Shown: positions 1 to 64,000 of the stretch, piece by piece
Position numbering within the stretch: the stretch's first letter is position 1
Layout: the number at the start of each line of letters is the position of its first letter
Notes under the pieces: model-generated
The model's input: only the letters and a program-made list of their open reading frames with translations
The model's database searches: none
What the model was told of the DNA's origin: nothing
Assembly (NCBI RefSeq): GCF_012927045.1
Contig: NZ_JABBFW010000001.1
Coordinates: forward strand, 496,001 to 560,000
Origin: Azohydromonas caseinilytica
GTDB lineage: Bacteria; Pseudomonadota; Gammaproteobacteria; Burkholderiales; Burkholderiaceae_C
Reading direction: 5' to 3'
Length of the DNA stretch: 64,000 nt
Made by a program: the position numbers and the translations under genes

Positions 1-1024
1 GCAGCGGGCGCACGCCGGCATAGCTCCACACCACCTGCGCCGGCCGCACCGGCGCGCGGAAGTAGCGGCCGGCCTGGGCGCACAGGTACTCCACCTCCGC
101 CGCGCTGGCCTGCGCCGCGCTGGGCTCGCCGCTGGCGGGCAGCTCCACCTCGGTGGTGCCCAGCAGCGTGAAATCGTCCTCGTAGGGAATGGCGAACAGC
201 ACGCGCCGGTCGGTGCTCTGGAAGACGTAGGCGAAGTCGTGCTCGAACAGCCGCGGCAGCACGATGTGGCTGCCCCGCACCAGGCGCAGCACCTGCAGCG
301 GGCCCTGCAGCTGCCGGTGCAGGAAGCTCGCCGCCCAGGGCCCGGCGGCATTGACCAGCGCGCGCGCCTGCACGCGCAGTTCGCCCGCGCGCCGGCCGCC
401 CACGCCGGCCTCGCTGGCGCCCTCCGCGGCCTGCAGCGTCGCGCTCCAGCCCGGCCCCGCGCGGCGCGCGCCGGCGCAGTGCCAGCGGGTGAGCACGCGC
501 GCGCCGCGCTCGGCGGCGTCCAGCGCGCACAGCAGCACCAGCCGCGCGTCGTCCACCCAGCCGTCGGCGTAGGCGAAGCCCTGCTCGAAGTCCGGGTGCA
601 GCGGCGCGCCGGCCGGATGCGTGCGCAGGTTCAGCGTCCGCGAGGCCGGCAGCAGCTCGCGCCGCGCCAGGTGGTCGTACAGGAACAGCCCGGCGCGCAG
701 CATCCAGGCCGGGCGCAGCTCGGGCACATGGGGCAGCACGAAGCGCAGCGCGCGCGTGATGTGCGGCGCGCTGCGCAGGAACAGCTCGCGCTCGGCCAGC
801 GCCTTGCGCACCAGCGCGAACTCGCCGTGCTCCAGGTAGCGCAGCCCGCCGTGGACGAGCTTGGTCGAGCACGAGGAGGTGTGCTGCGCCAGGTCGCCCT
901 GCTCGCACAGCAGCACCCGCAGCCCGCGGCCGGCCAGGTCGCGCGCGATGCCCGCGCCGTTGATGCCGCCGCCTACGATCAGGACATCGCAGTGCAGCTC
1001 GGTGGCGGGAAATGAAACGTTCAC
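1..1024 (-). CDS. glpD: Aerobic glycerol-3-phosphate dehydrogenase (C-terminus outside window)
   Basis: FAD-dependent membrane-associated enzyme that oxidises glycerol-3-phosphate to dihydroxyacetone phosphate and feeds electrons to quinone. The N-terminus shows the FAD Rossmann motif [17 protein letters not shown] followed by [17 protein letters not shown], both typical of GlpD. The start is a GTG at 1022-1024, preceded by a GGAG about ten bases upstream. The reading frame is open to the left window edge, so only about 341 N-terminal residues are present. It is divergent from glpK, the enzyme that makes its substrate, which fits a glycerol-use locus. Identification is secure; only the missing C-terminus is unseen. 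Confidence 0.93.
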
Positions 1025-1132
1025 GCGCAGACTCCGTCAGGGCCTGAACCATGGTGCGCCGCCTGCTCGCCCCGAGGCAAGCCGCCTAAGCTGGACGGAC
1101 ATGGACGCCAAGAAACCGAAGGAGACACCACC
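1025..1132. promoter_or_regulatory. Divergent glpD/glpK intergenic region
   Basis: This 108-bp gap separates two divergently transcribed glycerol genes, so it must hold both promoters. I see ribosome binding sites (GGAG before the glpD GTG; AAGGAG before the glpK ATG) but no convincing -35/-10 pair or GlpR-like palindrome by eye. Confidence 0.45.
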
Positions 1133-2626
1133 ATGAGCTTCATCCTCGCGTTGGACCAGGGCACCTCCAGCTCGCGCAGCATCGTCTTCGACACCGCCGG
1201 GCGCGTGGTGGCCCTGGCCCAGCGCGAGCTGCGCCAGCGCTATCCGCAGCCGGGCTGGGTCGAGCACGACCCGATGGAGATCTGGCGCACGCAGCTCGAC
1301 ACCGCGCGCCAGGCGCTGGCGCAGGCCGGGCTGACGGCGCGCGAGGTGATGGCCATCGGCATCGCCAACCAGCGCGAGACCACGCTGCTGTGGGAGCGCG
1401 CCAGCGGCCGGCCGCTGCACCACGCCATCGTCTGGCAGGACCGCCGCGGCGAGCCGATGTGCGCGGCGCTGCGCGCCCAGGGCCTCGACGCGCTGGTGCG
1501 CGAGCGCACCGGGCTGGTGGTGGACAGCTACTTCTCCGCCACCAAGATCCGCTGGCTGCTGGACAACGTGCCCGGCGCGCGCGGGGCCGCCGAGCGCGGC
1601 GAGCTGGCCTTCGGCACCGTGGACAGCTGGCTGCTGTGGCAGCTCACCGGAGGCCATGTGCATGCCACCGACGTGAGCAACGCCTCGCGCAGCATGCTCT
1701 ACGACATCGGCCGCCAGCGCTGGGACGAGGAGCTGCTGCAGGCCTTCGACATCCCGGCCTCGCTGCTGCCCGAGGTCATGCCCTCCAGCCACCGCTACGG
1801 CGGCACCGACGCGGCGCTGTTCGGCGGCGCCATTCCCGTGTGCGGCATGGCCGGCGACCAGCAGGCCGCGCTGTTCGGCCAAGCCTGCTTCACCCCGGGC
1901 ATGGCCAAGAACACCTACGGCACCGGCTGCTTCCTGCTGATGCACACCGGCCACCGGCTGCAGCGCTCGCGCCACGGCCTCATCGCCACCGCCGCGGCGC
2001 AGCCCGGCGCGGCGGCGCAGTACGCGCTGGAGGGCAGCGTGTTCGTGGCCGGCGCGGTGGTGCAGTGGCTGCGCGACGGGCTGCAGGCCATCAACGCCAG
2101 CTCCGAGGTGGAGGCCCTGGCCACGAGCGTGCCCGACAGCGGCGGCGTGATGTTCGTGCCCGCCTTCACCGGGCTGGGCGCGCCGTACTGGGACGGCGAG
2201 GCGCGCGGCGCGATCCTGGGCCTGACGCGCGGCAGCACCGCCGCGCACGTGGCGCGCGCGGCGGTGGAGAGCATCGCCTACCAGAGCGCGGCGCTGCTGC
2301 AGGCCATGAGCCGCGACGCGCAGGAGGGCGGCGGCCCGCCGGTGAGCGAGCTGCGCGTGGACGGCGGCGCCTGCGTCAACGATTTACTGATGCAATTCCA
2401 GGCGGACCTGCTGGGCATCCCGGTGCTGCGCCCGCGCGTCACCGAAACCACCGCCCTGGGCGCCGCCTACCTGGCCGGGTTGGCGGCCGGGGCGTGGCAG
2501 GTGCTGGACGAGCTGGCGGCGCAGTGGCAGCCCGAGCGCGTGTTCACGCCCACCATGGACCGCGCCCGCGCCGAGGAGCTGATGGCGCGCTGGGAACGCG
2601 CGGTGCGGCAGGCGACGGCGGCGTAG
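1133..2626 (+). CDS. glpK: Glycerol kinase
   Basis: Phosphorylates glycerol to sn-glycerol-3-phosphate using ATP in the cytoplasm. The 497-residue length matches the family. It begins with the FGGY-kinase phosphate-binding loop [16 protein letters not shown]. It contains the substrate motif [14 protein letters not shown], the ATPase-domain motif [11 protein letters not shown] and the C-terminal signature around [13 protein letters not shown] and [21 protein letters not shown] strong AAGGAG precedes the ATG. It faces away from glpD, the next enzyme of the pathway. I saw no truncation or substitution of the recognisable motifs. Confidence 0.97.
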
Positions 2627-2656
2627 CGGCCGGGCAGCCGGTGCGCGGGTGGCGGC

Positions 2657-3529
2657 TCAGGCCCTGAGCAGCGCCGGATAGCTGAAGCCCACGAAATGCG
2701 CCGCGTTGAGCACGAAGTGCGCGGCGATCGCCGCCTCGATGCGCCGCGTGCGCGCGTAGGCCCAGCCGTAGCCCAGGCCGGCCAGCGTGGCCAGCGCGAC
2801 GTAGCCCCAGCCGCCGGGAAAGTGCGCCAGGCCGAACAGCCCGGCCGCCACCAGCAGCGGCAGCGCGTGCAGCGCCGGGCGTGAGGCGATCGCGCCCCAG
2901 GCCGCCAGCCGCTCCTGGATCACGCCGCGAAAGAAGGCCTCCTCCAGCACGCAGGTCCACAGCAGCATCTTCAGCAGCCAGGCCGCGGCGAAGCCGGGCC
3001 ATTTCAGGTCGGGCCGCACCTGGCCCACGGCCCAGCCGGCCATGAGGACCACCGCGGCCGTGCCCAGCGCCACCGGCAGCGCGCGGCGCAGCACCACGCC
3101 CGCCTCGGCCAGGCCCTGCACGCGACGGCAGAAGCACAGCGCCAGCACCAGGCCGGCGAGGCCGGCATCGGCATTCACGGCAAAGCGCATGGGCGCCGCG
3201 TCGGGGCTGAGCCGGACGCCGTCAAGGAAGACCATCGGGCTGAAGCCCGGCACCAGGCGCAGGCCCAGGGCGAAGGCCAGCAGCACCGCCGCCACGGCCA
3301 GCAGGCGGCGCGGCCAAGGTGCGGCGACGGCCCGGGAAGCGAGCCCCAGGGCCGCCAGCGCCACGGCGGCCACGGCACCGCGCGCGTCCACCACGCCGGC
3401 CTGCAGCCCAGCCAGCAGCGCCGCCGCAGCCAGCGGCAACGATGGCGGCACGGCGACGCGGCCCAGTCGCAACGCGGGCAGCCAGACGGCGGCGATGGCG
3501 AGGGCGAGGAGGACGGTGGTGAGGAGCAT
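2657..3529 (-). CDS. CPBP-family intramembrane metalloprotease
   Basis: A 290-residue multi-pass membrane protein of the CAAX protease/bacteriocin-processing (CPBP, Abi) family. The family motifs are in order in the C-terminal half: EEAFFRG (two glutamates and an arginine), then GLAHFPGG with a histidine, then HFVLNAAHF. The N-terminal half is a series of Ala/Leu-rich membrane segments. It is convergent with glpK and not obviously in an operon. Substrate unknown. It differs from the second CPBP gene at 62209, whose architecture is the PEP-CTERM-associated subtype. The family call is firm; the role is not. Confidence 0.85.
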   Translation of the reverse strand: MLLTTVLLALAIAAVWLPALRLGRVAVPPSLPLAAAALLAGLQAGVVDARGAVAAVALAALGLASRAVAAPWPRRLLAVAAVLLAFALGLRLVPGFSPMVFLDGVRLSPDAAPMRFAVNADAGLAGLVLALCFCRRVQGLAEAGVVLRRALPVALGTAAVVLMAGWAVGQVRPDLKWPGFAAAWLLKMLLWTCVLEEAFFRGVIQERLAAWGAIASRPALHALPLLVAAGLFGLAHFPGGWGYVALATLAGLGYGWAYARTRRIEAAIAAHFVLNAAHFVGFSYPALLRA

Positions 3530-3876
3530 CAGGGGGTTATCGAGCTGTTGGTGCGGGTCTTGACCTCGACCAGGGTCCGGACCGTCAAGGCAGGCCGCGC
3601 GCAGCCCATGCAGGCCGCAGGAGAAACGTCGTCATGCCGGCGCGTGCACCGCTGTTCTGGGAAGCAGTACCCCCACGGTGGCCCGGAGGCTGATGCGCTA
3701 CATCCTCTACCTCGTCATTCCCGCGCAGGCGCACTGCTGTCCGGTGAAAGTAGCAGCCGGACCGCATCAGCTCGCGGCCGACGGTCAATCACGTTCTCCG
3801 GACAGCAGTGCGCCTGCTTCGGGCACGACAACTGGGTGGGCCGACAGCCTGCGTTTTCCGCCCGCGTGGGCTCGGA
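3530..3876. repeat. Non-coding gap with REP-like inverted repeats
   Basis: No gene is seen in this 347-bp gap. It holds a perfect 20-bp inverted repeat, GCAGGCGCACTGCTGTCCGG at 3725-3744 and its complement at 3798-3817. Including flanking GTCATTCCCG and CGGGCACGAC the arms extend to about 31 bp with a few mismatches. A third, more diverged unit (GTCATGCCGGCGCG...) begins near 3632. A 31-bp segment nearly identical to 3714-3744 (two mismatches) recurs at 61990-62020. This looks like a dispersed, palindromic, REP/BIME-type element, with no coding capacity. Confidence 0.75.
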
Positions 3877-4407
3877 TCAGCCCTGCCCGGCCCCCAGCAC
3901 CCGCGCCAGTGCCGCCACCGCCTCCTGCACGCTCGCGTGCATCGAGCACGAGCGCGCCAGCATGAGGTTGAGCGGCTGGCCGAAGTCCTCGATCAGCAGC
4001 CCGTAGGTGGCGTCGTACTCGGCGCCGCCCTCGTCCCCGCTGGAACTGAAGGCCTCGCGCACGCGCTCGGCCAGGGAGCGGCCGAGCTGCGGGTGGTACA
4101 GCGCCACCGGCTTGCCCAGCGCCACGGCGGCGCCGATCTCGAACACCGTGCCCGAGTCGGGCTCGACGGGATTGCGGAAGGCCATGACGTTGGCCAGCAC
4201 CGCGTCGGCGCCCTGCAGCAGCGCCATGTTGGCGCGGTAGATGTGCTCGGCCTGCGCAGCCTTGTCCAGGTTGGGGGGCAGCGGCGCGCCATCGACGGGC
4301 GCCACGCCCCGCAAGCCATGCGCGGCGCACAGCGCGCGCAGGTGGTCGTAGCGCGCGGCGGCGTCGCGGAAGAACACGTCGGGGCCGGCGAGGTAGATCG
4401 TTTTCAT
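3877..4407 (-). CDS. Nucleoside 2-deoxyribosyltransferase-like protein
   Basis: A 176-residue protein of the nucleoside 2-deoxyribosyltransferase family, which transfers or hydrolyses deoxyribose from nucleosides. It opens with MKTIYLAGPDVFF, the family's N-terminal beta strand and nucleotide-binding signature. It carries DSGTVFEIGAAVALGKPV, in which the D..T..E region holds the catalytic glutamate. The in-frame TTG ten codons upstream is less likely because the ATG at 4405-4407 gives exactly the family's N-terminus. It stands alone between repeat-rich spacers. Whether it acts as a transferase or as a nucleotide hydrolase (the DNPH1-like branch) cannot be told. Confidence 0.85.
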   Translation of the reverse strand: MKTIYLAGPDVFFRDAAARYDHLRALCAAHGLRGVAPVDGAPLPPNLDKAAQAEHIYRANMALLQGADAVLANVMAFRNPVEPDSGTVFEIGAAVALGKPVALYHPQLGRSLAERVREAFSSSGDEGGAEYDATYGLLIEDFGQPLNLMLARSCSMHASVQEAVAALARVLGAGQG

Positions 4408-4687
4408 GGTGGTCTGCTTCAGGGCAACGCCGGACAACGCAGGGGTCCGGCGCCGTGGGTCCCCAAGGTGATACAGAGAGCGGAGTGGCGGCGCGCATTG
4501 TTACCGCTCATCCCGCCTGTTCCCGTCCTCCGCTCGCTCCGGCAGCGACGTACCGGGTTGCCCAGCCCCAGGGCCTCAGCCTCGTGCCGCCAACGGCAGT
4601 GGCGATCCGCTCAAGCCCCGCTGTAGCACCCGGGCAAGGCTGCCCGCGATGCGTGGCCCGGCCGCTGCGGCGGCGCGATGCCGGCTT

Positions 4688-5263
4688 TCAGCGCCAGAAC
4701 GGCACCACGCCCGGTACCCGGCGGCTGTAGGCCTCGTAGGCCTCGCCGAAGCGCTCGCGCATCCAGCGCTCCTCCAGCCGCCACTTGCGCCACAGTGCGG
4801 CCCAGAAGATGAGGAAGCCCAGGAAGCCGCGCCACTGGCCCAGCGACACGGCCGAGGCCAGGAAGGCCGTCAGCAGCCCGGTGTACATGGGGTGGCGGGT
4901 GATGGCGTAGGGGCCGGTGGTGACCAGCTCATGGCCGCGCTTGAGCGTGACGGCGACGCTGGCGTTGCGGCCGATGTGCGCCCGCGACCACACCGTGAAC
5001 ACCAACCCCGCGGCGGTGACGGCCGCCGGCACCCAGAACTCCCAGGAGGCCCAGGGGTACAGCCGCCGGTTGAGCACCTCCAGCACCGGCAGCCGCGGCA
5101 GCGCCAGCAGCAGCATCGCCAGCGCGATCGGCCCCATGTGCAGCAGCCAGGAGCCCCAGCTTTCCCGGCGCTCGACGGGCTTGCCGCCAAGGGCCAGGAA
5201 CCACACGGAGCACAGTCCGGCCATCCACATGACCGGGAACGCGGCACGGTAGAAAGCAAGCAT
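4688..5263 (-). CDS. Isoprenylcysteine carboxyl methyltransferase (ICMT)/PEMT-like membrane protein
   Basis: A 191-residue membrane protein with about five hydrophobic segments. The C-terminal signature of the ICMT/phospholipid methyltransferase family is clear: GPYAITRHPMYTG, then a conserved acidic block EERWMRERFGEAYEAY and VPGVVPF. Bacterial members are thought to use S-adenosylmethionine on small or lipid substrates; the substrate here is unknown. There is no good ribosome binding site before the ATG at 5261-5263, but no better start is visible. It lies just upstream of cutA on the same strand, with 135 bp between, so coupling is uncertain. Confidence 0.82.
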   Translation of the reverse strand: MLAFYRAAFPVMWMAGLCSVWFLALGGKPVERRESWGSWLLHMGPIALAMLLLALPRLPVLEVLNRRLYPWASWEFWVPAAVTAAGLVFTVWSRAHIGRNASVAVTLKRGHELVTTGPYAITRHPMYTGLLTAFLASAVSLGQWRGFLGFLIFWAALWRKWRLEERWMRERFGEAYEAYSRRVPGVVPFWR

Positions 5264-5398
5264 GGGAGGCAGCGTAGAACTGCCGCCCCACGGCGAGGCC
5301 CATGCCGCTCATGCCGTGTCAGTCATTACTGACCAAGGTCATGGCCCGGGCCGCCGGCCGGCGGCTCCAGGCCCCGGCCGGCGGGCGGGAACGGGCAC

Positions 5399-5713
5399 TC
5401 AGCCGCCGCTGTACTCCCCCACCCAGTCCGCGTAGGGCCCGTGCACGCGCTCCAGCGCCACGCCGTAGATGGCCGGCAGCGTGTACGGGTGCAGCTCGCG
5501 GATGGCCTCTTCCACCGCGGCGTAGCGCGAAGCGACGGTCTTGCACACCAGGCGGTACTCGCCCTCCTGCTGCAGCGCGCCTTCCCACATGTAAACGCTC
5601 TCGATCTGCGAGATCTGCGCGCAGGCCACGAGGCGGCGCTCGACCAGGGCGCGCGCCAGGCGCCGGGCGTCCTCGACGTTGGCGACGGTGGTGACGACGG
5701 CAATGGGCTTCAT
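5399..5713 (-). CDS. cutA: Divalent-cation tolerance protein CutA
   Basis: A 104-residue protein, the typical CutA1 length. Family features run in order: VVTTVANVEDARRLARALVE, RLVACAQI with the conserved cysteine, ESVYMWEGALQQEGEYRLVCKT, ELHPYTLPAIYGVAL and a terminal WVGEYSGG. CutA1 forms very stable ferredoxin-like trimers and was linked genetically to copper tolerance; its biochemical role remains unsettled. It lies 51 bp downstream of the M16 peptidase pair on the same strand and could be read through from it. Confidence 0.95.
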   Translation of the reverse strand: MKPIAVVTTVANVEDARRLARALVERRLVACAQISQIESVYMWEGALQQEGEYRLVCKTVASRYAAVEEAIRELHPYTLPAIYGVALERVHGPYADWVGEYSGG

Positions 5714-5764
5714 CGGCAGGCTCCTCTCTCCAGTGAAGGAACGGGTGATCGGACCAGCGGCCGC

Positions 5765-7369
5765 TCAGCGCGGCTGGGTGGCGGCCGGCGTGGGTTCCGC
5801 GGCCATCGGCGCGGGCTCCTTGGCGGGCGACGGCTCGGTGGGCGACGGCACGGGCGAGGAGGCCGGCGCGGACGCGGGCGCCGCGATGGGCGAGGCCGCC
5901 GGCACCGCCGGCGTGCCGGCCAGCGCCGACACCGTCAGCCGCTGCGCCGCGCCCAGCGCGCCGAGGTCGCCGGCGGCCTTGAGGTCGCCCGCGATCACGC
6001 CGCGCAGCGCCTGCGGCGCCCAGTACTTCTGCGCGAAGCCCTGCACCTGCTGCGGCGTGACGGCGCTGATCTCCTCCACGAAGCCGCGCAGCTCGGCCAG
6101 CGGCCGGTCCTGCGCCACCTGCCCGGAGACGGTGGCGGCCAGCCCGCCCACGCTCTCCAGCCGGCGCGAGAAGCTGCCGATGAGCGTGGCCTTGCGCGCC
6201 TCCAGCTCCTCGCGGCCCGGCGCCTCGCGGCGCAGGCGCTCGACTTCCTCGCGCATGACCTGCAGCACCTGGGCGGCGGTGCTGTTCTGCGTCTGCGCGC
6301 TGGCGCTCCACATGCCGCCGCCGGGATGGGCCTCGGCGTCGCTGCCCGCGCCGTAGCTCAGGCCGCGCTTGATGCGCACCTCCTGGTTCAGGCGCGCCGA
6401 GTAGCCGCCGCCCAGCAGCACGTTGGCCGCCTGGCCGATGCGCCGGGTCTGGCGGTCCTCGCGGTCCAGCGCCACGAAGGGCCCCACCACCATCACGCTG
6501 CTCTGGCCGGCGCCGGGCATGTCCACCAGCACGTTCGATTCGGCCTGCGGCCGGGGCTGCGCGCTCACCAGCGGCGGCACCGGCGTCCTGGGCGCGCGCC
6601 AGTCGCCGAAGTGGCGCCGCGCCAGGCGCATGGCCGTCTCCAGGTCGATGTCGCCGGCCAGCACCAGCGCCGCCTGGTCGGGCCGGAACTGCTGTGCGTG
6701 GAAGCGCCGGATGTCGGCCGTGGAAATCTTCTGCAGCGAGGCCGGCGTGACGGGCACGCCATAGGGCGAGTCGCCCCAGTAGGCCTGGCGCGCGGCGATG
6801 CCGGCCACGGTGCCGGGGCTGGACAGGGCCACGCGCAGCGAGTCCAGCGCCTGCGTGCGCGCGCGCTCCAGCTCGTCGGCGGCCAGCGTGGGGCGGCGCG
6901 CCACGTCGGCGATGAGCGCCAGCGCGGCGTCGAGCTTGGGCGTGGTCACGGTCATGGACACCGTGGTGGAGCGCCAGCCGCTGCCCGTGTCCAGCGAGCC
7001 GCCCAGCGCCTCGGCCTGCTGCGCCAGCGTGGTGGCGTCCACCGCGCGGCCCTGGCGGGTGGCGCCCTTGGACAGCAGCGTCGCGGCCATGGAGGACAGG
7101 CCGGCCAGCTCGGCCGGGTCGGTCTCGGGGCCGGCGCGCACCAGCAGCCGCGCGCTGACCAGCGGCAGGTCGGTGCGCGGCGCCACGATGACGCGCAGCC
7201 CGTTGGGCAGCCGCTCCTCGGGCATGGGCGGCAGCACCACCGGGCGCGGCGGCTGGGCCTCGGGCGGAGCGTCCACGCCGGGCGTGGCGGCGCGCGCCAC
7301 CGCGCTGACCAGCAGCAGCGCGGCGGGCAGGAGGCGCAGGCGGGGAAGCGTTCGGGAGGAGGAGTCCAT
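5765..7369 (-). CDS. M16-family peptidase homologue lacking the catalytic HxxEH (exported)
   Basis: A 534-residue exported protein with an N-terminal signal peptide (R-R-rich start, hydrophobic core LLPAALLLVSAVARA). It has the M16 (pitrilysin/MPP) fold: the N-terminal domain LPNGLRVIVAPRTDLPLVSARLLVRAG, and the C-terminal R/Y pair region in RIKRGLSYGAG. The position of the zinc motif reads SSMAATLLSKG, so the HxxEH is absent and this subunit should be inactive. The C-terminus is an Ala/Pro/Ser-rich tail of about 50 residues. Its ATG overlaps the stop of the active partner upstream (TGATG), so they are translated together and probably form a heterodimer, as in other bacterial M16 pairs. Confidence 0.9.
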   Translation of the reverse strand: MDSSSRTLPRLRLLPAALLLVSAVARAATPGVDAPPEAQPPRPVVLPPMPEERLPNGLRVIVAPRTDLPLVSARLLVRAGPETDPAELAGLSSMAATLLSKGATRQGRAVDATTLAQQAEALGGSLDTGSGWRSTTVSMTVTTPKLDAALALIADVARRPTLAADELERARTQALDSLRVALSSPGTVAGIAARQAYWGDSPYGVPVTPASLQKISTADIRRFHAQQFRPDQAALVLAGDIDLETAMRLARRHFGDWRAPRTPVPPLVSAQPRPQAESNVLVDMPGAGQSSVMVVGPFVALDREDRQTRRIGQAANVLLGGGYSARLNQEVRIKRGLSYGAGSDAEAHPGGGMWSASAQTQNSTAAQVLQVMREEVERLRREAPGREELEARKATLIGSFSRRLESVGGLAATVSGQVAQDRPLAELRGFVEEISAVTPQQVQGFAQKYWAPQALRGVIAGDLKAAGDLGALGAAQRLTVSALAGTPAVPAASPIAAPASAPASSPVPSPTEPSPAKEPAPMAAEPTPAATQPR

Positions 7370-8715
7370 CAGGCCTTTTTCTCCGTGTAGTCGAGGGTCA
7401 CGCGCGGACGCTCCAGCACATGGCTCTTGAGCACGCGCTGCACGTCGGCGGCGCGCACGGCCTGCAGCTCGGCCAGCTCGCGGTCGGCGGCGCGCGGGTC
7501 GTTGCGCTGGATCACGGCCCAGCCCACGCTCTGCGCGCGGCCGTGCGGCGTCTGTCGCCCGGAGAGCTCGCCGGTGAGCAGCTGGGTGCGCACCTTCTCC
7601 AGCTCGGCATCGGGGATGCGGCGGCTGGCCAGCCGCTCGATCTCGCGCAGCAGCGCCTGCTCCAGCTGCGCCGTGGAGCCCTTGCCCGCGGCGATGGCGT
7701 AGGCCACCAGCAGCCCGGCGTCGGTGTTGAGGTCGGCGCTGAAGCCCGCCGACTGCGCCGTCTGCTCGCGGTAGACCAGCGCCTCGTTCAGCCGCGAGGA
7801 CTCGCCGCCGGAAAGCAGCGCGGAAGCGACGTGCAGCGCCGCGGCGTCCTTGCTGTCGGCGCGCGGGCCCTGCCAGATCAGCGCCACCGCCGGCAGCGGC
7901 ACGTTCGGGCCGAACACCTCGGCGCGGCTGTTCTCGGTGCGGCGCGGCTCCTGCACCGTCACGCGCGGGATGGGGCGCTCGGGCCGGGCGACGGGGCCGA
8001 AGTAGCGGTCCACCCAGGCATCGAGCTGGGCCGGCTCGAAGTTGCCCGAGACGATCAGCGTGGCGTTGTCGGGCCGGTAGTAGGTGGCGTGGAACTGGCG
8101 CACGTCCTCCAGCGTCGCGGCGTTGAGGTCCGCGATGCTGCCGATGACGGGGCGCTTGTAGGGATGCGCGATGTAGCCCTGCTGCGGCAGCGCGTTGAAC
8201 AGCCGCCCGTAGGGATTGGCCAGCACGCGCTGGCGGTACTCCTCCTGCACCACGGCGCGCTCGCTGTCGAAGTTGGCCTGGTCCACCACCAGGTTGCCCA
8301 TGCGCTCGGCCTCGGCCCACAGCAGCCGCTCCAGGTGGTTGGCCGGGATGGAGCTGAAGTAGGCGGTGACGTCCTCGGCGGTGAAGGCGTTGTTGTGGCC
8401 GCCCACGTCCTCGGTGAGGCGGTCGAAAGTGTGCGGGCCCATGTGGCGCGAGCCCTTGAACATCATGTGCTCGAAGAGGTGAGCGAAGCCCGAGCGCCCG
8501 CTCGGGTCGTCCTTGCCGCCGACGCGGTACCAGACCTGCACGCTGACGGTGGCGGTGTTCTGGGCGGGCAGCGCCAGCACCTGCAGCCCGTTGTCCAGCC
8601 GGCGCTCGCGCAGCGGCAGCGGCGGCACGCGGATCGGCGCGGGCGGGGCGGCGGCCCACGCCGGCAGCGCGGCCAGCGCTGACAGGGCGACGAGACATTC
8701 GCGGCGACTTGGCAT
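7369..8715 (-). CDS. M16-family zinc metallopeptidase (exported, active subunit)
   Basis: A 448-residue protease with a signal peptide (MPSRRECLVALSALAALPAWA). The inverted zinc motif HLFEH is at residues 79-83, with a downstream acidic segment (ERAVVQEEYRQR) supplying the third ligand. It belongs to the M16B group of periplasmic peptidases. Ribosome binding site GGAG lies about eight bases before the ATG at 8713-8715. Its stop overlaps by one base the start of the inactive partner (5765-7369), implying stoichiometric synthesis. Substrate unknown; peptide clearance in the periplasm is the family expectation. Confidence 0.92.
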   Translation of the reverse strand: MPSRRECLVALSALAALPAWAAAPPAPIRVPPLPLRERRLDNGLQVLALPAQNTATVSVQVWYRVGGKDDPSGRSGFAHLFEHMMFKGSRHMGPHTFDRLTEDVGGHNNAFTAEDVTAYFSSIPANHLERLLWAEAERMGNLVVDQANFDSERAVVQEEYRQRVLANPYGRLFNALPQQGYIAHPYKRPVIGSIADLNAATLEDVRQFHATYYRPDNATLIVSGNFEPAQLDAWVDRYFGPVARPERPIPRVTVQEPRRTENSRAEVFGPNVPLPAVALIWQGPRADSKDAAALHVASALLSGGESSRLNEALVYREQTAQSAGFSADLNTDAGLLVAYAIAAGKGSTAQLEQALLREIERLASRRIPDAELEKVRTQLLTGELSGRQTPHGRAQSVGWAVIQRNDPRAADRELAELQAVRAADVQRVLKSHVLERPRVTLDYTEKKA

Positions 8716-8853
8716 CGGCGGCTCTCCTGTGTGTGTCCAGTGGCCGGCCATCGTAGCCGGGTGCCTGGGCACAATCCCCCGACCAGGGCCAAGCCCGCGC
8801 CGCCACGCCGGCCGCGCTGGCCTTCCCTCCCCTCTGACGCCCACGCCCGCGCG

Positions 8854-9498
8854 ATGCAGCTCTACTACCACCCCGGCAACGCCAGCATGGCGCCGCACCT
8901 GCTGCTGCAGGAGATCGGCCAGCCCTTCGAACTGAAGTACGTGGACCGCGACCGCGGCGAGCACCGCTCGCCGGAGTACCTGCGCCTCAATCCCAACGGG
9001 CGCATCCCGGTGCTGGTCGATGGCGAGCTGGTGCTCTACGAGTCCGCCGCGATCTGCCTGCACCTGGCCGATCGCTTCCCCGAAGCGCGCCTGGCGCCGC
9101 CGCCGGGCACGGCGCAGCGCGCGCGGCTCTACCAGTGGATGCTGTGGCTGAGCAACACGCTGCAGGCCATGCTGCTGCACTGGTTCTACCCGGAGCGCAT
9201 GGTGGACAGCGGCGACGCCGCGGCCGCCGCGCAGGTGCGCGCGCAGGCCGAGGAGCAGATCCAGCAGATGCTGCAGCTGCTGGACGCGCAGGTGGCGGCC
9301 TCGGGCGGGGATTGGCTGCTGGGCGCCGACTACGGCATCGCCGACGCCTTCACGCTGATGCTGTGCCGCTGGACCCGCAACTTCGACCGCCCGGCGCGCG
9401 AGTTCCCGCACCTGGGCCCGTACCTGCAGCGGCTGCTGGCGCGGCCGGCGGTGGGGCGCATGTTCGAGGCGGAAGGGCTGCAGGCGCCGCTGGTGTGA
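8854..9498 (+). CDS. Glutathione S-transferase family protein
   Basis: A 214-residue cytosolic GST. The thioredoxin-like N-terminal domain begins MQLYYHPGNASMAPHLLLQE and has the cis-proline and glutathione gamma-glutamyl-binding motif (NGRIPVLV ... ELVLYESAAI). The all-helical C-terminal domain includes the N-capping box region (GADYGIADAFTLMLCRW). I chose the ATG at 8854 over upstream in-frame starts because it gives the family N-terminus. Conjugation, isomerisation or peroxidase activity cannot be assigned. It is divergent from the M16 pair. Confidence 0.92.
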   Translation: MQLYYHPGNASMAPHLLLQEIGQPFELKYVDRDRGEHRSPEYLRLNPNGRIPVLVDGELVLYESAAICLHLADRFPEARLAPPPGTAQRARLYQWMLWLSNTLQAMLLHWFYPERMVDSGDAAAAAQVRAQAEEQIQQMLQLLDAQVAASGGDWLLGADYGIADAFTLMLCRWTRNFDRPAREFPHLGPYLQRLLARPAVGRMFEAEGLQAPLV

Positions 9499-9519
9499 GG
9501 CCAACAGCGGCCCCACAAA

Positions 9520-9546
9520 AGGCTTCGGGCCCTGAACGGGCCCGAA
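9520..9546 (-). terminator. Rho-independent terminator
   Basis: Perfect 9-bp inverted repeat TTCGGGCCC (9524-9532) and GGGCCCGAA (9538-9546) with a five-base loop. Read on the minus strand it is followed by GCCTTTT, so it best terminates the small minus-strand gene at 9589-9831. It may also stop the convergent GST transcript. Confidence 0.7.
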
Positions 9547-9588
9547 TGTCATGGCAAGGGCCGCGTCACGCGGCCCGGGTCGGCATGC

Positions 9589-9831
9589 TCAGCCGATGTA
9601 GTGGCGCTCGTAGCGGTCGGCGGCGCACATCAGCTCGGCCGACAGGCGGGGGTCTTCATTGCGCAGCGAGTGCGCCAGGGCTCGCACCTCGGCCACTTCC
9701 TGCTCGAAGGTGCGCGGCGCGGGCGCGAACATCGCGCGCAGGCCGGTCCAGACACGGGTAAAGACCTCGGCCGCGATCACGGCGCCCCGCGGGGCATTGC
9801 GGCGGAAGGCAGAAACAGTGATGGCAGTCAT
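9589..9831 (-). CDS. Small conserved hypothetical protein (80 aa)
   Basis: An 80-residue soluble protein, Ala/Arg/Glu-rich, with a central FTRVWTGLRAMFAPAPRTFEQEVAEVRALA and a charged C-terminal helix (PRLSAELMCAADRYERHYIG). I know of similar short proteins in Burkholderiales with no assigned function. A terminator follows it, and a palindrome-rich intergenic region separates it from the divergent LysR gene. That arrangement makes it a plausible target of that regulator. No signal peptide or metal motif is seen. Confidence 0.65.
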   Translation of the reverse strand: MTAITVSAFRRNAPRGAVIAAEVFTRVWTGLRAMFAPAPRTFEQEVAEVRALAHSLRNEDPRLSAELMCAADRYERHYIG

Positions 9832-9852
9832 TTCAGGACCTCTTCAGAAACA

Positions 9853-9895
9853 CATCGATCTTTCGATGGACTGAAGATTAGGGTTTCCCCCTAAT
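9853..9895. promoter_or_regulatory. Candidate LysR operators between divergent genes
   Basis: Two perfect palindromes lie between the 80-aa gene and the LysR gene: CATCGA-TCTT-TCGATG (9853-9868) and ATTAGGG-TTTCC-CCCTAAT (9877-9895). Paired dyads in a divergent LysR promoter are the classic arrangement for autoregulation plus target control. This is inference from position and symmetry. Confidence 0.5.
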
Positions 9896-9953
9896 TTACG
9901 CAATTGAAGAGTAGTCAAGGTCGGTATAAACAAACCGCATACCATTTCCCAGC

Positions 9954-10883
9954 ATGAACTTCCGCACACTGGACTTGAACCTGCTGCGCGTTTTCGACGC
10001 CGTGATGGCCGAGGGCAGCCTGACCCGGGCGGCGACGGCGCTGTCCATGACGCAGCCGGCGCTGAGCCATGCGCTCAAGCGGCTGCACCAGTCCGTGGGC
10101 GAGGAGCTGTTCACGCGCGGCGCGCGCGGCATGCAGCCCACGCCGCACGCCCAGGCGCTGTGGCCGCAGGTGCGCGCGGCGCTGGCCTCGCTGCGCCAGG
10201 CGCTGGCGCCGGACGAGTTCAGCCCGCAGGCGGACGCGGTGAACTTCCGCCTGGCGCTGGCCGATGCCACCGCGGCGCTGCTGGCACCGGCGCTGGTGGC
10301 CACCATCGAGCAGGAGAGGGCGCTGGCCAACCTGGAGTTCGTGCCGCTGACCACGCGTGACCCGCGCCCGCTGATCGAGCATGGCGAGGTGGACCTGGCG
10401 CTGGGGCACTTCCCCTGGGTGCTGCCGGCGCTGCAGGCGCAGGGGCCGCAGGCCAAGCTGCGCCACGCGCGGCTGTACGAGACGGACTACGTGTGCGCGA
10501 TGCGCCGCGACCATCCGCTGGCGCGGCAGCCGCTGACGCTGGACGCCTTCTGCGCCGCGCACCACCTGCTGGTGAGCTATTCGGGCGCGCCCTACGGGCT
10601 GGTGGACGAGGCGCTGGGCACGCTGGGCCGGCAGCGCCGCATCGTGCTCACCGTCAACCAGTTCTTCACCGCCGGGCGCGTGGTCACGCGCTCGGACCTG
10701 CTGACGGTGCTGCCGCGGCATTTCCTGCCCGCCACGGGCTTCCAGGAGGAGCTCACCGTCCAACCGCTGCCGCTGACGCTGGCCCCGGTGCAGGTGGAGA
10801 TGCTGTGGCACGTGCGCCAGGACACCGACCCGGCGCAGCGCTGGCTGCGCCAGTGCGTGCTGGAGGCCGCCGCGGCGCAGTGA
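9954..10883 (+). CDS. LysR-family transcriptional regulator
   Basis: A 309-residue LTTR. The N-terminal winged helix-turn-helix is evident (LNLLRVFDAVMAEGSLTRAA ... LSMTQPALSHALKRL), followed by the linker helix and a two-lobed effector domain (about residues 95-305). The subgroup resembles NodD/SyrM-type regulators in the pattern FNLLRVF-type start and LARQPLTLDAF segment. The inducer is unknown. It is divergent from the small gene at 9589-9831 with two palindromes between, so that gene is a likely target. Confidence 0.93.
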   Translation: MNFRTLDLNLLRVFDAVMAEGSLTRAATALSMTQPALSHALKRLHQSVGEELFTRGARGMQPTPHAQALWPQVRAALASLRQALAPDEFSPQADAVNFRLALADATAALLAPALVATIEQERALANLEFVPLTTRDPRPLIEHGEVDLALGHFPWVLPALQAQGPQAKLRHARLYETDYVCAMRRDHPLARQPLTLDAFCAAHHLLVSYSGAPYGLVDEALGTLGRQRRIVLTVNQFFTAGRVVTRSDLLTVLPRHFLPATGFQEELTVQPLPLTLAPVQVEMLWHVRQDTDPAQRWLRQCVLEAAAAQ

Positions 10884-11026
10884 GACGGCCGCCGGCGCCG
10901 CCGGTCCGCCCCCGCGGTGGCCCGGCCGGCAATGAAAGTTTGCCGCCCGGACAATGACTTACAGACGCCACCCCGGCCCCGGTTCCTAGACTGCTGCTCC
11001 ATTCGTTGCCGACGTTGGAGGTGGAC

Positions 11027-11824
11027 ATGCGCTTCATCCACGGTCTGGTCGCCACGGCTGCCGCCCTGGCGTTCTCGCTGCCGGCCCAGGCCGGGGCCTA
11101 CTACCTCTTCGACGGCGACTGGCCGGAGGCCTTCGTCTTCTCCACCGACACCGGCGCCACCATCGGCCGCTTCGCAACCCCACGGCTGGCCTATCCCGCC
11201 GCCATCCGCTCCAGCATCTGGCTGGGCGAGCGCGACGACGACGGCGGCTGGGAGTACACGCTGCAGGGCAGGCCCACCGGCCGCACCTCCCAGGGCGGCC
11301 ACCGGTTCTCGCAGCTGCTCGACGGCGCCACCGGCCGGGGCCGGAACTACGGCGTCGAGTGCTGCGGCGAGGTCAATTCGGTGACGGTCGCCAACGCCGA
11401 CTGGTCCGGGCAGCGGGTGCTGTTCAAGCTCCAGTTCAGCGGGGCCGGGATCGCCTTCGACCCGCGCGACCGCTCGCTCTACGTCAGCGAGCTGCGCGGC
11501 ACGCGCATCCGCCAGTTCAGCCTGGACGGCAGCCTGCTCAACAGCTTCGACTTCCAGAAGGCGCTGGTCGGCCTGGCCTACGACACCGCCACCCGGAGCT
11601 TCTGGGGCTTCAACCGGGAGAGCAACAGCCTGGTGCAGTTCGACCGCCGCGGCACGGTGCTGGCCGACCTGCGCATCACCGACGCCTTCCCGAGCAACCC
11701 GTACGGCGGCGAGATGCAGGTGCTGGCCGTCCCGGAGCCGGGCGCCCTGCTGCTCGCCGCGGCCGGAGTGCCGCTGCTGGCCGGTGTGGCGGCACGGCGC
11801 CGCGCGCGGCGCCACGCCGCCTGA
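11027..11824 (+). CDS. PEP-CTERM sorting-domain exported protein
   Basis: A 265-residue exported protein with an N-terminal signal peptide (MRFIHGLVATAAALAFSLPAQA). It ends in a C-terminal PEP-CTERM module: VPEPGALLLAAAGVPLLAG followed by the basic tail RRRARR. Proteins with this tail are processed by exosortase (EpsH-type) and usually go to the surface or matrix. The middle has beta-propeller-like features (LFDGDWPEAFVFSTDTGATIG, AFDPRDRSLYVSE). The ATG at 11027 follows a GGAGG site. No exosortase gene is in the window, but a PEP-CTERM-associated protease is at 62209. Exact role unknown. Confidence 0.88.
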   Translation: MRFIHGLVATAAALAFSLPAQAGAYYLFDGDWPEAFVFSTDTGATIGRFATPRLAYPAAIRSSIWLGERDDDGGWEYTLQGRPTGRTSQGGHRFSQLLDGATGRGRNYGVECCGEVNSVTVANADWSGQRVLFKLQFSGAGIAFDPRDRSLYVSELRGTRIRQFSLDGSLLNSFDFQKALVGLAYDTATRSFWGFNRESNSLVQFDRRGTVLADLRITDAFPSNPYGGEMQVLAVPEPGALLLAAAGVPLLAGVAARRRARRHAA

Positions 11825-11850
11825 ATCCGCGGCCCGCGGGCCGCGCCGGT

Positions 11851-13044
11851 TCAGGCCAGCACCGCCGCCATGGCGTCGGCCACGGCCTGCACGTTGCCAG
11901 TGTTGAGGCCGGCCACGCACATGCGGCCCGAGCGCACCAGGTAGACGGCGTGCTCCTCGCGCAGGCGGTCCACCTGCTCGGCCGACAGGCCCGTGTAGCT
12001 GAACATGCCGCGCTGGGTCAGGAAGTAGTCGAAGCTGCGGCCCGGCAGCTTGGCGGCGAGCACGCCGTGCAGGCTGCGGCGCATGGCGGCGATGCGCTCG
12101 CGCATTGCCGCCACCTCGGCCTCCCACTGCGCGCGCAGTTCGGCGTCGCCCAGCACCCGCGCCACCACCAGCCCGGCGTGGATGGGCGGGCTGGAGTAGT
12201 TGCGGCGCACCGTGGCCTTGAGCTGGCCCAGCACCAGATCGGCTTCCGCGGCGTCGGCGCACACCACGCTCAGCGCGCCGGCGCGCTCGCCGTAGAGGCT
12301 CATGCTCTTGGAGAAGGAGTTGGCGACGAAGAAGCGCAGCCCCGCGTCGGCCAGCGCGCGGATCGCGAAGGCGTCCTCCTCGATGCCGTCGCCGTAGCCC
12401 TGGTAGGCCAGGTCCAGGTAGGGCAGCAGCTTGCCTTCCTTCAGGATCGGGATGAGCTGCAGCCACTGCTCGCGCGTGAGGTCCACGCCGGTGGGGTTGT
12501 GGCAGCAAGCGTGCAGCAGCACCACCGAGCCGGCCGGCAGCTCGCGCAGCGCGGCGCACATCGCGTCGAACTTCAGCCCGCCGGTGGCGGCGTCGTAGTA
12601 CGGGTAGCAATTCACCGGCAGGCCCGCGCCTTCGAACATGGCGCGGTGGTTGTCCCAGGTCGGGTCGCTGACCCAGACGGCCACGTTGGGGAACCAGCGC
12701 TTGAGGAAGTCGGCGCCGACCTTGAGGCCGCCGCTGGAGCCCACCGTCTGCAGCGTGGCGACGCGGCCGCTGGCGACGGCCTCATGCGCGGCGCCGAACA
12801 GCAGCTTCTGCACCTCGGCGCGGCAGGCCGCGGAGCCCTCGATGGGCAGGTAGGACTTCGGCGCGCTCTCGGCCAGCAGTTGAGCCTCGGCGCGGCGCAC
12901 GCTCTCCAGCACCGGGATGCGGCCGGCATCGTCGAAGTAGATGCCGATGGAGAGGTTGACCTTGTGGGGGCGGGGGTCGGTCTGGAACTGCTCGTTCAGG
13001 CCCAGGATGGGATCGCCGGCGTAGGGCTCGAGGTGCTGGAACAT
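11851..13044 (-). CDS. Aromatic/aspartate aminotransferase
   Basis: A 397-residue class I fold-type aminotransferase of the AspC/TyrB subgroup. It transfers the amino group between aspartate or aromatic amino acids and 2-oxoglutarate, with pyridoxal phosphate. The start [16 protein letters not shown] is diagnostic of TyrB/AspC. The PLP lysine lies in [13 protein letters not shown], and the substrate-carboxylate arginine in the C-terminal [11 protein letters not shown] region. The ATG at 13042-13044 is preceded by CGGAGAAG. TyrB and AspC cannot be separated by eye, so no symbol is given. Confidence 0.93.
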
Positions 13045-13116
13045 GGGGGTGCTTCTCCGAAGAACCCGGGATGATAGGCCGCGCACTCCGGCCCCTGCCC
13101 TGGCGCCGGCGCCGCG

Positions 13117-13608
<492 letters not shown>

Positions 13609-13669
13609 GGGGCGGGCTTCTTGGTGGCCTGGGGACGGGCATCGTAGCGCCGCCCCGCGCGTCCTCGGC

Positions 13670-14569
13670 TCAATGCGCCGCCCTGGGCCGCCGCGCCGCC
13701 AGCACCACGGCCGTGACGATCAGCGCGCCGCCGGCCAGCAGCCGCCAGGTGAACGTGCCCGCACCCAGCGCGAAGGCCGACACCGAGGCGAACAGCAGCT
13801 CGCTGAGCATGACCACCGCCGTCACGTTGGCCGGCAGCCGCGAGGCCCCGTACTGCAGCGCCAGGTTGCTGGCGATGAAGCACAGGCTGAAGGCCACGGC
13901 GGCCAGGCCCCAGGCCGGCGTGGGCAGCGTCGGCGCCGGCGCGTGCCCGGCGGTGGTGAGCAGCGCCGCCAGGCTGCCGGCCACCACCGCGCCGCCCAGG
14001 AACATGGCCAGCCCGCGCGCGGCCGCGGGCTGGTGCGCCTCGCGCCGCAGCATCACGTTGTTGAGCGCGAAACAGAAGCCGCCCAGCACGCCCAGCGCCT
14101 CGGCCAGGCTGCGCGGCAGCGGCAGCCCGCCCTGGTCGGGCCACAGCACGATGGCCGCCCCGCCCAGCGCCAGCGCCATGCGCAGCCCCGCGGCGGTGTC
14201 GATGCGCTCGTGCAGCAGCACGCGCGCCAGCAGCAGCGCCCACAGCGGCATCAGGTAGAACAGCAGCACCACGCGCACCACGTCGCCGATGGCCACGCCC
14301 CAGTTGAAGGCGGCGTTGGTGCTGCCCGAGGCCAGCACCAGCACCCACAGCACCGGCGTGCGCGCCAGGTGCGCCAGGGCGCGCGGCTGGGCCGCGGCGA
14401 TGAGCAGCACCGCCAGCGCGTAGATCAGCGCCGTGGTCCACAGCGGGTGCAGCCCCTGGGCCTGGAACTGCCGGAACGGCCACCAGGACACGCCCCAGAC
14501 GAAGGCGTTGAAGGTCAGGGCCAGGGCGGGGAGGACCGAGGAAGAAACGGGTGTGGAGCGCAGAGTCAT
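13670..14569 (-). CDS. EamA-family (DMT) transporter
   Basis: A 299-residue inner-membrane protein with about ten hydrophobic segments arranged as two EamA repeats. The first has FNAFVWGVSWWPFRQF and NAAFNWGVAIGDVVRVVLLFYLMPLWALLLA; the second has FCFALNNVMLRRE and LPANVTAVVMLSELLFA. The drug/metabolite transporter superfamily exports metabolites or amino acids; substrate unknown. A palindromic repeat element lies directly upstream (14578-14654). Confidence 0.88.
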   Translation of the reverse strand: MTLRSTPVSSSVLPALALTFNAFVWGVSWWPFRQFQAQGLHPLWTTALIYALAVLLIAAAQPRALAHLARTPVLWVLVLASGSTNAAFNWGVAIGDVVRVVLLFYLMPLWALLLARVLLHERIDTAAGLRMALALGGAAIVLWPDQGGLPLPRSLAEALGVLGGFCFALNNVMLRREAHQPAAARGLAMFLGGAVVAGSLAALLTTAGHAPAPTLPTPAWGLAAVAFSLCFIASNLALQYGASRLPANVTAVVMLSELLFASVSAFALGAGTFTWRLLAGGALIVTAVVLAARRPRAAH

Positions 14570-14577
14570 TCGCTACG

Positions 14578-14654
14578 CCCGTTCGCCCTGAGCCTGTCGA
14601 AGGGCTCGCCGCCCGGATGGCCAGCAGGGCTTCGACAAGCTCAGCCCGAACGGG
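14578..14654. repeat. Palindromic dispersed repeat
   Basis: Imperfect inverted repeat with 26-bp arms, 14578-14603 (CCCGTTCGCCCTGAGCCTGT...) and 14629-14654, separated by about 25 bp. The same core recurs as a compact 40-bp palindrome at 48418-48457. Elements of this type (core CCTGAGCCTGTCGAAGGG) are common in Comamonadaceae intergenic regions and may act as transcript hairpins. It lies between two minus-strand genes, EamA and the LplT-like gene. Confidence 0.75.
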
Positions 14655-14683
14655 TGTTTTCGTTCAAGCCTGAGGGAAATCGC

Positions 14684-15961
14684 TCAATGCCGGTCGCTGC
14701 GCGCGATGGCCAGCAGCCGCTCGACCTCGTCGCTGTGGCGCACGGCGTTGCGCCGGTGCCAGCGCCCGATCAGCGCCATGGTGGCGGCCACGACCAGGCC
14801 GAAGATGGTGATGGCGCCGAAGGCCGAGAGGCCGAGCTTGGTCATGCCGGTGTAGAAGGCGCCCAGGCCCAGGATGCAGGCCTGCTCGTTGAAGTTCTGC
14901 ACGGCGATGGAGCGCCCCGCGCCCATGAGGTTGTGGCCGCGGTGCTGCAGCAGCGCGTTCATCGGCACCACCAGATAGCCGCCGATGCCGCCCAGCAGCA
15001 CCAGGAAGGGCGCGGCGACCCACACGTCGCTGATGAAGTTCATGCCGATGACCAGCAGCCCCATCAGCACGCCCAGCGGGATGACGCTGGCGGCGCGCTC
15101 CAGCCGCATGGCCAGCGAGGCCACGATCGCGCCCACGGCGGTGCCGATGGCCACCACGCCCACCAGCGAGGAGGCCTGCGTGGTGCCGTAGCCCAGCGCC
15201 GCGGCGGCCCAGGCCAGCACGATGTAGCGCAGGTTGCCCGACACGCCCCAGAACAGCGTGGTGGTGGCCAGCGAGATCTGGCCGAGCTTGTCCGACCACA
15301 GCCGGGCGTTGCAGTTGGAGAAGTCGCGGACCAGCCCGGCGGGGTCGAGCTCCAGCGGCTGCAGTTCGGCCTCGGTGCGCGGGATGCGCAGGTTGAACAG
15401 CGCCGCGATGACGTAGAGCAGCACCATCGAGGCGATGGCGGCCTCGGCCGGGGTGTCCACGCCGGTGTCCATCAGCGGCAGGTCGAAGCCCAGCAGCAGG
15501 CCGCCCAGGCGCGCGCCCACCAGCTGCCCGCCCAGCAGCACGCCCAGGATGATGGAGCCGATGGTCAGGCCCTCGATCCAGCCGTTGGCCTTGACCAGCT
15601 GCGACGGCGGCAGCAGCTCGGTGAGGATGCCGTACTTGGCCGGCGAGTACGCCGCCGCGCCCAGGCCCACGATGGCGTAGGCCGCCAGCGGGTGGGTGCC
15701 GAACAGCATCATCAGGCAGCCCACGACCTTGATGCTGTTGGAGACGAACATCACCTTGCCCTTGGGCACGGCGTCGGCGAAGGCGCCCACGAAGGGCGCC
15801 AGCACCACGTAGAACAGCGCGAACATCGGCACCAGCGCCGCGCGCTGCCACTCGGCAGCGCCCGAGGTCCTGAGCAGTTCGACCGCCGCGACGAACAGCG
15901 CGTTGTCAGCCAGCGAGCTGAAAAACTGCGCTGACATGATCGTGTAGAAGCCTTTTTTCAT
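14684..15961 (-). CDS. lplT: Lysophospholipid transporter LplT-like (MFS)
   Basis: A 425-residue major facilitator membrane protein with about 12 hydrophobic segments. It starts [21 protein letters not shown], the LplT signature ([11 protein letters not shown]). It contains [26 protein letters not shown], which is strongly conserved in this family. LplT flips lysophospholipids inward for reacylation. No fused or adjacent acyltransferase is seen, unlike the lplT-aas layout of enterobacteria. It is divergent from alr. Confidence 0.9.
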
Positions 15962-16147
15962 GCGCGGCGGGCGATGGGCACGCGCCGGCCGGGCCGGACG
16001 CGCGCGCCAGGGAATACTGAAGCGGGCTGGGGGCCCTGGGGGCCAAAGCGCGGGGTTATAGCACGCGGTCTTCGGGCCTCCCGCATGGTGAAAGCGGGCA
16101 CCGCGCCAAAGGCAGAATTGCTGCTCACTTTGCCCGCCGCCTGCCGT

Positions 16148-17242
16148 ATGCCGCGCCCCATCCAAGCCCTCATCCACACCGAAGCGTTGACCCACAACCT
16201 GGCGCGCGCGCGCGCCGCCGCGCCCGATGCGCGGGTGTGGGTGGCGGTCAAGGCCAACGCCTACGGGCACGGCATCGAGCGCGTGTTCCAGGCCCTGCGC
16301 GGCGCCGACGGCTTCGCGCTGCTGGACCTCGACGAGGCGCAGCGGCTGCGCGCGCTGGACTGGCGCGGCCCGATCCTGCTGCTCGAAGGCTGCTTCGAGC
16401 CGCGCGACCTGGAGCTGTGCTCGCGCCTGGGCCTGTGGCACGCCGTGCACCGCGAGGCGCAGATCGACTGGCTCGCGGCGCACAAGACGCACCAGCCGCA
16501 CCGCGTCTTCCTCAAGCTCAACAGCGGCATGAACCGGCTGGGCTTCCGACCGCAGGCCTTCAGAAGCGCCTGGACGCGGCTCAACGCGCTGCCGCAGGTC
16601 GATGAGATCTCGTTCATGACGCACTTCTCGGACGCCGATGGAGCGCGCGGCGTGGAGCACCAGGTGCGCCGCTTCATCGAGGCCACGGCTGACCTGCAGG
16701 GCGAGCGCAGCTTGAGCAACAGCGCCGCCACGCTGCGCCTTGCCGGCGATGCCCGGGTGCGTGCCGACTGGCTGCGCGTGGGCATCATGGTCTACGGCAG
16801 CTCGCCGGACTTCCCCACGCACGACATCGCCCACTGGGACCTGCGCCCGACCATGACGCTGCGCTCGCAACTGATCGCGACGCAGCAGCTGCAGCCCGGC
16901 GACACGGTGGGCTATGGCAGCACCTTCACGGCCGAGGCGCCCATGCGCATCGGCATCGTCGCCTGCGGCTATGCCGACGGCTACCCGCGCCACGCCGGCA
17001 CGGGCACGCCGGTGCTGGTCGAGGGCGTGCGCACGCGCACCATCGGGCGCGTGTCCATGGACATGCTGGCGGTGGACCTGACGCCCGTGCCCGCGGCGCA
17101 GCCCGGCGCCGAGGTCACGCTGTGGGGCCAGGGGCCGCGCGGCACGGTCCTTGCGATCGACGAGGTCGCGCACGCGGCCGGCACGCTCGGCTATGAATTG
17201 ATGTGCGCCCTCGCCGCCCGCGTGCCGGTGCTCACCGTCTGA
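16148..17242 (+). CDS. alr: Alanine racemase
   Basis: A 364-residue PLP enzyme that interconverts L- and D-alanine for peptidoglycan. The PLP lysine is in [11 protein letters not shown] (Lys35), and the opposing catalytic tyrosine in VGYGSTF (Tyr256). The signature [10 protein letters not shown] and the C-terminal [11 protein letters not shown] are present. I chose the ATG at 16148 because the in-frame upstream extension is low-complexity and not family-like. The dadA gene for D-amino acid oxidation lies far away at 49934, so this is probably the biosynthetic alr rather than dadX. Confidence 0.95.
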
Positions 17243-17265
17243 CTCTCCCTTCCAAGGCTGTACCC

Positions 17266-17790
17266 ATGAACCACCTGCCGGCCCACCAGCTCACGATGAC
17301 GGTGCTGATGACGCCCGACACCGCCAACTTCTCCGGCAACGTGCACGGCGGCGCCATCCTGAAACTGCTGGACCAGGTCGCCTACGCCTGCGCCAGCCGC
17401 TACGCCGGGCGCTACGTGGTCACGCTCTCGGTGGACCAGGTGATGTTCCGCCAGCCCATCCACGTGGGCGAGCTCGTCACGTTCCTGGCCAGCGTCAACC
17501 ACACCGGCACCTCGTCGATGGAGGTGGGCATCAAGGTCATCGCCGAAGACATCCGCTCCCAGGTGGTGCGCCATGTCAACAGCTGCTTCTTCACGATGGT
17601 GGCGGTGGACGACGAGCGCAAGCCCGCGCCGGTGCCGCCGCTGCGCCCGTTCACGCCGGACGAGAAGCGCCGCTTCGAGCAGGCCAAGGTGCGGCGCGCG
17701 CTGCGCCAGGAGCTGGAGCAGCGCTACCAGACCATGCGCGAGACGCCCGCCCCTGTGGCCGCACCGCCGGCCCGGCTGCCCGGCGCCTGA
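17266..17790 (+). CDS. Acyl-CoA thioesterase (hotdog, YciA-like)
   Basis: A 174-residue hotdog-fold thioesterase. The family signature is [23 protein letters not shown], with the catalytic aspartate/asparagine region, then [17 protein letters not shown]. It resembles YciA/BACH-type acyl-CoA hydrolases, which release CoA from a range of acyl thioesters. The ATG at 17266 follows the alr stop by 23 bp, so the pair is likely cotranscribed. The C-terminus carries a charged helix and a Pro/Ala tail. Substrate range cannot be read from sequence. Confidence 0.88.
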
Positions 17791-17797
17791 CGCCGCC

Positions 17798-18202
17798 ATG
17801 AAGCCCAGCCTGCGCGTCCAGCCCCACGAGGTGCACTGCACCGCCGTGCGCGCGCAGGGCGCGGGCGGGCAGAACGTCAACAAGGTCTCGACGGCCATCC
17901 ACCTGCGCTACGACATCCACGCCAGCTCGCTGCCGGAGGACGTGAAGCAGCGGCTGCTGGCGCTGGGCGACGCGCGCATCACGCGCGAGGGCGTGGTGGT
18001 GATCAAGGCGCAGGAGCACCGCAGCCAGGAGATGAACCGCGCCGATGCGCTGACGCGGCTGCAGGCGCTGGTGGACAGCGTGGCCGAGGTCCCCAAGGCA
18101 CGCCGTCCCACCCGGCCCACGCGGGCCTCGCAGCGCCGGCGCGTCGAGAGCAAGGCGCGGCATGGGGCGGTCAAGGCGCTGCGGGGACGGGTGGAAGTCT
18201 GA
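17798..18202 (+). CDS. arfB: Peptidyl-tRNA hydrolase ArfB (ribosome rescue)
   Basis: A 134-residue release-factor-like protein. It carries the catalytic GGQ in [19 protein letters not shown] and the basic C-terminal tail ([23 protein letters not shown]) that enters the empty mRNA channel of a stalled ribosome. ArfB (YaeJ) hydrolyses peptidyl-tRNA on non-stop complexes. It lacks the stop-codon-recognition domain of RF1/RF2. It starts seven bases after the thioesterase stop and is likely in the same operon. Confidence 0.94.
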
Positions 18203-18227
18203 TCTTTCCTTTGCGCGGAGGCTGTCC

Positions 18228-19053
18228 ATGTCCAAGACCCAGCACAAGAAGGCATCCCAGCAGCGGCACAAGGACGAGGCGCCGCGGCCCACAGCGCCCT
18301 AGCGCTGGAAGCGCTGGGCACCATCGCGCGGGACGCCGGGCTGGGTGCCCTGGAAGCCCTGGCCCTGCTGCGCCAGCAAGCCCTGGACGAGGGCACGGCC
18401 GAGCCGCCGCTGCCGGACACGTCCATCGCCACGCCGCCGGGCCCGCTGAGTCCTGGGCGGGCCGGACGAGGAGTGCACGCGGCTGCGGCAATGGCTCGAT
18501 CAGCACGGGCTGCACGACCCGGACACGCCGGTGCGCATGCGCGCGGCGGATTCGGTGCGGGATGTGCGGTCGGTCAGCCTGCACATCACCACCGAGCCCC
18601 GGCCCAGCCCGCTGCCGCCCGCCAGCCTGGCGCTGGCCGAACGCATGAACGCGGCCGGGCGGCGCGGCGACCTGGCCAAGGCCCGGACACTGGGGCGGCA
18701 GCTGCTCGAACGGCATCCCGACGAACCCATGGTGCTGAGCAACCTCGCCGGCGTCGAGCAGGCCCTGGGCGCCGCGCCCGATGAGGTCGAGCGGCTGTAC
18801 CGCGAGGCCCTGGCGCGCGATCCGGACTACCTGTTCGCCCGCCGCGGCCTGGCGCACGGCCTCGTGAAGAAAGGCCGGCTGGAGGAGGCCCGTGCGCTGA
18901 CCGATGGCCTGCTCGACCGCGGGGAGCTGCACGTCAGCGAGTTCCGCGCCTTGTTGATGGTGCAGCGCGCCATGGCGCAGGCCCAGGGTGACGACGCCAC
19001 CGCGCAGGGCATCGACAAGATGCTTGCGCGAGCCCGAACGGCAGCTCGGTTGA
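18228..19053 (+). pseudogene. Frameshifted TPR-containing protein gene
   Basis: A plausible single gene broken over frames. Piece 1 starts at ATG 18228 (MSKTQHKKASQQRHKDEA) and hits TAG at 18300. Protein-like sequence then continues in another frame (ALALEALGTIARDAGLGALE, about 18285-18446). It returns to the first frame after the TGA at 18447 (TRLRQWLDQHGLHD onward) and runs through TPR-like helices (LSNLAGVEQALG, VERLYREALARDPDYLFARR). The two shifts compensate each other. At the 3' end the frame has no stop before the antisense lipoprotein gene; the likely stop TGA at 19051 is in yet another frame. This could be a true pseudogene or indel errors in GC-rich sequence. Confidence 0.6.
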
Positions 19054-19107
19054 GTCAGGGCCGGGCCCGCGGCGGCGCGCACGCCGCGGGCCCGGCGCCG
19101 GTACGGC

Positions 19108-20232
19108 TTACTGCGGCAGCGGCGCCAGGGTGCAGCCCCGGGCGGCGGCGTTGCAGGGGCGCGAGCCCGAGGGCGCCAGCCAGCCCGCGCGCGTCATGGT
19201 GTCCGTCACCACCCGCGCCAGCAGCTGGTAGCCGTAGGGCGTGGGGTGCACCTCGTCGGCGAACCAGTATTTCGACACGTCGGCGGCCACGGTCGTGGCC
19301 GGGCTGCACAACAGCACGGTGGGCAGCGCCGGGTCGCACGCCGGTGTCGTGGCATTGCCCAGGCCGTACTTCGCCGGGTCCAGCTTCTGAAGCTCGCTGG
19401 CCGAGAAGGCGTCCACCAGCAGCACGCGCGGGTCGCCGGAAAACGCGTTGAGCAGCGGCACGTTGAACGCCAGAGAGAGCTGGGTCAGCTGCTGGGCAAA
19501 CTGCGCGCGCCGTTCGACCGGCTGCGTCGCCACCAGGGGCGAGACGCCAATGTCGGGCAGCAGCACCAGCACCACGCGCTGCGCGCCCTTGGCCAGGATC
19601 TGGTCTCGGACCAGGGCCACCAGCTCGGCACCGGCCGTTTGCACGGCAGCGCCCACTTGCGCCGGGGCCCGCTCGACCAGCGACCTGAAGATGTCGTTGC
19701 CGCCGGCCAGCACCGTGACCAGGTCGGTGGTGGAGAAGCTGCCGCCCGAGAGCGCCAGATGGCGGGCGATCTGGTCTTTCACCGGCTGGGTCAGTGCTCC
19801 AAGCTGACCCTGGGGATCGGGCAGCAGCGCAGCGTTGCCCGGCCCTACGCGGTTCGTCACCCGCGCCCCGCCCTGCGCGTAGTTGGTGCAGTTCACGTGG
19901 TCCGTCACTGGCGCGGCCAACACGGCAAAGTCTCCCGATGACTGCAGCCCGGTGCGCGCCGCACAGGGCGCCGACAAGGCCAGCTCGCGCGCGAGCTGCT
20001 CGGTCCAGTTGGTGCCGCCCTGCGGACTGTTGACAGTGAACTGGCCGCCGCCGAAGCGCTGCTGCACGCCCGGCGTGCGGTAGCTGCCCACGTCGCTGAG
20101 GCTGTCGCCGAAGCTCACCATCCGCGCGTACCTGGGCGCGGCCGGCGTGTCGTCGCCGCCGCCGCAGGCCGCGAGCAGCCCCGCGGCCACCGCCAGCGCC
20201 ATGGCGCTCCTGAGCGCTTGCTTCATGCCCAT
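19108..20232 (-). CDS. SGNH/GDSL-family lipoprotein hydrolase
   Basis: A 374-residue secreted esterase/lipase-like protein. It has a lipoprotein signal ending LLAACGGG (lipobox cysteine), so it should be lipid-anchored. SGNH blocks are present: block I FGDSLSDVGSY (nucleophile serine), block III GGNDIF (asparagine), and block V DEVHPTPYGY (Asp and His of the triad). A GGAGGAG site precedes the ATG at 20230-20232; another ATG two codons on is possible. It is divergent from radA. Natural substrate unknown; lipid or polyester esters are typical for this clan. Confidence 0.9.
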   Translation of the reverse strand: MGMKQALRSAMALAVAAGLLAACGGGDDTPAAPRYARMVSFGDSLSDVGSYRTPGVQQRFGGGQFTVNSPQGGTNWTEQLARELALSAPCAARTGLQSSGDFAVLAAPVTDHVNCTNYAQGGARVTNRVGPGNAALLPDPQGQLGALTQPVKDQIARHLALSGGSFSTTDLVTVLAGGNDIFRSLVERAPAQVGAAVQTAGAELVALVRDQILAKGAQRVVLVLLPDIGVSPLVATQPVERRAQFAQQLTQLSLAFNVPLLNAFSGDPRVLLVDAFSASELQKLDPAKYGLGNATTPACDPALPTVLLCSPATTVAADVSKYWFADEVHPTPYGYQLLARVVTDTMTRAGWLAPSGSRPCNAAARGCTLAPLPQ

Positions 20233-20370
20233 GCCGAATCTCCTCCAGGGTGGAAAGCGGCCAGTGTGCCGAGGCCGCCCCGGGCCGCGCCACCGGCTTT
20301 GCCTGGGTTGCGCAGCGCCGCGCCTTGGCCGGGCACCGGCGCGGGCATGGGCGAGCCCGGACAATGGCGC

Positions 20371-21738
20371 ATGGCAAAAGACAAGAGCATCTACACCTGC
20401 AGCGAATGCGGCGGCACCAGCCCCAAGTGGCTCGGCCGCTGCCCGGCCTGCGGCGCCTGGAACACGCTGGTGGAAGGTCCGGCGGAAGGCAACAGCGGTG
20501 CCTCCAAGAACCGCTTCCAGGCCCTGGCCAAGAGCCAGCCGGTGGCCACGCTCAGCCAGATCGAGGCCGCCGACGTGGCGCGCACGCCCACGGGCCTTGA
20601 GGAGCTGGACCGGGTGCTGGGCGGCGGCATCGTCAGCGGCGGCGTGGTGCTCATCGGCGGCGACCCGGGCATCGGCAAGTCCACGCTGCTGCTGCAGGCC
20701 GTGGACGCGCTCTCGCAGCAGATGCCCGTGCTCTACGTCACCGGCGAGGAGTCCGGCGCGCAGGTGGCGCTGCGCGCGCGGCGGCTGGGGCTGGAGGGGG
20801 CGCGCGTGCGCGTGCTGGCCGAGATCAACCTGGAGAAGATCCTGGCCACCATCGAGACCGAGCGGCCGGCGTTCTGCGTCATCGACTCGATCCAGACCGT
20901 GTATTCCGAACAGCTCACCTCCGCGCCGGGCTCGGTGGCGCAGGTGCGCGAGTGCGCGGCGCACCTCACCCGCACCGCCAAGGGCGGCGGCACCAGCATC
21001 GTGCTGGTGGGCCATGTCACCAAGGAAGGCGCCCTGGCCGGCCCGCGCGTGCTGGAGCACATGGTGGACACGGTGCTGTACTTCGAGGGCGACACCCACT
21101 CCAGCTTCCGGCTGGTGCGCGCCATCAAGAACCGCTTCGGCGCGGTCAACGAGATCGGCGTCTTCGCCATGACGGAGCGCGGCCTCAAGGGCGTGGCCAA
21201 CCCCAGCGCCATCTTCCTGTCCACCCATGGCGAGCCGGTGCCGGGCTCGTGCGTGCTGGTGACGCTGGAGGGCACGCGCCCGCTGCTGGTGGAGGTGCAG
21301 GCGCTGGTGGATGCCGGCGGCCCCAGCCCGCGGCGGCTGTCGGTGGGCCTGGAGCGCGACCGGCTGGCCATGCTGCTGGCGGTGCTGCACCGGCACGCGG
21401 GCGTGTCCTGCATGGACCAGGACGTGTTCGTCAACGCCGTGGGCGGCGTGCGCATCACCGAACCGGCGGCGGACCTGGCGGTGCTGCTGTCCATCCACAG
21501 CAGCCTGCGCGGCAAGCCGCTGCCGCGGGGCTTCATCGCCTTCGGCGAAGTGGGCCTGGCCGGCGAGGTGCGCCCGGCGCCGCGCGGCCAGGAGCGGCTC
21601 AAGGAGGCGGCCAAGCTGGGCTTCAGCGTGGCGGTGGTGCCGCGCGCCAACCTGCCCAAGAAGCCCATCGAGGGCCTGACCATCCATCCGGTGGAGCGCA
21701 TCGAGGAAGCGATCCAGGTGCTGCGCGGGCTGGACTGA
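20371..21738 (+). CDS. radA: DNA repair protein RadA
   Basis: A 455-residue RecA-like ATPase that drives branch migration during recombinational repair. It has an N-terminal C4 zinc finger (CSECGGTSPKWLGRCPACG), Walker A GGDPGIGKST, the RadA-specific KNRFG motif (AIKNRFGAVNE) and a C-terminal Lon-protease-like domain (LPRGFIAFGEVGLAGEVR). I chose the ATG at 20371 because it places the zinc finger at the N-terminus as in the family. The following small membrane protein gene starts 27 bp after its stop. Confidence 0.97.
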   Translation: MAKDKSIYTCSECGGTSPKWLGRCPACGAWNTLVEGPAEGNSGASKNRFQALAKSQPVATLSQIEAADVARTPTGLEELDRVLGGGIVSGGVVLIGGDPGIGKSTLLLQAVDALSQQMPVLYVTGEESGAQVALRARRLGLEGARVRVLAEINLEKILATIETERPAFCVIDSIQTVYSEQLTSAPGSVAQVRECAAHLTRTAKGGGTSIVLVGHVTKEGALAGPRVLEHMVDTVLYFEGDTHSSFRLVRAIKNRFGAVNEIGVFAMTERGLKGVANPSAIFLSTHGEPVPGSCVLVTLEGTRPLLVEVQALVDAGGPSPRRLSVGLERDRLAMLLAVLHRHAGVSCMDQDVFVNAVGGVRITEPAADLAVLLSIHSSLRGKPLPRGFIAFGEVGLAGEVRPAPRGQERLKEAAKLGFSVAVVPRANLPKKPIEGLTIHPVERIEEAIQVLRGLD

Positions 21739-21765
21739 ACGACAAGCAGAAAGAAGGGGAAGACG

Positions 21766-22164
21766 ATGAATCCGTGGATCGGATGGGTGCTGGCGCTGGG
21801 CGTGTTGGCGCTGGGCTATGTGCAGTACGGCTGGCGCGGCGCGGTGCTGGGGCTGACGCTGGTGGTGTTCTGGCTGGTGCTGCAGTTCAACCGGACGGTG
21901 AAGGTGATGCGCAACGCCAACCAGTTCCCGGTGGGTTACGTGGAGAGCGCGGTGATGCTCAACGCCAAGCTCAAGCCGGGCATGCGCATGCTCGACATCG
22001 TGACGCTCACGCGCAGTCTGGGCCAGCGCCTGGAGGGCGGTGACGGCGCGCCGGGGGCCGAGTGCTGGCGCTGGCGCGACGCCGGCGGAGCCGGCGTCGA
22101 GGTGCAGATGCGCCGCGGCCGCTGCGTGCGCTGGACGCTCACGCGCGAAGCCGACGTGGCGTAG
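21766..22164 (+). CDS. Conserved hypothetical membrane protein (132 aa)
   Basis: A 132-residue protein with a hydrophobic N-terminal third that holds one or two membrane segments (WIGWVLALGVLALGYVQY and VLGLTLVVFWLVLQF). A basic turn follows (RTVKVMRNANQF), then a soluble C-terminal domain ending in WRDAGGAGVEVQMRRGRC. A ribosome binding site precedes the ATG. Similar short proteins occur next to radA in related bacteria as far as I recall, with no known role. Its position 27 bp after radA suggests cotranscription. Confidence 0.7.
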   Translation: MNPWIGWVLALGVLALGYVQYGWRGAVLGLTLVVFWLVLQFNRTVKVMRNANQFPVGYVESAVMLNAKLKPGMRMLDIVTLTRSLGQRLEGGDGAPGAECWRWRDAGGAGVEVQMRRGRCVRWTLTREADVA

Positions 22165-22269
22165 TACCGGCACCGCGCACGCTGGATCTGCGCCACGCGG
22201 CCGGCCGGGTGCGGGCCGCCTCGTAGAATCTTGCGTTTTTCGTCACACCAAATTCCTTCGGAGTCCACG

Positions 22270-23193
22270 ATGTCCATGCACGACCGCGACGGCAAGATCT
22301 GGATGGACGGCGAGCTCGTCGACTGGCGCGACGCCAAGATCCATGTCCTGACCCACACGCTGCACTACGGCTGCGGCGCCTTCGAGGGCGTGCGCGCCTA
22401 CAACACGGTCAACGGCACGGCCATCTTCCGCCTGCGCGAGCACACCGAGCGGCTGTTCAACAGCGCCAAGATCCTGCGCATGAAGATTCCCTTCTCGATC
22501 GAGCAGGTCGAGGAGGCGCAGCTCGAGGTGGTGCGCGCCAACAAGCTGGAGAGCTGCTATCTGCGCCCGCTGGTGTGGATCGGCTCGGAGAAGCTGGGCG
22601 TGAGCCCCAAGGGCAACCAGATCCACGTGATGGTGGCGGCCTGGGCCTGGGGTGCGTACCTGGGCGAGGAAGGCCTCAAGCGCGGCATCCGCGTCAAGAC
22701 CAGCAGCTACACGCGCCACCACGTCAACATCACGATGACGCAGGCCAAGGCGGTGAGCAACTACAGCAACTCGATCCTGGCCAACATGGAAGCCACGGAC
22801 GACGGCTACGACGAGGCGCTGCTGCTGGACTCGGCGGGCTTCGTCAGCGAGGGCGCGGGCGAGAACATCTTCGTGATCAAGAACGGCGTGGTGTACACGC
22901 CCGACCTTTCCGCCGGCGCGCTCAACGGCATCACGCGCAACACCATCTTCGCCATCTGCCAGGACCTGGGCCTGAAGCTGGTGGAGAAGCGCATCACGCG
23001 CGACGAGGTCTACATCGCCGACGAGGCCTTCTTCACCGGCACCGCCGCCGAAGTGACGCCCATCCGCGAGCTCGACCGCATCGAGATCGGCCGCGGCAGC
23101 CGCGGTCCCATCACCGAGAAGATCCAGGCCGCGTTCTTCGACATCGTCAACGGCCGCAACGCCAAGTACGCCGAGTGGCTGACCAAGGTCTGA
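22270..23193 (+). CDS. ilvE: Branched-chain amino acid aminotransferase
   Basis: A 307-residue fold-type IV PLP aminotransferase for the last step of valine, leucine and isoleucine synthesis. It begins MSMHDRDGKIWMDGELVDW. It has the family block THTLHYGCGAFEGVRAY, the PLP lysine in MTQAKAVSNYSNS (Lys160) and the phosphate-binding region EGAGENIFVIKNG followed by LNGITRNTI. The ATG at 22270 follows a weak CGGAG site. The zf-CHCC gene follows after 16 bp, an arrangement frequent in Burkholderiales. Confidence 0.97.
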   Translation: MSMHDRDGKIWMDGELVDWRDAKIHVLTHTLHYGCGAFEGVRAYNTVNGTAIFRLREHTERLFNSAKILRMKIPFSIEQVEEAQLEVVRANKLESCYLRPLVWIGSEKLGVSPKGNQIHVMVAAWAWGAYLGEEGLKRGIRVKTSSYTRHHVNITMTQAKAVSNYSNSILANMEATDDGYDEALLLDSAGFVSEGAGENIFVIKNGVVYTPDLSAGALNGITRNTIFAICQDLGLKLVEKRITRDEVYIADEAFFTGTAAEVTPIRELDRIEIGRGSRGPITEKIQAAFFDIVNGRNAKYAEWLTKV

Positions 23194-23209
23194 GTTGAAG
23201 GAGAGCGTG

Positions 23210-23419
23210 ATGAGCACCGAAGCCAAATCCGTCGTTGAAGTCAGCGCGTCCGAGCTGCAGGGCCCGGGCGTGGTGTTCTGCCCGAACCCGAAGATGCCGC
23301 TGTGGAGCAACCACCCGCGCGTCTTCATCGACGTGGCCACCACGGGCGAGGGCTGGTGCCCGTACTGCGGCACCCACTACCGCCTCAAGGCCGGCGAGAA
23401 GGTGTCGGCCCATCACTGA
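23210..23419 (+). CDS. zf-CHCC zinc-finger domain protein (69 aa)
   Basis: A 69-residue protein of the zf-CHCC family, related to a subunit-associated domain of mitochondrial complex I. The zinc ligands are visible in order: VVFCPNP (Cys), SNHPRVFID (His), then GWCPYCGTHY (two Cys). The ATG at 23210 follows AAGGAGA. It lies 16 bp after ilvE and is closed by a strong terminator. Precise function unknown. Confidence 0.88.
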   Translation: MSTEAKSVVEVSASELQGPGVVFCPNPKMPLWSNHPRVFIDVATTGEGWCPYCGTHYRLKAGEKVSAHH

Positions 23420-23455
23420 CGCCGCCCGGGCGCCCTTGGGCGCCGAAGCCGCACA

Positions 23456-23478
23456 GCCGCCCGCGGGGCGGCTTTTTT
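23456..23478 (+). terminator. Rho-independent terminator after ilvE-zf-CHCC
   Basis: Stem GCCGCCC (23456-23462) and GGGCGGC (23466-23472) with a three-base loop, followed by six T residues. It is a textbook intrinsic terminator on the plus strand. Confidence 0.9.
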
Positions 23479-23566
23479 GCGCCCGCCACCCGCGGCGCGG
23501 CGCGGGGTCTTCGCCGGCGGGCGCCGCGGGGCGGGTCCCTACAATCCGGCCCAAGGATCATCTGCC

Positions 23567-24451
23567 ATGCCCCGCGATCAGGAATTCATTCTCACCCTCG
23601 CCTGCCAGGACCAGCCCGGCATCGTTCATGCCGTCTCGGGTCTGCTGTACCAGGCGGGCTGCAACATCATCGACTCCCAGCAGTTCGGCGACGTGGGCGC
23701 CGAGGACGCCACGGGGCTGTTCTTCATGCGCGTGCATTTCGAGGCGCCAGCGCACCTGGCGGACGCCGCGACGCTGGACCGGCTGCTGGGCAACATGCGC
23801 CAGCAGTTCCGCATGGAGGCGCACCTGCACGCCGTGACGGCGCGGCCGCGGCTGCTGCTGATGGTCAGCAAGTTTGGTCACTGCCTCAACGACCTGCTGT
23901 TCCGCTGGCGCAGCGGCCAGCTGGCGGTGGACATCCCGGCCATCGTCTCCAACCACCCGGACTTCGCCGAGCTGGCCGGCAGCTACGGCATTCCCTTCCA
24001 CCACCTGCCGCTGGCCACCGGCGCGGGCGCCGAAGCCAAGCGTGCGCAGGAGCGCGAGATCGAGGCGCTGATCGAGCGCGAGCGCATCGACCTGGTGGTG
24101 CTGGCGCGCTACATGCAGATCCTCAGCCCCGAGTTCTGCCAGGTGCTGCACGGCCGCGCCATCAACATCCACCACAGCTTCCTGCCCAGCTTCAAGGGCG
24201 CGCGCCCCTACGCGCAGGCGCATGCGCGCGGCGTCAAGCTCATCGGCGCCACGGCCCACTACGTGACGGCCGACCTCGACGAGGGCCCGATCATCGAGCA
24301 GGACGTCGAGCGCGTGGACCACGCGCTCTCCGCCGAAGACCTCACGGCCGTGGGCCGCGACGTCGAATGCGTGGTGCTGGCGCGCGCGGTGCGCTGGCAC
24401 GTCGAGCACCGCGTGCTCATGAACGGGCACAAGACGGTGGTGTTCCGCTGA
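23567..24451 (+). CDS. purU: Formyltetrahydrofolate deformylase
   Basis: A 294-residue enzyme that hydrolyses 10-formyl-THF to formate and THF, balancing one-carbon pools. An N-terminal ACT domain (ILTLACQDQPGIVHAVSGLL) is followed by a formyltransferase-like hydrolase domain. That domain contains VSKFGHCLNDLL, ARYMQILSPEFC and the catalytic INIHHSFLPSFKGARPY (His). A downstream ATAHYVTADLDEGPIIEQDV block also matches. The ATG at 23567 gives the expected N-terminus. The short downstream genes may share its transcript. Confidence 0.96.
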   Translation: MPRDQEFILTLACQDQPGIVHAVSGLLYQAGCNIIDSQQFGDVGAEDATGLFFMRVHFEAPAHLADAATLDRLLGNMRQQFRMEAHLHAVTARPRLLLMVSKFGHCLNDLLFRWRSGQLAVDIPAIVSNHPDFAELAGSYGIPFHHLPLATGAGAEAKRAQEREIEALIERERIDLVVLARYMQILSPEFCQVLHGRAINIHHSFLPSFKGARPYAQAHARGVKLIGATAHYVTADLDEGPIIEQDVERVDHALSAEDLTAVGRDVECVVLARAVRWHVEHRVLMNGHKTVVFR

Positions 24452-24475
24452 CGAGTTGCAAGGAAGGAGCCGGCC

Positions 24476-24925
24476 ATGGCGCGTCCCAAGTCCCAGACCG
24501 CCGCGCTCATGGCCTCGCCCGAGGAGATCGAGGCCGAGTTCTACGAGGCGCTGCAGCGCGGCGACATTGAACGGCTGATGGCGGTGTGGGGTGACGACGA
24601 CGAGGTGTTCTGCGTGCATCCCGGCGGCCCGCGCGTGGTGGGCCCGGCGGCGGTGCGCGCCACCTTCGAGGCCATTTTCGCCAACGGCCCGGTGCGGGTG
24701 CGGCCCGAGCAGGTGCGGCGCGTGCAGGGCCCGGGCTGCGCGGTGCACAACCTCCTGGAGCGCGTGGAGCTGCTCAGTGACGAAGGTCCCTTGACCGCAT
24801 GGGTGATGGCCACCAACGTCTACGTGAAGGGGCCCCAGGGTTGGCGCCTGGTGGCGCATCATGCCAGCGGAGGCTCACGCGAAGAGCCTCCCGAGATCTC
24901 CGAAGTTCCTTCCATCCTGCACTGA
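24476..24925 (+). CDS. SnoaL/NTF2-like protein
   Basis: A 149-residue protein with the cone-shaped NTF2/SnoaL fold pattern. It begins with a helical region (EEIEAEFYEALQRGDIERLMAVWG) followed by beta strands (VFCVHPGGPRVVG, AWVMATNVYVK, GWRLVAHHAS). Proteins of this type (DUF4440/SnoaL-like) are small ligand-binding or isomerase-like domains. No signal peptide. It starts 24 bp after purU and ends five bases before the YheT gene, so the three are probably one operon. Confidence 0.82.
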   Translation: MARPKSQTAALMASPEEIEAEFYEALQRGDIERLMAVWGDDDEVFCVHPGGPRVVGPAAVRATFEAIFANGPVRVRPEQVRRVQGPGCAVHNLLERVELLSDEGPLTAWVMATNVYVKGPQGWRLVAHHASGGSREEPPEISEVPSILH

Positions 24926-24930
24926 CCGAG

Positions 24931-25896
24931 ATGGACTACAGCGCTCCGTACTGGCTGCCTGGCGGTAACTTGCAGACCATCTGGCCGGCGCTCTTCTCGC
25001 GCCGCTTCGAGGGCCCGGCTCCGGACTACCGACGCGAGCGCTGGCGCACGCCCGACGGCGACTTCATCGACGTGGACTTCCAGCAGGGTCCCACCGGCGG
25101 CGCGCCGCTGCTGGTGCTGTTCCATGGCCTGGAGGGCTCCTCGCGCAGCCACTATGCGCAGGCCTTCGCCGCCACTGCGCGGGCGCTGGGCTGGAGCTAC
25201 GCGGTGCCGCATTTCCGCGGCTGCTCCGGCGAGATCAACCTCGCGCCGCGCGCCTACCACTCGGGCGACCATGTCGAGGTCGGCTGGATGCTGCAACGCC
25301 TGCGCGAGCGCCATGGCCGGCCGCTGATGGCGGTGGGCGTGTCGCTGGGCGGCAACGCGCTGCTGCGCTGGGCCGAAGAAAGCGGGATCAGCGCCGCGCG
25401 CACGGTGCAGTCGGTGGCGGCCATCAGCTCGCCGCTGGACCTCGTGGCCGGCGGGCGCCACATCGGCGAAGGCTTCAACCGGCTGGTCTACACGCGCATG
25501 TTCCTCAACACCATGAAGCCCAAGGCGCTGGCCAAGCTGGCGCAGCACCCGGGCCTGTTCGAGCGCGAGAAACTGCTGGCCGCGCGCACGCTCTACGAGT
25601 TCGACAACGTCTTCACCGCGCCGGTGCATGGTTTCAGGGACACCGAGGATTACTGGACGCGCGCCTCCGCCAAGCCGCATCTGCATTGCATCCGCGTGCC
25701 GGCGCTGGTAGTCAATGCCCGCAACGACCCCTTCATCCCGGCCTCCAGCCTGCCCACGCAGAAGGACGTGGGCGACTGGGTGACGCTGTGGCAGCCGCTG
25801 GACGGTGGCCATGTGGGCTTTCCGCATGGCGCGTGGCCGGGCCATGTGCTGACCCTGCCCAGCGCCGTCACGCGCTGGCTCAGCGCGCCACGCTGA
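24931..25896 (+). CDS. YheT-family alpha/beta hydrolase
   Basis: A 321-residue alpha/beta hydrolase of the YheT/ABHD1-3 group. It starts with the group signature YWLPGGNLQTIWPALFSR. It has the oxyanion block LVLFHGLEGSSRSHY, the nucleophile elbow GVSLGGNAL (Ser) and the C-terminal His in GGHVGFP. The acid lies near NARNDPF. Substrates are probably lipid esters. The ATG at 24931 is five bases after the preceding stop, which indicates tight coupling. Confidence 0.92.
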   Translation: MDYSAPYWLPGGNLQTIWPALFSRRFEGPAPDYRRERWRTPDGDFIDVDFQQGPTGGAPLLVLFHGLEGSSRSHYAQAFAATARALGWSYAVPHFRGCSGEINLAPRAYHSGDHVEVGWMLQRLRERHGRPLMAVGVSLGGNALLRWAEESGISAARTVQSVAAISSPLDLVAGGRHIGEGFNRLVYTRMFLNTMKPKALAKLAQHPGLFEREKLLAARTLYEFDNVFTAPVHGFRDTEDYWTRASAKPHLHCIRVPALVVNARNDPFIPASSLPTQKDVGDWVTLWQPLDGGHVGFPHGAWPGHVLTLPSAVTRWLSAPR

Positions 25897-25913
25897 ATAT
25901 TTCGAGGACCACC

Positions 25914-26483
25914 ATGGACGAGATCGTCAAGGCCGCGCTGCGCAAGTGGCCCGATGTGCCGCATGCCCGCGGCTGGCTGGGGCTGGATGCGCGCGGCCAC
26001 TGGTATCTGCGCGACGAGGCCACGCAGGCCGCCGGTCCCTTTCCGCAGTCGCGCGGCAGCCGCATCGAGCACGGGCCGCTGTGCGCCTTCATCGGACGCA
26101 ACTACCTGTGCGACACCGAGGGCGCCTGGTTCTTCCAGAACGGCCCGCAGCGCGTGTACGTCGAGCTGGAGGCCGCGCCCTGGGTGTGGCGGGTGGACGA
26201 GCGCTTCGAGCTCCAGGCCCACACCGGCGCGCCGGCGCAATGGCGCGGCGCCTGGCTCGATGAGCAGGGCCGCCTCTTCCTCGACACCAATCTGGGCCTG
26301 GGCTTGGTGCACACGCAGGACATGCTCCTGGCGGCGCAGGCGCTGGAACAGGGCCGCTGGACGCTCAACGGCGAGCTGCGCTTCGAGGAGCTGCCCGCCC
26401 GCTTCAATTACCGCCTGAGCCCAGCGGGGATCGTGGACCGCTGGGAGCAGGACGCCCGGCGCTCCGCGCCTCTCCGCGGCTGA
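25914..26483 (+). CDS. Conserved protein of unknown function (189 aa)
   Basis: A 189-residue protein starting MDEIVKAALRKWPDVPHARG, with several WxLDxRGxWYLRDE-like and beta-rich blocks (RIEHGPLCAFIGRNYLCD, GAWFFQNGPQRVYVEL). I recognise it as a Burkholderiales DUF that often sits after the YheT gene but cannot name the DUF number with certainty. It is soluble with no signal peptide. It starts 17 bp after the YheT stop with a GAGGA site and is closed by a bidirectional terminator. Probably the last gene of the purU-SnoaL-YheT group. Confidence 0.75.
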   Translation: MDEIVKAALRKWPDVPHARGWLGLDARGHWYLRDEATQAAGPFPQSRGSRIEHGPLCAFIGRNYLCDTEGAWFFQNGPQRVYVELEAAPWVWRVDERFELQAHTGAPAQWRGAWLDEQGRLFLDTNLGLGLVHTQDMLLAAQALEQGRWTLNGELRFEELPARFNYRLSPAGIVDRWEQDARRSAPLRG

Positions 26484-26500
26484 GCCTGCGGCGGGCAACA

Positions 26501-26526
26501 AAAAGCCGGCCCTCGGGCCGGCTTTT
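26501..26526. terminator. Bidirectional rho-independent terminator
   Basis: Stem AAAAGCCGGCCC and GGGCCGGCTTTT with a two-base loop. It is flanked by A residues on one side and T residues on the other, so it can stop both the plus-strand DUF gene and the minus-strand cytochrome gene that converge here. Confidence 0.9.
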
Positions 26527-26543
26527 GCATGGAGCGGACGCGC

Positions 26544-27404
26544 TTACTTGGAGGCGTTGACCATGTAGGTCACGACGGCCTTGATGTCGGCATCGGGGGC
26601 GGCGGAGCCGCCCTTGGGCGGCATCGCGCCCTTGCCCTTGATGGCATTGGCGGTCAGCGCATCGATGCCTTGGGCCACGCGCGGCGCCCAGGCCGCCTTG
26701 TCGCCCACCTTGGGCGCGCCGGCGACACCGGCGGCGTGGCAGGCCTGGCAGGTCTGGGTGTAGAGCGCCGGAGCGGCAGCGCCGGCCGCGGCAGCCGGCG
26801 CAGCGGCGGTCGTCGTGGCGGCAGCCGCGGGTGCGGCGGCAGGCGCCGCATCGGTCGGGGCAGCGGCAGTCGCGGCGCCGGCAGGGGCCTTGGGCTCCTC
26901 GAACTTCGCGCCGCCCTTGTTGGCCATGTAGACCACGGCACGGCCGATTTCCACTTCGCTGAACGCGCCGCCGCCCTGCGGCGGCATGGCGTTCTTGCCC
27001 TTGAGCGCCGAGGCCAGCAGGGCCTCGTAGCCGTTCTTGATGCGCGCGGCCCAGGCGCCTTCGTCGCCGAACTTGGGCGCGCCGGCGGCGCCGGTGCCAT
27101 GGCAGGCCGCGCACTGGGCCTGGAACACCTGCTCGCCGGTCTTGAGCGCGCCACCGCCGGCCACGGCCTGGCGGATCTCGACTGTGCCCACGGGCTGGAT
27201 GCGGCGGGCCACGGCCTCTTCGGCCATGAAGTCGGTGCCCGCGCCGGGCTTCTTGCCCGCGCCGACGTAGGTCACGAGCAGGATGATGCCGAGGATGGGG
27301 ATCAGGAACGCGAACAGCACAGCCCAGATCAACTGCTTCGGCGTCTTGATCGGACCGTCGTGCGGGGCTTCGTGGTCGGGAGTGTGGTGGCTGTTGCTGG
27401 TCAT
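26544..27404 (-). CDS. Membrane-anchored diheme cytochrome c (c5-like)
   Basis: A 286-residue protein with one N-terminal membrane anchor (about residues 24-48, LIWAVLFAFLIPILGIILLV). Two cytochrome c5-type domains follow, joined by an Ala/Pro/Thr-rich linker (about 174-212). Heme sites are CAACH (98-102) and CQACH (219-223). The Met ligands are in NAMPPQGG and GAMPPKGG. It should carry electrons in the periplasm, probably to terminal oxidases. The ATG at 27402-27404 has a GAGGA site. It converges on the DUF gene and is divergent from tRNA-Arg. Confidence 0.93.
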   Translation of the reverse strand: MTSNSHHTPDHEAPHDGPIKTPKQLIWAVLFAFLIPILGIILLVTYVGAGKKPGAGTDFMAEEAVARRIQPVGTVEIRQAVAGGGALKTGEQVFQAQCAACHGTGAAGAPKFGDEGAWAARIKNGYEALLASALKGKNAMPPQGGGAFSEVEIGRAVVYMANKGGAKFEEPKAPAGAATAAAPTDAAPAAAPAAAATTTAAAPAAAAGAAAPALYTQTCQACHAAGVAGAPKVGDKAAWAPRVAQGIDALTANAIKGKGAMPPKGGSAAPDADIKAVVTYMVNASK

Positions 27405-27628
27405 AGATCCTCGAAAGACTCCGGCTGCGGCCGGGAACGGCTGCGCGCGAGCGAGGCGCAAAACCTTGGAATTATATCGGCGCCCCCCCCCCGAGCCCCG
27501 GGAGTACCCTAGGGGCTTGCCTTGCGGCGCAGCTGCATCGCTGCGCCGTCCGGGATCGACGTGCCGCAGCCGTTTTTTGCGGCCCGCGCCGACGTCGCAC
27601 CGCGGGCAAGGCTACAATGGTGGTTTCG

Positions 27629-27704
27629 GCGCCTGTAGCTCAATGGATAGAGTACTGCCCTCCGAAGGCAGGGGTTGCTGGTTCGATCCCAGCCAGGCGC
27701 GCCA
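27629..27704 (+). tRNA. tRNA-Arg (anticodon CCG)
   Basis: A 76-nt cloverleaf including encoded CCA. The acceptor stem is GCGCCTG/CAGGCGC. The anticodon stem CTGCC/GGCAG encloses the loop CTCCGAA with anticodon CCG, and the T arm is GCTGG-TTCGATC-CCAGC. It is intact because the integrated island restores its 3' half. Its last 50 bases are the attachment site. Confidence 0.97.
27655..27704 (+). repeat. attL: left attachment site (50-bp direct repeat)
   Basis: The 50 bp from the anticodon stem to the CCA end of tRNA-Arg are identical to 46173-46222. Bases to the left (GAGTA versus AATTCC) differ at once, which defines the edge. tRNA 3' halves are the standard target of tyrosine integrases. Confidence 0.95.
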
Positions 27705-28445
27705 TCTACATCAAGCACTTACAGACGTTCTAGGGCCTGCAATGGGCTCAATGTATGAAAAACGTCTGAAAAAGTCCTCCCGCTAGAGCCTCTTGGTTGC
27801 GTCAGGATGACGCCCAGCTTTCTGCTCGCTGGGTTGGCAAAGCGGCTTTGAAGCAGTCATGCGCTGGGAGCCGGGTGGTCCACGAGGCTGGCACTGATGG
27901 CTCTTGGCTGTTGTCTCTGCTTTGGCGTCTTAGCGCGTTCACGAAAGCTGCTCGTCCTTGTGAACCTCCGAAACGTTTAGTTCAGAGAAGCGCTTGATCA
28001 GAGATCAGCAGCAACCAGTGCGTAAAAGCGCGCTCTCACCCAGTCGGTCCAGAGGGTCCCCAAGGGTCTGGTAATAGCCGACATGACTGTCTAGTCATTC
28101 GCGCACAGCGTTGTGCAAAAACTTGTGGATAACTTGTTCCTGATGTGTGGACAGATCAATGTCAAGCCGTTGATTCATCGAATGATTAGAGACATTGATA
28201 CCTAGAGAGGGCTAGCTGCTCGTCCTTTGAGCACACCACATGCAGGCTGCATTCTTACATTCGGATGCTTGCTAAGTCCTTGATTCCAATGAAGAATGAT
28301 TCCATCTTTCCATTCGTTACACAGCGGGAGCTGCTGGAATGAAGGGTTGGAACGCTGAAGAACAGAGCGTACATGTGAGAAGCACCATTTGAGGGTGCTG
28401 CTGGGCATAAGGGATGCTCAAGAGAAACGAACAATGGGAGCACGT
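27705..28445. other. Gene-poor left end of the island
   Basis: About 740 bp without a convincing gene, visibly more AT-rich than the chromosome. The first 65 bp resemble the sequence beyond attR and include a hairpin (CAGACGTT ... AACGTCTG near 27723-27766). A perfect DnaA-box match on the minus strand (TTATCCACA) lies at 28124-28132. A short palindromic stretch TTGATCAGAGATCAG lies near 27994. The last 150 bp presumably hold the promoter of the two-gene cassette. Confidence 0.5.
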
Positions 28446-28637
28446 ATGGAAGCCAAGTCGCTGGTCAAGGGTCTGGTCACAGTCCATTCGGTTCGCTCGG
28501 CCAACGGTAAGCTGATCTCCCAGTCCCAGAGCGGGGCCGCCCCTGCTCGTGCTGTTCAAAGTTTTCGAGTCATGGCAAAGCTGGGTAACATTGCTGCTTC
28601 CGGCGAACGTGCCATGCAATCGATGAAGAAAAAATGA
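28446..28637 (+). CDS. Small basic protein of unknown function (63 aa), first gene of a two-gene cassette
   Basis: A 63-residue basic protein starting MEAKSLVKGLVTVHSVRSAN, with a Ser/Gln-rich middle (KLISQSQSGAAPARAVQSF) and a C-terminal helix ending MQSMKKK. I chose the ATG at 28446 because GGGAG lies five bases before it; an ATG at 28434 also exists. No family is recognised and there is no signal peptide or HTH. Its stop overlaps the ATG of the next gene (ATGA), so the two are translationally coupled. It could be an antitoxin-like or regulatory partner; that is speculation. Confidence 0.65.
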   Translation: MEAKSLVKGLVTVHSVRSANGKLISQSQSGAAPARAVQSFRVMAKLGNIAASGERAMQSMKKK

Positions 28638-29170
28638 GCGCGCAGCCGCTTGCAAGCGGCTCCATCACTCCTCCTACTCCTCACACGACTTACTCCTCGC
28701 TCGTAGAGAGCGACGCTGACCTTGTCGGTCACGTCGCTTACGCCTTCTACAAGCGTGACAAGCTGAAGTTCTGTGAGCACATTCGCGCAACCCATGGACG
28801 TTCCCCTACCCAACAAGAGGTAGATGTCTTCATCCAAACGTGCAATTTGGACACGCGTCTTCAAGGCTATCGTGCCGAGGCCGAAGTCCTGCTAGAGCGT
28901 TTCACCGAGTACCAACTTGAGGATGCTGTTGAGGAAGTTCGCCGCGAATCAAATGAACGGTTAGCGGCGAAGCTGAGTGAGTCGAAGTCATGGGGCCGTT
29001 CTATTGCAGAGGCTTTGGTCGGAAGCCTGTTCGTAGCGATGATGTGGGCCCTGCTTGTCGTCCTGCTCTATGCCAACAAGGTCGGCACTGACAAGATGGC
29101 GAAGGACATTTTCAGCATTGACTTGAACTCCTCGCCGCAGCAATCAAGCCCGCAGCCTGCTTCAAAGTAG
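28634..29170 (+). CDS. Single-pass membrane protein of unknown function (178 aa), second gene of the cassette
   Basis: A 178-residue protein. It has a soluble N-terminal domain of about 120 residues with a conserved-looking block (LVGHVAYAFYKRDKLKFCEH) and long charged helices (AEAEVLLERFTEYQLEDAVE, EVRRESNERLAAKLSESKSW). One membrane segment follows at about residues 126-147 (LVGSLFVAMMWALLVVLLYA), then a short polar tail. It is tail-anchored rather than secreted. It overlaps the 63-aa gene by four bases. It converges on hsdR at the edge of a defence-bearing island. The layout resembles two-gene defence or toxin modules, but I do not recognise the family. Confidence 0.7.
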   Translation: MSAQPLASGSITPPTPHTTYSSLVESDADLVGHVAYAFYKRDKLKFCEHIRATHGRSPTQQEVDVFIQTCNLDTRLQGYRAEAEVLLERFTEYQLEDAVEEVRRESNERLAAKLSESKSWGRSIAEALVGSLFVAMMWALLVVLLYANKVGTDKMAKDIFSIDLNSSPQQSSPQPASK

Positions 29171-29255
29171 CCGTGAGGTTGGTGTAGTCACCTACTCGCC
29201 CCGTACGCGCCGGTGCCTGCTCTAGAACCGGCCCCATACAGCGCTCCTCCAGGCC

Positions 29256-32200
29256 TTATCCAGCTACGGTAGTCCCGGAGCCGGACCTCGCCCGCAGTGC
29301 CTCGTACAGCTGCGCCGGGCCAAGAAGGATGTCCTTCAACCCATCGCGCACCCGCTCAGACCCTAGAGCCTGCGTGCTCATGGTCTGGTGCGCTTCCAGC
29401 GCATCCATGATGGCTCCCAGCAGCGCGTCCTTCAGGTCCGGCGAGTTGGCGAACTGCTCCTTGCTATTGCTGGCCGCCTGCTGCACCAGCATTTCGTTCT
29501 CCAGCAGTTTGCCTTTGAGCACACCGTTGACGTAGAGGAGCTGGTCGTTGTCGGTCAGCTCGCCCTCGAACAGGCCGTTCACCTTTTGGATGATCTCGGT
29601 CAGGTAGTCCTTCTGCTTCTCCTGGACCGCGCCGCTGCCCATGGCGTCCATGGGTTGCAGCTTGTAGCTGCCGTCCGGGTTCAGTCCCATCGTCTGGGCG
29701 CCGCGGTTCTTCAGCGTGTGGTGCGTCAGTACCACCTTGCTCAGATCCACCGTGTCGCGCTCGCGCCCGAAGTCCAGCAGCGGGATGAGCCGCTTGTAGA
29801 ACAGGAAGCGCTTTTCGATGTCGGTGTTGCCGTAGTCGAAGATCTGGCTCAGGAACGCGTACAGGCGCACGTAGGCGCCCATGTCGTTCTTGAACAGCAG
29901 CAGTGCGTCCAGCGTGTCCTTGGCAGCCTTGGCCGCCTTCTCGTCGCCCTGCGCCTCGGCCTCGTTGTGCTCTTGCTGCGCGGCCTTGTAACGCTTCAAC
30001 AGCCGGTCGGCCACCGGCGCGATGGCCGCGTCCAATGCCTTCTGCGTCCCGTTAGGGTCTAGGTCCACCTTAGCCACCCGGTCCACCTCGAAGTCGTCGT
30101 AGTAGCCGGTGGCGTCGAGCTTGGCGCGCAGGTCGTAGACCAGGTGCGGATCGGTCGTGGCCTCTAGCTGCGCCGTCTCGTAGTAGGTCTGGAAGGCCTG
30201 GAGGATGGCGTCCGGCTCGTTGACGAAGTCGAGGATGTAGGTCGTGTCCTTGCCCGGATGCGCGCGGTTCAGGCGCGAGAGCGTCTGCACGGCCTGGATG
30301 CCGCCGAGCATCTTGTCCACGTACATGCCGCACAGCAGCGGCTGGTCGAAGCCGGTCTGGAACTTGTTGGCCACCAGCAACAGGTGGTAGTCGGGCTCTG
30401 CAAAGGCATCGCGGATGTCGCGGCCCTTGAGTCCGGGGTTCAGGTCCTTGCTGGCCTCGGTGACTGGTGCGGGGAAACTGTCAGGGTCATTGACCTCGCC
30501 GGAGAAGGCAACCAGCACGCCCAGCGGGTAGTTCTGCTTCTCGATGTAGGCGCGGATGGCTTTCTGCCAGCGCACCGCCTCCTTGCGGCTGCTCACCACC
30601 ACCATGGCCTTGGCCCGGCCGACGAGCAGCGGCTGCACGTTTTCGCGGTAGTGCTCGACGACGATCTGCACCTTCTGCGCGATGTTGTAGGGATGCAGCC
30701 GGACCCACTGCATGATTCCCTTCATCGCGGTACTGCGCTCGACCTCCTGCTCGTCGAACTCCTTGCCGTCGTGCGCGAGCTTGAAGGCGAGCTTGTAGCT
30801 GGTGTAGTTCTTGAGCACGTCGAGGATGAAGCCCTCCTCGATGGCCTGGCGCATCGAGTAGACGTGGAAGGGCCGGGGCAGCCCGTCCTCGCCCTTGCGG
30901 CCGAACAGCTCCAGCGTCTTGGCCTTGGGCGTGGCGGTGAAGGCCACGTAGGTCAGGCCCTTGGCGTCGGCGCGCGCTTCCATCTGCGCGGCCAGCAGTG
31001 CCTCGGTGTCGATCTCGCCGCCGTCCTGCAGATCGGCCCACTCTTGGGCCGACAGCAGTGCCTTGAGCTTGGCCGCAGCCTCGCCGGTCTGTGAGCTGTG
31101 GGCCTCGTCGGCGATCACGGCGAAGCGCTTGCCTTCCGTGGCGGCCAGCTCCTGCACAGCGGCCAGCGCGAAGGGGAAGGTCTGGATGGTGCAGACGATG
31201 ATCTTCTTGCCGTCTTTGAGCGCCTGCGACAGCTGCGCACTCTTGCTGCCGTGCTCGCTGGTGATGCTGGCCACCACGCCGGTGGTGCGCTCGAAGTCGA
31301 AGATGGCCTCCTGCAACTGCGCATCCAGCACGTTGCGGTCGCTCACCACCAGCACGCTGTCGAAGAGCTTGTGGTGCTGGGCGTCGTGCAGGTCGGCCAG
31401 GAAATGCGCGGTCCATGCAATGGAGTTGGTCTTGCCCGAGCCGGCCGAGTGCTGGATCAGGTAGCGCTCACCAGGGCCGTTCGCCAGGACGTCGGCCACG
31501 AGCTTTCGCGTCGCGTCGAGCTGGTGGTAGCGCGGGAAGATGACGGCCTTGAGCTGCTTCTTGTCGTCGCGCTTGCCGATGAGGTAGCGGTGCAGGATGT
31601 CGAGCCAGCTCTCCCGCTCCCACACCTGCTCCCAGAGATAGGCCGTGGCAAAGCCTTCCGGGTTGGGCTCGTTGCCCGCGCCGCCATTGTTGCCGCGGTT
31701 GAAGGGCAGGAAGGTGGTGGCTGGCCCCGCCAGCCGCGTGCTCATCATCACCTCGGACTGGCTCACCGCGAAGTGCACAAGCGCCCCGCCGGGGAAACCC
31801 AGCAACGGCTCCAGCACGCCGCCCTTTGGACTCGGATGGCGGTCGAAGCGGTACTGGTCCACGGCATCGTGCACGCTCTGCGTGAAGTCCGATTTCAGCT
31901 CGGCGGTGGCCACGGCGATGCCGTTGAGGAACAGCACCAAGTCCAGTGCGTCCTTCTGGTTGTTGGGCGAGTGGTTCACCTGCCGCACCACGCGCAGCCG
32001 GTTGGCGGCGTAGCGCGCCTGCGTTTCGGGGTTGAGCGCCAGCGCCGGCTTGAACTGGGCCAGCAGCAGCGGCTCCTTCAGGCCCAGCATCTCCACGCCA
32101 CGGCGCAGCACGTCTAGCGTGCCGCGCTCGTTGAGGCTCTTGCGCACGCGCTCGGCCAGCACTTTGGGCAACGCAGCGCCGTGGGTCTTGGACAGCTTCT

Positions 32201-32366
32201 GCCAGCTCTGGGCTTGAGTGCCTTCGACCCAGGCCAGCAGGTCGGGCAGGAACAGGCCGCTGGCGCGGTCAAACAGGGCACTGTCGCCGTCGGTGTACAG
32301 CCAGCCGTGGGCGGCCAGGTGGTGGCAGATTTCGGCCTCGAAATAGACTTCCTTGTGCAGCGCCAT
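29256..32366 (-). CDS. hsdR: Type I restriction endonuclease subunit R
   Basis: A 1036-residue motor/nuclease subunit of a type I RM enzyme. The N-terminal PD-(D/E)xK nuclease reads LDLVLFLNGIAVATAELKSD (Asp142, Glu156-x-Lys158). The SF2 translocase follows with Walker A SAGSGKT (307-313), DEAH (420-423) and FTATPK, then helicase domain 2 (FQTGFDQPLLCGMYVDK) and a helical C-terminus. Length and motifs are intact. The start ATG at 32364-32366 overlaps the stop of the DUF262 gene by one base (TGATG). It is the last gene of the operon read from hsdM. Confidence 0.96.
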   Translation of the reverse strand: MALHKEVYFEAEICHHLAAHGWLYTDGDSALFDRASGLFLPDLLAWVEGTQAQSWQKLSKTHGAALPKVLAERVRKSLNERGTLDVLRRGVEMLGLKEPLLLAQFKPALALNPETQARYAANRLRVVRQVNHSPNNQKDALDLVLFLNGIAVATAELKSDFTQSVHDAVDQYRFDRHPSPKGGVLEPLLGFPGGALVHFAVSQSEVMMSTRLAGPATTFLPFNRGNNGGAGNEPNPEGFATAYLWEQVWERESWLDILHRYLIGKRDDKKQLKAVIFPRYHQLDATRKLVADVLANGPGERYLIQHSAGSGKTNSIAWTAHFLADLHDAQHHKLFDSVLVVSDRNVLDAQLQEAIFDFERTTGVVASITSEHGSKSAQLSQALKDGKKIIVCTIQTFPFALAAVQELAATEGKRFAVIADEAHSSQTGEAAAKLKALLSAQEWADLQDGGEIDTEALLAAQMEARADAKGLTYVAFTATPKAKTLELFGRKGEDGLPRPFHVYSMRQAIEEGFILDVLKNYTSYKLAFKLAHDGKEFDEQEVERSTAMKGIMQWVRLHPYNIAQKVQIVVEHYRENVQPLLVGRAKAMVVVSSRKEAVRWQKAIRAYIEKQNYPLGVLVAFSGEVNDPDSFPAPVTEASKDLNPGLKGRDIRDAFAEPDYHLLLVANKFQTGFDQPLLCGMYVDKMLGGIQAVQTLSRLNRAHPGKDTTYILDFVNEPDAILQAFQTYYETAQLEATTDPHLVYDLRAKLDATGYYDDFEVDRVAKVDLDPNGTQKALDAAIAPVADRLLKRYKAAQQEHNEAEAQGDEKAAKAAKDTLDALLLFKNDMGAYVRLYAFLSQIFDYGNTDIEKRFLFYKRLIPLLDFGRERDTVDLSKVVLTHHTLKNRGAQTMGLNPDGSYKLQPMDAMGSGAVQEKQKDYLTEIIQKVNGLFEGELTDNDQLLYVNGVLKGKLLENEMLVQQAASNSKEQFANSPDLKDALLGAIMDALEAHQTMSTQALGSERVRDGLKDILLGPAQLYEALRARSGSGTTVAG

Positions 32367-34231
32367 CACTCCCCCTGTGCTTCGCGCGCCAGCTGCCGCG
32401 GGTCCCACACGCGGTCGGCAAGCTGCCGGTAGAGCGACTGCCGCTCTTCCATCTCGGCCTTGCCGAACTGGGGCAGTGCCCGGAACGGCAACTCCGCCTG
32501 GCGGATGTAGGCGAGGAAGCCAGGGTGCCGCTCGTAGCACTGCTCGTGCAGCGAGCGGGCCAGCAGGTTCTGGCTCACGTAGTGCGGCCGCTTGTCGGCG
32601 TAGGGCAGATCGCCATAGCTGGCGTTGAAGATCTTGGGCAGCAGGAGCAGCCCGCCGAAGCGGTTGCGCCATTCAGCGAACTCGGCCGGCGACGCGAATT
32701 CGTCGGTGTGCCGCTCGGGGTGGTCGGCCCAGATGTGTTCGATCTCGAACCGGCCACGCCCTTCCACGAGGTAGTCACTGGTCTGGCTGCGCATGCCCGA
32801 CACGGCTTCGAGATGCGCCGTCATGCGAGCCAGCAGCACTTTGATGTAGCGCATCGACCACTGGTTGAGCCCGAAGCCGGCAAAGCCGCTGCGCCGGCGG
32901 TCGCTGGTGCCGTCGAAGTCGCAGCCCTGCTCATCCAGCTTGGCCATGAGGATGCTCACCAGCTCGTCCAGCGCCTTGCCGCGGATGTCGCGCAGGATCA
33001 GGAACGCCGCATAGGACATGGCTGCGAAGGTCATGCTCAGGTAGTTCACCGCGCGCCGGGCCAGCAGGATGTCCAGGAAGATCGCCACAGCACGCACCTT
33101 GCGCTTCACGGTCTCGGGCGAGTCAGTCACCTGCAGCGGGGCCAACAGCAGCGGGTACTGCAGGGTGAAGTTGAAGCAGGCCACGTGGTAGACCGGCTCC
33201 AGCCCTTCTTCGGGCTTCAGCGACACCTTGCGGATGCGCTCGTACTGGCGCGTGTAGAACACGAAGTCTTGGCAGACGAAGCGGAAGTAGTCCTCGCCCT
33301 GGCGTAGCCCCAGGGCTTCGGCGTGCTGGCCCACCCAGCGGTGGAACTCGGTGCCGATGCGCTCAAAGTCTTTGTTCTCGGCGCCGCTGCGGCGCTCGCG
33401 CACGCTGTTGGCGTAGCGGCCCCGCAGCCAAGCCTTCACGGCGTCGGTGTCCTCGTCCTTGCCCAGCTTGCGCAGGGCCTCAATGCGTTCGCGCCAGAGT
33501 CGCGCCGCCTCGTTGCGCTGAACAACGTCGGTGATGTTGGCCAGCAGGTAACCCTTGAGCATGTCCAGCGGCGACAGCGACAGGCCCCGGTCGTTCATCG
33601 TTTCGAAGATGGTGTATGCGTCTTCGTCGGATGCAGCCGTTATTTCAATCAGGTATACATTGTCCGTTAGCCAATCGCAGAAATATGGCAAAGCTTCATC
33701 GTCAAGCTCGTTGCCTAATTCCTTCAGCAATCCATCCAAATCCTGGTAGCGCGCGACGATGGTTTGCACCGATTCCGAAGCTTCGCTGGTTTCAGGCACA
33801 TCGCCGTTGAATAGCGCTGTCATGATAGCAAGTCGGTCATCAACAGCAATATTGAACGCCTTCTTGCCGTAGCGCTCTGAATAAATGAGTTCTTCCAAAT
33901 GCACGCGGTCGGGCCGGTCACCCTGCCTCCGGTGTAGCAGCAGCAGCAGCAGGGTTAACGTGGTTAGCCGCTGCTGACCGTCCACAATGTAAAGCTGGCC
34001 GTCGCGCTTACTGAGAATAATGGAGCCCAAGAAGTAGTTGCCGTACTCTTCGACTGCCTCGCGCGCATTACTTGATCGATGCCACTGAAAAAACTGCGAC
34101 GTCAAGTCGTCGATCAGTTCTTTGGCCTGTTTGTGTTGCCAGCGATACTCCCGCTGGTAATAATCAATCTTGTAGCGCTTACCTTTGAGAATCTCGCTGA
34201 CAGTGCGTGCTTCGCCATCAATGGTTTTCAT
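32366..34231 (-). CDS. DUF262/DUF1524 protein (GmrSD/SspE-like nuclease) inside the type I RM operon
   Basis: A 621-residue protein. The N-terminal DUF262 ParB-like domain has YYQREYRW (about 24-31) and the signature VDGQQRLTTL (DGQQR at 84-88), associated with nucleotide hydrolysis in GmrS/SspE. A central helical region includes FETMNDRGLSLSPLDMLKGY. The C-terminal DUF1524 HNH-like nuclease has IEHIWADH (Glu498-His499), asparagines in RNRFGG and IFNASYGD, and Lys547. It thus resembles fused GmrSD type IV restriction enzymes and SspE. It overlaps hsdS by four bases and hsdR by one, so it is an integral operon member. Its relation to modification by this HsdMS is unknown. Confidence 0.9.
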   Translation of the reverse strand: MKTIDGEARTVSEILKGKRYKIDYYQREYRWQHKQAKELIDDLTSQFFQWHRSSNAREAVEEYGNYFLGSIILSKRDGQLYIVDGQQRLTTLTLLLLLLHRRQGDRPDRVHLEELIYSERYGKKAFNIAVDDRLAIMTALFNGDVPETSEASESVQTIVARYQDLDGLLKELGNELDDEALPYFCDWLTDNVYLIEITAASDEDAYTIFETMNDRGLSLSPLDMLKGYLLANITDVVQRNEAARLWRERIEALRKLGKDEDTDAVKAWLRGRYANSVRERRSGAENKDFERIGTEFHRWVGQHAEALGLRQGEDYFRFVCQDFVFYTRQYERIRKVSLKPEEGLEPVYHVACFNFTLQYPLLLAPLQVTDSPETVKRKVRAVAIFLDILLARRAVNYLSMTFAAMSYAAFLILRDIRGKALDELVSILMAKLDEQGCDFDGTSDRRRSGFAGFGLNQWSMRYIKVLLARMTAHLEAVSGMRSQTSDYLVEGRGRFEIEHIWADHPERHTDEFASPAEFAEWRNRFGGLLLLPKIFNASYGDLPYADKRPHYVSQNLLARSLHEQCYERHPGFLAYIRQAELPFRALPQFGKAEMEERQSLYRQLADRVWDPRQLAREAQGE

Positions 34232-35571
34232 GCGAAAAGCGCCTCCTTTGCAGGGATTTCCTGTGTCACGACATCTCGCACGTCGATCTGGCCGGTAACG
34301 GCGGCGGCGATCAAGGCACTGCGGCGCTCTTTCAGGAGGTTCATGGCGCGCTCGGATTCGGCTTGAAGTCTGTCCATCTTGTTGACTGCATCGTCAATGT
34401 ATTCTGCGATGGCCTGCTGCTCCTCTCTCGGAGGAACCAATATCAAAAATGACAGGAGACTGGACTGGGGAAGGTTGTTGGCCATCCCATTACCACCACT
34501 CAAGGAGTTTTCGATTTGAATGCGCAGAGCCCGGGATCGCAGCGCAGCAGCAAAGTATGCTGGAACCATGAAGGAATTCAAGCGGAGCCTGAATATCTTA
34601 TCGGACAGCAGCAGACGAGGACGGGCGATCATTACCAAGGCTGTTGAGCCCACAAGCTCTGGCGAGCCACTGGCCCGCGACATTAATAGGTCACCGGCGT
34701 GAATCTCGTAGCTCGGATCAGGCGACAACTCAGGCGGCAATGCCTTATTCTCGGTCGGCCGAAAAATGCCGCCGTTCAGGCACCCGGCCTTTAGCACACC
34801 CCATTCACCTTCCTCAGCTTCGCGTGCATGGCACTCTGGACTCCACCCTTGCTCAATCGCTGATATTACGCGGCGCAAGGAGCAAAGTTTCCAATGCGCT
34901 GGCACATCCCCCAACCACGCCACGCCGGAATCCGTCATCGGCACATTCGGATTGAGTCCCTTGGTGACCGCGTGAGAGATAGTGGCTTGGCGCTTTTCGG
35001 CCAGCAAGGCGATGAGATTTTCCTGCTCGGCAATCAGGGTGTCGATCTTGGCGGTTTCACGGTCGAGGAAGGTGGCGATGGCGACTTGCTCATCAAGTGT
35101 AGGCACGTAGACCAGTTGTCCTAGACTTTCCTTCTTAATGTGGCGCATGGTGCTTCCATGGGCATCTAGGTCAGCTAGCTTCGGAGCAAGGAATTTGATG
35201 AGGTAAAAGAGATAGGACTTAGTTGCCTCTTCCGTGGGGGAGACTTTGAAGATGTGCTGATTCAGCCATGCATCGCCGGCGCGCCAAATGAAACTGTCAA
35301 TCGTTGCTGACCAAGAGAAGAGCAAATCACCGGTCGAGACACGAAGCCTGCCATCAAGCTCGCCAGCAAAATAGTTGGGTTCCGCATCACTTGTGAGTTG
35401 CGCAATTCGGATAATCGGTTGCCCCTCGGCCGCCCAATCCTCGGGCTTGAACGCGAAACCGTTTTGATAGGTCGCCAAGCGCTTTAGGGCTGAACGAGTC
35501 CAGTGCGCAGGGACAGAGCCAATCAAATTGTCGCCGGTATCCACGCGATTGGGGTAGATCGGCAGGCTCAT
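34228..35571 (-). CDS. hsdS: Type I RM specificity subunit S
   Basis: A 447-residue specificity subunit with two target-recognition domains. The first follows [20 protein letters not shown], and the second follows the repeat-like [20 protein letters not shown] near residue 225. The central conserved spacer helix is present ([20 protein letters not shown]), as is the distal one ([20 protein letters not shown]). It sets the DNA sequence methylated and restricted. It overlaps hsdM by four bases (ATGA) and the DUF262 gene by four. The gene is visibly more AT-rich than its neighbours in places, as is usual for variable TRDs. The recognition site cannot be predicted here. Confidence 0.95.
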
Positions 35572-37409
35572 TCCGCCAACTCCCCCATCATCGCCATGAT
35601 CCGCACCGACACCGCCTTTAGGTCCTCGTCGATGGCGTGCAGGCTGCGTGGCGGCTCAAAGACGTAGAAGTGGCGGTTGAACGGGATCTCATACCCCACC
35701 TTGCTCTTCTCGTCGTCGATCCAAGCGTCAGGCGCGTGCGGCAGCACCTCGCGCTTGAAATACTCACCAATGTCTTCGGTCAGCGGCACATTCTCGGTGT
35801 CGCGCAGCGCGGAATCCGGCTGTGGCTTGCCTTTTTGCTTGCCTTTGACCCCCAGCACCGGCTGGCCCTTTTCGTCGCGCAGCGGGCGCTCTACGGTGAT
35901 GGTCGTATAGCCGAACTCTTCGTTGCGGAAGATGCGTGAGATCGGCACGCGCTTGAGCCGCCCCCCTTCCGGTGCCACGGGCGGCATGTCGGTGTTGGTG
36001 ACGAGCTTTGGCTCGCCCAGCGGCTTCCCGTCAACATCCAGCACGGTGATGAACTCAGCCTCGGTGAACTCGCCGAACAGCCGCGTCACGGTGGCGATGT
36101 GCTCCTCGCTCATCTCCTTGCGCTTGGAGCCCAGGCTCTTGCGCATCTTCTGCCAGAAGCCGCTGGCGTCGATGAGTTGCACCAGGCCGCGGCGGTCCTC
36201 GGTCTTGCGGTTGGAGATGATCCAGACGTAGGTGGCGATGCCGGTGTTGTAGAACATGTCAGTGGGCAAGCCCACGATGGCCTCCACCAGGTCGTTCTCC
36301 AGCACGTAGCGTCGGATCTCGCTCTCGCCGCTGCCCGCGCCGCCGCTGAAAAGCGGCGAGCCATTAAGCACGATGCCAAAGCGGCTGCCGCCGTCCTGGG
36401 TCGGGCGCATCTTCGACACCAGGTGCATCAGGAACAGCATCGATCCGTCATTGATGCGCGGCAGGCCGGGGCCGAAGCGGCCGTCGAAGCCCTTCTGTTC
36501 GTGCTCCTGGCGCACCATCTTCTCGACTTTCTTCCACTCCACGCCGAAGGGCGGGTTGGAGAGCATGTAGTCGAACTTCTGGTGGGCGTGGCCGTCGTCG
36601 CTGAGCGTGTTGCCGGCGACGATGTTGCGCACGTCCTGGCCCTTGATGAGCATGTCGGCCTTGCAGATGGCGTAGGACTCGTCGTTGAGCTCCTGGCCGT
36701 ACATGGTCAGCCGCGCGTGCGGGTTGTGCTCCAGCAGGTACTCGCCGGCGACGGAGAGCATGCCGCCGGTGCCCGCCGTGGGGTCGTAGATGGTGCGCAC
36801 CACGGCGTTGCCGGGCGTGAGCACGTCGTCGTCCGCGATGAACAGCAGGTTCACCATGAGGCGGATGACCTCGCGCGGCGTGAAGTGCTCCCCCGCCGTT
36901 TCGTTGGAGATTTCCGCGAACTTGCGGATCAGTTCCTCGAACACCAGTCCCATGCTGGCGTTGTCCACGGTCCCCGGGTGCAGGTCGATGTTGGCGAACT
37001 TCTCGACGACCAGGTACAGCAGCCCGGCCTTGGCCAGCCGCTCGACCTGCGTGTAGAAGTCAAAGCGCTCGAAGATGTCGCGCGCCGCCGGCGAGAAGGC
37101 CTGGACGTAGGCGTAGAGGTTCTGGCGGATGTGGTCCTGGTCACCCAGCAGCTTGCCCAGGTCCAGCGGCGAGGTGTTGTAGAAGCTCTGCCCCGCTTTG
37201 CGCAGCAGGAAAGGGTCAGGGTTGATGCCGGCCTTGGTCTTGGCCTCGTACTCGGCCAGCACTGCGGGCTTGGTGCTCTCCAGCACGCAGTCCAGGCGCC
37301 GCAGTACGGTGAAGGGCAGGATGACGCGGCCGTATTCGCTTTGCTTGTAGTCGCCGCGCAGGAGGTCGGCGACGGACCAGATGAAGGACGACAGGGCTTG
37401 GTGATTCAT
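35568..37409 (-). CDS. hsdM: Type I RM DNA adenine methyltransferase subunit M
   Basis: A 613-residue N6-adenine methyltransferase. The N-terminal HsdM helical domain ([35 protein letters not shown]) precedes the catalytic domain. That domain has the SAM-binding motif DPTAGTGGM (209-217) and the catalytic NPPF (285-288). The C-terminus is long and charged. I chose the ATG at 37407-37409 (CAGGAAAC upstream), which gives the family N-terminus. It is the first gene of the hsdM-hsdS-DUF262-hsdR operon; its promoter must lie in the 340 bp before the IS21 copy. Confidence 0.96.
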
Positions 37410-37750
37410 GGGTTTCCTGAGGGATACGGGCGCCGGCTGGCGACGCACTCTCATTCTCCCTTAGACCACTAAGGCCAAACATTGCGGACGCATCAGGCAC
37501 TGTCACTGGTCATCCGCTCACCCCAGAGCGCAAAGGCGCCAGGATCGCGGGCGTGATGCAGAAACTAGAGGCGTGGATGGTGGACGCCCTCAAGGCTTAG
37601 CCCACCGAGCAGTCCGGGAGACTGAGCAGTCATCAGCCTTCTAACCGTCGGATGCTGATGCTGCCCATTGCCCGCGTACTGCCGTGCCTGTGTAAACGCT
37701 CCTGTAAACCGTCTGTAAACCTGGCTTCGCCGCGTCCACACGGCTTGATT
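37410..37750. promoter_or_regulatory. hsdM upstream region with three TGTAAAC repeats
   Basis: This 341-bp region has no full gene. Three direct TGTAAAC repeats lie at 37691-37697, 37703-37709 and 37714-37720, spaced 11-12 bp, which is one helical turn. They could be operators or part of an origin-like region that the IS21 copy now separates from the GTGTTCC array. A plus-strand frame ending ...MQKLEAWMVDALKA at a TAG near 37601 looks like a possible C-terminal gene remnant but cannot be identified. Confidence 0.5.
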
Positions 37751-37858
37751 TGTTGAGGCCGACCGAAAAGTGAGCCACTTCTAATGGCCGTGCCGACTGA
37801 AAACTGAGCCAGGTGAACACCTACCCTGCCGCTTTTTTGTGCAGCAGGGAATCGAGGA

Positions 37859-39409
37859 GTGATCACCATGGATCAGATCGGATGGATCCGGCGGCTGCAC
37901 CGCCGGGAGAACAAGAGCGAGAGGGAGATCTCGCGCATGACGGGGCTGTCGCGCAACACGGTGGCCAAGTGGCTGCACGCCGACGTCAGCGAAGCGCCGA
38001 AGTACCGGCGCGCGCCCCAGCCCTGCAAGCTCACGCCGTTCGTGGAGATGGTCAAGCAGGCGCTGCTGGCCGATGCCCGGCGTCCGAAGCAGGAGCGGCG
38101 CACGGCCAAGGCGTTGCACGCCGAGCTCAAGGCCGCTGGCTACGGCGGCGGCTACACGCGGCTGACGGACTTCATCCGCGACTGGCGCGCCGGCGAAGGT
38201 CAGGCCGCCAGCGTCCACGCCTTCGTGCCGATGGCCTTCGAGCTCGGCGAGGCGTTCCAGTTCGACTGGAGCGAGGAAGGGCTGGTGGTGGGCGGCATCT
38301 ACTACCGGCTGCAGGTGGCGCACATGAAGTTGTGTGCCAGCCGCGCGTTCTGGCTGGTGGCCTACCCGAGCCAGGGCCACGAGATGCTGTTCGACGCGCA
38401 CACGCGCTGCTTCAGCGCGCTGGGCGGGGTCGCCAGACGGGGCATCTACGACAACATGAAGACCGCCGTGGACAAGGTCCACAAGGGCAAGGGGCGACAG
38501 GTCAACGCCCGCTTCGCCGTGATGTGCGCCCACTACCTGTTCGACCCCGACTTCTGCAATGTGGCCAGCGGCTGGGAGAAGGGGGTTGTCGAGAAGAACG
38601 TGCAGGACAGTCGCCGGCGCATCTGGGTCGAGGCGGCCAAGCGGCGCTTCGGCTCCTTTACCGAGCTCAACGCCTGGCTCGGGGAGCGCTGCCGCGCGCT
38701 GTGGCAGGAGATCCGCCACCCGCAGCATGGGCGCTTCAGCGTGGCCGAGATGCTGGAGCACGAGCGGCCGCACCTCATGCCCATGCCGGTACCGTTCGAC
38801 GGTTACGTCGAGAAGCCCGCGCGCGTGAGCAGCACCTGCTTGGTGACGGTGGCGCGCAACCGCTACTCGGTGCCGTGCGAGCTGGCCGGGCAGATGGTCA
38901 GCACGCGGCTGTACCCGGGGCGCGTCGTGGTGGTGGCCGGCGACGACGTGGTGGCCAGCCACGAGCGGCTGAGCGACCGGGGGCAGACCCACTACGACTG
39001 GCAGCACTACGTGCCGCTGCTGCAGCGCAAGCCCGGCGCGCTGCGCAACGGGGCGCCCTTCGTCGAGATGCCCGAGCCGCTGCTGCGGCTGCGCCGGGCG
39101 CTGTTGCGCGAGAGCGGCGGCGACCGCGTCATGGCGCAGGTGCTGGCCCTGGTACCGGGCGCCGGACTCGACGCCGTGCTGGTGGCGGTGGAGCTGGCCC
39201 TGGAGAGCGCGCCGCCCTCCGGGCGCGTGAGCATCGAGCACGTGCTCAACGTGCTGGGGCGGCTCAACGCCGCGCCGGTGCCGCAGGCCGTGGCCACGCC
39301 GCTGCAGGTCAAGACGCCGCCGCTGGCCGACCCGGGCCGCTACGACCGGCTGCGCAGCCGCGCCGGCGCCGTCGTGCCGGCCCACGGCGAGGAGGCCGGC
39401 CATGCGTGA
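37859..39409 (+). CDS. istA: IS21-family transposase IstA
   Basis: A 516-residue DDE transposase. The N-terminal helix-turn-helix (KSEREISRMTGLSRNTVAKWL) binds the IS ends. The RNase H-like core has the first aspartate in FQFDWSEEG, the second in GIYDNMKTAVDKV and the glutamate in WEKGVVEKNVQ. A C-terminal beta domain follows (VARNRYSVPCELAG). It is intact and full-length. Its stop overlaps the istB start by eight bases (ATGCGTGA), the usual coupling in IS21 elements. Confidence 0.95.
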   Translation: MITMDQIGWIRRLHRRENKSEREISRMTGLSRNTVAKWLHADVSEAPKYRRAPQPCKLTPFVEMVKQALLADARRPKQERRTAKALHAELKAAGYGGGYTRLTDFIRDWRAGEGQAASVHAFVPMAFELGEAFQFDWSEEGLVVGGIYYRLQVAHMKLCASRAFWLVAYPSQGHEMLFDAHTRCFSALGGVARRGIYDNMKTAVDKVHKGKGRQVNARFAVMCAHYLFDPDFCNVASGWEKGVVEKNVQDSRRRIWVEAAKRRFGSFTELNAWLGERCRALWQEIRHPQHGRFSVAEMLEHERPHLMPMPVPFDGYVEKPARVSSTCLVTVARNRYSVPCELAGQMVSTRLYPGRVVVVAGDDVVASHERLSDRGQTHYDWQHYVPLLQRKPGALRNGAPFVEMPEPLLRLRRALLRESGGDRVMAQVLALVPGAGLDAVLVAVELALESAPPSGRVSIEHVLNVLGRLNAAPVPQAVATPLQVKTPPLADPGRYDRLRSRAGAVVPAHGEEAGHA

Positions 39410-40208
39410 CCTTATTGCCGAGCTCAAGGCGCTGCGGCTGCACGGCATGGCCGGCGCCTGGGCCGAGCTGCAGGAACAGGGCCAGAACGCCGGCGTGGAG
39501 ACCTCGCGCTGGCTGCTGGAGCACCTGCTGCAAGCCGAGGCCACCGACCGCGCCATGCGCTCGGTGAGCTACCAGATGCACGCGGCGAAGTTCCCGATGC
39601 ACCGCGACCTGGCCGGCTTCGACTTCGACGTCTCGCCGGTGGACCGCAAGCTCGTGACGCAGCTGGCGACGTGCGAGTTCACCGAGCACGCGCACAACGC
39701 CGTTCTCGTGGGCGGGCCTGGAACCGGCAAAACGCATCTTGCGACCGCCATCGGCGTGGCCGGCATCACGCGCCACGGCAAGCGCGTGCGGTTCTACTCG
39801 ACGGTGGACCTGGTCAACGCGCTGGAGCAGGAAAAGGCCCAAGGCAAGGCTGGGCGCATTGCCGCGACGCTGCTGCGCATGGACCTCGTTGTATTGGACG
39901 AGCTGGGATATTTACCCTTCAGCCAAGCCGGCGGGGCGTTGCTGTTCCACCTGCTGTCCAAACTCTACGAGCACACCAGCGTGCTGATCACCACCAATCT
40001 CGACTTCGGTGAGTGGTCAACGGTATTCGTGGACGCAAAAATGACAACCGCGCTGCTGGACCGCCTCACGCATCACTGCCACATCGTCGAAACGGGCAAC
40101 GAGTCGATCCGCTTCATGCGCAGTACCGAGCAGGCCAAGCAGCGCATCACGGCTCGCGAGCAGGCGCGCCGGGTTGCCAGGGCGCCAGTGCCAGAAGAGA
40201 TTCCTTGA
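39402..40208 (+). CDS. istB: IS21-family helper ATPase IstB
   Basis: A 268-residue DnaC/DnaA-like AAA+ ATPase that assembles on DNA and stimulates IstA transposition. Walker A is GGPGTGKTHLA, Walker B is LVVLDELGYLPFSQ, sensor I is SVLITTNLDFGEW, and the C-terminal arginine region is LLDRLTHHCHIVETG. It is intact, so with istA the copy appears transposition-competent. The 195 bp that follow to the IS end hold the right terminal repeats and a perfect DnaA-box match (40315-40323). Confidence 0.95.
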   Translation: MRDLIAELKALRLHGMAGAWAELQEQGQNAGVETSRWLLEHLLQAEATDRAMRSVSYQMHAAKFPMHRDLAGFDFDVSPVDRKLVTQLATCEFTEHAHNAVLVGGPGTGKTHLATAIGVAGITRHGKRVRFYSTVDLVNALEQEKAQGKAGRIAATLLRMDLVVLDELGYLPFSQAGGALLFHLLSKLYEHTSVLITTNLDFGEWSTVFVDAKMTTALLDRLTHHCHIVETGNESIRFMRSTEQAKQRITAREQARRVARAPVPEEIP

Positions 40209-40403
40209 TGAACCGCCGCGCGGGGCCAGACGCTGCGGGCTACGCCCTTCGCGTCTGGCCCCGCGCGCGCAACACAGCGCCTAGGAGGTCAAACACCAGA
40301 GCTTGGACCTACACTTATCCACAGCCGGCCTTCAAAAACCGGCTTCCGCCCCTGGCTCAAAGTTCAGTCGGCACGGTGGCTCAGAATTGCGTCGGCCCCG
40401 ACA

Positions 40404-40653
40404 CTTGATTCTCTTTCGGTGTTCCTAGTGTTCCGCAGTGTTCCCTAGAGGGGAAACGTCGGAACACCGGCAGTGTTCCAGCGGTGTTCCGTGGTGTTCC
40501 TGACCCGGCCACACTCCTGAGCAGCCTACTTCAGGAACACCAGGGAACACTGGCCGCAAGCCCCGGTGTTCCAGCGTTTCCAGAGGAAGAACACCGGGAA
40601 CACCAGGAACCTGGCGAAATGCAGCACTTCAGCGGAAGTGCTGCCGCGAGCTG
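40404..40653. repeat. Array of GTGTTCC heptamers (iteron-like)
   Basis: Eleven perfect copies of GTGTTCC or its complement lie in 40419-40603. Starts on the plus strand are 40419, 40428, 40438, 40473, 40484, 40494 and 40566. Inverted copies are at 40461, 40534, 40544 and 40597, and one copy with a mismatch is at 40588. Adjacent copies are often 9-11 bp apart, about one helical turn. The region is non-coding and lies at the 3' end of the DUF927/Toprim gene pair. It looks like an iteron or protein-binding array, possibly a replication origin of the element. Confidence 0.8.
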
Positions 40654-42459
40654 TTATTCGTCGGCCTCCATCAGCTTGCCCGTGAAGGCGTACACCCGCA
40701 CTTTCTGGCCCAACGCTCGCGGTGTGAGTGTGCGGCTGCTCTTGCCGTCTGCGCCGGGCTGGATCACGCCAGCAGCTACCAGTGCAGCCGCCGCGGCCTT
40801 GTGGTCGAAGCCGGCGCACAGCTCACGCCGGAACACCTCGGGCATTACGAAGAACTGCCGTGAACCATCCGCGCCAGTACGGAAGAAGCCCGCCCGGTTG
40901 ATGATGCGCTCTCCTGCGTCGTCCACGTCCTGGAAGCGGCTGGAACCGTGGGCCTCGAAGAAGGCGCGCACCTGCTGCAGTAACGCTCGATCCTCGCGCC
41001 GGCCCGGTCCGCCGAAGGACTCCAGCCAGGAATCGAAGCAGCGCCCCGCAGCGGCCTCAGCCTCGCCCGGTTGCCAGCCGGTCAGTCCGTATCGTGTCGC
41101 CAGCTCGCCCGCCTCTGCCACCAAGCCGAAGCGCCGGGCCACGCGCAGCACTTGTCCGGCGGCTTCCTTAGGAACGTGATCGTGGACGAACTCGCGCACC
41201 GCCGCGCCGATGGTGTCGGCCAGCTCGGCACGGTCACGCGCCAAGTGCTTCAGCCACTCCACGCCCACGGCACCGAAGCAGCGTCCCACGGCCTCCTTGA
41301 TCGCCAGCGCCAACGCTGCTGCGCTCGGCTGGCCGTTCAGGCAGTCGAAAGCGCCCAGCCCTGCACCGGCGTCAGCCTCGATGTCGGCCAGGCGGATCTC
41401 CTGCCCCGCGTTGGCCTTCTTACCGGCGCGGGCCATCAGGCCGGAAAGCGACTCCTCCCCGGCGCTGAGGAACAGCAGCGTCCAGCGGGCTGCCGGCTTG
41501 GCGGTGCCGCTGCGGCTCGCCCGCGTCTTGCCCTGGCCGTTGGCGAGCATGTAAGCCGCGTCGCCAGCCTCGCGCGGGTCTACCTGGGACAGCTCATCCA
41601 GGATCAGCAACCCGTGGTTGTGCAGCGCCGCCAGCCCCTCAAGACCGTTGGCCGTGGTCCGCCAGAGCCGCGGGTACTCCTGCGGGTTTCCCCAGACGGA
41701 CGCAGCCAGCGCCAGCGCCGTGCTCTTGCCGCAGGACGATGGGCCGCGCAGGTGGAATCCACCGGCGTCATCGCTGGTGATGCCCAACAGCGGCCCGGCA
41801 AGGGCGCAGGACAGTGCGAACACCATGCGAGAGTTGCCGGCTGCCAGCGCTGCCACTTCGTCGCGCCACTGCGACGCGGTGCCCAGCGTGGACAGTGCTG
41901 GCTCCAGGCCATGGGCGTTCTGGAACACCACCCGCTCGCCGTTGCCGCCGATAGCTTGGTCCGGCAGCACGTACACGCCGCCACACCAGCCCAGCCGGTC
42001 CACGCAGCGCGCGCGCTCTGTCACCGGCCATACCTGCAGGTACGTCGCCAGCATGTCGCGCGCGGCCTTGCCGGGGGCTATACGCTGGCCCCGCCGGGCC
42101 AGTTCACGCAGCACCTCCAAGCCGTCGCCTTGCAGCAGCTCCATGGGCATCGCCCATCGGTGCTGCACGCCGTCCGCGTCGTCCCACTCCAGCAGCCGGC
42201 CCCACTCGAACGACTTGGCGCCACGCGTCATCGCCAGGATGCGCAGCGGGGAGCACAGCCACTGCGGGGACTTCTCGTTGCCGTCCTTATCCTTGCCGAT
42301 GAAGTACACGCCCGCGGCTTGGTCTGCGGTGTGCTCACGCAGCTCGAAGCGCATACCGCCCACCTCGTAGCGGGTCAGCGGCTGCGGCTTGGCCTGCAGC
42401 GCCGCCGCAGCCATGGCCAAGTCAGCGCACACGTCGGCGCTGTCCAGTACCGCGCTCAT
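40654..42459 (-). CDS. DUF927-domain ATPase (replication helicase-like)
   Basis: A 601-residue P-loop protein of the DUF927 group found in phages, satellites and islands. Walker A is GPSSCGKST (239-247) and Walker B LLILDELSQVD (from 284). A following segment reads GDAAYMLANGQGKTRASRSG. The N-terminal part binds as DUF927 (WLCSPLRILAMTRGAKSFEW). The C-terminal region is helical and ends in a winged-helix-like segment. It overlaps the Toprim gene by four bases (ATGA), like the primase-helicase pairs of satellites. It is presumed to unwind DNA at the element's origin; the GTGTTCC array follows its stop. Confidence 0.88.
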   Translation of the reverse strand: MSAVLDSADVCADLAMAAAALQAKPQPLTRYEVGGMRFELREHTADQAAGVYFIGKDKDGNEKSPQWLCSPLRILAMTRGAKSFEWGRLLEWDDADGVQHRWAMPMELLQGDGLEVLRELARRGQRIAPGKAARDMLATYLQVWPVTERARCVDRLGWCGGVYVLPDQAIGGNGERVVFQNAHGLEPALSTLGTASQWRDEVAALAAGNSRMVFALSCALAGPLLGITSDDAGGFHLRGPSSCGKSTALALAASVWGNPQEYPRLWRTTANGLEGLAALHNHGLLILDELSQVDPREAGDAAYMLANGQGKTRASRSGTAKPAARWTLLFLSAGEESLSGLMARAGKKANAGQEIRLADIEADAGAGLGAFDCLNGQPSAAALALAIKEAVGRCFGAVGVEWLKHLARDRAELADTIGAAVREFVHDHVPKEAAGQVLRVARRFGLVAEAGELATRYGLTGWQPGEAEAAAGRCFDSWLESFGGPGRREDRALLQQVRAFFEAHGSSRFQDVDDAGERIINRAGFFRTGADGSRQFFVMPEVFRRELCAGFDHKAAAAALVAAGVIQPGADGKSSRTLTPRALGQKVRVYAFTGKLMEADE

Positions 42460-43460
42460 GCCCCGCCTCCTTCCTGGTGCGCCGGCTCGAAGGCATCTGT
42501 GATCGACTCGGCCACGCGGTCCAGCTCGGCACCTCCACGCGCGGCCCACACGTCGCACCAGTCTGCGCTGGCCGTGCTGGGGGTCAGCACGTCACACCGC
42601 ACCAGGGCGCTGGCCGCGCGCGCCTTGAGTACCTGTGCCGCACGTTGTCCTGCCTCGCCGGGGTCTGCGAACACCACCAGGCGTCGCACGTCCGGCGACC
42701 ACACATAGGACTTCATGCCCAAGGCACTGTAGGCGGACACCGTGGCTACGCCAGACGCCAACTGGGCAGCCAGTGCCGTCTCGATTCCTTCGGCTACGCC
42801 CTGCACCCCGGCCTCGGGCTCGTACAGGCGGATCGCCGCGCCAGCCAGCGGCCCGGCCGTGCCGGTCAGCTTCTTGACCGCGGGAACGTTCGCCTTGCGG
42901 CCGTCCGCGCTGAGGTACGTGCGATGCAGCGCCAGCACCTCGCCGGTTGGGCTTACCAAGGGGGCCACCAGAGCCGGGAAGCGGCCCAGCTCCTGCCCTT
43001 CGTGCCAGTACGGCAACGCTGAGTGAAAGCGCAGGCACGCCGGCAGGGGCCACAGATCGGCCTTGAGACGGTGCTGCAGGTAGCGGGTGGCCGGATCGTC
43101 GGCGCCCAGCACCGCGCACTGTGCCCAGATCGCCGCGTTGCGCTGGGCGTTGGCGGCCCAGCGCTGGCGCTGCTCGGCTTCACGCTCGGCTCGCGCGGCT
43201 TGCACCCGGTGCTGCAGTTCAGCACGCTCCGCGGGCGTCATGCGCTTGCGGTCGATGGCTGTCCACACGCTGCTGATGCCTTGGCGGTAGCAGCCGAACA
43301 CGCCGCCGCGCAGGTCCTCGAACAGCAAGCACCAGCCGGCCTTGTCGCCGCGTCGGCCGTTGGTCGAGAAGCGCACGATGCGCCCGGGCTGGATCGTCTC
43401 TGGGGCATGGCCCAGCAAGGCCAGAATTGCTGAGAGGAAATGGCTGAGGAAGTCACACAT
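42456..43460 (-). CDS. Toprim-domain primase-like protein
   Basis: A 334-residue protein with a C-terminal Toprim domain (about 215-300). It contains VAEGIETALAAQLASG (Glu224 and Glu227), SALGMKSYVW and VVFADPGEAGQRAA. The N-terminal region resembles the zinc-less primase-associated part (VRFSTNGRRGDKAGWCLLF, AIDRKRMTPAERAELQ). The usual DxD of Toprim reads D266-P-G, so the second acidic residue is missing and catalysis is doubtful. It overlaps the unknown repeat protein by eight bases and the DUF927 gene by four. It may still serve as a loader or structural primase partner. Confidence 0.85.
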   Translation of the reverse strand: MCDFLSHFLSAILALLGHAPETIQPGRIVRFSTNGRRGDKAGWCLLFEDLRGGVFGCYRQGISSVWTAIDRKRMTPAERAELQHRVQAARAEREAEQRQRWAANAQRNAAIWAQCAVLGADDPATRYLQHRLKADLWPLPACLRFHSALPYWHEGQELGRFPALVAPLVSPTGEVLALHRTYLSADGRKANVPAVKKLTGTAGPLAGAAIRLYEPEAGVQGVAEGIETALAAQLASGVATVSAYSALGMKSYVWSPDVRRLVVFADPGEAGQRAAQVLKARAASALVRCDVLTPSTASADWCDVWAARGGAELDRVAESITDAFEPAHQEGGGA

Positions 43461-44301
43461 CGTTGACTCCTCCCGTCAGCACTTTGACCGCGACCACGGC
43501 ACGGTCGAGGCACTTGATGACGTCGGATTCGTGTTGCTGCGAGTTGATTGCCCGGATCAACTCAAACAACGCGTTGTAAGCCCCGATTTCCAGATAGCGC
43601 GCTTTGATGTTCGGGATATACCGCGGCTCTTCGACCAGCTGAGCCACCGCGGCCGCGACCTTCATCACCAATATCTCCTGGAACCACGCCGATCGCGGGC
43701 TACGCGCCGCCGCTTCCAACTTGCGCACCACCTTGGCGGTGTTGATTTCCAATGACTTCATCTTGCTGGCGCGGGTGGCGACGCGTTCCTTCACCAGCAG
43801 CTCCACCGCGGTTGCCAAGCGTATGACCGGGGACATGCTCGACGACTCGACGTGCTGGGCACGCGCTGCTGCCACGAGATTGCTCGCGTTTTCGAGGGCA
43901 GCAGCGTCGGCGGGATTTGCGACCGCGATCCAGGAATAGCGGGTGTCTTCCAGCAGCAGCTTCACGGCGGTCGCGACGCGTCCGACCAGCGCGCTGTTTA
44001 ACAAGGGCGTGGGCTGCTGGGTGTAGATCGAAGCGACCAATTCGTTCACCGCTTGGATAGCCTCAGCTCCTAACGGCGATATTTTCTTGGCTGAGGCATA
44101 GCGCCACTCTTGCTTCAGCATCTGCTTTACCGCGTCGCGCACGACTGCTTCGAAATCCCGGGGCTTGAGGTATTTGGCCTGCACCTTGATCACCAATTGG
44201 CGCATGGCTCGGACGATCTGATCCTCCAAGAGTTTGAAATTGCGGGTTTTTGCGGGTACGGGCGTGCGTTGTCCCGCCCCCAGGGCGTAAAAATCTTGCA
44301 T
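43453..44301 (-). CDS. Unrecognised helical protein with ~50-residue internal repeats (282 aa)
   Basis: I do not recognise a family. After a 50-residue N-terminus the protein is made of four similar units of 47-55 residues plus a partial fifth. The common pattern is (V/I/L)xxAVxxLLxxxRY, a variable stretch, then NxLVxAxxxQ. Examples are VATAVKLLLEDTRYSW, LATAVELLVKERVA, VAAAVAQLVEEPRYIP and the partial RAVVAVKVLTGG. All units are predicted helical. It is first of three overlapping genes (this, Toprim, DUF927) and follows the AlpA-like gene after 12 bp, so it belongs to the replication operon. It could be an origin-binding or accessory factor; that is inference from position. Confidence 0.75.
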   Translation of the reverse strand: MQDFYALGAGQRTPVPAKTRNFKLLEDQIVRAMRQLVIKVQAKYLKPRDFEAVVRDAVKQMLKQEWRYASAKKISPLGAEAIQAVNELVASIYTQQPTPLLNSALVGRVATAVKLLLEDTRYSWIAVANPADAAALENASNLVAAARAQHVESSSMSPVIRLATAVELLVKERVATRASKMKSLEINTAKVVRKLEAAARSPRSAWFQEILVMKVAAAVAQLVEEPRYIPNIKARYLEIGAYNALFELIRAINSQQHESDVIKCLDRAVVAVKVLTGGVNDV

Positions 44302-44313
44302 GTCAGTCTCCGA

Positions 44314-44538
44314 TTAGGTGTTGGCGGCGTCGCGCTGGCGCTGCAGCCAGGCGTCGAGGTCGGCACGCAGCACGCCGGACGCGCGGCCGCCGAGGCGGAC
44401 GCGCGCCAGCTCCTGGCGACGGATCAGCGTGTAGAGGTGGGAGCGGGAGCAGCCCAGATAGGCGTGGGCTTGGGAAATGCGCAGCACCGGGCTTTGCGGT
44501 TGCTGTGCGGGGGTGGGAATGTTGACCTTTTTGGCCAT
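44314..44538 (-). CDS. AlpA/Xis-like helix-turn-helix protein (74 aa)
   Basis: A 74-residue protein starting MAKKVNIPTPAQQ. Its MerR-like/AlpA winged helix reads LRISQAHAYLGCSRSHLYTLIRRQELARVRLGGRASGVLRADLDAWL, the standard excisionase-type DNA-binding fold. I chose the ATG at 44536-44538 over an upstream start because the extra residues are not family-like. In satellites such proteins control excision and the int or replication promoter. It leads the operon with the repeat protein, Toprim and DUF927 genes. Confidence 0.88.
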   Translation of the reverse strand: MAKKVNIPTPAQQPQSPVLRISQAHAYLGCSRSHLYTLIRRQELARVRLGGRASGVLRADLDAWLQRQRDAANT

Positions 44539-44895
44539 AAGTCCTCGTGTTGAGTTAACAACCGAGCCCCGCAGCAAAAGGCCTCCACTGCCCGCGAACG
44601 GAACGATGGTGGAAAATCCTGGGGTCTGGGTCCAATCAGACACCGGGCTCTTGCGTTGGTGCTCGGTATGGAGCCCCCAGAGTCCTCGAACGACTCTCGG
44701 GGGTTTCCACCTCAGGACTTGCTTGTTTGCCGCCCTTTGTCGAGGTGTGCGCTGATGCTAAGAGCGGTTTTGACTGCTTCTGCGCGTCTCACTAAGGGCA
44801 TGACCGTCTTTGCTGAGGTAGCGAATCAACGAAACGTTGGTACGCCAACAAAACGTTGATCACTTCAGCAAATTGTAAAAATAAGTAAAACATGG
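44539..44895. promoter_or_regulatory. Control region between integrase and AlpA-like gene
   Basis: A 357-bp gene-free and AT-richer spacer. It holds AAACGTTG at 44832 and 44851, the palindrome GTTGG-TACG-CCAAC between them, and a promoter for the leftward operon (entered separately). These are likely operators for the AlpA-like protein. A clustered GAACGACTCTCGGGGG hairpin-like stretch lies near 44690. Confidence 0.5.
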
Positions 44896-44900
44896 TCACA
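44872..44900 (-). promoter_or_regulatory. Candidate sigma-70 promoter for the xis-replication operon
   Basis: On the minus strand TGTGAC (44900-44895) and TACAAT (44877-44872) are separated by exactly 17 bp, a good -35/-10 pair in an AT-rich stretch. It lies just downstream of the integrase stop and points at the AlpA-like gene. Confidence 0.45.
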
Positions 44901-46059
44901 GCGTCAGCTGCGCTAGTGCATTCCTTGCGTGCTCCTGCTGCAAGTGTGCGTAGTGCTTGGCGATCATTTCGACCGACGTGCCGGCCAATGCCGCTACCGT
45001 GGCAAGGTCCAAGCCGTGCCGTGAGACCAAGTCCGTGATGACGGAGTGCCGCAGCGTGTATGCGGTCACAGACTCCGGCAGTCCTGCTGCCGACACCGCG
45101 GCCTTGATAGGCCATTTCCAACTGTCCTTGTCCCAGCGTCGGCCGCTTGCGTCGGCAAACAGCGGCGCTTGCGGCAGCTTGTCGCGCGCTGCTTCGATCA
45201 AGAGCCCAACCGTTGCTGCCGGAAGCGGAATGCGACGGTCGGCGCCGGCCTTGTCGGTCCCCACGCGCAGCGCGCCCAACTTGGGATTGAAGTCGCTGAC
45301 GTTGAGTTGCGCCAATGCCCCCGGGCGCAATGGCAACGCGCACAGAGCCTTCAGGAAGGGCTGCAAAGCAGGCTGCGCCGCGTCCACGAGACGGCGCCTC
45401 TGGTCAGGGTCAAGGTAAGTGTCGCGTCGTCCATCGGCCCCAGGAATCGGCCGCAGTGCCTGTTCCCAAGCGTGCGGGCTGGTCACCAAGCCGTCGGCCA
45501 GCGCGAGATTGAGCGCGGCGCGGAAGCTCGCCATGTCGCGGTTCAGCGTGGCGTCGGCGCGCCTCGCGCCCTCTTTGCCGGCCACAGGGGTGGCGGCCAA
45601 CTTACGACGCCAGTCCTTCAGGTGCGTGGCAGTCAACTTCTTGATGTCGAAGCCGGCCAGCTTCTCGTCATAGACATAGCGCCTGAAGCGGGCAGCTGCT
45701 TCGTCGGCCTTCGCGCCGCCCGACTCGTGCCGCAGGTGCTCCACGTAGCGCTCGCACGCGTAACGCACGGTACAGTTCGCATTGCTGCCACCCCTGCCCA
45801 GGTGCTCGAACCACTCGCGCGCCGCCCGTTGCGCCGCATCGAAGCGCTCGCTGGCCGGCAGGTGGTCGAGCGCACCAAGCGTGGTCCATCGGTTCTTCGC
45901 TGCTGCTTCGTCGTAGAAGCGCGCCAGCCAAGTGCCGGGGGTTGCCGTGCTCATGCGCCGGTAGCCCACGTATCGCCCCTTCTCGATGCGCTGCCAGTAC
46001 GGATCGCGCCGCACTGGCAAGGCATCGCGCGCGGCGACGGTATTCAACTTCACTCTCAT
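44896..46059 (-). CDS. Tyrosine recombinase integrase
   Basis: A 387-residue site-specific recombinase. It has an N-terminal arm-binding region, a core-binding SAM-like domain (about 95-200) and a catalytic domain. Catalytic residues are Arg245 in LPLRPGAL, the box YTLRHSVITDL (Arg337, His338; the usual leading His is Tyr), His369 and the nucleophile Tyr370 in IAKHYAHL. It lies 113 bp from attR, its expected place. It should integrate and excise this island at tRNA-Arg(CCG). Length and motifs are intact, so it looks functional. Confidence 0.95.
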   Translation of the reverse strand: MRVKLNTVAARDALPVRRDPYWQRIEKGRYVGYRRMSTATPGTWLARFYDEAAAKNRWTTLGALDHLPASERFDAAQRAAREWFEHLGRGGSNANCTVRYACERYVEHLRHESGGAKADEAAARFRRYVYDEKLAGFDIKKLTATHLKDWRRKLAATPVAGKEGARRADATLNRDMASFRAALNLALADGLVTSPHAWEQALRPIPGADGRRDTYLDPDQRRRLVDAAQPALQPFLKALCALPLRPGALAQLNVSDFNPKLGALRVGTDKAGADRRIPLPAATVGLLIEAARDKLPQAPLFADASGRRWDKDSWKWPIKAAVSAAGLPESVTAYTLRHSVITDLVSRHGLDLATVAALAGTSVEMIAKHYAHLQQEHARNALAQLTL

Positions 46060-46172
46060 GGCCCGGACAGGTATGAAATCGGTATGAAGAACACTAGCGC
46101 ACTTTCATACATCTCAATAGATGCACCTAGAGGGAAATGAAGTGCGCGGATGTCGCCTGAAGTCCAAATTCC
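46060..46172. promoter_or_regulatory. Integrase promoter/arm-site region with GGTATGAA repeats
   Basis: Two direct GGTATGAA copies (46070-46077 and 46081-46088) and an inverted TTCATAC (46104-46110) lie between the integrase start and attR. Repeats here are candidate arm-type integrase-binding sites or integrase operators. Confidence 0.45.
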
Positions 46173-46222
46173 CTGCCCTCCGAAGGCAGGGGTTGCTGGT
46201 TCGATCCCAGCCAGGCGCGCCA
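46173..46222 (+). repeat. attR: right attachment site (50-bp direct repeat)
   Basis: An exact copy of 27655-27704, the 3' half of tRNA-Arg(CCG) including CCA. The following bases (CAAGCA..CACAGACGT) also resemble the sequence beyond attL but with mismatches, so the perfect repeat ends here. Confidence 0.95.
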
Positions 46223-46403
46223 ATCACTCAAGCAGTCACAGACGTCTCCGGCCTGCAACGGGCCCCGGTTGAAAGAGATGTCTGAATCAATCTCTGCAGT
46301 TCCACGGATCGGGGTCGCCTAGCCCGTCGCAGCCCGCAGCGCGGCTCGCGCAGACGACCGGTTGTCAGCATCTGTAGGGCTGCCTTGGTGTAGGGTGCCG
46401 CCG

Positions 46404-46970
46404 ATGCAACGCTCCACGAACCTCCTCGCCGGCGTGCTGCTGGTCCTGCTGAGCGGCTGTGCCGCCAATCCGGTGTCAGCCGACGCCTCGCCCCAGCTCC
46501 CGCCCGGGCCGCCGCCGCAGGTGGCCCGCGCCGACGCCAACGAGGCCGTGCCGGTCCAGGCCGATGTGCAGCCGGTGGCGCTCCGCAAGCGGGTGCAGCG
46601 CGGCCAGGCCTCCTGGTACGCGCACCGCTTCCACGGCCGGCGCACGGCCAGCGGCGAGCGCTACAGCCGCCATGGGCTGACCGCGGCCCATCCCACGCTG
46701 CCCATTCCCAGCTACGCGCGGGTGCGCAACCCGGCCAACGGCCGCGAAGTCATCGTGCGCATCAACGACCGCGGGCCCTTCAGCCGCGGCCACGTCATCG
46801 ACCTCAGCCATGCCGCAGCCACGATGCTGGGCATCGTGCGCGGCCCGCGCGTGGTGGAGATCGAACAGGTCACCGACGTGGAACGCCGCGGCAGCTCCTG
46901 GCCCCAGGAGCGCGCCGCCGCCCCGTCGCAGCCGCGCACGCTCACGGCCCAGGCCGAACCGGCGCGCTGA
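46404..46970 (+). CDS. rlpA: RlpA-family septal-ring lipoprotein
   Basis: A 188-residue lipoprotein with a signal ending LLVLLSGCAAN (lipobox Cys). The RlpA double-psi beta-barrel is clear: GQASWYAHRFHGRRTASGE, HPTLPIPSYARVRNPANG, then VIVRINDRGPFSRGHVIDLS with the catalytic-type His/Asp residues. RlpA proteins bind or cleave denuded septal glycan. No SPOR domain is present, unlike the longest family members. It is the first chromosomal gene after the island. The ATG at 46404 follows the expected lipoprotein start. Confidence 0.92.
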   Translation: MQRSTNLLAGVLLVLLSGCAANPVSADASPQLPPGPPPQVARADANEAVPVQADVQPVALRKRVQRGQASWYAHRFHGRRTASGERYSRHGLTAAHPTLPIPSYARVRNPANGREVIVRINDRGPFSRGHVIDLSHAAATMLGIVRGPRVVEIEQVTDVERRGSSWPQERAAAPSQPRTLTAQAEPAR

Positions 46971-47096
46971 CGCGTCCGCCCGGGACGCCGCGCGCGCTTG
47001 TCAGCCGCGTCCCACAACAGCGCAAGCCTGCGCCTGACAGACCCAAGCCCGGCAGCGCCTTAGCCTGTCGCGCATCCGAACGGGTTGGAGATCTCG

Positions 47097-47510
47097 ATGA
47101 AGCGGTCCGGGCAGATGGCAGTGTTGTGGCTGGCACTGTGTGCCGGCACAGCTTGGGCGCAGCCGGCCCCGGCCGATGCGGGCGCGGCAACCGCCACGCC
47201 CGCTGCCGTGAAGTACCTCAGCGGCGGCGCCGGCGACGAGGAGCGCTCGCAGCTGATGGTGCAGTGGCCGCAGTACCCGCTGCTGATCGTCTTCAGTGCT
47301 GCCGGCGGCGCCTACGCGGTGGCCGACAGCGTGCGCATCACCAACACGCAGGGCGCCGTGCTGCTGGAGGTGCCGCAGGCCGGGCCGCTGCTGATGGTGA
47401 ACCTGCCGCCGGGCGAGTACCGCCTCCAGGCCCGCGTCGGCGACGCGGCGCCCCAGGAGCGCAACGTGCGCCTGGACACGCAGCCCCAGCGCCTGGACTG
47501 GCGCATCTGA
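47097..47510 (+). CDS. Exported small protein, carboxypeptidase-regulatory-like fold
   Basis: A 137-residue protein with a signal peptide (MKRSGQMAVLWLALCAGTAWA). A short beta-sandwich domain follows, with the pattern SVRITNTQGAVLLEV...MVNLPPGEYRLQARVGD as seen in carboxypeptidase regulatory-like or transthyretin-like modules. It is periplasmic or surface exposed. A GGAG site precedes the ATG at 47097. No partner gene is obvious; a hairpin follows. Function unknown. Confidence 0.72.
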   Translation: MKRSGQMAVLWLALCAGTAWAQPAPADAGAATATPAAVKYLSGGAGDEERSQLMVQWPQYPLLIVFSAAGGAYAVADSVRITNTQGAVLLEVPQAGPLLMVNLPPGEYRLQARVGDAAPQERNVRLDTQPQRLDWRI

Positions 47511-47553
47511 AACATCTGAACCAGGAGCCGCGCTCCGGGCCTGCCCAAAAAAA

Positions 47554-47582
47554 GACGCCCGCCCCTTGCGGGGAGGGCGTTT
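47554..47582. terminator. Hairpin terminator
   Basis: Stem ACGCCCGCCCC and GGGGAGGGCGT with a four-base loop. It is preceded by seven A residues and followed by three T. The longer T-run is on the minus strand, so direction is ambiguous, but it sits right after the plus-strand gene at 47097. Confidence 0.6.
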
Positions 47583-47706
47583 GAAGTCCTCGCAAAAGGA
47601 CGTCGTTGGGACCGGCAGGCCGGGCGCGCGCGGCGCCTCGGGTATCAAGAGCAATTTAGGCAAGAGCTTGGGGGAACCGTCCCCCGACACAGGGGACAAT
47701 GCCGTC

Positions 47707-48381
47707 ATGATCCCGCGTTCTGCCCCCGAAGTTTCCCCACTGGACGAGCGCGAGCTGGCCGAGCTGGAAGAGTTGCTCGATGCGCTGCCCGCGCCGCTGG
47801 AGCCGCTGGACGTGTCGATGACCGACGGCTTCCTTGTCGGCGTGCTGCTGCAGCCGCAGACCGTGCCCGCCGCGCAGTGGCTGCGCCACATCACCGACGT
47901 GGACGGCCGCGAGCCGCCCGCCGGCCCCGCGCTGCAGCGGCTGCACGCGCTGGTGCGCCGGCGCCACGCCGAGCTGGAGCGCGCCATCGCGCAACGCCAG
48001 TGGTTCGATCCCTGGGTGTGGGAGCTGGACGAGGACGCCAGCCCCTCCGAGGCCGTGATGCCCTGGGTGGCGGGCTTTGCCACCGCCATGGAGTTCTTCC
48101 CCGGCCTGATGCGCCTGGACGGCCCTGCCCTGCTGGAGCCGCTGGCGCAGCTGTTCATGCACCTGGACCCCGAGGACCTGGAAGACGCCGACGAGCTGCT
48201 GGCCGAGATCGAGACGCTGGAGCCGCCCGAGGACATGGCCGAGGCCGTGGAGATGCTGGTGCGCGCCAGCCTGCTGCTGGCCGACGTCTCGCGCCCGCGC
48301 AAGGTCCAGCCGCCGGCGCGCAAGACGCCGCAGCCGCGCCCCGGCGCGCCGGGCGGCCGGCGCCCGCCGCCGCGGCGCTGA
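47707..48381 (+). CDS. UPF0149/YecA-like protein (no SEC-C tail)
   Basis: A 224-residue UPF0149 (YecA/YgfB) protein. The N-terminal helical pattern LDERELAELEELLDALPAPLEPLDVSMTDGFLVGVLL and the MPWVAGFATAMEFFPGLM block are typical. The C-terminus is basic and Pro-rich (ARKTPQPRPGAPGGRRPPPRR) and lacks the SEC-C zinc motif. It is paralogous to the gene at 54258-55055, which keeps SEC-C. Family members are helical-bundle proteins of uncertain role. Confidence 0.88.
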   Translation: MIPRSAPEVSPLDERELAELEELLDALPAPLEPLDVSMTDGFLVGVLLQPQTVPAAQWLRHITDVDGREPPAGPALQRLHALVRRRHAELERAIAQRQWFDPWVWELDEDASPSEAVMPWVAGFATAMEFFPGLMRLDGPALLEPLAQLFMHLDPEDLEDADELLAEIETLEPPEDMAEAVEMLVRASLLLADVSRPRKVQPPARKTPQPRPGAPGGRRPPPRR

Positions 48382-48417
48382 TAGAAGTCCCACGAAAAGT
48401 CTGTGAACTCCCGCCTC

Positions 48418-48457
48418 CCGTTCGGGTTGAGCCCTTCGACAGGCTCAGGGCGAACGG
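48418..48457. repeat. Compact 40-bp palindromic repeat
   Basis: Near-perfect palindrome whose arms are CCGTTCGGGTTGAGCC and GGCTCAGGGCGAACGG around CTTCGACA. It shares its core with the element at 14578-14654. It lies between convergent genes (YecA-like plus, Hsp70-like minus) and may act as a two-way terminator. Confidence 0.8.
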
Positions 48458-48464
48458 AAATGAG

Positions 48465-49742
48465 TCAGTGCGCGACGCCGAAGCAGCGCGCCGCGTGCAA
48501 ACCTAAACCCTGGGCCACGCTGGCGAAGCGCTCGCCGCGCACGGCGCGCGCCGCCGGGAAGGCGGCGGCGATGCGGTCGGTGAGCGGCTTCAGGCCCGTG
48601 GAGCCGCCGGTGAAATAGAGCGCGTCCACGGCTTCCGGCGCCACGCCGGCGCGGCGCACCGTCTCCAGCGCGGCCTCGGCGATGCGCTGCAGGTCCGCGT
48701 CCAGCGCCTGCAGCGCTTGCGCCTCCTCCAGCGCCGCGCGCAATCCCGGCTCCAGCAGCGACAGGTCGATGTCCGCGCGGCCCTGGCGCGCCACGTCGAT
48801 CTTGGCGCCCTCCGCCAGCGCGCCCAGCGCGTGGCCCAGGTGCTGCTGCACCACCTTCATCAGGCGCCGGTGCTGGGCGGCGTCGGCGTAGAAATCCTTC
48901 ATGCCGCGCAGCTCGGCCACGCGCGGCGGTGTGTAGACGGTGTTGATCAGGTGCCAGGTGGCGAGGTCGTGGTAGACGCGGCTGGGCACCTCGCGCCCGC
49001 CGGGGCCGCGTCCGCGGAAGCCGCAGCTCGGCAGCACCGCCTCCAGCTCGACGCGGCGGTCGAAGTCGGTGCCCGCCACGTGCACGCCGTGGCTGGCCAG
49101 GATGTCGTCCTGCCGCTGCAGCTTGTCCTGGCGCCGCGGACCCACGCGCACCAGCGAGAAGTCCGAGGTGCCGCCGCCGATGTCGGCCACCAGCACCAGC
49201 TCCTCGCGCGCCGCGGTGCGCTCGTGGTCCAGCGCGGCGGCGATGGGCTCGTACTGGAAGCGCAGCTCCTCGAAGCCCACCGCGCGCGCTGCCGTGGCGA
49301 GTGCGTCCTGCGCCGCGGCATCGCGCGCGGGGTCCTCATCCACGAAGAACACCGGCCGGCCCAGCACGGCGCGGCGGATCGGGGCGCCCGTCTGCGCCTC
49401 GGCCTGCACCTTGAGGTGGCGCAGGAAGGCGGTGATCACGTCCAGGTACTTGACGCGGTGGCCGGCGCCGAGGTCGGTGTCCTGCGTCACCAGCGGCGAG
49501 CCCAGCACGCTCTTCATCGAGCGCATGAGCCGGCCGTCGAAGCCGTCCACGTAGGCGGCCAGCGCGGCGCGGCCGTAGTGCAGCTCCGGCGGCTGCGGCG
49601 AGCCGGGCTCCACCGCGTAGAACACCGCCGTCGGCATGGTCGATTGACCGGCTTCGAGCGCGATGAGCCGCGTGCCGCCACCGGCTTCGGGCACGGCCAC
49701 GGCGGAGTTGGAGGTGCCGAAATCGATGGCGCAGAAGGTCAT
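48465..49742 (-). CDS. Hsp70-family protein (YegD-like)
   Basis: A 425-residue actin-fold ATPase of the YegD-type Hsp70 subfamily, which lacks the substrate-binding domain of DnaK. Motifs are phosphate 1 FCAIDFGTSNSAVAV, connect 1 and phosphate 2 LVADIGGGTSDFSLVRV, and the adenosine motif ALYFTGGSTGLKPL. Residues between, such as QYEPIAAALDHE, are also typical. The substrate is unknown. No strong ribosome binding site is seen before the ATG at 49740-49742, but it gives the family N-terminus. It is convergent with the YecA-like gene. Confidence 0.92.
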   Translation of the reverse strand: MTFCAIDFGTSNSAVAVPEAGGGTRLIALEAGQSTMPTAVFYAVEPGSPQPPELHYGRAALAAYVDGFDGRLMRSMKSVLGSPLVTQDTDLGAGHRVKYLDVITAFLRHLKVQAEAQTGAPIRRAVLGRPVFFVDEDPARDAAAQDALATAARAVGFEELRFQYEPIAAALDHERTAAREELVLVADIGGGTSDFSLVRVGPRRQDKLQRQDDILASHGVHVAGTDFDRRVELEAVLPSCGFRGRGPGGREVPSRVYHDLATWHLINTVYTPPRVAELRGMKDFYADAAQHRRLMKVVQQHLGHALGALAEGAKIDVARQGRADIDLSLLEPGLRAALEEAQALQALDADLQRIAEAALETVRRAGVAPEAVDALYFTGGSTGLKPLTDRIAAAFPAARAVRGERFASVAQGLGLHAARCFGVAH

Positions 49743-49933
49743 GGCGGTGGGCCGCGCCCACCCGGGCGCCGGAAAAAAGGGCGCGATTGTAGGGGTCGCG
49801 CTCAGCGACCCAGCGCGGGCTGGGGAGAAATTGCCAACCTGCAGGCAACGGATTTCCCACACAAGGCCACTGGGCGAGCCAGCTGGTGATTGACAGGAAA
49901 CAGTGCCAGCCCGAGCCCAGGCAGCCGGGCCGA

Positions 49934-51259
49934 TCAGGAAAAGCCGCGCACCGCTCCCGCCGCCACCCCCAGCCGTCCCCGCGCCGGCAGCGCGCCGCAA
50001 AAGTGGAAATCCAGCGCCGGGCGCCGGCCGCTGATCAGCTCCGCCAGCGCACGCCCGGAGCCCGCGCCATGCGTCCAGCCCAGCGTGCCGTGGCCGGCGT
50101 TGAGCCACAGGTTGCCGATGCGGCTGCGGCCGATGTAGGGCAGGTTCGTGGGCGTGCTCGGCCGCAGCCCGGCCCAGAAATGCGGCTCCGACAGGTCGGC
50201 CACGCCGGGAAAGAGCTGCTCGTAGCGCTCCAGCAGCGCCTGGCAGCGGCGCCACGCGGTGGGGGTGTCCAAGCTCGCGTCGTAACCCGCCAGCTCGGCC
50301 GTGCCGGCGATGCGAATGTGGTCACCCAGCCGCGAGATGGCGATCTTGCGTTCGTCGTCGAGCAGGCTCACCACGCTGGCGTGCTCGGGACGCTTCAGCC
50401 GCAGCGTGGCCGAGTAGCCCTTGGCCGGAACAATGTCCAGGTGGATGCCCAGCGGGCGCAGCAGCGGCGCGGTGAAGCTGCCCAGCGCCGCGACGTAGTG
50501 ATCCGCCTGCAGCACCCGGGCCTCGCCGCTGGCGCGGTCCAGCACGCGCACACCCGCCACGCTGTGGCCGGCCTGGTTGAAGCCGCGGATCTCGTGGTTG
50601 AACAGCAGCCGCGCGCCGCGCGCCGCCGCCTGCCGCGCCAGCTGCTGCGTGAACACGCGGGCGTCGCCGGATTCGTCCGTCGGCGTGTAGGTGCCGCCGG
50701 CAATGCGCGGCCCGAAGCTGGCCAGCGCCGGCTCGATGGCCAGCACCTCCTGGCGCGACAGCACGCGCCGGTCCACGCCATGGCGGCGCATCAGCGCCGC
50801 GGCGGCGGCGCCGGCCTCGAAGTCGGCGCGCGAGCCGAAGAAATGCAGGATGCCGCGCTGCAGCCGCTGGTACTCGATGCCGGTGTGCGCCACCAGTGCC
50901 TGCAGCGCCTCGTGGCTGTAGCGCCCCAGCGCCACCAGCTGCGCCACGTTGCGCGCGAAGGCGTCGTCATGGCATTGCGTCAGGAAGTGCAGGCCCCAGC
51001 GCCACTGCTGCGGGTCCAGCCGTGGACGGAACAGCAGCGGGGCATCGTCGCGCAGCAGCCACTTCGCCACCTTCCAGGGCGCCTCCGAGTTGGCCCAGGG
51101 CTCGCAGAAGCTCACCGAGATCTGCGCGCCGTTGGCAAAGCTGGTCTCCAGGGCGGCATCGGGCTGGCGCTCCACCACCGTTACCTCATGGCCCTCGTCG
51201 AGCAGGTACCAGGCGGTGCTGATGCCGATGATGCCGGCGCCCAGGACGAGGATTTTCAT
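49934..51259 (-). CDS. dadA: D-amino acid dehydrogenase (DadA)
   Basis: A 441-residue FAD enzyme that oxidatively deaminates D-amino acids and passes electrons to the respiratory chain. The N-terminal FAD motif is MKILVLGAGIIGISTAWYL. The family blocks FANGAQISVSFCEPWANSEAP and FWAGLRPSTPTNLPYIGRS, and GTLGWTHGAGSGRALAELI near the C-terminus, are present. It starts 14 bp after the LysE-type exporter gene on the same strand, an unusual operon partner. The alr gene is elsewhere in the window. Confidence 0.95.
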   Translation of the reverse strand: MKILVLGAGIIGISTAWYLLDEGHEVTVVERQPDAALETSFANGAQISVSFCEPWANSEAPWKVAKWLLRDDAPLLFRPRLDPQQWRWGLHFLTQCHDDAFARNVAQLVALGRYSHEALQALVAHTGIEYQRLQRGILHFFGSRADFEAGAAAAALMRRHGVDRRVLSRQEVLAIEPALASFGPRIAGGTYTPTDESGDARVFTQQLARQAAARGARLLFNHEIRGFNQAGHSVAGVRVLDRASGEARVLQADHYVAALGSFTAPLLRPLGIHLDIVPAKGYSATLRLKRPEHASVVSLLDDERKIAISRLGDHIRIAGTAELAGYDASLDTPTAWRRCQALLERYEQLFPGVADLSEPHFWAGLRPSTPTNLPYIGRSRIGNLWLNAGHGTLGWTHGAGSGRALAELISGRRPALDFHFCGALPARGRLGVAAGAVRGFS

Positions 51260-51273
51260 GGCGGTTCGCTCCT

Positions 51274-51879
51274 TCAGCCGCTGAGCAACTGCCAGGCCAC
51301 GGCCGCCATCGCCAGCGCCACCAGGGCGTCGATGCAGCGCCAGGTGCGCGGCTGCGCCAATTTCGGCGCCAGGGCCGCAGCGCCGACGCCCAGCGCCGTG
51401 AACCACATCAACGAGGCCGTGGCCGCGCCCGAGGCGAAAGCCAGCGGCTGCGCCTGCTGCGCGCCCAGGGCGCCGATGAGCAGCACCGTGTCCAGGTAGA
51501 CATGGGGATTGAGCCAAGTCAGCGCCGCCGTGGTCAGCAGCACGCCGGTGCGGCTCTGCGCGGCCCCGCCAACGGCCAGGGCGCCGTCGGCGCGCCAGGC
51601 GCGTCGCGCCGCCTGGACGCCGAACCACAGCAGGTAGGCCGCGCCGGCCCAGCGCAGCGGCGCCATCAGCGCCGGCGCGCCCTGCAGCAGCTGGCCCAGG
51701 CCGAACACGCCCGCGAACACCAGCACCGCGTCCGACGCCGCGCACAGCGCCACCACCGGCGCCACATGGGCTCGCAGCAGGCCCTGGCGCAGCACGAAGG
51801 CATTCTGAGCGCCGATGGCGACGATCAGTCCCGCCATCGCAAGCCAGCCCTGGAAGAAAACGGAAGAAGCAGCAGACAT
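51274..51879 (-). CDS. LysE/ArgO-family amino acid exporter
   Basis: An inner-membrane exporter of about 201 residues with six hydrophobic segments. It carries the LysE signature VAIGAQNAFVLRQG and the second conserved block LTWLNPHVYLDTVLLIG. It exports basic amino acids such as arginine or lysine. I chose the ATG at 51877-51879; an in-frame ATG at 51910-51912 would add 11 residues but crowd the promoter. It is divergent from an ArgP homologue, the standard regulator, and cotranscribed with dadA. Confidence 0.9.
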   Translation of the reverse strand: MSAASSVFFQGWLAMAGLIVAIGAQNAFVLRQGLLRAHVAPVVALCAASDAVLVFAGVFGLGQLLQGAPALMAPLRWAGAAYLLWFGVQAARRAWRADGALAVGGAAQSRTGVLLTTAALTWLNPHVYLDTVLLIGALGAQQAQPLAFASGAATASLMWFTALGVGAAALAPKLAQPRTWRCIDALVALAMAAVAWQLLSG

Positions 51880-51953
51880 GCGCGGCATTGTCCGAACAGC
51901 CGACGCTTTCATGAAGCTGCTTTAAAACTTCTGCGTTTCCATCAGGAGCGCTA

Positions 51954-52871
51954 ATGAACAACGTGGACACGGCGGGCCTCGACTGCCTCGCGGCCCTGGC
52001 CGACGAAGGCAGCTTCGAGCGCGCGGCGCAGCGGCTGGCGCTGACGCAATCGGCGGTGTCGCAGCGGCTGCGCGCCCTGGAATCGCAACTGGGCCGGCCG
52101 CTGGTCATTCGCGCCCGGCCGTTGCGCCTTACTGACGCCGGGCGCGTGCTGCTGCGGCTGGCGCGCCAGTGGCAGGCGCTGCGCGTGGACGCTGCCGCCG
52201 AGCTGGGCCTGCCGCTGCCGCGCCAGAAGGTGCCCATTGCCGTCAATGCCGACAGCTTGGCGACCTGGGTGCTGCCGGCGCTGGACACCCTGGTGCAGGG
52301 CGAGGATGGACTGGCGCTGGAACTGGTCGTGGACGACCAGGACTTCACCCACGAATGGCTGCGCGACGGCTCGGTGCTGGGCTGCGTGAGCACCCTGGGC
52401 GAGCCGCTGCGCGGCTGCAGCGTGCGTCCGCTGGGCCTGATGCCCTATGGCGCCTTCGCCAGCCCGGCGTTCATGGCCCGCTGGCTGCCGCAGGGGCTGC
52501 ATGCGGGCAACTTCGCGCAGACGCCTTTCGTGCGCTTCAACCGCAAGGACGAGATGCACGTGCGCTGGGTGGAGCAGGTGCTGGGCGTGCGCGCGCCGCG
52601 CCTGCTGGAGCGCCATGTGCCGGCCAGCGAGGCCTACCTGCAGGCGACGCGCATGGGCTGGGGTATCGGCGTGCTGCCGCTGTTGCAGGCGCGCGAGGCC
52701 GTGTCGCGCGGCGAGCTGGTGGCGCTGCATCCGGAGCTGAAGCTGCCGGTGGCACTGTACTGGCACCAGTGGGTGCTGGAGAGCGCTTCCGGCGCGCCGC
52801 CGCTGCTGGACCGCATCGGCCGCGCGCTGGAGGATCAGGCGCGGCGGGTGCTGGAGCAGTCTGCCGCTTGA
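51954..52871 (+). CDS. argP: ArgP/IciA-type LysR regulator
   Basis: A 305-residue LysR regulator of the ArgP subgroup. The HTH reads LDCLAALADEGSFERAA ... LALTQSAVSQRLRALE, and the linker leads to an effector domain starting VPIAVNADSLATWVLPAL, as in ArgP. ArgP activates argO/lysE in response to arginine and is antagonised by lysine. Here the lysE-type gene is directly divergent, and the gap should hold the operators. Functional assignment is therefore strong by both sequence and context. Confidence 0.92.
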   Translation: MNNVDTAGLDCLAALADEGSFERAAQRLALTQSAVSQRLRALESQLGRPLVIRARPLRLTDAGRVLLRLARQWQALRVDAAAELGLPLPRQKVPIAVNADSLATWVLPALDTLVQGEDGLALELVVDDQDFTHEWLRDGSVLGCVSTLGEPLRGCSVRPLGLMPYGAFASPAFMARWLPQGLHAGNFAQTPFVRFNRKDEMHVRWVEQVLGVRAPRLLERHVPASEAYLQATRMGWGIGVLPLLQAREAVSRGELVALHPELKLPVALYWHQWVLESASGAPPLLDRIGRALEDQARRVLEQSAA

Positions 52872-52891
52872 TTGTTCGGTTTATCTGGACA

Positions 52892-52916
52892 AAAGCTCCA
52901 CTGTGCGGAGCCTTTG
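52892..52916. terminator. Terminator between argP and usp genes
   Basis: Hairpin AAAGCTCC (52893-52900) and GGAGCCTTT (52908-52916) with a loop of about seven bases and short A and T runs on both sides. It sits between converging genes and may act in both directions. Confidence 0.55.
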
Positions 52917-52964
52917 TCGAACCTTTCTGACCAATGCGGTGCGTGCACCGCCGCTGCGCTCTGC

Positions 52965-53387
52965 TTAGCGCACCAGCAGCACCGGCGTCTTGGAGTTGGC
53001 GAGGACCTTGGTCGCGACCGAGCCCATCACCAGATTGCCCAGCGCGCCGTGGCCGTGCGAGCCCATGATCAGCAGGTCGAACTTGCCCTTGTCGGCCAGG
53101 GCGGCGATGTGGTCGGCGGCATGGCCAACCTTGCTGACGCAGGCGGCCTCCACGCCGTTCTTCTTGAGGAAGGTGCGGATCGGCTTGAACACCTTCTCGG
53201 ACTCGTCCTCGTAGTAGGCCTTGACCACGTCCCGGTCGAGCGCGGCGGCGGCGCGCGGCGGCACCGCGGGCACCACGTGCAGCACGGTGAACTCGTTGGT
53301 GCCGGCCAGCCACTGCTCATGCGCCGCCAGGTAGGCCAGCATGTGCTTGGTGTACGGGCTGCCGTCAACGGCGACGAGGATCTTCAT
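52965..53387 (-). CDS. Universal stress protein UspA family
   Basis: A 140-residue cytosolic USP. It opens with MKILVAVDGSPYTKHMLAYL (first strand and ATP-loop region). The C-terminal nucleotide motif is LLIMGSHGHGALGNLVMGSVATKVL, the G-2x-G-9x-G(S/T) type that binds ATP. The role in stress resistance is inferred from the family. It has 84 bp to the next minus-strand gene and could be monocistronic. Confidence 0.94.
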   Translation of the reverse strand: MKILVAVDGSPYTKHMLAYLAAHEQWLAGTNEFTVLHVVPAVPPRAAAALDRDVVKAYYEDESEKVFKPIRTFLKKNGVEAACVSKVGHAADHIAALADKGKFDLLIMGSHGHGALGNLVMGSVATKVLANSKTPVLLVR

Positions 53388-53471
53388 CAGCTTGCCTTCC
53401 AGGGGGTTTTTGGTCGGGCCAGTGTCGCACGCGAGTCCCGGCGCCCCTTGTCCAAAGTCAAGCCGGGCGGC

Positions 53472-54248
53472 CTACAGCCCGATGAGCCGCAGCGGTTCGA
53501 AGCCCTCGGGCTCGCGCTTGTCGGCCGCGCCGCGCGCCTGGCTGACCACGCGCGTGCGGCGGCCGTCCGGGTGCTCGACCACGTAGTCGTGGCGGCGGTG
53601 CACGTGGCCGTGCAGCCACAGGTCCACGCCGGGGAAGAGGTCGTCGTCGGCGTTGCAGAAGCTGGCGGTGCTGGCCTGGTGCCCGTAGCGCGGGTCGGCG
53701 CTGCGCAGGCTCGGGGCGAAATGCGTCACCACCACGGTCGCGTCCCAGCGGCCCTGCGCCGGCTCGGCCAGCTCCCGCGTCAGCCATTGCCGGCAGGCCA
53801 GGCCTTCCTCGCGCACGGCGGCGGCGTCGAAAGGCGCGCCGCCGCGCGTGGAGCGCTGCACGCGCGCGAAGTAGCCGCCCGCGCGCAGCGCCTTGATGCG
53901 CTGCGCGGCGCCGAAGACCCCGAAGTCGCTCCAGCGCACCGTGCCGACGAAGCGCACGCGCCGGCCGTCGGCGGCGTCCCAGACGAAGCGCTCGCACTCC
54001 AGCAGCCGCAGCTTCAATTCGGCGCAGCGCGCGCGCAGCCCGGCCCAGGCCTCATCCAGGTCGCGGCCGTCGAACTCGTGGTTGCCGGCGACGAACAGCA
54101 CCGGCACCGGCCAGTGCGCGAAGCGCTCCAGCGCCTGCCAGCGGCTGTCGATGTCGCCGGCCAGCACCAGCAGCTCCGCGCCCGGGGCGGGTTCGGGGTT
54201 GAACTCCTCGGTTTCGAGGTGCAGGTCCGACAGCAGCTGCAGGCGCAT
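53472..54248 (-). CDS. Metallophosphoesterase
   Basis: A 258-residue calcineurin-like phosphoesterase. All five metal-binding blocks are visible: SDLHLE (D-x-H), AGDID (GD), GNHEFDG (GNHE), VVVTHFAPS (His) and LHGHVHRR (GHxH). Such proteins hydrolyse phosphomonoesters, phosphodiesters or nucleotides, and the substrate is not readable. It starts nine bases after the SEC-C YecA gene on the same strand, so these two are probably cotranscribed. Confidence 0.92.
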   Translation of the reverse strand: MRLQLLSDLHLETEEFNPEPAPGAELLVLAGDIDSRWQALERFAHWPVPVLFVAGNHEFDGRDLDEAWAGLRARCAELKLRLLECERFVWDAADGRRVRFVGTVRWSDFGVFGAAQRIKALRAGGYFARVQRSTRGGAPFDAAAVREEGLACRQWLTRELAEPAQGRWDATVVVTHFAPSLRSADPRYGHQASTASFCNADDDLFPGVDLWLHGHVHRRHDYVVEHPDGRRTRVVSQARGAADKREPEGFEPLRLIGL

Positions 54249-54257
54249 GCGTTCAGG

Positions 54258-55055
54258 TCAGCTCTTGCCGTGGCACTGCTTGAACTTCTTGCCGCTGCCG
54301 CAGGGGCAAGGGTCGTTGCGGCCGACCTTGGGCGTGTCGCGGCGTACCTGCTCCACGGCGTAGCGCTGGTCGGAGGTCAGGTCCCACAGCTCGGCCACGG
54401 CCATGACCAGGTCGTCGATGGCCTCGTCCACGCTGGCCAGCGGCAGCTCGCGCTGCATGGTGTCCAGCACCTCGCGCTCCTCGTCGGTCTGCGCGGGCAG
54501 GTGGCGGAAGACGCGCGCCAGCGTCAGGTCCACCGCGTCGTCCTCGGACTCCATCAGCTTGGGGAAGCTCAGCGCCGCATGCTGGAAGCCCACCACCCAG
54601 GGCATGAGCGGGCGCGAGGCCTCGGGCAGCGACTCCTGCAGCGCCTTGGCGTCGGCGGCGGCCTGCTGCTCGTACTCGCTCAGCGGCAGCTCGTCCTCGG
54701 CGCCCTCCCCGTCCTCCGGCTCGGACTCGGGATCGAGGATGACGGGATCGAAGGCGCCGTCCTCGGCCAGCGCGCGGTTCAGCGCCTCGTAGCGGCGGCG
54801 GATCAGGGCGCTGCAGCGCTGCAGCCACTCGGCATCGACGTCATCGGGCAGCGGGCGCTGCTCGATGTCGAAGATGGGAGGCAGCCACTGCGCCTCGTCC
54901 AGCAGCTCAGGCTGCACCAGCACGCCGCAGAGGTAGCCGTCGAGCATCACGATGTCCAGCGGCTGCAGCGGCTCGGGCGTGGCGGCAAGGAGTTCGTCGA
55001 GCTCGGCGAGCTCTTGATCAGTGAGGTCTTGTTTCATGGGCGGATTGTCGGCCAT
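54258..55055 (-). CDS. UPF0149/YecA protein with SEC-C zinc motif
   Basis: A 265-residue UPF0149 protein. The N-terminal helical part ([37 protein letters not shown]) aligns with that of the paralogue at 47707. The C-terminus has the SEC-C motif [15 protein letters not shown], which binds zinc and often contacts the ribosome or SecA-type partners. The middle has an acidic insert ([12 protein letters not shown]). A second in-frame ATG six codons in is possible. It is likely cotranscribed with the metallophosphoesterase. Confidence 0.92.
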
Positions 55056-55100
55056 GGCACCGGCCCGTCCTGCGGCAAGGCCGGTGCCACCAGGAAAGAG

Positions 55101-55125
55101 AAAAGGCCCGCGCGGGGCGGGCCTT
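55101..55125 (-). terminator. Rho-independent terminator of pckG
   Basis: Stem AAGGCCCGC and GCGGGCCTT with a short loop. Read on the minus strand it is followed by a T-rich run (TTTTCTCTTT), directly after the pckG stop. Confidence 0.85.
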
Positions 55126-55151
55126 CACAAGGGAGCGCGAAGCGCCGGGCG

Positions 55152-57020
55152 TCAGGCCGCCAGATGCTGCTCCAGGCGGGCCTTGGCGGCGGCCAGCTCG
55201 GCGGGCAGGTGGCTCTTGAGCAGTTCGAACAGCTCGTCGTGCAGCTTCACCTCGTGCAGCCAGGCCTCGCGGTCGATGCTCGTGACGCTGGCGAACTGCT
55301 CGCGCGAGAACTCCAGGCCTTGCCAGTTGAGGTCCTCGTAGCGCGGCGTGGTGCCGAACAGGTGCTCCTCGCCGGCCGGGGCGGTGCCGTCCACGCGGCC
55401 CAGAATCCACTGCAGCACGCGCATGTTCTCGCCGTAGCCCGGCCAGGTGAACTTGCCGTCGGCGCCCTTGCGGAACCAGTTGACGCAGAAGATGCCGGGC
55501 AGCTTGGCGCCCTTGTCCTGCAGTTGCGCGCCCAGGTTGAGCCAGTGCTTGAAGTAGGCGCCCATGTGGTAGCCGGCGAAGGGCAGCATCGCGAACGGGT
55601 CGCGGCGCACCACGCCCTGCTGGCCGGCGGCGGCGGCGGTGGTCTCGCTGCCCATGGTGGCGGCCATGTACACGCCCTCGACCCAGTCACGCGCCTCGGT
55701 CACCAGCGGCACCGTGGTGGAGCGGCGGCCGCCGAAGATGAAGGCGTCGATGACCACGCCCTCGGGATTGTCCCACTCGGGGTCCAGCACCGGGTTGTTG
55801 GTGGCGGCCACCGTGAAGCGCGCGTTGGGGTGCGCGGCCTTGCGGCCGGTCTCCTTGGCGATCTGCGGCGTCCAGTCCTGGCCCTGCCAGTCGATCAGGT
55901 GCGCCGGGGCCGTGTCGGTCATGCCTTCCCACCACACGTCGCCGTCGTCGGTGAGCGCCACGTTCGTGAAGATCACGTCGCGCTGCAGCGAGGCCATGCA
56001 GTTGGGGTTGGTCTTCTCGTTGGTGCCCGGGGCCACGCCGAAGTAGCCGGCCTCGGGGTTGATGGCGCGCAGCTTGCCGTCGGCGCTGGGCTTGATCCAG
56101 GCGATGTCGTCGCCGATGGTGGTGACCTTCCAGCCCTCGAAGCCCTGCGGCGGCACCAGCATCGCGAAGTTGGTCTTGCCGCAGGCGCTGGGGAAGGCGG
56201 CGGCCACGTGGTGCTTCTTGCCCTCGGGGTTGGTCACGCCCAGCACCAGCATGTGCTCGGCCAGCCACCCTTCGTCGCGGCCCATGTTGGAAGCGATGCG
56301 CAGCGCGAAGCACTTCTTGCCCAGCAGCGCGTTGCCGCCGTAGCCCGAGCCGTAGGACCAGATCTCGCGTGTGGCGGGGTAGTGGACGATGTACTTGGTC
56401 TTGTTGCAGGGCCAGGCCACGTCCGGCTGGCCTTCGGCCAGCGGCGCGCCCACGGTGTGCACGCAGGGCACGAACTCGCCACTCTCGCCCAGCAGCTCCA
56501 GCACGCGACGGCCCATGCGGGTCATGATGCGCATGTTCACGGCCACGTACGGGCTGTCGGAGAGCTCCACGCCCAGCTGGCTGATGGGCGAGCCCAGCGG
56601 GCCCATCGAGAACGGGACCACGTACAGCGTGCGGCCACGCATGGCGCCGCGGAACAGCGCGTTCTCGCCGGTCTGCAGGATCGCGCGCATCTCGGCAGGC
56701 GCCATCCAGTTGTTGGTCGGGCCGGCGCCCTCGGCCGTCTCGGAGCAGATGAAGGTGCGGTCTTCCACGCGCGCCACGTCGCTGGGATCGCTCCAGGCCA
56801 GGTAGCTGTTGGGACGCTTGGCCGGGTTGAGGCGCTTCATCGTGCCGCCGTCCACCAGCAGCTGGCACAGCCGGTCGTACTCTTCCTGCGAGCCGTCGCA
56901 CCAGTACACGTCGCGGGCTTCGGTCAGGGCGGCGATTTCGGCGACCCAGGCGATCAGGCGGCTGTGGCGGACATAGGCGGGAACGTTCAAACGCAAGCCT
57001 TCCATGGCGGGTTGGTTCAT
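55152..57020 (-). CDS. pckG: Phosphoenolpyruvate carboxykinase (GTP)
   Basis: A 622-residue GTP-dependent PEPCK that converts oxaloacetate to PEP, the gateway to gluconeogenesis. The kinase P-loop is [13 protein letters not shown]. Other conserved blocks are [20 protein letters not shown], the guanine-site region GDDIAWIKP and [14 protein letters not shown]. It is the GTP form, not the ATP pckA. It has its own strong terminator and is preceded by a 319-bp divergent spacer. Confidence 0.97.
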
Positions 57021-57339
57021 GAGAACTCCGATCTAAAGAAAAAGAGACGGCATTGGGTCAACCTCGCCCTCGTCGCGAAGCTGGCCGAATACCGTCGGGC
57101 TGTGCGCAGCGCCCTGGATCGCAGGGGCGCGGTTTCGCCCGGGTACGGCCTCTGATCCCAGCCGCCGGGCGTGCAGTGTGGCGGCAGTGTAATGGCGTGG
57201 TAACTGCCCGGGACCTGGGGTAGCGCAAGGTTGGTGCACGGCGGCAGGCGCTTTGTGAGGCCTTTCACGGGAGGGAAGCGCCCGCGGGCAAGCAACATGC
57301 CGTGATGCAATTCCCCACCTTGGTTCTCGTCTATTTCCG
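57021..57339. promoter_or_regulatory. Divergent pckG/MOSC-gene spacer
   Basis: A 319-bp gap holding promoters of pckG (leftward) and the MOSC-like gene (rightward). I see no gene and no confident regulator palindrome. Carbon-source control of pckG is likely but not readable here. Confidence 0.4.
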
Positions 57340-57873
57340 ATGCAGCTCCTGAGCCTCAACACCCTGATCCTGCTGCCCGACGGCGGCACCGCGCCCCGGC
57401 GCCAGCCCGCCGCGCAAGCCCATGCCGTCGAGCGCTTCGGCCTCGAAGGCGAGCCGCCCGCGGCCACGCCCGCACGTGCTCTCTACGCTTATCCCATCGA
57501 ACACTACCCGCTGTGGCAGACGCTGCGCGCCCAGGCCCGCGCCGGGGAATGGGGCGAGGCCCTGCCCTACGGTGCCCTGGGCGAGGCCCTGACGCTGCAG
57601 GGCCTGGTGGAAGCCGACGCCTGCGTGGGCGACGTGCTGGTGTTCGAGGGCGGCTGCGAGCTGGCGGTGAGCGAGCCGCATGTGCCCGGCCCCGAGCTGG
57701 ACGCCGCGCTGGGCTTCAAGCACGCCAGGCAGATGATGTTGCAGTCGGCGATGTGCGGCTTTCACCTGGGCGTGCGCCTGGGCGGCACGCTGCGCAGCGG
57801 CGAGCGTTTTACCTTGCGGCCCGGCCCGCGCGACGTGAACATCGCCGAGCTGTTCCGCGCCCGGCGCGGCTGA
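57340..57873 (+). CDS. MOSC-domain-like protein
   Basis: A 177-residue protein with the MOSC C-terminal-type pattern. It shows GEALTLQGLVEADACVGDVLVFEGGCELAVSEP, then GFKHARQMMLQSAMCGFHLGV and a final GGTLRSGERFTLRPGPRD. In MOSC proteins a conserved cysteine follows the VSxPRxPC segment; here it reads EPHVPGPEL, so that cysteine is replaced by glycine. This may be a divergent, non-sulfurating member. It stands alone and is convergent with the AbrB-family gene. Confidence 0.8.
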   Translation: MQLLSLNTLILLPDGGTAPRRQPAAQAHAVERFGLEGEPPAATPARALYAYPIEHYPLWQTLRAQARAGEWGEALPYGALGEALTLQGLVEADACVGDVLVFEGGCELAVSEPHVPGPELDAALGFKHARQMMLQSAMCGFHLGVRLGGTLRSGERFTLRPGPRDVNIAELFRARRG

Positions 57874-57879
57874 CCCGGC

Positions 57880-58986
57880 TCAGGGCCCGGACAGCGGCAC
57901 CGCCTGCAGGGCCTGCCGCCGCCGCGCCTCCCAGCGGTACAGCGGCCCCATCAGCACCAGCACCGCGACGTAGCGCACGACGTGGAAGGCCGTCACCAGC
58001 GGCACGCCCAGCTGCAGCACCTGCGCCGTGATGCACATCTCCGCCATGCCACCGGGCGAGTTGCCCAGCAGCACCGCCGCCGGCGCCAGGTCGGCCGCCC
58101 GCGCCAGCAGCCAGGAAAAGCCCAGCGAGGCGGCGATCATCCCCACCGTGCCCAGCGCCACCGTGCCCAGCCAGCGCGGCGCGGCGCGCAGGAACTCCGG
58201 CGTGAAGCGCGTACCCAGCGACACGCCGATCAGCAGCTGCCCGGCGTTGGTCATCTCGTGCGGCAGCACCGCCTCGGGCAGCACGCCGGAGCCGGTCAGC
58301 AACAGGCTCACCACCAGCGCGCCCAGCACCCAGGGATTGGGCGTGCCCAGGCGCCGCGCCAGCAGCGCGCCGGCCAGCGTCAGCCCGCACAGCAGCGCCA
58401 GCAGGTGCGGCGGCAGCAGCATCTCGCCGGCGCGTCCTTGCAAAGGATGAAAGCCCGCCGCCTGCAGGCCCCAGGGCAGCGCCACCACCACGATCAGCAC
58501 GCGCAGCGAATGCGCCGCGGCGACGCGGTCCACCCGCCCGCCATGGCGCTCGGCCAGCACCGCCATCTCCGAGGCGCCGCCGATGGCCCCGGCGAAGAAG
58601 GCGGTGGCGTGGTCCGGCGCGCCGCCAGCGCGCCCCAGCAGCCGGGAGAACAGCCAGCCCAGCAGCAGCGCCCACAGCACGCCGGCCAGCAGCGCCGGTG
58701 CCAGGCCCGGCAGCGTGCGCAGCACCGCCGGCGTGAAATGCAGGCCCAGCGCGGTGCCGATCACCCACTGCCCGGCGTGGCGCAGCAGCGGCGAAACGCC
58801 CAGCCGCGCCCCGGCCGAGCAGGCCAGCGCCGTGGCCAGCAGCGGGCCCAGCGTCCAGGCCAGCGGCACGCGCAGCCGCTGGCACAGCAGCGCCGCCGCG
58901 GCGGCCAGCGCCAGCGTCAGCAGCCCGCGCCCAATCGCGCCCGCGTGTGCAGCCCGCGCCGCGGCCTTGCCTTCCATCACCCTCAT
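57880..58986 (-). CDS. AbrB-family membrane protein
   Basis: A 368-residue protein of the AbrB-type (PF05145) membrane family, with two homologous halves and about ten hydrophobic segments. The twin signature motifs are AFFAGAIGGASEMAVLAERHG in the first half and LLGNSPGGMAEMCITAQVL in the second. Some members have been linked to ammonium or amino-acid-like transport, but the substrate is unknown. I chose the ATG at 58984-58986 over an upstream TTG. It is convergent with the MOSC-like gene. Confidence 0.85.
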   Translation of the reverse strand: MRVMEGKAAARAAHAGAIGRGLLTLALAAAAALLCQRLRVPLAWTLGPLLATALACSAGARLGVSPLLRHAGQWVIGTALGLHFTPAVLRTLPGLAPALLAGVLWALLLGWLFSRLLGRAGGAPDHATAFFAGAIGGASEMAVLAERHGGRVDRVAAAHSLRVLIVVVALPWGLQAAGFHPLQGRAGEMLLPPHLLALLCGLTLAGALLARRLGTPNPWVLGALVVSLLLTGSGVLPEAVLPHEMTNAGQLLIGVSLGTRFTPEFLRAAPRWLGTVALGTVGMIAASLGFSWLLARAADLAPAAVLLGNSPGGMAEMCITAQVLQLGVPLVTAFHVVRYVAVLVLMGPLYRWEARRRQALQAVPLSGP

Positions 58987-59137
58987 GCTTGTCTTCGTGG
59001 CCGACCCGGGCCCGCTCAAGGCGGAACCCGCATCGCTGCGTGTACTGAATGGGAAAAGGTTCGCAGCCTAAGGGATTCGCCCTGCCGCCGCCGTCCCTGC
59101 CGGCCGAAGCCCCAGGAGGCAGCGGCTACAGTGCCGC

Positions 59138-59989
59138 ATGCTTGCCTATCGACACGCCTTTCACGCCGGCAACCACGCCGATGTCCTCAAGCACCTGGTC
59201 CTCGCGCAGGTGCTGCGCTACATGAACGAGAAGGACAAGCCCTACACCCTGATCGACACCCACGCCGGCGCCGGCGGCTACTCGCTGCAGGGCCGCTACG
59301 CCCACAAGAAGGACGAGTTCGAGACCGGCATCAAGCCGCTGTGGGGCGAGTCCGGGCTGCCTGAGCCGCTGGCCGACTACGTGCAGCTGGTGCGCGACTT
59401 CAACGACGGCGGCAAGCTCGCCCAGTACCCGGGCTCGCCCGCCATCGCTCAGCGCATCCTGCGCGACACCGACCGGCTGCGCCTCTACGAGCTGCACCCC
59501 ACCGACTACCGCATCCTGGAGTCCTTCCTGAGCAGCCGGCCGCACACGCAGGTGGACATGAGCGACGGCTTCAATGCCATTGCCCGCGACCTGCCTCCGC
59601 CCTCGCGCCGCGGCGTGCTGCTGATCGATCCCTCCTACGAGCTCAAGACCGACTACGGCAAGGTGGTGCACGCCGTGCGCGACGCGCTGCAGCGTTTCGC
59701 GCAGTGCGTGATCCTGGTCTGGTACCCGCAGATCCAGCTGGTGGAGGCGGCGCAGCTGCCCAAGCGCCTGACCGCCGCCGCGGCCGCCGCGCCCAAGGGC
59801 TGGCTCAATGCCACGCTGAGCGTGGCCGAGGCCGGCCCCGACGGCTTCGGCATGACCGGCAGCGGCATGTTCGTGATCAACCCGCCCTGGACCCTGCACG
59901 ACGCCCTGGCGCAGAGCCTGCCGGTGCTGGTGGACAAGCTCGGCCAGTACGACGGCGCCCGCTTCAGCATCGAGCAGCAGGCGGCCTGA
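59138..59989 (+). CDS. rlmJ: 23S rRNA (adenine2030-N6)-methyltransferase RlmJ
   Basis: A 283-residue RNA methyltransferase that modifies A2030 in 23S rRNA using SAM. The start MLAYRHAFHAGNHADVLKHL is diagnostic. The SAM site (LIDTHAGAGGY) and the catalytic DPSYE motif follow, with the target-binding YPQIQ block. The length matches E. coli RlmJ. It is divergent from the AbrB-family gene. Confidence 0.96.
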   Translation: MLAYRHAFHAGNHADVLKHLVLAQVLRYMNEKDKPYTLIDTHAGAGGYSLQGRYAHKKDEFETGIKPLWGESGLPEPLADYVQLVRDFNDGGKLAQYPGSPAIAQRILRDTDRLRLYELHPTDYRILESFLSSRPHTQVDMSDGFNAIARDLPPPSRRGVLLIDPSYELKTDYGKVVHAVRDALQRFAQCVILVWYPQIQLVEAAQLPKRLTAAAAAAPKGWLNATLSVAEAGPDGFGMTGSGMFVINPPWTLHDALAQSLPVLVDKLGQYDGARFSIEQQAA

Positions 59990-60056
59990 GCCCATTCGTT
60001 CCCTCGCGCTGCCGGCCCTCGCCGGCGGCGTCGCGTTTCCAGACCTGAGAGCGCCG

Positions 60057-61970
60057 ATGCGTCATCCGCTGCAAGACAGCAACCCCTCCTCCAACGCCTC
60101 GATCCACCAGCTCGACGCCTCCCGGCGCGTGCTGCTGCAGGGCGGCCTGGGCACGGCGCTGGCCGCGCTGTTCGGACCGTTGGCCGGCTGTGCCGCGCCG
60201 GCCGGCAACGGCGTCTCCGGCACCAGCACGCTGCTGGGCTTCCAGGGCCTGCCGCCCAGCGAGGCCGACACCGTCACCGTGCCGCCGGGCTACCGCGCGC
60301 AGGTGCTCACCGCCTGGGGTGAGCCGGTGGGCATCGCCGGCGCGCCGATGCCGCCCTGGCGCGAGGACGCCTCCAACAGCGCCGAGGAGCAGGCGCTGCA
60401 ATACGGCATGCACCACGACGGCATGCAGTTCCTGCCGCTGCAGGACGACGGCCGCCGCGGCCTGCTGGTCATCAACCACGAGTACACCGACGACGGGCTG
60501 CTGCACCCCGACGGCGGCGACCCCTGGAGCGCCGAGAAGGTGCGCAAGGACCAGGCGGCGCATGGCCTTTCGGTCTCGGAGGTGGAGCTGCACGAGGGCC
60601 AGTGGCGCCTGGTGCGCCCCAGCCGCTACGCGCGCCGCATCACCGCCACCACGCCCTGCGCGCTGCAGGGCCCGGCCGCCGGCCATGCGCTGCTGCGCAC
60701 CGCCGCCGATCCCGACGGCCGGCGCGTGCTGGGCACCTTCGCCAACTGCGCCATGGGCCGCACGCCCTGGGGCACGGTGCTCAGCGGCGAGGAGAACTTC
60801 GCCTTCTATTTCAACGCCGGCCCGCGCCCCGACGCGCACCAGAAGCGCTGGGAGCTTCCCAACGGCAGCTTCAACCGCTGGGAGGCGCACGACGCGCGCT
60901 TCGATGCGGTGAAGCATCCCCACGAGCCGAACCGCTTCGGCTGGATCGTCGAGCTCGACCCGATGGACCCGGGCAGTGCGCCTGTGAAACGCACCGCGCT
61001 GGGCCGCGCCGCGCACGAGGGCGCCTGGGTGGCGCTCACCCGCGACGGCCGCGCGGTGGTGTATTCGGGCGAGGACGCGCGTTTCGAATACCTCTACAAG
61101 TTCGTCAGCCGCGATCGCGTCAAGCCGGCCGCCGACGGGCTCACGGCCGCGCAGGCCAACCGCGAGCTGCTGGACCACGGCACGCTCTACGTCGCGCGCT
61201 TCGACGCCGAGGGGCGCGGGCGCTGGCTGCCGCTGGTACACGGCCAGGGGCCGCTGACGGCGGCCAACGGCTTCGCCGACCAGGGCGAGGTGCTGATCAA
61301 GACGCGCCAAGCCAGCGATCTGCTGGGCGCCACCAAGCTGGACCGGCCGGAGTGGCTGGCCATCCATCCCGCCAGCGGCGAGGTGTTCTGCAGCCTGACC
61401 AACAACAGCCGCCGCGGCCAGGGAGGCCAGCCCGGCGTCGATGCCGCCAACCCGCGCGCGGCCAACGCCATGGGCCAGATCCTGCGCTGGCGCGAGGACG
61501 GCGACTTCCACGCCGAAACCTTCACTTGGCGCCACCTGCTGCTGGCCGGCGACCCGGCCAATGCCCGCGCCGAGGCGCGCGGCGATGTGAAGGGCGACGC
61601 CTTCGGCTGCCCGGACGGGCTGTGTTTCGACCCGCGCGGCGTGCTGTGGGTCCAGACCGACGTGGCCGCCGGCCACCTGCACCGGGGCGAGTTCGCGCGG
61701 CTGGGCAACAACCAGATGCTGGCCTGCGACGTGACCACGGGCGAGGTGCGGCGTTTTCTCACCGGCCCGGTGAACTGCGAGATCACCGGCGCCACCTTTA
61801 CCCCTGACGGGCGCACCCTGTTCGTCAACGTCCAGCACCCGGGCGAGCCGGCCAGCGACCGCAGCGACCCGAAGAACATCAACCGCTTCTCGCGCTGGCC
61901 TTTCGGCGGCCGGCCGCGCTCGGCCACGGTGGTGGTGCAGAAGCTGGATGGCGGGGTGATCGGGAGCTGA
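60057..61970 (+). CDS. PhoX-family phosphatase-like protein (DUF839)
   Basis: A 637-residue protein of the PhoX/DUF839 family: secreted calcium-dependent phosphatases and relatives with a beta-propeller core. It has an N-terminal export region with twin arginines (ASRRVLLQGGLGTALAALFG), which fits Tat targeting. Family blocks are LVINHEYTDDGLLHP, GTVLSGEENFAFYF, GWIVELDPMDPGS and NCEITGATFTPDGRTLFVNVQHPGEP. It lies 67 bp after rlmJ. True phosphatase activity is not proven by sequence. Confidence 0.9.
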   Translation: MRHPLQDSNPSSNASIHQLDASRRVLLQGGLGTALAALFGPLAGCAAPAGNGVSGTSTLLGFQGLPPSEADTVTVPPGYRAQVLTAWGEPVGIAGAPMPPWREDASNSAEEQALQYGMHHDGMQFLPLQDDGRRGLLVINHEYTDDGLLHPDGGDPWSAEKVRKDQAAHGLSVSEVELHEGQWRLVRPSRYARRITATTPCALQGPAAGHALLRTAADPDGRRVLGTFANCAMGRTPWGTVLSGEENFAFYFNAGPRPDAHQKRWELPNGSFNRWEAHDARFDAVKHPHEPNRFGWIVELDPMDPGSAPVKRTALGRAAHEGAWVALTRDGRAVVYSGEDARFEYLYKFVSRDRVKPAADGLTAAQANRELLDHGTLYVARFDAEGRGRWLPLVHGQGPLTAANGFADQGEVLIKTRQASDLLGATKLDRPEWLAIHPASGEVFCSLTNNSRRGQGGQPGVDAANPRAANAMGQILRWREDGDFHAETFTWRHLLLAGDPANARAEARGDVKGDAFGCPDGLCFDPRGVLWVQTDVAAGHLHRGEFARLGNNQMLACDVTTGEVRRFLTGPVNCEITGATFTPDGRTLFVNVQHPGEPASDRSDPKNINRFSRWPFGGRPRSATVVVQKLDGGVIGS

Positions 61971-62208
61971 AGCGCCACGCCCCTACTTCGTCATTCCCGC
62001 ACAGGCGCGCTGCTGTCCGGGAAAAGTGGCCGGGCCACTGCCATGGCGCGTACTGGAAACGCAGACCGAAGAAAGAGCGCCGTCATGCCCGCCTTCGCGT
62101 GCATGACGACATTTCTTCCACGGCCTGCCCCGTCGCTCGTCGGCCCTGAGCTTTCCCCGGACAGCACGCCGACTTGCCCCCTGAGCCCGGCCCCGATACT
62201 CCCCCGCC
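61971..62208. repeat. Spacer with second copy of REP-like element
   Basis: The 31-bp segment 61990-62020 matches 3714-3744 with two differences (shared start GTCATTCCCGC). A related GTCATGCCCGC unit begins at 62082 with an inverted partner GTGCATGACGAC. A degenerate complement of the GCTGTCCGG arm (CCGGACAGCA) is at 62157-62166. The unit order mirrors the element at 3632-3817, so this is a decayed copy of the same dispersed repeat. Confidence 0.7.
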
Positions 62209-62886
62209 ATGAACACCGTCGCCTGGATGCCCCGCCGCGCCTCGCTCGTGCGCTGCGCGCCTTTCGCGCTCTTCATGGTCCTGCTGGCGCTGCGCGGGGC
62301 CGCCAACGACGCCGGCTGGAGCGGCGCGCCCTGGATCTACGCCCTGAACCTGCTGCTGGTCGGCGGCCTGCTCTGGACTTGGCGGCGGGAGTACGCCGAG
62401 CTGCGCAGCGCGCCGCCGCTGCGCGAGGCGCTGCTGTCGGTGGGCGTGGGGCTGCTGGTGTTCGTGTTGTGGGTGCAGCTCGACGCGCCCTGGATGCAGA
62501 TCGGCGAGCCCACCGCCGCCTTCGTGCCGCTGGACGACGCGGGCCGGCCGGACTGGGCGCTGATCGCCGTGCGCTGGACGGGCGCGGCGCTGCTGGTGCC
62601 GGTGATGGAAGAGCTGTTCTGGCGCGGCTTCCTGATGCGCTGGCTGGAGCGCCCGGCCTTCGAGGGCGTCGATCCGCGCCGCGTCGGGCTGCGGGCGGTG
62701 CTCATCTCCACGCTGCTGTTCATGCTCGCCCACACCCTGTGGCTGGCCGCCATCGTCGCCGGCCTGGCCTACGCGCTGCTGTACCTGCGCACCGGACGGC
62801 TGTGGAACGCCGTCATCGCCCACGCCGTCACCAACGGCGCGCTGGGTATCTGGGTGGTGGCCACGGGCAACTGGCAGTTCTGGTGA
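62209..62886 (+). CDS. PEP-CTERM-associated CPBP intramembrane protease
   Basis: A 225-residue multi-pass CPBP (CAAX-like) protease of the subtype found in PEP-CTERM/exosortase genomes. It has the family's FMVLLALRGA and VGGLLWTWRREYAELRSAP. The catalytic EELFWRGFLMRWL (Glu-Glu and Arg) is followed by LLFMLAHTLWLA and NAVIAHAVTNGALG (His/Asn). This is a distinct layout from the CPBP gene at 2657. Its presence with a PEP-CTERM substrate gene at 11027 supports a working exosortase pathway in this genome. Exact cleavage target unknown. Confidence 0.85.
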   Translation: MNTVAWMPRRASLVRCAPFALFMVLLALRGAANDAGWSGAPWIYALNLLLVGGLLWTWRREYAELRSAPPLREALLSVGVGLLVFVLWVQLDAPWMQIGEPTAAFVPLDDAGRPDWALIAVRWTGAALLVPVMEELFWRGFLMRWLERPAFEGVDPRRVGLRAVLISTLLFMLAHTLWLAAIVAGLAYALLYLRTGRLWNAVIAHAVTNGALGIWVVATGNWQFW

Positions 62887-63008
62887 GCGGGGACTGCGGG
62901 CAGATTGCCAACAGGGAGTAAACGGCCCGCACACAAATCAGCACTGAGCGTGCTGGCCGTTGACCCCTGGTGGACAGGGTTGCGCCTGCCCTCCGCAGCC
63001 CTGGCGGC

Positions 63009-64000
<992 letters not shown>

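Follow-up and report, generated by a model that had tools for sequence, protein, structure and literature searches.

Iteron plasmids of the Rep/RepA class carry repeated initiator sites beside the initiator gene, an arrangement shared by the locus analysed here, where the proposed initiator differs in being an AAA+ helicase with a primase-like partner. The described functional relatives of the array at this locus are the origins of SaPI, PICI and P4, the last resembling it in layout. In SaPI, the C-terminal domain of Rep recognises iterons located 3' of its own gene (PMC7581432). For Gram-negative PICIs, published descriptions include iteron sets 3' of rep, one ori tested in plasmids, and origins composed of two iteron sets flanking an AT-rich region (PMC6092414). 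The ori and crr of P4 consist of type I iterons (GGTGAACAG); the annotated type 1 repeats of ori are arranged FFF-22-R-43-FF, i.e., three, one inverted and two, while the repeats of crr, located just 3' of alpha, begin RR-43-F and thus mirror part of ori. A further relevant system is TcpK of pCW3, a winged-helix protein binding the 9-nt tandem repeats of oriT mainly by its beta-wing and not by the recognition helix (PMC6137059).

In the window (the whole stretch of 64,000 nucleotides analysed) lies an 18.5-kb island with exact copies of 50 bp from the tRNA-Arg(CCG) 3' end at its two borders. On its minus strand, reading from the right end, genes for an integrase, an AlpA/excisionase-like protein, a 282-aa protein, a Toprim protein and a DUF927 helicase precede a dense array of heptamers. 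This array is very probably the replication origin of the island, at which the DUF927 protein would bind the heptamers as two assemblies positioned head to head, with priming by the Toprim protein. The island features are as follows.

46173..46222, + strand, att repeat, 3' part of tRNA-Arg(CCG) 46146-46222
44896..46059, - strand, tyrosine integrase
44314..44643, - strand, AlpA/excisionase-like helix-turn-helix protein
43453..44301, - strand, 282-aa protein of the same gene run, no family match (Pfam, NCBIfam, PHROG)
42456..43460, - strand, Toprim/DUF7146 primase-like protein
40654..42558, - strand, DUF927 AAA+ helicase, proposed origin-binding initiator (PF06048, E 4.7e-94; ORF of 634 aa from GTG, true start uncertain)
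37751..40403, + strand, IS21-family insertion (IstA/IstB)
37744-37750 and 40404-40410, 7-bp target duplication of the IS21 element, CTTGATT
27655..27704, + strand, second att repeat at the other island end, 3' part of tRNA-Arg(CCG) 27629-27704

As a replicon, the island module belongs with the SaPI/PICI-type modules already known. It shares with them, and with Cch of SCC, a helicase of the same family by fold (5dgk, 8tch) and profile; with SaPI and PICI origins as described, it also shares short iterons directly 3' of the initiator gene, two iteron sets, and a C-terminal domain which recognises the origin in those systems and is the predicted reader here. The combination of integrase, AlpA-like regulator, primase and rep genes with an ori at one att site likewise resembles PICI satellites, whereas the cargo of the island consists of restriction genes. 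No phage-packaging or interference genes were recognised among the 13 larger island ORFs scanned with Pfam. In contrast to SaPI and PICI, Toprim and helicase are encoded in separate ORFs of the window. A further difference, drawn from descriptions and not from a site-by-site comparison, is that a 3-1-2 half and its mirror recur in relatives of the island, either adjacent, inside an ORF or kilobases apart. The new parts are the movable mirrored half-origin and a rule linking one wing residue to one iteron base; a description of the mirrored six-site half or of the residue rule was not found in the open literature, outside of which most subscription papers lie.

The initial annotation had noted eleven exact copies of one heptamer, seven direct and four inverted, in 185 bp of non-coding DNA following the DUF927 and Toprim genes. 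A recount returned the same figures for GTGTTCC (7 on the + strand, 4 on the - strand, within 40419-40603). The array lies directly 3' of the DUF927 gene, starting 40-50 bp past its stop, and no ORF is seen to start at this stop in the window. Sites and subdivisions, as computed from the DNA, are given below.

40419, 40428, 40438, 40473, 40484, 40494 and 40566, + strand, exact GTGTTCC
40461, 40534, 40544 and 40597, - strand, exact GTGTTCC
40588-40594, iteron copy with 1 mismatch
40606-40612, iteron copy with 2 mismatches, GGAACCT on the + strand, spotted by eye
40419..40612, no strand assigned, iteron array, a dyad of 13 sites (11 exact, one 1-mismatch, one 2-mismatch)
40534..40612, - strand, gene-proximal half-origin, in gene orientation (2-mismatch F) F f -22- R -22- F F
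40419..40500, - strand, distal mirrored half-origin, in gene orientation R R (R) F -23- R R R, with one extra R site at 40473
40501..40533, no strand assigned, 33-bp spacer separating the halves, AT 0.39

Across the entire window, GTGTTCC occurs 17 times on both strands versus 5.41 expected and no more than 13 in any of 100 dinucleotide-shuffled versions. A simulation of 3000 stretches of 185 bp by a first-order Markov model of the local composition gave no 7-mer with 11 copies (maximum 8, once), which bears out the annotation's statement that chance would give almost none. CGCGCGC reaches up to 10 copies per 185 bp elsewhere in the window, overlaps counted, due to low complexity. Two heptamers 10 bp apart (at most 1 mismatch) occur at three places in the 6.65-Mb assembly (98 contigs), every one inside the array, and neither the window nor this assembly yielded a second cluster of the word. 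In the plasmid collection, blastn with the array DNA as query gave no match, as expected if the word differs from element to element.

Aligned to its reverse complement, the array gives a match of 70% spanning 40421-40610 (E 3e-7), and 10 of 12 array sites pair across a computed dyad centre at about 40517 (permutation p 0.007). The same test applied to all arrays gave p < 0.05 in 19 of 57, many of the others holding one half only. Helical phasing, as put forward in the initial annotation, applies to neighbours within runs (9-11 bp apart), but the wording was loose and the mirror arrangement represents the stronger regularity. No AT-rich unwinding stretch was found between or beside the halves, where the richest 25-mer near the array reaches 0.60, or in the 300 bp past the IS21 element. 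The window has two site sets around a centre with AT 0.39 and no evident AT-rich region, differing in this respect from PICI origins as described (PMC6092414). Eight bp separate the IS21 target duplication from the last iteron, and both halves of the array are uncut; since the IS21 element adjoins the array, this island copy may be inactive.

DUF927 homologues are present in 57 of 399 genomes of the order, the window's own included (protein search), and a profile scan provided at least 80 further DUF927 loci. The resulting set comprised 112 sequences (111 loci plus the window), 103 of them testable, including the window; left out were L001, L002 (the window itself), L039 (flank too short) and L006, L015, L049, L062, L098 and L111 (cut or no usable stop). 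A search for arrays beside these genes, as had been proposed in the initial annotation, was productive: in the 400 bp that follow the DUF927 stop, the most frequent 7-mer reaches at least four copies in 72 of 103 sequences, the window being one, as compared to 5/103 inside the CDS and 12/99 at 600-1000 bp downstream. Five of the 72 are AT-only repeats and not iterons (L054-L057, L059), the set includes duplicate loci (L003/L090, L009/L086, L011/L087, L012/L092), and at least one downstream control hit (L014) is a displaced array.

The words vary by element while keeping one register (GTGGGAC, GGGGACA, CGGTAAC, GGGTTAC, GTGTAAC), into which GTGTTCC of the window fits when read in the same orientation. 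Homologous islands lacking the array had been named as evidence against an origin. The element of the same genus (L114) retains it, with the word GGTGTTC(C/T) at 12 sites arranged FFF-24-R-21-FF plus a mirrored set and no IS end seen in 350 bp past the array; on the other hand, 41 of the 103 sequences had no usable array by scan or were dropped (L048, L056 and L060 by hand). In L048, AAATCCA repeats mostly spaced by 22 bp and unlike iterons are located about 1 kb upstream of DUF927. In L069, an array of GTCACCA (11 copies in 250 bp), off the common register, lies inside the DUF927 open frame near its 3' end.

Computation of site order across these arrays revealed a recurrent unit that opens with three sites, mostly at 9-10 bp from each other, continues after a gap with one inverted site and, across a further gap of 20-26 bp, ends with two sites. 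This 3-1-2 unit or its mirror occurs in 56 of 91 site clusters, whereas 200 permutations of gaps and orientations gave it 2.7 times on average and 7 times at most (strict pattern, with an inverted-to-pair gap of 18-28). Applying the strict pattern to the 62 sequences with arrays (window and duplicates included), 23 possess a half and its mirror, 22 one of them and 17 neither. The halves are adjacent in the window, L003, L032, L034, L051 and L063. In L010, L024, L030, L031 and L091, one half is located inside the DUF927 ORF and the other 3' of it, the inner half of L030 and L091 being situated between the Toprim domain and the DUF927 domain, which are there fused into one protein; the same DNA would in these five loci encode a linker peptide as well as iterons. 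The first half of L027 lies near the start of the open frame, perhaps upstream of the true start. In L086, L092 and L093, one half is found just 3' of the integrase gene (Pfam), 4.7-6.5 kb off, and in L046, as well as in L025 by eye, one half lies further downstream. An association of adjacent halves with separate primase and helicase genes was dropped, since L003 combines adjacent halves with a fused ORF (its Toprim match is weak, just below the cut-off).

The possibility that the array belongs to a coding gene, raised in the initial annotation as a counter-argument, finds no sign in the window, but does apply to part of the relatives: 31 of the 62 array sequences have an ORF that begins at the DUF927 stop and spans at least 80 aa, and in 24 of them it holds the 3' half sites. 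This does not speak against an origin, since the sites are kept there too.

Both internal spacings are equal in 17 of 22 non-duplicate loci with both halves. The spacers themselves, comparable in 13 of these 22 loci (the other nine, among them the window, differ in length), are identical between halves at a mean of 0.52 versus 0.26 expected, with a range of 0.23-0.94, so that some half pairs are near copies and others share only geometry. In L086, L087, L092 and L093, with halves 4.7-6.5 kb apart, the spacers are 71-94% identical, and the halves may therefore be recent or homogenised inverted copies; L051, L107 and L024 have equal gaps with spacer identity near chance. Equal spacing as proof of selection on geometry accordingly holds only in part, given the similar spacers of some loci. 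Distances from triplet to pair fall into four classes (44-46, 52-56, 63-69 and 75-79) among 41 halves, counting one per distinct spacing per locus after removal of four duplicate loci and of the five-site halves of five loci. In the most populated class, one gap shrinks as the other grows (correlation -0.81, n=26), their sum staying at about 54-55 bp; with sums of 44 and 46, the window falls into the shortest class. Strict periodicity was not retained as an explanation, the best period being broad (about 10.5-12.5 bp) and the values not independent.

The DUF927 protein was modelled with AF2 at a mean pLDDT of 91.6. Best folds for the model are 5dgk (SCCmec Cch, TM up to 0.72) and 8tch (SaPIbov1 Rep), and a profile search against PDB sequences hit these two and no other at E values up to 1. 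The isolated C-terminal domain is predicted as a winged helix (pLDDT 88.8) closest to 8tch and the TcpK-oriT structure 5vfx, at E values of only 0.006 and 0.03; its best fold match has a TMq of 0.66 with a weak E of 6e-3. The DNA encoding this domain and two residues of its wing is located as follows.

40657..41010, - strand, C-terminal winged-helix domain, proposed iteron reader
40729..40731, - strand, codon of wing residue 530 (554-aa model numbering), Thr
40723..40725, - strand, codon of wing residue 532, Thr (Arg in most relatives)

Residue 530 sits in the first strand of the wing in the 554-aa model, and its class correlates with base 4 of the iteron. Among 65 sequences, Lys or Arg at 530 coincides with G4 in 44 and a non-basic residue with T4 in 17, while four combine a non-basic residue with G4 (L079, L091, L104, L109) and none a basic residue with T4. 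The underlying set had 68 rows, from which L014 and L073 (residue missing) were removed, L102 (base A) standing outside the two-state count. When residues are pooled into classes, column 530 has the highest mutual information with base 4 among 544 columns, at 0.58 of 0.83 bits, as compared to 0.26 for the runner-up. Base 4 changed at least seven times on the tree of the AAA+ core, four of these changes being forced by well supported branches; the four independent contrasts on such branches run the same way in 3.3 cases on average, the opposite way in 0 and neither way in 0.7. Taking the residue as the starting point gives seven contrasts, 3.4 of them showing no difference, and from neither starting point are the contrasts significant. 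In a partial Mantel test, the effect of the C-terminal domain over the core was small (0.11, p 0.038).

Since the rule was found post hoc by column scanning, it was tried on 80 held-out loci from viral contigs, 79 of them readable and 63 with arrays, forming 32 clusters. The 23 clusters with confident register that are not near-copies of the first set comprise 14 non-basic/T, 3 basic/G, 4 non-basic/G, 1 non-basic/C and 1 non-basic/A. The other nine consist of 1 non-basic/T, 3 basic/G, 2 basic/C (L171 and L173, with poor register scores) and one each of non-basic with C, A and G; some members of one large cluster mix G and T at base 4. The held-out loci agree in direction with the rule, with few on the basic side: T occurs only with a non-basic residue in 32 of 32 clusters, whereas the converse, that a non-basic residue means T, fails. 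Positions 530/532 are Thr/Thr in the window and L114 and Ser/Lys in L105, which has the same word; on these two lineages, residue 532 may read base 6.

Taken together, the proposal of the initial annotation that the array is an iteron origin of an integrative element gains support from the common place, register and architecture of the arrays, from the initiator-helicase fold and from base 4 tracking a C-terminal residue. The binder of the iterons is most likely the DUF927 protein itself and not the AlpA-like or the 282-aa protein. Going by the anatomy of the locus, the DUF927 helicase would bind the heptamers by its C-terminal winged-helix domain, with the beta-wing reading the word. The roughly six sites on each side of the dyad could place two helicase assemblies in head-to-head orientation, each half plausibly taking up one hexamer, and the DNA would be opened between or beside them. 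The Toprim protein would then prime synthesis, enabling the element to copy itself in the cell after excision. We infer this sequence of binding, hexamer assembly, unwinding, priming and replication from the arrangement of sites and genes. To our knowledge, double head-to-head placement of a self-loading AAA+ helicase at an origin is not settled for these mobile elements; mirrored six-site halves which occur in many elements and can move into a gene make the idea of one hexamer per half directly testable.

Clustered short sites are also a property of operators, and among the island proteins the AlpA-like helix-turn-helix protein or the uncharacterised 282-aa protein might bind the array as a repressor or autoregulator controlling the replication operon or the genes beyond. 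This appears improbable, as the array is positioned 3' of the gene run and away from the promoter, the word correlates with a C-terminal residue of DUF927, and six-site halves recur with separate as well as with fused primase and helicase. The array could also be a copy-number or incompatibility locus, or a cis partner site like crr of P4, with initiation taking place elsewhere. Such a role would agree with P4, where alpha is directly followed by crr and the annotated ori is about 5 kb away, and with several relatives in which one half comes just after the integrase gene and the other after the 3' end of DUF927. However, both halves are together in the window, with its single cluster of the word, and the origins of SaPI and PICI, as described, are the 3' arrays themselves; the array is therefore unlikely to be a mere partner site.

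The resemblance of the C-terminal domain model to TcpK bound to oriT repeats is what would be expected of a transfer origin or relaxosome accessory site comparable to the TcpK boxes of pCW3. TcpK, however, is an accessory dimer of conjugation with transfer function and not a helicase, whereas the domain considered here is fused to a helicase of replicative type, and no relaxase or transfer gene was detected among the 13 larger island ORFs scanned with Pfam, leaving a transfer function very improbable. That the repeats represent a chance or mutational cluster without function is barely credible: the simulations never produced 11 copies, relatives with other words keep position and layout, and no supporting observation was found.

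For the preferred reading as a replication origin, P4 provides a parallel in layout. Its iteron GGTGAACA resembles words of the relatives, e.g., GGTGGAACA of L036, and the window has a similar six-site layout with other gaps, another heptamer and one combined array in place of ori and crr. Owing to its 22/43 gaps, P4 is missed by the strict half pattern (gap 18-28). Homology of P4 alpha to DUF927 was not detectable beyond the Walker A region (hhalign probability 1.3), and the origin-binding domain of alpha (1ka8) is absent among the best 50 fold matches listed for the C-terminal domain of DUF927.

A more general scheme for DUF927 replicons can be put forward tentatively, with somewhat less confidence than doubt. 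It would comprise a six-site half and its mirror, one hexamer per half, a fixed geometry and a wing that reads the word (residue 530 for base 4, possibly residue 532 for base 6). Subject to change under the same tentative scheme would be the word, the triplet-to-pair spacing class (about 45, 54, 65 or 78 bp) and the location, with halves adjoining each other, next to the integrase gene or within the initiator ORF. If this applies, ori and crr of P4 would represent convergent or ancient use of the same layout. The wing rule, if true, would be of use in predicting the words of origins from the sequence of the protein and in locating origins in unannotated islands, including carriers of defence functions such as the restriction genes present here.

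These restriction genes are situated past the IS21 element in the order hsdM, hsdS, a GmrSD-type gene and hsdR, i.e., a type I restriction cargo with the GmrSD-type gene (32366-34231) nested between hsdS and hsdR. Upstream of hsdM and past the left end of the IS element, three copies of GTTTACA (minus orientation), about 11-12 bp apart, were spotted by eye at about 37690-37725; this triplet is possibly an operator.
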